Assembly (NCBI GenBank): GCA_003450555.1
Contig: DMFQ01000301.1
Coordinates: 1 to 15,274 of the forward strand
Reading direction: 5' to 3'
Length of the DNA stretch: 15,274 bases
Source of the DNA: Ktedonobacter sp.
GTDB taxonomy: Bacteria; Chloroflexota; Ktedonobacteria; Ktedonobacterales; Ktedonobacteraceae
The notes below the pieces were generated by a model. The model did not search any database. It was not told the origin of the DNA and worked only from the letters and a program-made list of their open reading frames with translations. Positions 1 to 15,274 of this stretch are shown here, in pieces. Every line of letters starts with the position of its first letter. Position 1 is the first letter of the stretch. Both the position numbers and the translations under genes were made by a program.

Positions 1-239
1 TGCTGGAATTGATCAAATCCGATCTTCTTACAGCCATCTCGCGCCGCCTGGACATAGATGAACAGCATGTCGAGATTCGCATGGCGCGCGAAGATCGCTG
101 GGATAAATTACAGGCGGTAGTACCGCTCAAACGTCAGAAGATGTCGTTTGAGTGGGATCCCCCTGCGCATACCACCGCTGTGACCGGTCTGCGCGGCAAA
201 CTTATAGTCGAAGTGGAAGAGGATGATGATGAGAGGTAG
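1..239 (+). CDS. minE: MinE-like cell division topological specificity factor, C-terminal part (5' end outside window)
   Basis: The reading frame is open to the left edge, so the gene is 5'-truncated. About 78 residues are visible and end at a TAG. The visible N-terminal half has the pattern of the MinE topological-specificity domain: a leucine-rich helix, then SRRLDIDEQHVEIRMAREDR, then a hydrophobic strand. In known Min systems MinE displaces MinD/MinC from mid-cell and so places the division septum. The C-terminal tail beyond the domain is acidic (it ends EVEEDDDER). A minD or minC gene would be expected just upstream, outside the window. The gene converges on the macrodomain gene with a gap of about 30 bp. 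The assignment is from remembered family pattern only. A short unrelated protein remains possible, because only part of the gene is seen. Confidence 0.6.
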   Translation, partial: LELIKSDLLTAISRRLDIDEQHVEIRMAREDRWDKLQAVVPLKRQKMSFEWDPPAHTTAVTGLRGKLIVEVEEDDDER

Positions 240-271
240 CGCAGCTACTTCTTCACCTCATATTTGGACAA

Positions 272-808
272 TCAAGACAAGCCCTGTTTGTCCAGAACAC
301 GCGCAAACGCCTGATAAGAGCTTTCCCCAAACAATACCATGGTGACTCGCTTGAGGCTCGTGGGCTGCTTGATATGCTCGATAATGGTGCCTAACGCAAT
401 CGGAGCAGCCAGGTGCAATGGATAGCCATAGACGCCTGTGCTGAGCGAGGGAAAAGCAATACTCTCAATTTTGTAGCGCTCCGCCAGGTCGAGACAAGAT
501 TGGTAGGCGCTTTTGAGGAGGCGCTCGTCTTCAGGATTACCGCTGTACATTGGTCCAACAGCATGAAAAACGTATGTAGCTGAAAGCTTCCCAGCGGTCG
601 TGGCCACGGCACTTCCCGTCGAACACCCACCTTTTTCGCGACACTCCTGCATAATGCTCGGTCCACCAGCACGGTGAATGGCGCCATCGACACCGCTTCC
701 GCCAGCCAACGCGCTGTTGGCCGCATTGACAATGGCATCCGCCTGCACCTTGACGATATCCCCCTGGAGCAGCGCCAGGGTCACGCCGTTAATTGTATAT
801 GTAGACAT
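272..808 (-). CDS. Macrodomain protein, probable ADP-ribose / O-acetyl-ADP-ribose hydrolase (MacroD/YmdB type)
   Basis: A single macrodomain fills the 178 residues. Visible motifs are the GDI strand near residues 16-18, NAAN at 28-31, the glycine-rich loop GGSGVDGAIH at 36-45, GC-TG near 61-65 and the second phosphate loop STGVYGYP at 123-130. In the MacroD/YmdB family these bind ADP-ribose and support removal of ADP-ribose from acidic residues or deacetylation of O-acetyl-ADP-ribose. The family usually shows GGGGVDG. Here one glycine is serine. I chose the ATG at 808 because GGGGGGA lies 7 nt upstream and the domain begins right after it. An ATG at 832 would add eight residues and overlap the E2 stop as ATGA. 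It is the last gene of the E1-alpha/E1-beta/E2 block, so it is probably co-transcribed with pyruvate dehydrogenase. Confidence 0.9.
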   Translation of the reverse strand: MSTYTINGVTLALLQGDIVKVQADAIVNAANSALAGGSGVDGAIHRAGGPSIMQECREKGGCSTGSAVATTAGKLSATYVFHAVGPMYSGNPEDERLLKSAYQSCLDLAERYKIESIAFPSLSTGVYGYPLHLAAPIALGTIIEHIKQPTSLKRVTMVLFGESSYQAFARVLDKQGLS

Positions 809-828
809 GAACACGTCCCCCCATTGCA

Positions 829-2139
829 TCATAACACCAGCCCGAATGGCTCTTCCAATAAGCGCTTGACCTCCTGCAAGAAACGAGCGGCGGTTGCGCC
901 ATCGATGGCGCGGTGGTCAGAAGAGAGCGTTACCTTCATACGGTTGCGCACGACCACCTGACCATCGACGACAGCAGGCGTCGGTGTGATCGAACCAACG
1001 GCGAGAATAGCCGACTCTGGCTGGTTGATGACGGCGGTGAAACTATCAACGTCGAACATACCCAGGTTGCTGACGGTAAAAGTGCCGCCGCTGAACTCTT
1101 CTGGACGGATTTTCCCCTGGCGCGCCGCCTCCGCCAGCCGTTGTGTCTCACGGGCAATGTCAAGAAGACCGCGTCGATCTGCATTGCGCAGTACAGGTAC
1201 AATCAAGCCCTGTTCAAGGGCAACAGCGACACCAATATGGATCTGCTTCTTCTGCAGTAACCGGTCTTCCGCGAAAGAAACATTTACCTGTGGCATGAGT
1301 ACCAATGCTTTTGCCACGGCTTTTACGATCAGGTCATTGAAACTGACCTTGACTGGCGCGGCGTCACTAGCAGTGTAGTCATTAATCTGTTGCCTGAAGG
1401 TTGCAAGCTTGCCTGTATCGATAACAGCGGTGACGTAAAAGTGCGGCGCAGTTTGCATACTCTGGCTCAAACGCCTGGCAATGGTTCGGCGCATGGCCGT
1501 TAATGGAAGCTCTATCACTTCGTCGCTGCCCGTGGAGGCGGCAAGCTCTGGAACTGGTTCTGGTTCCGGCGCCGGTTGAGTTACAAGAGATGGAATCGGT
1601 TCCGCAACTCTTGCAGAAGCCAGGATACCGAGCGCTGCCGGCTGCCGATTTAAAGCGGCTTCGATATCATTTTTAATGATGCGTCCATTTGGCCCTGTTC
1701 CCTGCAAAGTAGCGTAATCCAGGTGGTTCTCAGCGGCCACGCGACGAGCAAGAGGCGAGATGAAGATGCGGCCCTGATTGACCGCTGTAGGGGTTCCGCC
1801 GATGGACGCATTGTCGAGCGCGGCGGGGACTTGCGCCTGCTGTTCGCTACTTGCCTGAGTTTGTAGAGTTGGGAAGGAGGTCAAGTTGGCTGGTAGGGGT
1901 TCATCGGGCGCGCCAATCAATGCTATTTTCGCGCCAATCGGCGCCACAGTACCTTCAGGCACCATAATCTTGCGTAGTACCCCACTAGCAAAGGCTTCTA
2001 TCTCAATATTGACTTTATCTGTCTCAACTTCTGCTAGCATCTCGCCTTTTTTGACAGGGTCGCCCTCTTTTTTGATCCAGCGAAGAATCTTGCCTTCTTC
2101 CATGCTATCGCCCATTTTGGGCATTTCTACTGTTTTCAT
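829..2139 (-). CDS. pdhC: Dihydrolipoamide acyltransferase, E2 component of 2-oxoacid (probably pyruvate) dehydrogenase
   Basis: This is the core of the cytoplasmic 2-oxoacid dehydrogenase complex. It transfers the acyl group from lipoyl-lysine to CoA. The 436 residues carry one lipoyl domain (about 1-76) with the lipoylated lysine expected at K42 in VETDKVNIE. A flexible linker follows, then a peripheral subunit-binding domain (about 125-162, ISPLARRVAAE and GPNGRIIKNDI). A Pro/Glu-rich linker (PAPEPEPVPE) leads to the catalytic acyltransferase domain (about 210-436). The active-site signature DHRAIDG is present with H409 and D413. GGAG lies 9 nt before the ATG. It follows E1-beta after a 120-bp gap and touches the macrodomain gene. 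One lipoyl domain is usual for Gram-positive-type E2s. The substrate (pyruvate rather than branched-chain acids or acetoin) is inferred from the E1 pair. No E3 gene is visible. Confidence 0.93.
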   Translation of the reverse strand: MKTVEMPKMGDSMEEGKILRWIKKEGDPVKKGEMLAEVETDKVNIEIEAFASGVLRKIMVPEGTVAPIGAKIALIGAPDEPLPANLTSFPTLQTQASSEQQAQVPAALDNASIGGTPTAVNQGRIFISPLARRVAAENHLDYATLQGTGPNGRIIKNDIEAALNRQPAALGILASARVAEPIPSLVTQPAPEPEPVPELAASTGSDEVIELPLTAMRRTIARRLSQSMQTAPHFYVTAVIDTGKLATFRQQINDYTASDAAPVKVSFNDLIVKAVAKALVLMPQVNVSFAEDRLLQKKQIHIGVAVALEQGLIVPVLRNADRRGLLDIARETQRLAEAARQGKIRPEEFSGGTFTVSNLGMFDVDSFTAVINQPESAILAVGSITPTPAVVDGQVVVRNRMKVTLSSDHRAIDGATAARFLQEVKRLLEEPFGLVL

Positions 2140-2259
2140 AGGTGTATCTCCGATTTACCTGTGAGGCTCCACCGAAGAAAAAACCCATCACCATCCAGCC
2201 TCCTGCCTATCTTCAGGGCTTCGGTGGATGCGTATAGGGCTCGCCATTAGTGGTGGAAC
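2140..2259 (-). other. 120-bp E1-beta/E2 intergenic segment with a long-loop inverted repeat
   Basis: The three E1/E2 genes are otherwise tightly packed, and this gap interrupts them. It holds a perfect 10-bp inverted repeat (TCCACCGAAG at 2168-2177 and its complement at 2219-2228) around a 41-nt loop. A 6-bp alternative pairing (GAGGCT at 2163-2168 with AGCCTC at 2197-2202) shares the left arm. It also carries the E2 ribosome-binding site (GGAG, minus strand). There is no T-tract after the stem, so it does not look like a terminator. A transcript processing or stability element is possible but unproven. Confidence 0.45.
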
Positions 2260-3258
2260 CTAGCTGCGAACGAGAGCTGCAGGAACAATTGCCTTCGCAG
2301 CGTCAACTATGTCGCTCTTTTTCGGGAGTGCTGCGCGTTCCAGCACTTTTGAGTAGGGCATGGGTACATCCGCGCCGGTCACGTGCTGGATAGGTGCATC
2401 CATATAGTCGAAAGCATGTTCGTAGATCAGCGCCGCCAGCCCCTGGCCCGTCCCATAATATTTCCAACCCTCTTCTGCAATGACTACGCGGTTCGTTTTC
2501 TTCACGGAATCAACGAGCAAGTCAATATCGATTGGTCGAATACTCCTGAGGTCGATTACTTCGGCCTCGATACCCTCTTTAGCCAGGTCTTCAGCGGCCT
2601 GTAACGAGATATGCAGCATACGCGAAAAGGTGATAATGGTGATATCCTCTCCCGGGCGTTTCACCTCTCCACGGTCGAGTGGCACAGTATATTCAACGCC
2701 TTCGTCGGGCACCTCACCTTTGACGTTATACAGCAACTCATGCTCGATGAAGAGAACCGGGTCAGGGTCGCGTACTGCCGCTTTGAGCATCCCTTTGACA
2801 TCATAGGGCGTAGCGGGCATGACCACTTTCAACCCCGGGATGTGAGCATACCACGTCTCAAACAATTGCGAGTGCTGCGCGGCGCGCTGGGCGCCACCGC
2901 CGGAGGGCATACGCACGACAAATGGCACGGATGGTTGGCCACCAAACATGTAGCGCATTTTGGCGGCGCTGTTCACAAGTAAATCAGAGGCGAGTAAGCT
3001 GAAATTGATCGTCATCAGTTCGAGAATGGGTCTCAAACCGCCCAGCGCTGCACCAATGGCTACGCCCGTAATCACCTCTTCTGCCAGGGGAGTGTCGCGA
3101 ACGCGTTTCTCGCCAAATTCTTCGTACAGACCCTTTGTCACAGCATAGGTGCCGCCATAACCGGCGATATCTTCGCCCATAATAAAGACGCGTTCATCGC
3201 GCAGCATCTCCTCGCGGATCGCTTCACGGAGCGCATCGCGATAGGTAATCGTACGCAT
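2260..3258 (-). CDS. pdhB: Pyruvate dehydrogenase E1 component, beta subunit
   Basis: With E1-alpha this forms the thiamine-diphosphate enzyme that decarboxylates the 2-oxoacid and acylates the E2 lipoyl group. The 332 residues match the usual length. Visible family marks are MGEDIAGYGGTYAVTKGLYE near 27-46, DTPLAEE with the cofactor-activating glutamate at E60, the QHSQ histidine at H129, and the C-terminal transketolase-like domain (EDITIITF, IDLRSIRPID). The ATG at 3258 is preceded by GAGAGGAAA about 8 nt upstream. Only 5 nt separate it from the E1-alpha stop, so the two subunits are almost certainly made from one transcript in equal amounts. Acetoin dehydrogenase beta is a close relative. 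No acetoin-specific neighbour is seen, so pyruvate is the better guess. Confidence 0.93.
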   Translation of the reverse strand: MRTITYRDALREAIREEMLRDERVFIMGEDIAGYGGTYAVTKGLYEEFGEKRVRDTPLAEEVITGVAIGAALGGLRPILELMTINFSLLASDLLVNSAAKMRYMFGGQPSVPFVVRMPSGGGAQRAAQHSQLFETWYAHIPGLKVVMPATPYDVKGMLKAAVRDPDPVLFIEHELLYNVKGEVPDEGVEYTVPLDRGEVKRPGEDITIITFSRMLHISLQAAEDLAKEGIEAEVIDLRSIRPIDIDLLVDSVKKTNRVVIAEEGWKYYGTGQGLAALIYEHAFDYMDAPIQHVTGADVPMPYSKVLERAALPKKSDIVDAAKAIVPAALVRS

Positions 3259-3263
3259 GCTTG

Positions 3264-4289
3264 CTATTTCCTCTCGTAGCGATAGGTGAGGGCGGTGGAG
3301 TTATCAACCATTACGTCGGTATAGAGTTCTTCGAGTGCGGGATCGGGGCTATTGTCGGCGAATTCAGCCGCATCCTCGGATACCTGTGTCGCCATGGCGT
3401 CATTTTCATCAAATTCAGCCTGTGTCGCCAGGCCATTCTCCAGCAATTTCTTCTCGAAAATACCGATGGGGTCACGTGTAGTACGCCACTGTTGCTCTTC
3501 CTCGCGAGTACGATAATAGGCGGGATCGGTCATGGAGTGTCCACGGAAGCGGTACGTCTTGATCTCGAGTAAGGTGGGGCCATCACCATTCCTGGCATGC
3601 TCTACAGCCTGTTTCATCGACTCATAGACAGCGATAATATCCATGCCATCAATCTGGTCACCGGGTATATTGTACGCTGCCGCACGTGGCAGAAGACTGT
3701 CGACTGCCCAGGCTTTCCCCACGGCCATACCCATAGAATACTGATTATTCTCGCAGATATATACCACGGGCAACTTCCAGACGGATGCCAGGTTCAGCGA
3801 TTCGTGGAAGGCTCCCTCGTCAACCGCCCCATCACCAAAATAGCAGGCGATAACGGTATCCTGCCCCTGGTAGTGTGCGGCGAAGGCCACGCCAGCAGCA
3901 ATCGGCATTTGTGCGGCGACGATGCCATTACCTCCGTAAATACCCAGTTCATTGCTCCACATATGCATGGAGCCGCCTTTGCCCTTGCTACACCCCGTAA
4001 TTTTGCCAAAAAGTTCGGCCATCACTGCGCCAGGATCCATACCTTTTGCCAGCGCGTGGCCATGCTCTCGATAACTACAGAGAATTTTGTCCTCAGGTCG
4101 CAACGCGGTAATGCTACCTACTCCCACAGCCTCCTGGCCTATATACAGGTGCATGAAACCACCAATTTTACCGCGGGTATACTCTTCGGCGCTCTTCTCC
4201 TCAAAACGACGGACGAGAGCCATCTTATAATGCATCTCTAGTAGTTCTGTGCGGGTTAAACCCGCCAGCGTTGCGTTGCTGATTGCCAT
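3264..4289 (-). CDS. pdhA: Pyruvate dehydrogenase E1 component, alpha subunit
   Basis: This is the thiamine-diphosphate-binding half of the E1 heterotetramer. The 341 residues include GFMHLYIGQEAVGVG at about 44-58, the cofactor motif starting at G152-D153-G154 and ending at N181-N182, and the phosphorylation-loop-like RFRGHSMTD at 247-255 that contacts the active site. All are typical of pyruvate-type E1-alpha and of acetoin dehydrogenase alpha. The ATG at 4289 has AGGGGAGG directly upstream with a short 3-nt spacing. It is the first gene of the operon. A sigma70-like promoter lies at 4422-4449 on the same strand, giving a leader of about 125 nt that contains a small palindrome. Substrate choice within the family cannot be settled by eye. 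Confidence 0.93.
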   Translation of the reverse strand: MAISNATLAGLTRTELLEMHYKMALVRRFEEKSAEEYTRGKIGGFMHLYIGQEAVGVGSITALRPEDKILCSYREHGHALAKGMDPGAVMAELFGKITGCSKGKGGSMHMWSNELGIYGGNGIVAAQMPIAAGVAFAAHYQGQDTVIACYFGDGAVDEGAFHESLNLASVWKLPVVYICENNQYSMGMAVGKAWAVDSLLPRAAAYNIPGDQIDGMDIIAVYESMKQAVEHARNGDGPTLLEIKTYRFRGHSMTDPAYYRTREEEQQWRTTRDPIGIFEKKLLENGLATQAEFDENDAMATQVSEDAAEFADNSPDPALEELYTDVMVDNSTALTYRYERK

Positions 4290-4369
4290 AGGCCTCCCCT
4301 GTACTATGAAACTTTTTTGTTTGCGTGACCAACCCGCCCATACAACACTGTATGCGATGAGGCCTTTAT

Positions 4370-4385
4370 CTCACTACACTGTGAG
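4370..4385. promoter_or_regulatory. Short palindrome in the pdhA leader, possible operator
   Basis: CTCAC at 4370-4374 and GTGAG at 4381-4385 form a 5-bp inverted repeat with a 6-nt centre. It lies about 30-45 nt downstream of the expected start of the pdhA transcript. The position suits a repressor site, but the arms are short and no regulator is known. Confidence 0.25.
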
Positions 4386-4421
4386 TACACCGTTACTCAT
4401 TGTACCGCAAGAAAGATGAGA

Positions 4422-4449
4422 ATCATAGGGGTATGCATGGTCATATCAA
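4422..4449 (-). promoter_or_regulatory. Sigma70-like promoter for the pdhA-pdhB-pdhC-macrodomain block
   Basis: On the minus strand TTGATA (4444-4449) is followed after 16 nt by TATGAT (4422-4427). Each hexamer matches the consensus at five of six positions. The start of transcription would be near 4415, about 125 nt before the pdhA ATG. It lies just downstream of the 4480-4518 hairpin, which would separate this transcript from HU. Confidence 0.6.
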
Positions 4450-4479
4450 GATGAAGGTCGTGGTTACTTTGACATAGGC

Positions 4480-4518
4480 CAGGACGGGGTCTCTGGCAAA
4501 GTTAGAGACCCCGTCCTG
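4480..4518 (-). terminator. Strong 15-bp hairpin between HU and pdhA, possible HU terminator
   Basis: The arms 4480-4494 and 4504-4518 are perfectly complementary over 15 bp (core AGGACGGGGTCTCT) around a 9-nt loop. It lies about 80 nt after the HU stop codon and 30 nt before the pdhA -35 box. It could insulate the two transcripts. Neither side has a T-run, so it is not a classic intrinsic terminator. It may instead be a stability or repeat element. The rest of the 310-bp gap (4290-4599) holds the pdhA promoter and leader, a weak 5-bp GGCAT/ATGCC hairpin near 4573-4593, and no gene that I can see. Confidence 0.4.
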
Positions 4519-4599
4519 AGGCATTAGTATTTCCCAGTATGAGATTGTTCGTTGGCGGCAGTGAGAACAACGGGCATCCTAAGGAAGAATGCCATACTT

Positions 4600-4929
4600 T
4601 TACTTTTTGACGACAGCGTCCGCGAGTTCTTTGCCAGGAAAGAAACGCACACGATCTTTCGCGGGTACTTCGATTGGTTTCTGGTCGCGTGGATTAACCC
4701 CTCTGCGTGCCGCACTTTGGCGCACTTTGAATGAGCCAAAGCCGACCAAGCGCACCTCGCTACCACTCTCAAGAGCCTCTCGGATGGCCTTCAAAGTGGT
4801 TTCTAAGGCAGCTTGAGCTTGCTTCTGAGAAAGCTCCGCATCTTTAGCTATACGCCTTGACAGTTCTTGTCTTCCTACAGTAGTCGATTTCGCTTCAGTC
4901 TTCTTCGCTTCAGTTTTTTTCGTGGCCAT
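4600..4929 (-). CDS. hup: HU-family DNA-binding protein with lysine-rich N-terminal extension
   Basis: This is a nucleoid protein that bends DNA as a dimer. The 109 residues contain a full HU fold from about residue 16: the helical part (ELSRRIAKDAELSQKQAQAA), EVRLVGFGSFKV, and the DNA-gripping arm with RGVNPRDQKPI, where P80 is the expected intercalating proline, ending FFPGKELADAV. HU proteins are usually about 90 residues. The surplus is an N-terminal basic tail containing KKTEA twice in tandem. The ATG at 4929 is chosen because AAGGAGG lies 11 nt upstream. A longer frame to 4980 would add Cys-rich residues outside the family pattern. It is a monocistronic gene with its own promoter at 5032-5060 and a leader of about 95 nt. 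HU alpha/beta or IHF subtype cannot be told, but a single HU homodimer is likely. Confidence 0.92.
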   Translation of the reverse strand: MATKKTEAKKTEAKSTTVGRQELSRRIAKDAELSQKQAQAALETTLKAIREALESGSEVRLVGFGSFKVRQSAARRGVNPRDQKPIEVPAKDRVRFFPGKELADAVVKK

Positions 4930-5031
4930 GGGTTCAAGGTCCTCCTTACAACAGTTAACACACGTCGCTTTCGATCCCAAAATGTATTGTTGGGCCTGTA
5001 GAGCGGCATCACAACCTCACTGCCGTTTAGG

Positions 5032-5060
5032 AGTATAGCACGCGATTCCATGGAAAACAA
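5032..5060 (-). promoter_or_regulatory. Probable promoter of the HU gene
   Basis: On the minus strand TTGTTT (5055-5060) and TATACT (5032-5037) are separated by 17 nt. The -10 box matches the consensus at five of six positions and the -35 at only three. The transcript would start near 5025, about 95 nt upstream of the HU ATG. Confidence 0.5.
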
Positions 5061-5132
5061 GGGTGTAGCCTTGCTTTATACCATAGTTGAGCGCCTCGTG
5101 CCGCCTGTGAAGCCATTTTATAACAATTGAGC

Positions 5133-5156
5133 AAAAAGAAAATTGGCCTCCCAGGC
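5133..5156 (-). terminator. Weak intrinsic terminator after the WD40 gene
   Basis: Read on the minus strand, GCCT-GGG-AGGC forms a short GC stem followed within 3 nt by a T-rich run (TTTTCTTTTT). It lies about 10 nt after the WD40 stop. The 4-bp stem is short. A perfect 8-bp repeat (GCCGCCTG at 5100-5107 with CAGGCGGC at 5152-5159) spans the same region and could add a longer stem. Confidence 0.4.
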
Positions 5157-5166
5157 GGCTCTTGCG

Positions 5167-6243
5167 CTATTGTGCAAGCCACACTTGCACGGTCGCATCC
5201 CCGGCCGCCGATGCTATTTGCTTCCCATTGGGCGACCATGCCACACTATTGACCGCATTTCCAGAGGTAAAATGGCCGAGATAATAGTCGGCATGTCCGC
5301 GATAGATATAGACATGTTTCCCGGTCAAGGCATCCCAGACCTGCACAGTATTATCACCACCCGCGGAGGCGATGCGTCTTCCATCCGGTGACCATGCTAC
5401 CGAAAATACATCGCCAGTGTGTCCAGAGTAGGTGTACACATTTTTTATGGTGGCAACCTCCCATATCAGCACCGAGACATCGGAAGCGACCGCGATGTAT
5501 TTCCCATCTGGAGACCACGCTACCTGGTGCACCACTCCACCATGATAGCCGTAGGCGACAATATTTTTCCCGCTAGCAGCATCCCAGATGAGCGCATCAC
5601 CGTTACCGCCGATGGCGATGCGTTTGCCATCTGGCGACCACGCTACGGTATTCCACGGTAGTGGAAAGCCTTTCGCGACATGCTGGCTCCCGAAAGTGAC
5701 AAGTGTCTTGCCGGTAGTGGCATCCCACACCTGCACAGTACCGTCGTTGCTCGCTGATGCGATGCGCGTCTGATCAGGAGACCAGGCCACAGCAAATACA
5801 GCATCGAGATGACCGTGATAGGTTAAGACCTGTGCACCACTAACGGAGTTCCATACCTGTACGGTAGAATCGACGGCAGCGGAAGCGAGATATCTGCCAT
5901 CGGGCGACCACGCCACGGTCAGTACATCGGAGGTATGGTGACGATAGGTGAGGACATGACCACCGTTGGCCGCGTCCCATACCTGTACTGTTTTATCACC
6001 GCTAGCGGAGGCAATACGTTTCCCATCGGGAGACCAGGCGACGCTGCTCACGTAATCCGAGTGTCCTTGATAGGTAAAGTGTTTGGGCGCAGTAAAGAAG
6101 TGCTCTACGAAGACGATGGAGCCAGGAATATCGACATATGAAAGTATTACGGCGAGTGGAATAAGAATGGCGATGGCGATGAAGATCGCGCGGCCTGATG
6201 GTCGACGAAAAAGACGCCGTGTTTTTTTAGCCTGCTCACTCAT
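5167..6243 (-). CDS. Membrane-anchored seven-bladed WD40 repeat protein
   Basis: The 358 residues begin with a short basic segment (KKTRRLFRRPSGR), then one hydrophobic span at about 19-37 (AIFIAIAILIPLAVILSYV). This predicts one membrane anchor with the rest of the protein outside the cytoplasm. Seven WD40 repeats follow. Each carries VAWSP(D/N), a strand such as RIASAS, and a closing VQVWD or LIWD, which is enough for one complete beta-propeller. WD40 propellers are protein-interaction platforms. No enzymatic or kinase domain is fused. I chose the ATG at 6243 because GAGGAA lies 10 nt upstream. An ATG at 6261 and a TTG at 6276 are alternatives without a clear ribosome site. A TATAAT (6309-6314, minus) may be its -10 box, but I see no good -35. 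It is divergent from padR. Its partner and function are unknown. Confidence 0.88.
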   Translation of the reverse strand: MSEQAKKTRRLFRRPSGRAIFIAIAILIPLAVILSYVDIPGSIVFVEHFFTAPKHFTYQGHSDYVSSVAWSPDGKRIASASGDKTVQVWDAANGGHVLTYRHHTSDVLTVAWSPDGRYLASAAVDSTVQVWNSVSGAQVLTYHGHLDAVFAVAWSPDQTRIASASNDGTVQVWDATTGKTLVTFGSQHVAKGFPLPWNTVAWSPDGKRIAIGGNGDALIWDAASGKNIVAYGYHGGVVHQVAWSPDGKYIAVASDVSVLIWEVATIKNVYTYSGHTGDVFSVAWSPDGRRIASAGGDNTVQVWDALTGKHVYIYRGHADYYLGHFTSGNAVNSVAWSPNGKQIASAAGDATVQVWLAQ

Positions 6244-6361
6244 CAATGGAACATTCCTCATGTACGAAATAGGCAAGGGAATTTAGTAGCGAACCTGATT
6301 ATTCGTCTATTATAATACGTCAGCTCAATTGTGCTTTCACACGGTCAAATAACATAGCATA

Positions 6362-6391
6362 TTGCTCTTGGTAGCCCAGGTACACTATAAT
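6362..6391 (+). promoter_or_regulatory. Promoter of the PadR gene
   Basis: TTGCTC at 6362-6367 and a perfect TATAAT at 6386-6391 are separated by 18 nt. Transcription would start near 6398, leaving a leader of only about 20 nt before the ATG at 6418. Confidence 0.6.
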
Positions 6392-6417
6392 GAAACTATT
6401 CTGATCGAGGAAAAATA

Positions 6418-6966
6418 ATGTACATCAGCGAACCAGCAGAATATGCCATTCTCGGGCTACTCGAAAGTCAGCCCATGCATGGCTATGAAATGTTCCAGCA
6501 GTTCAAAAATGGGGCGTTAGGGCAGATTGTTCACCTTGAAATGAGCCAGATGTACGCATTCCTGAAAAAACTTGAACGCCTGAAGTATATCGAAGCGCAG
6601 TTGGAAGCCCAGGGACCACGTCCACCCCGCAAAATCTTTCGCCTCACCGAACAGGGTCGGCGTACCTTTTTCCAGTGGTTGAAAGAACCCGTTGAGCGAC
6701 CGCGCGAGATTCGCATCCTCTTCCTCATTAAGCTCTACTTTGTCCGCCAGTTTACTCCAGAAGAGACAGGGCCTCTGATCGATAAGCAAATTGTCGCCTG
6801 CCGAAACTTCCTCGACCACCTCGAGTCTCAACATACGCTACCTCTAGAGGCTAGCGATGGAGCATTCTTCGACCATGTCGTGCTGCGCGGACGCATCTAC
6901 CAGACCCGCTCATTGCTCGATTGGCTGCACGAATTACAGCATCAACTCGCAGAAATTCAGCGATGA
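6418..6966 (+). CDS. PadR-family transcriptional regulator
   Basis: This 182-residue protein has the PadR winged-helix domain at the N-terminus (about 1-80: AEYAILGLLESQPMHGYEM, then QMYAFLKKLERLKYI and RKIFRLTEQGR). The C-terminal helical domain of about 90 residues (IRILFLIKLYFVRQFTPEE onward) mediates dimerisation in the family. PadR proteins usually repress their own gene and a neighbour such as an efflux or stress gene in response to a small ligand. GAGG sits 7 nt before the ATG, and a promoter lies directly upstream. The divergent WD40 gene, 174 bp away, is the most obvious local target, but I found no clear PadR-type palindrome in between. The gene converges on the SprT-like gene with a 27-bp gap. 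Confidence 0.9.
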   Translation: MYISEPAEYAILGLLESQPMHGYEMFQQFKNGALGQIVHLEMSQMYAFLKKLERLKYIEAQLEAQGPRPPRKIFRLTEQGRRTFFQWLKEPVERPREIRILFLIKLYFVRQFTPEETGPLIDKQIVACRNFLDHLESQHTLPLEASDGAFFDHVVLRGRIYQTRSLLDWLHELQHQLAEIQR

Positions 6967-6993
6967 GCGGAATTTGCGCTTAAATAGCACGTA

Positions 6994-7704
6994 TTATGCA
7001 CGCAACAAAAGCTTGTACTGTGGATTGTAGGTCTTATCGCACTTGCTACATGAAACGGACTGTGAGTAGCGGCGCGTTCGCGGATATTGATTGCCACAAT
7101 TTGGGCAGACGTAGAGGTAGCGAATAGGGCGTCGTGTGCGGCGCAGAGCCTCGCGTCGCATACTTTCTTCGTGCAGTAGACGGCGTAGTTCTTCCAGTCC
7201 ATAGCCGGTGATGGCGGCCTCATCGGCTGCAATTGAGTCGTAACCATGATGGCGATGACGGCGCGGCGTCCCTTTCACGCGGTCGGCAAGGTGGATCAAT
7301 TCATGGGCTACCGTTACCTCAATCGATTGGGGTTGCATATCCGGCTCAATAAAGATGAGGTGGCGATGACTGGGCAGATGGAGTTGTAACGCGTCTTCAA
7401 AGACTGGAAGAGCCTGCAAATGCGAGGAAATGCGAGGACGTTTTTGCGCTCCTACCTGGGAATGATGTGGAGCTGGAAGATAGCAGTAACAGCCTAACAC
7501 CATACTACTGAGCCGCTTGCCCGTCCAATGCATAAATTCCTGGCGATCCTGCGTGATAGCCAGTTTACCGAGTTCTTGCGTTGGGAGGTTTAATTTTTGC
7601 CAGTAGAGTGCCAACCAATCCTCAATCGTATGACTTGCGTGCACAATGGGGCCTACTTGCCGTGGCGGCGGTGTGGGTGTACGAGATGTACGGGCGGCAA
7701 CCAT
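6994..7704 (-). CDS. SprT-like zinc metallopeptidase with C-terminal zinc ribbon
   Basis: The 236 residues contain the gluzincin motif HELIH (residues 134-138 from this start) followed by LADRV and a His-rich stretch (HRHHG), one of whose histidines may be the third zinc ligand. A C-terminal zinc ribbon has two CxxC pairs (CPNCG and CSKC, 19 residues between first cysteines). This arrangement is that of SprT-like proteins, whose eukaryotic relative Spartan cleaves DNA-crosslinked proteins. The bacterial role is poorly known. The N-terminal region is rich in Pro, Arg and Thr. I chose the ATG at 7704, with AGGAG 13 nt upstream (rather far). A GTG at 7743 would add 13 residues but lacks a ribosome site. 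It has its own promoter at 7815-7843 with a palindrome downstream of it, so it may be repressor-controlled. Family assignment is from motifs only. Confidence 0.65.
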   Translation of the reverse strand: MVAARTSRTPTPPPRQVGPIVHASHTIEDWLALYWQKLNLPTQELGKLAITQDRQEFMHWTGKRLSSMVLGCYCYLPAPHHSQVGAQKRPRISSHLQALPVFEDALQLHLPSHRHLIFIEPDMQPQSIEVTVAHELIHLADRVKGTPRRHRHHGYDSIAADEAAITGYGLEELRRLLHEESMRREALRRTRRPIRYLYVCPNCGNQYPRTRRYSQSVSCSKCDKTYNPQYKLLLRA

Positions 7705-7777
7705 GTCCGCTTTTTTACTCCTACCTGCTGACTGGACATCCACAGGGGATGCTGGACGATCGCGACGTCAACCTTAC

Positions 7778-7795
7778 ACATGTTTTAGAACATGT
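7778..7795. promoter_or_regulatory. Perfect 18-bp palindrome, candidate operator of the SprT-like gene
   Basis: ACATGTT (7778-7784) and AACATGT (7789-7795) are perfect inverted arms around TTAG. It lies 20 nt downstream of the -10 box for the SprT-like gene, inside the early transcribed leader, which is a typical repressor position. It is not the GAAC-N4-GTTC layout of Gram-positive LexA boxes. The regulator is unknown. Confidence 0.5.
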
Positions 7796-7814
7796 CCTCA
7801 AGTGCTGTGATGCA

Positions 7815-7843
7815 AGTATATCAGGCATAGCAAGCAAGTGCAA
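7815..7843 (-). promoter_or_regulatory. Probable promoter of the SprT-like gene
   Basis: On the minus strand TTGCAC (7838-7843) and TATACT (7815-7820) lie 17 nt apart. The -10 is good and the -35 is partial. The transcript would start near 7808, giving a leader of about 100 nt. Confidence 0.45.
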
Positions 7844-7872
7844 GCTATCGTATTTCTGCTTGCTCTTTGCTA

Positions 7873-7890
7873 TCAAGCTTCCTCGCTTGA
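7873..7890. promoter_or_regulatory. Inverted repeat overlapping a -35 box, candidate operator
   Basis: TCAAGC (7873-7878) and GCTTGA (7885-7890) are perfect 6-bp arms with a 6-nt centre. The right arm overlaps the -35 hexamer of the promoter for the 161-aa gene. A bound protein there would block or recruit RNA polymerase. Confidence 0.35.
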
Positions 7891-7915
7891 CACCTATTCT
7901 TGTGAGTCGTAAGAT
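7887..7915 (+). promoter_or_regulatory. Promoter of the 161-aa hypothetical gene
   Basis: A consensus TTGACA at 7887-7892 is followed after 17 nt by TAAGAT at 7910-7915. The start of transcription would be near 7922, about 45 nt before the ATG at 7968. With the SprT-like promoter this makes the 263-bp gap (7705-7967) a true divergent control region. Confidence 0.6.
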
Positions 7916-7967
7916 GAGATTGGTCTTAACAAGTTCACCTTCTACCTCCCTTAAGGAGTTTTTGGGC

Positions 7968-8453
7968 ATGTCGTTTCAAATATGTATAAGAACAGAAAAG
8001 TCATTACAACAACTCACTTCTGAGATACGCACTATCTTCGCGCTCCCACCGTTTCGACAGGATTCTTTCGCTGGTGAACCGTATTGCCAGTTTGAGATGT
8101 TAGGAATGCTCATACTGATCCATCGCGCCGACGAGGAAGACCGCGACCCGGAGGTGATGCACTATCCCTACTGCTTTGACCTGCAAATGGCTTTTGCCGA
8201 TCACGAGCTAGATACGGATCATATGGAGTACACCTTACAACCGTATTATGCTCAATTGCTCAGTTTTCATCTTGGTCTGGATACCGCCTATCATGAGAAA
8301 CAGAAAGTCGAAAACAGGTGGCACATACGCTATCGCTTCTTTGGCAAAAATCCAAATTGGAATGAAGCTATTTTATATGGTGAAGCGGGATGGCAGCCAG
8401 CTATTATCGAAACTCCCCCCACGATATGGCGCACAATGCATCCCGTCTTTTAG
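7968..8453 (+). CDS. Hypothetical protein, 161 aa, not recognised
   Basis: I do not recognise a family. The protein looks soluble and globular: rich in aromatic and acidic residues, no signal peptide, no clear membrane span (only a short hydrophobic strand near 43-52), no nucleotide-binding or metal motif. Clusters such as HYPYCFDLQMAF, RWHIRYRFFG and NWNEAILYGEAGW suggest alternating beta-strands. I chose the ATG at 7968 because TTAAGGAG lies about 9 nt upstream and a good promoter precedes it. The frame stays open upstream to 7581, but that part runs antisense through the SprT-like gene and is unlikely to be translated. Cysteines are few (C6, C40, C69). It is divergent from the SprT-like gene and 170 bp before the MaoC gene. 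I infer a single-gene transcript, but no terminator is visible after it. Confidence 0.75.
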   Translation: MSFQICIRTEKSLQQLTSEIRTIFALPPFRQDSFAGEPYCQFEMLGMLILIHRADEEDRDPEVMHYPYCFDLQMAFADHELDTDHMEYTLQPYYAQLLSFHLGLDTAYHEKQKVENRWHIRYRFFGKNPNWNEAILYGEAGWQPAIIETPPTIWRTMHPVF

Positions 8454-8623
8454 TCCCTTGCGTAATAGCTGGTAAAAATGCTACAGTGAAAAGGTCATGC
8501 TATATCTCATCCTCCATTACATAAGCGAAACGTTGTAGGGGCGCATAATGACGCTCATCTGGAGACAGGGTCTGGCGCAATACTGGGCGCTGTGATCTTA
8601 CCCGAACTACATGGAGGCATCCC

Positions 8624-9082
8624 TTGAGTATTTTGAACACAGCAATCGGTGAAAAGCTTATTCCACTGGTGAAGCCGCCAATTATGCAGGAGCAGCTTCA
8701 ACGTTACGCTGAAGCATCTGGTGATTACAATCCCATCCATCTTGATGAAGAGGCTGCACATCGTGTAGGTCTGGATGGTGTCATCGCCCAGGGCATGCTC
8801 AGCATGGCTTTTCTCGGTCAATTCATCGACCTACACATCTCCGACACGCCTGAAGCATTTCTCACGCAACTGAAGGTCCGCTTTATCAACATGGTTCGCC
8901 TGGGAGATACCGTCACCTGTCATGGCGTTGTCAAAGCTCGTACCACCCCGAGGGAGGGATATGAGTCCATGGAAATTGAGTGCTGGGCACAAAACCAGAG
9001 AGGTGAGAAGGTCACTGCTGGTGAAGCCATGGTATCTATTCCCTTAAGACTCGGCAGGGCAGAAGAAGAGGTACAAGCATGA
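8624..9082 (+). CDS. MaoC-family (R)-specific enoyl-CoA hydratase-like protein
   Basis: This 152-residue single hot-dog-fold protein carries the hydratase-2 signature YAEASGDYNPIHLDEEAA, with the catalytic pair expected at D34 and H39, followed by GVIAQGMLSMAF. Family members hydrate trans-2-enoyl-CoA to (R)-3-hydroxyacyl-CoA or run the reverse dehydration, in fatty-acid, polyester or polyketide-like pathways. Translation probably starts at a TTG (8624-8626), because GGAGG lies 6 nt upstream and the hot-dog domain begins soon after. It ends in an ATGA overlap with the acyl ligase start, so the two are translationally coupled. It is the first gene of the cassette that ends in the R2lox-like gene. 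I see no convincing promoter in the 170 bp upstream. Substrate chain length cannot be told. Confidence 0.88.
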   Translation: MSILNTAIGEKLIPLVKPPIMQEQLQRYAEASGDYNPIHLDEEAAHRVGLDGVIAQGMLSMAFLGQFIDLHISDTPEAFLTQLKVRFINMVRLGDTVTCHGVVKARTTPREGYESMEIECWAQNQRGEKVTAGEAMVSIPLRLGRAEEEVQA

Positions 9083-10695
9083 CGGTTGAGAAACCCACGA
9101 TGAACGATCAGGACCTGCATGTGCTCTCCGATCTCTCCATCTACAACTGCGTTCGTTTCGGTCCTTACAAAGCGTTGATCTACGAAGATCAGCAAGATAT
9201 ACGCGAATATACCAACCTGGATATAGCCAGGGAAGCGGCACAACTGGCTAGCGGTCTACAGGCATTAGGAATTGAGAAAGGCGACCGCGTCATTGTCATG
9301 ATGCTGAACTGCCCAGAAGTCATCATTGCGTACCAGGCAATTGCGCGCGCGGGTGCGGTCATCATACCGGTAATGCCACTCCTCAAGGGGCCGGAAGTAC
9401 GTTATATTGCGGAGAATTCCGCCGCCAGGGCCGTGATTACCAGCGCTGTTCTCCTCCCTTTACTCAGCAGTGCTCCGGCCGATGTCCCTACTATGCAGCA
9501 CATTATTTCTACAGGGAAAACGGAGGTACAAAGTGCTGTGCCTGTTGGAGACAGCCCGCGCTCCTATACGCTGCACGCTTATAGCGATGTCGTAAAAAAA
9601 GGCGAAGCGGGCACTGAACATTTCCTCTCGCCTGAGAAAGGGGTGCTCTTGTCAGAAGATGATACTGCCGTCATCCTCTATACATCTGGTACCACCGGTC
9701 GTCCAAAGGGGGTTGTTCTCACCCATCGTAACCTCATCTCCAACGCGCTGAGTGGACGAGGGCCGGAACGTCAGACGCGGGATGAAGAGACCAACCTGGC
9801 TGTACTTCCCCTGGCTCACGCCTTTGGCATTATCGCCGCCAATGTCTTCTTCTTGCGTGGACTGACGATTATAGCACATCCTCGTTTTGATACTGCCGCG
9901 GTACTCTCCGCTATAGAACGCCACCGTATAGTCTCATTCGCCGGCGTCCCAGCCATGTTCGTCGCGTTGTTGTTCACACCAGATACTGAGAAATACGATA
10001 CCAGTAGTTTGCAGACGTGTGTCAGCGGTTCTGCTCCTCTGCCAGTAGCGATCTTACAGGGCTTCGAGCAGAAATTTGGCTGTCGCATCCTGGAGGGTTA
10101 CGGCCTCTCAGAGGCAAGCGCGGCTCTCACCGGCCACGCCATTGATATGGAGAGGAGAGCAGGTTCGGTCGGAAAAGCGTTGCCAAACGTAGAAGTGCTC
10201 GTCGTGGACGAAAACGATCAACCTGTACCTGCTGGCGAAGTGGGTGAGGTGATCGCGCGAGGCCCCAATGTCATGAAGGGCTATTACAACATGCCCGACG
10301 AGACAGAGGCCGCGATGAAGAACGGCTGGCTGCATACAGGCGATATGGGACGCTTTGACGAAGATGGTTATTTGTATATTGTCGAACGTAAGAAGGACCT
10401 GATCATTCGCGGGGGATTTAATATCTATCCGCGTGACGTGGAAGAAGTCCTCAGCAGGCATCCAGCAGTGGCCGAAGCGGCGGTGATTGGCGTTCCATCG
10501 GAGCGCATGGGTGAAGAAGTGAAAGCCTTTGTTGTTACGCGGGCCCCCGTTGAGGCGGAGACCCTCCTCGCTTACTGCCGCGAGTCGCTGGCGAACTATA
10601 AGACGCCAGGCGAGATTGAGTTTATCAGTGTGTTGCCACGCAATGCAGTGGGAAAGATCGACAAGAAAGAGCTAAGGAGACAACATGTCCATTGA
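9079..10695 (+). CDS. AMP-dependent acyl-CoA synthetase / fatty-acyl ligase (FadD-like)
   Basis: This ANL-superfamily enzyme activates a carboxylic acid with ATP to acyl-AMP and then normally to acyl-CoA. The 538 residues contain the phosphate loop YTSGTTGRPKG at 201-211, the second motif YGLSE at 341-345, HTGD with D422, the hinge region YIVERKKDLIIRGGFNIYPR at 433-452, and the C-terminal catalytic lysine in GKID (K526). Length and motifs fit medium- or long-chain fatty-acid CoA ligases rather than acetyl-CoA synthetase. No carrier domain is fused. The ATG overlaps the MaoC stop by 4 nt, and the end overlaps the R2lox-like start by 11 nt. All three products are therefore probably made together. 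The natural acid is unknown, but the R2lox neighbour suggests a long-chain fatty acid. Confidence 0.93.
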   Translation: MTVEKPTMNDQDLHVLSDLSIYNCVRFGPYKALIYEDQQDIREYTNLDIAREAAQLASGLQALGIEKGDRVIVMMLNCPEVIIAYQAIARAGAVIIPVMPLLKGPEVRYIAENSAARAVITSAVLLPLLSSAPADVPTMQHIISTGKTEVQSAVPVGDSPRSYTLHAYSDVVKKGEAGTEHFLSPEKGVLLSEDDTAVILYTSGTTGRPKGVVLTHRNLISNALSGRGPERQTRDEETNLAVLPLAHAFGIIAANVFFLRGLTIIAHPRFDTAAVLSAIERHRIVSFAGVPAMFVALLFTPDTEKYDTSSLQTCVSGSAPLPVAILQGFEQKFGCRILEGYGLSEASAALTGHAIDMERRAGSVGKALPNVEVLVVDENDQPVPAGEVGEVIARGPNVMKGYYNMPDETEAAMKNGWLHTGDMGRFDEDGYLYIVERKKDLIIRGGFNIYPRDVEEVLSRHPAVAEAAVIGVPSERMGEEVKAFVVTRAPVEAETLLAYCRESLANYKTPGEIEFISVLPRNAVGKIDKKELRRQHVH

Positions 10696-11629
10696 AATGC
10701 CCTTAGAAAATGCCTCACTGGCCCAGTTACAGCAGACCCCCATCGATAACGTGATAGACATTATTGATCAGGGGCTGGTCCATTTGCCTTCCTATAGGGA
10801 ACTTTTCTACCGCTGGGAGCGCCAGCAGTGGCGCGCGGAGGAGATTAATTTCTCTGCTGACCGCGCCCAATGGGAGCAGATGGGAGCAGAGGAACGCCAG
10901 GACCGCCTGTATGGACTATCGGCCTTCTTTAAGGGAGAAGCGTGCGTCACAGACACGTTAGGCCCATATATTAGCGCGATGCCCGACGAGGAGATGCGTA
11001 TCTTCCTGACCACGCAGTTGGCAGACGAGGCCCGGCATACGGTTTTCTTCGCTCGCTTTTTCAAAGAGGTGCTCGGCATAGATAAGACAAGGTTGGAGGA
11101 CACACTGACCGAGATACAGCAGTATATGAACAAGCAACTCCAGTATATCCTGATTGACTCACTTTCAGACGTCGCCGAACGTATTCGGCAGGAACCCACT
11201 AACCTTGCTCACCTGGTCGAAGGTGTAACACTCTACCATGTCATTGTCGAAGGGACAATGGCACTGGCAGGCCAGCGCGCCATCCTCGAATTCTACCGTC
11301 AGAATAATCTCTTCCCGGCATTTCGCGGCGGTTTCACCGCTGTCGCGCGCGATGAATCACGCCACGTTGTCTTTGGTGTGAAATTCCTGAGAGAAATGAT
11401 TCAGCGAGACGCAGTTCATGCCAGGATTGTGAAGGCGGCCATCGATAAATATGCGCCTGTTGCCCTCGCCGCGCTGACGCCGGAGGACGAATACATCCCG
11501 AACATCCTGGCGATGCAGGTGGACCCGTGGGTGTCACCGCGTTACGCGCTGGACTCGCTGCGCAAGAAAATCAAGGTGATTGGCCTGAGTTTGGAGTTGC
11601 CGGTGGTACCTTCACCGCCAGTGTTTTAA
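10685..11629 (+). CDS. R2-like ligand-binding oxidase (R2lox-like, ribonucleotide reductase R2 superfamily)
   Basis: This 314-residue ferritin-fold protein shows all six dimetal ligands: E85 (GEACVTD), E115 and H118 (DEARH), E189 (HVIVEG), E224 and H227 (DESRH). The radical tyrosine of class I R2, seven residues after the second ligand, is F122. V88 (ligand +3) and Y184 (ligand -5) match the residues that form the Val-Tyr ether cross-link of R2lox. R2lox proteins carry a Mn/Fe site and hold a long-chain fatty acid in crystal structures. They perform two-electron oxidation, and their physiological role is unsettled. Spacing between ligands 2 and 3 (74 residues) is longer than I recall for described R2lox (about 66), so it may be a divergent subgroup. 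AGGAG lies 5 nt before the ATG. No R1 subunit gene and no R1-docking tail are visible. Confidence 0.85.
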   Translation: MSIEMPLENASLAQLQQTPIDNVIDIIDQGLVHLPSYRELFYRWERQQWRAEEINFSADRAQWEQMGAEERQDRLYGLSAFFKGEACVTDTLGPYISAMPDEEMRIFLTTQLADEARHTVFFARFFKEVLGIDKTRLEDTLTEIQQYMNKQLQYILIDSLSDVAERIRQEPTNLAHLVEGVTLYHVIVEGTMALAGQRAILEFYRQNNLFPAFRGGFTAVARDESRHVVFGVKFLREMIQRDAVHARIVKAAIDKYAPVALAALTPEDEYIPNILAMQVDPWVSPRYALDSLRKKIKVIGLSLELPVVPSPPVF

Positions 11630-11645
11630 AGACGTTGAAAGGGTC

Positions 11646-11660
11646 AGGTCGATGTGACCT
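11646..11660. repeat. Small inverted repeat between the R2lox-like and RAM genes
   Basis: AGGTC (11646-11650) and GACCT (11656-11660) pair across 5 nt, just upstream of the RAM gene ribosome site. No T-run follows, so it probably does not end transcription. Confidence 0.3.
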
Positions 11661-11684
11661 CATGTGATCGATAAGGAGTATAGT

Positions 11685-11963
11685 ATGGTGTCCGCTGTCG
11701 TTCTCATCAATGTACAACGAGGGCAGGTCAATGAAACTGCCCAGAGCCTCTTAGAGATCGAAGGGGTGGCGGAGGTCTACTCAGTCACAGGAGAGTATGA
11801 CCTTGTAGCGCTTTTACGGCTGCAACGGTATGAAGACCTGTCAGAAGTGGTTACTACGCGCATGGTACAACTGCCAAACATCACCAACACCAACACCCTG
11901 ATGGCCTTTCAATGCTACTCGCGGGCCGACCTCCAACAGGCCTGGGATATCGGCGTCGAGTAG
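11685..11963 (+). CDS. Stand-alone Lrp/AsnC ligand-binding (RAM) domain protein
   Basis: The 92 residues form one RAM domain of the Lrp/AsnC family: a first strand VSAVVLINVQRGQ, a helix, then GVAEVYSVTGEYDLVALLRLQ, and the C-terminal pair of helices around NITNTNTLMAF. No helix-turn-helix is present, so it should not bind DNA itself. Such proteins oligomerise and bind amino acids or other small effectors. I chose the ATG at 11685 because AAGGAG lies 6 nt upstream. An in-frame GTG at 11664 lacks a ribosome site. It starts 55 bp after the R2lox-like gene and may share its transcript. gcvH follows after a repeat element. Its stop codon TAG is also the first three bases of that repeat. The effector is unknown. 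Glycine or a related amino acid is only a contextual guess. Confidence 0.85.
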   Translation: MVSAVVLINVQRGQVNETAQSLLEIEGVAEVYSVTGEYDLVALLRLQRYEDLSEVVTTRMVQLPNITNTNTLMAFQCYSRADLQQAWDIGVE

Positions 11964-12057
11964 GGGCGCCATTGATTGGCGCCCGCGGGCCGGATCGACT
12001 GGCGACTGGATGTAGGGAGCGACTGGCCACCCGGGCGCCAGTGAATGGCGCCCCTAC
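11960..12057. repeat. REP/BIME-like double hairpin element
   Basis: Two near-identical arms (11960-11984 and 12033-12057, 25 bp with three mismatches at the centre) lie in inverted orientation around 48 bp. Each arm is itself a hairpin: GGGCGCCA, a 5-nt loop, TGGCGCCC. The spacer has CGACTGG three times (11996, 12003, 12020). The outer edges read GTAGGGG and CCCCTAC. The layout resembles the paired palindromes of bacterial interspersed mosaic elements. There is no T-run, so it need not be a terminator, though it may stall or protect RNA ends. It accounts for half of the 194-bp gap before gcvH. Confidence 0.7.
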
Positions 12058-12115
12058 GTCCATGCGGTCAAGCAATATGCCGCGTGTCATTTTTACTGTT
12101 CATCATTGTGTCCAG

Positions 12116-12149
12116 GGATGGTCTCTCGACCGTCCAGAAGAAGGGAGAC
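12116..12149 (+). promoter_or_regulatory. Leader hairpin with a loop complementary to the gcvH ribosome site
   Basis: GGATGGTC (12116-12123) and GACCGTCC (12128-12135) form an 8-bp stem (one G-T wobble) with loop TCTC. GTCTCTC (12121-12127), which is the loop plus part of the stem, is also complementary to GGGAGAC (12143-12149), the gcvH Shine-Dalgarno region. Either the stem forms, or its 5' side pairs with the ribosome site, or the loop makes a pseudoknot with GAGA. I see no glycine riboswitch consensus here. Confidence 0.4.
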
Positions 12150-12157
12150 ACTCAACC

Positions 12158-12553
12158 ATGGCGAATCTCAATCATCCTGCCAACCTCAAATACACCAAAT
12201 CTGACGAGTGGGTACGCGTAGAGGGAGACCAGGCAACCATTGGTATAACTGACTATGCCCAGGATCAGCTCGGCGACATTGTCTATATTGAATTGCCCTG
12301 GGATGGTTCGCACAGTGTTTCACATGAAACAAAGTTTGGCGACATCGAATCAGTCAAAGCGACCTCTGAACTTGTTTCTCCTATCAGCGGCGATGTGGTG
12401 AAGGTCAATGGAGCATTAAAGGACACGCCGGAACTGATCAATGATGCCCCATATGAGGATGGGTGGATGCTCGTTGTAAAACTAACCAAACCCGAGGAGC
12501 TTACTAGCCTGCTGAGCGCGGAAGAATACCAGAAGCATCTTCAGGGTCGTTAG
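12158..12553 (+). CDS. gcvH: Glycine cleavage system H protein
   Basis: GcvH is the small carrier protein that holds the aminomethyl group on a lipoyl-lysine while it moves between the P, T and L proteins. The 131 residues are full length. They contain the start block KYTKSDEWVRVEGDQATIGITDYAQ and the lipoylation motif GDIESVKATSEL, with the modified lysine expected at K67. The end reads EDGWMLVVKL and LLSAEEYQKHL, as in the family. The ATG at 12158 has GGGAG 10 nt upstream, in a leader that may fold over it. The frame is open further upstream but enters the repeat element, so that part is not coding. It is followed, after 302 bp, by gcvPA. gcvT, normally nearby, is not in the window. Confidence 0.96.
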   Translation: MANLNHPANLKYTKSDEWVRVEGDQATIGITDYAQDQLGDIVYIELPWDGSHSVSHETKFGDIESVKATSELVSPISGDVVKVNGALKDTPELINDAPYEDGWMLVVKLTKPEELTSLLSAEEYQKHLQGR

Positions 12554-12597
12554 AGCGTGAGGAAGTCTGCATCACCATGGATCCACATGCATACATA

Positions 12598-12628
12598 TTG
12601 GATGCCTGACGCCTGAGCGTGATACAAT
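12598..12628 (+). promoter_or_regulatory. Possible extended -10 promoter for gcvPA-gcvPB
   Basis: TGATACAAT at 12620-12628 is an extended -10 element (TG-n-TACAAT). The nearest -35-like box is TTGGAT at 12598-12603, with a long 19-nt spacing. A short TGATA/TATCA inverted repeat surrounds it. The leader to gcvPA would be about 220 nt. Confidence 0.35.
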
Positions 12629-12701
12629 ACACTATATCATTATTGAGCATCTTTGCCTGGTACCCAGAGTGTGACAGGATGGGTTTTCCAAACTGGACCT
12701 C

Positions 12702-12775
12702 AAGGGGCACTCTTCCCTGACGGCATGACGCCCCAGAAACAAACGGGTCAGGCGTCCACGGGAAGAGTGCCCCTT
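12702..12775. repeat. 74-bp inverted-repeat element with perfect 16-bp arms
   Basis: The arms 12702-12717 (AAGGGGCACTCTTCCC) and 12760-12775 are perfectly complementary. The 42-nt interior can form a second stem (GACGCC 12727-12732 with GGCGTC 12751-12756) or a competing one (CCTGAC 12716-12721 with GTCAGG 12747-12752). There is no T-run on either side. It could be an attenuator, an RNA stability element or a dispersed palindromic repeat. Confidence 0.55.
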
Positions 12776-12855
12776 CTAGATACCCTGAACATTGCTCAAA
12801 GGAATTATTCATTTCGGTCATGTCTCTTTTAATTCGCTCAATGGAGAGTTAACGC

Positions 12856-14208
12856 ATGAGCTATATACCTAATACCCGCGAAGACCAGGAAACAATGCTG
12901 GCGCGCCTGGACCTTCCTTCGCTAGAGGCGTTGCTAGCGCCTGTACCAGAAAATGTACGCCTGCGACGCCCGCTTGAACTTCCGCCTGCCCTCTCTGAGC
13001 CAGATCTCAAAAGGGTGCTCTACGCCATGGCGGCGAAAAATAAAAACCTGGACACCGTTATCTCGTTTCTGGGCGCTGGCACCTACGACCACGCTATACC
13101 AAGCGTGGTGCCGCACCTGCAGCGCCGCTCCGAATTTCTCACTTCGTACACGCCCTACCAGCCCGAAGTCAGCCAGGGCATGCTACAGGCTATCTACGAG
13201 TTCCAAACCATGGTCTGCCAGATTACGGGATTGGATATCGCCAATGCCTCGCTCTACGATGGCGCAACTGCCATGGTTGAAGCTGTGTTACTGGCGGTTG
13301 GCCCCGGCGGACGAGGAGAAGTGGTCATTTCACAGGGCGTTGATCCACAGTACCGTCGCGTGCTCCACACCTACGCTCACGCGCGCGGCTTCCAGGTCAA
13401 AGAGGTACCCATACGCGATGGCCTCACCTCGATCGAGGATTTGAACGAAGCTGTCAGCGCGACGACTTCGGCTGTCGTCATACAACAGCCTAATTTCTTT
13501 GGCTCCATTGAAGATATGAGCGCCATTGAACCAATCGCCCACAAAGGCAAGGCGGTCTTCATCGCTACGATCACCGAGCCTGCTTCACTGGGTATCCTGG
13601 CCTCACCGGGTGAATACGGCGCCGATATCGCTGTAGGCGAAATGATGAGCTTCGGCAATACTATGAGTTTCGGCGGCCCGGCGTTAGGCTTCATGGCCTC
13701 CAAACAGAAATATATGCGCCTGCTGCCAGGGAGACTGGTTGGGCAGACCATCGAGGAAGGCGGAGAGAAACAAACAGGCTATGTTTTAACATTGCAGACG
13801 CGCGAACAGCACATCCGCCGCGAGCGTGCTACCTCCAACATTTGTACCAACCAGTCGTTGCTGGCCGTTGGCGCAACCATCTATATGGCTGCCATTGGCA
13901 AACAGGGATTCCGCGAACTTGGCGAACTTTGTCTGCAAAAAGCGCACTACGCGTACCGCCAGATCACCGCGCTACCGGGCTTTGAGCCAGTATTCAGTGC
14001 TCCGTTCTTTGATGAGTTTGTGATCAAATCGCCTGTTCCAACACAGAAACTCCAGCAGCATTTCGAGCAGGCCGATATCATTGGTGGATATGACCTGGGA
14101 CTGGACTATCCGGACATGGAGAATTGCCTGCTCTTCTGTGTGACAGAGACGCGCGCAAAAGAAGAGATAGATCGCCTGGTAGCAGTGTTAAAGGAGGTAC
14201 AGGCATGA
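12856..14208 (+). CDS. gcvPA: Glycine dehydrogenase (decarboxylating) P-protein, subunit 1
   Basis: The two-subunit P-protein decarboxylates glycine with pyridoxal phosphate and loads the aminomethyl group on GcvH-lipoate. This 450-residue protein is the N-terminal half-protein and is of usual length. Family marks are [13 protein letters not shown] at the start, [19 protein letters not shown] near 71-89, [12 protein letters not shown] near 96-107, and the catalytically silent AAT-fold region with IGEMMSFG-like sequence and GRLVGQT. As expected for subunit 1, it lacks the cofactor lysine, which is on subunit 2. It ends in an ATGA overlap with gcvPB, so the two subunits are translationally coupled. 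The GGAGA site lies 8 nt before the ATG. Split P-proteins occur in many Gram-positives, Archaea, Thermus and Chloroflexota. Confidence 0.96.
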
Positions 14209-15274
14209 GTATCGAAAAGCTCATTTTTGAAAAAGGCGCCCCCGGTCGCCGTGTGGATACTATGTCGGCCATGGATGTACCCACCGAGTCCCTGGACAGC
14301 ATGGTTCCGGCACATATGCTGCGCAAAGAGCCTGCGCCTTTACCGGAAGTAAGCGAGATTGAGGTGGTACGCCACTACACCCATCTCTCGCAGCGTAACT
14401 TTGGGGTGGATACTGGTTTCTACCCGCTTGGCTCCTGTACCATGAAGTATAATCCCAAGCTCAATGAAGACATGGCTGTCCTGCCAGGGTTCGCCCATAT
14501 TCATCCCTTGCAGCCTGAAGCTACCGTGCAGGGTGTCATTCAGCTGTTCTACGAAATTGAACAGTACCTGGCCGAGATTTCAGGGATGACGCGTGTCACC
14601 CTGCAGCCTTCCGCCGGAGCGCATGGTGAACTCACCGGCCTGATGCTGATTAAGGCTTACCATGAGAGTCAGGGTCAGGGACATCGCAACCTTGTGCTGA
14701 TCCCCGATAACGCTCACGGTACCAATCCCGCCAGTGCCACGCTTGCCGATTACAAAGCTGTGGAGGTCAAGAGCGATCCCAAAACCGGCGGCATCGACGT
14801 AGAGCACCTCAAAACGCTCTTGGAGTCGAATGCAGCCAATATTGCCGCCATCATGATGACTAATCCCAACACGCTGGGTCTTTTTGATGGCAGTATCGCG
14901 GAGATCGCGACGATGGTTCATGAAGCCGGGGGACAGCTCTACTACGATGGCGCGAACGCCAATGCCGTGCTGGGTATCACCCGTCCTGGCGACATGGGTT
15001 TCGATGTCGTGCACTTCAACCTGCATAAGACATGCAGCACGCCCCATGGCGGCGGTGGTCCGGGAGCAGGCCCTATTGGCGTCAAAGAGCACCTTGTCGC
15101 TTTCTTACCAGGGCCATTGCCTGGCAAGGGAGAACAGGGCTATTACTGGCAGGACCCAGGCCCACAGTCCATTGGCAAGATTCGCGCCAACAAGGGAAAC
15201 TTCGGCGTGCTGGTACGCGCCTACACCTACATTCGCAGCTATGGCCCGGATGGCCTGCTGCATGTAGCGCAGAG
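14205..15274 (+). CDS. gcvPB: Glycine dehydrogenase (decarboxylating) P-protein, subunit 2 (3' end outside window)
   Basis: This is the cofactor-bearing half of the split P-protein. About 356 of the expected 480-500 residues are visible before the window ends. Motifs are [15 protein letters not shown] near 71-85, PSAGAHGE at 135-142, [11 protein letters not shown] at 168-178, YYDGAN at 246-251, and the pyridoxal-phosphate lysine K275 in [18 protein letters not shown]. The ATG at 14205 overlaps the gcvPA stop by 4 nt, and AAGGAGG lies about 8 nt upstream inside gcvPA. The visible part is intact with no frameshift. Confidence 0.96.

Follow-up and report, generated by a model that had tools for sequence, protein, structure and literature searches.

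A conserved MaoC-ligase-oxidase operon of Ktedonobacteria carrying a sister-clade variant of the R2lox oxidases

By sequence comparison, three overlapping genes in the window (the whole stretch of 15,274 nucleotides analysed from the soil bacterium Ktedonobacter sp.) form a genuine and conserved operon, whose oxidase represents a new, sister-clade variant of R2lox. The gene order of this MaoC-ligase-oxidase cassette is kept in other genera, its catalytic motifs and metal-site residues are intact, and oxidases of the same clade recur beside acyl-CoA enzymes. Our preferred reading, which we put forward tentatively, is that it encodes a small module for the oxidation of acyl-CoA, in which an O2-dependent acyl(-CoA) oxidase works together with a ligase and a hydratase. 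The genes discussed are the following.

7968..8453, + strand: 161-aa protein without a Pfam match, 5' neighbour of the cassette
8624..9082, + strand: MaoC-type (R)-hydratase/dehydratase, 152 aa, TTG start (PF01575, motif)
9079..10695, + strand: fatty acyl-CoA ligase of the ANL superfamily, 538 aa (PF00501, PF13193, NF004837, motifs)
10685..11629, + strand: R2lox-like dinuclear-metal oxidase, 314 aa (PF00268, residues, tree)
11685..11963, + strand: RAM-only (Lrp/AsnC ligand-binding domain) protein (PF01037, 51.3 bits)

The open reading frame list of the window confirmed the three cassette genes on the + strand at the positions given in the earlier note, along with both overlaps described there: the ATGA at 9079-9082 is common to the MaoC stop and the ligase start (4 nt), and the ligase and oxidase frames share 11 nt (10685-10695). 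Shine-Dalgarno-like sequences precede the starts of the MaoC gene (GGAGG, 8613-8617), the oxidase gene (AAGGAG) and the RAM gene (AAGGAG). Taken with the overlapping frames, these sequences make translational coupling of MaoC, ligase and oxidase plausible. The RAM gene probably starts at the ATG at 11685, which lies behind its AAGGAG; the frame as listed begins with the GTG at 11664. Between 7900 and 12300 there was one promoter-like site versus 3.7 in shuffled sequences, and five terminator-like sites versus 3.2.

Family assignments for the two partner enzymes were clear. The MaoC protein matched PF01575 at 83.9 bits (cut-off 27), and its GDxNPIH motif (residues 33-39), which we take to be the catalytic Asp/His motif, is conserved in 12 of 12 aligned cassette sequences. 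The ligase matched the AMP-binding family PF00501 at 314 bits (cut-off 29.9) and the long-chain acyl-CoA ligase model NF004837 at 494.2 bits (cut-off 476), with a Pfam match to PF13193 as well; the motifs YTSGTTGxPKG, EGYGL(S/T)EA, TGD and (V/I)GKIDKKEL, presumably the functional motifs of ANL enzymes, are conserved in all 15 aligned cassette sequences. A family search of the RAM-only protein (11685..11963) found no DNA-binding domain. For the 161-aa upstream protein the predicted model was confident (pLDDT 92.7) and Foldseek returned no match at an E value of 0.001 or better. Its gene lies 5' of the cassette in several related genomes, but in G031 and G036 it is separated from the ligase and oxidase genes, and its functional tie to the cassette is uncertain.

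Linkage in related genomes, the absence of which had been named beforehand as grounds for refuting the proposal, was looked for and found. Oxidase relatives of any kind were present in 40 of the 47 genomes of the class that were searched, and the cassette-type oxidase (67-100% identity to that of the window) in 15 of the 47, as 16 copies in 7 genera. These 15 genomes comprise regions from 10, collection loci for G042, G038, G041 and G039, and the window. In all 15 the ligase gene lies directly 5' of the oxidase gene; the remaining copy, an additional one in G020, is located in a biosynthetic-type cluster with no adjoining free-standing ligase. The MaoC gene adjoins the pair in 12 of 14 evaluable genomes (the contig of G042 stops at the ligase) and is absent there in G031 and G036, while a RAM gene follows the oxidase in 13 of 14 (the contig of G046 stops within the oxidase), G031 being the one without it. 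The ligase/oxidase overlap, compared in 14 of the 15 genomes with L042 left out, is 11 nt with an in-frame ATG in 8 of the 15 and 17-20 nt in six Thermogemmatispora genomes. The MaoC, ligase and oxidase genes thus stood up as a conserved unit whose order is kept in other genera. The source genome (4.36 Mb) contains 14 AMP-binding and 4 MaoC matches above cut-off; the cassette arrangement is, on this comparative evidence, more than chance because it is conserved across other genera.

The oxidase did not prove to be a canonical R2lox. The protein matched Ribonuc_red_sm (PF00268) at 64.8 bits (cut-off 33.6), but it reached the cut-off of none of the five NCBIfam R2lox models (best 132.9 bits versus 194), belonged to a separate clade and had no counterpart of the cavity tyrosine Y175. 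In the tree, the window oxidase and 33 relatives formed one group (support 100/96), and GkR2lox, 6qrz and 10 Ktedonobacteria paralogues formed another (support 99/90). The quick tree had 87 rows, omitting same-locus duplicates and 22 near-redundant loci, and the residue counts below were taken on the same rows; the careful tree had 48 rows, omitting the long-branched L153, L126, L125 and L074 and further near relatives. By phylogeny the oxidase is a member of a sister clade of canonical R2lox. Its metal ligands are E85, E115, H118, E189, E224 and H227 (four Glu, two His), and all six are present in 64 of the 65 clade members that were compared, the exception having Asp in place of E85. The cross-link pair V88/Y184, for which an ether bond is predicted, is likewise conserved (V88 in 64/65, Y184 in 65/65).

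Two further positions were compared. The alanine by which the fatty-acid tunnel of R2lox is opened (A171 of the Geobacillus kaustophilus protein) is kept as A193 in the window oxidase and is Ala in 63 of 65 clade members, whereas R2 proteins have Phe at this position (PMC6399176), as do all three sequences of a third tree group. The cavity tyrosine Y175 of GkR2lox corresponds to Q197; the clade has Gln in 64 of 65 members and Met in the other, versus Tyr in 19 of 19 canonical sequences of the compared set. Together with H185, which stands in place of N163, Q197 is a marker of the clade. The oxidase is predicted to have the R2lox fold, and its modelled structure resembles R2lox more closely than it does class I R2. 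GkR2loxI (PDB 4hr0) is only about 24% identical to the window oxidase, lies in the separate canonical clade and has N163 and Y175, where the window protein has His and Gln and sits in a ligase/MaoC operon. Class I ribonucleotide reductase R2 shares the superfamily fold, the metal ligands and the Pfam family, but differs in its Phe at the tunnel position and in its lower structural score; no R1 gene was noticed when the window ORFs were read, a reading that did not include a family search.

Canonical R2lox paralogues of the same class served as a control. From 30 lower-scoring places 20 were sampled, of which 17 were canonical and three (L152-L154) belonged to the third, R2-like group. A BLAST search with reference sequences found no same-strand ligase or MaoC gene within 5 kb of any of the 17, some of whose flanks were short (for example L139 and L142). 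One canonical paralogue had a 28%-identical ligase at 5.3 kb, and two had an acyl-CoA dehydrogenase gene less than 2 kb away on the opposite strand. A ligase was linked to 22 of 22 sister-clade copies, a set that omits two biosynthetic-cluster paralogues and the contig-truncated beta-oxidation loci of G030 and G040, versus 0 of 17 canonical ones, with the caveat that Fisher values for this contrast ignore relatedness. Since ligase and MaoC genes are absent near the 17 canonical paralogues, the linkage within the class is, as far as gene neighbourhoods tell, a property of particular branches of the window's clade. Outside the class the acyl-CoA gene link is not exclusive to the sister clade, because canonical GkR2loxI sits in a fatty-acid cluster with a ligase, enoyl-CoA hydratases and an acyl-CoA dehydrogenase (PMC10867098). 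The link of canonical R2lox to beta-oxidation genes in Geobacillus is thus already in print, and it weighs against treating such a link as a mark of the clade. That cluster differs from ours in that its oxidase is canonical and alcohol and aldehyde dehydrogenases are present; the available excerpts of the paper describe no overlapping MaoC-ligase-oxidase unit.

Other branches of the sister clade show further associations. The source genome has a second oxidase of the clade, 45% identical to the first, which comes last in a series of genes for ligase, acyl-CoA dehydrogenase, thiolase and a FadN-type protein; at five Thermogemmatispora loci this beta-oxidation order also includes a MaoC-like protein. 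A further branch has a C-terminal extension, matched by the SCP2 lipid-carrier domain in 6 of the branch's 7 members in the quick tree (L049, L050, L051, L128, L129 and L131; no match in L134), and two of these seven, the Actinomycetota members L129 and L134, have a same-strand ligase immediately 5'. In the genome-collection comparison, which covered the best 80 of 245 oxidase relatives, many on short contigs, a same-strand ligase was found at 20 of the 80 loci, 17 of them in Ktedonobacteria: 12 were cassettes, 5 beta-oxidation loci, 2 members of the SCP2 branch and 1 an Acidobacteria locus with the ligase about 4 kb downstream. The 61 loci outside Ktedonobacteria among these best 80 (L074-L134) had a same-strand ligase in three cases and MaoC in none. 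Ligase linkage as a trait of the whole oxidase clade was rejected on the count of 20 of the best 80. Linkage of the clade to acyl-CoA enzymes thus did recur, as the MaoC-ligase-oxidase operon, the beta-oxidation operon and the two Actinomycetota loci with a ligase, but only certain branches show it.

Long-chain fatty acids are bound by R2lox, which oxidises a valine of its own by two electrons and has been proposed to be a desaturase (PMC4118035, PMC6399176), and its physiological function has been described as not yet identified (PMC6399176). Given R2lox chemistry next to an acyl-CoA ligase and an enoyl-CoA hydratase, the simplest module would consist of activation, O2-dependent oxidation and hydration. 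The ligase would convert a fatty acid to acyl-CoA; the oxidase would use O2 and a dinuclear metal site at the head of a hydrophobic channel for a two-electron oxidation of the acyl chain, by desaturation or hydroxylation close to the carboxyl end; and MaoC would hydrate or dehydrate the product as an enoyl- or hydroxyacyl-CoA. For the RAM-only protein, sensing of a small ligand is a possible role. The fatty-acid link of the operon is well supported by association, and the oxidase substrate is probably an acyl-CoA or a free fatty acid. Desaturation plus hydration as the actual chemistry is a more doubtful proposal, and the hydrophobic channel, the metal, the electron donor and the order of steps are elements that we infer. 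Several observations count against the module. No electron-transfer partner was seen among the cassette genes; the tyrosine Y175, for which a part in substrate oxidation has been suggested in R2lox, is replaced by Gln; and with 13 acyl-CoA dehydrogenase N-domain matches in the source genome, a further acyl-CoA oxidant is not obviously needed. MaoC is not beside the pair in G031 and G036, paralogue copies of G020 and G028 lie in biosynthetic-type clusters, and few ligases accompany the oxidase outside Ktedonobacteria.

An alternative that we consider improbable is a bacterial counterpart of peroxisomal alpha-oxidation, in which the ligase would form acyl-CoA, the R2lox-like protein would replace phytanoyl-CoA hydroxylase and hydroxylate carbon 2, and a thiamine-dependent 2-hydroxyacyl-CoA lyase would release formyl-CoA. 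In G020 the listed ORF of a thiamine-diphosphate lyase shares 4 nt with the RAM ORF, which makes MaoC, ligase, oxidase, RAM and lyase a single run; the lyase also follows in G001, where the order is FabG-type reductase, ligase, oxidase, RAM and lyase, and lies about 6.5 kb downstream of the oxidase on the same strand in G036. Its closest PDB relatives are oxalyl-CoA decarboxylases, benzaldehyde lyases and 2-hydroxyacyl-CoA lyases (300 to 234 bits), acetolactate synthases scoring 198 bits or less, but its best curated match is the acetolactate synthase model NF004516 (654.7 bits, cut-off 587). Within genome family f1, an orthologue of the lyase occurs in 12 of the 15 genomes that have the cassette oxidase versus 1 of 14 without it, counts that are not independent of descent, and the lyase is also found in f4 genomes that lack a cassette-type oxidase. 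MaoC would have no evident step in this scheme. As no lyase orthologue is present in the window's own genome (84% complete), nor in G045 or G021, the lyase was rejected as a fixed member of the cassette; an alpha-oxidation version is possible where it is present. A biosynthetic role, with the oxidase tailoring the acyl chain of a lipid or secondary metabolite that ligase and MaoC supply or shape, seems unlikely to us. It draws on the paralogues of G020 (about 68-69% identical) and G028 (57%), which have no adjoining free-standing ligase and are flanked by a type II thioesterase gene on one side and an SbnA-like gene on the other, with ABC transporter genes near. Downstream of one of the two, L041, come SbnA- and SbnB-like genes (each scoring under the NCBIfam cut-offs) and a 1558-aa NRPS-type protein with condensation, AMP-binding, carrier and reductase domains. 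Yet carrier protein, synthase and transporter are all absent from the cassette, and the Ktedonobacteria clade nearest to the cassette type is found in a beta-oxidation operon. An abundant membrane fatty acid can also be set aside as the cassette's general product: C16:1 2-OH makes up 27.92% in Dictyobacter aurantiacus (PMC12453558) and occurs in Ktedonobacter racemifer as well, and because G024, taken as D. aurantiacus, is without the cassette oxidase, the cassette was rejected as a general maker of this compound.

Still less probable is an alkane or fatty-alcohol hydroxylase of the kind claimed for GkR2loxI, its acid products being fed to the ligase. In its favour, GkR2loxI clusters with ligase, hydratase and dehydrogenase genes, and crude recombinant protein reduced alkane amounts (PMC10867098). 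Against it, a metal-ligand double mutant was only slightly less active in the same paper. The window oxidase belongs to a different clade and lacks Y175, and no alcohol or aldehyde dehydrogenase is found among the cassette genes. We give similarly little credence to a conserved neighbourhood without a common pathway. Oxidases of other branches lie near housekeeping genes such as SecA and SmpB, which indicates that a gene can keep its place without sharing a pathway with its neighbours; against this, the overlapping ORFs are maintained across genera, and ligase or beta-oxidation partners occur in separate branches and not at the canonical R2lox paralogues examined.

The acyl-CoA oxidation module would matter beyond this genome. 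R2lox structures have been solved and the metal chemistry is well studied, and the sole activity claim considered here is based on crude extract (PMC10867098). The fixed ligase/hydratase operon, the beta-oxidation paralogue and the SCP2 fusion point to a substrate class and supply partner enzymes, so the operon offers a concrete, directly testable route to the function of a poorly understood group of oxygen-using metal enzymes. If Y175 matters for substrate oxidation in R2lox, the sister clade with its Gln must work differently. More speculatively, and in our view rather unlikely, the clade could be a new class of O2-dependent acyl-CoA oxidase with a Mn/Fe or Fe/Fe site that, in Ktedonobacteria, works in place of or alongside flavin acyl-CoA dehydrogenase or phytanoyl-CoA hydroxylase; the cassette, with a 2-hydroxyacyl-CoA-lyase-like enzyme in some genera, would then be a previously unknown bacterial route of fatty-acid oxidation. 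In a search confined to open-access literature, and so not covering subscription papers on R2lox phylogeny, neither the sister clade nor its overlapping operon nor the SCP2 fusion turned up in any paper.

Among the best 80 of 245 oxidase relatives, RAM and lyase genes also lie near the oxidase in some Thermoleophilia. This was not used as proof because an opposite-strand gene, of a family found at 22 of these loci, is often downstream of the oxidase. The commonest conserved neighbour in Thermoleophilia, within the same best 80, is an MBL-fold protein (PF13483 in the one member scanned).

A C-terminal SCP2 lipid-carrier domain was found on R2-like oxidases of 425-456 aa at six of the loci carrying relatives of the cassette oxidase:

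L049:7900-9270, R2-like oxidase with C-terminal SCP2
L050:693-2009, R2-like oxidase with C-terminal SCP2
L051:7805-9112, R2-like oxidase with C-terminal SCP2
L128:7950-9275, R2-like oxidase with C-terminal SCP2
L129:4452-5741, R2-like oxidase with C-terminal SCP2
L131:7986-9263, R2-like oxidase with C-terminal SCP2

The 428-aa oxidase at L134 has the extension without an SCP2 match.

The cassette is flanked in the window by the following features:

7968-8453, + strand, 161-aa protein with no Pfam match
12158-14208, + strand, genes for the H (PF01597) and P (PF02347) proteins of the glycine cleavage system, after the cassette

The 161-aa protein has 374 homologues at an E-value of 0.001 or lower, and several related genomes likewise encode it upstream of their cassette; its predicted model is confident and gave no Foldseek matches at E 0.001. 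P-protein-like genes are likewise close to the cassette in the Ktedonobacteria genome G021. The RAM domain ORF is downstream of the oxidase in Ktedonobacteria, whereas in ten Actinomycetota loci (L078, L081, L083, L091, L092, L093, L095, L099, L100 and L104) a same-strand RAM ORF, 37-47% identical, is located upstream.

Elsewhere, a thiamine-dependent lyase is encoded near the cassette:

L034:9522-11192, thiamine-dependent lyase
L044:9640-11355, thiamine-dependent lyase
L036:101-1747, thiamine-dependent lyase

For the L034 copy, the NCBIfam name was acetolactate synthase; contrary to this name, PDB scores placed it nearer to 2-hydroxyacyl-CoA lyase and oxalyl-CoA decarboxylase.

Oxidase paralogues were also found in putative biosynthetic clusters:

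L041:7345-16030, oxidase paralogue region
L043:1-2287, oxidase paralogue region

Type II thioesterase and SbnA-like genes adjoin the paralogues at both loci; L041 additionally has an SbnB-like gene, along with a protein that combines condensation, AMP-binding, carrier and reductase domains. Among the 65 members of the oxidase clade compared, L076:7941-8876 is the only one in which the first Glu ligand is replaced by Asp and the cross-link Val by Met.
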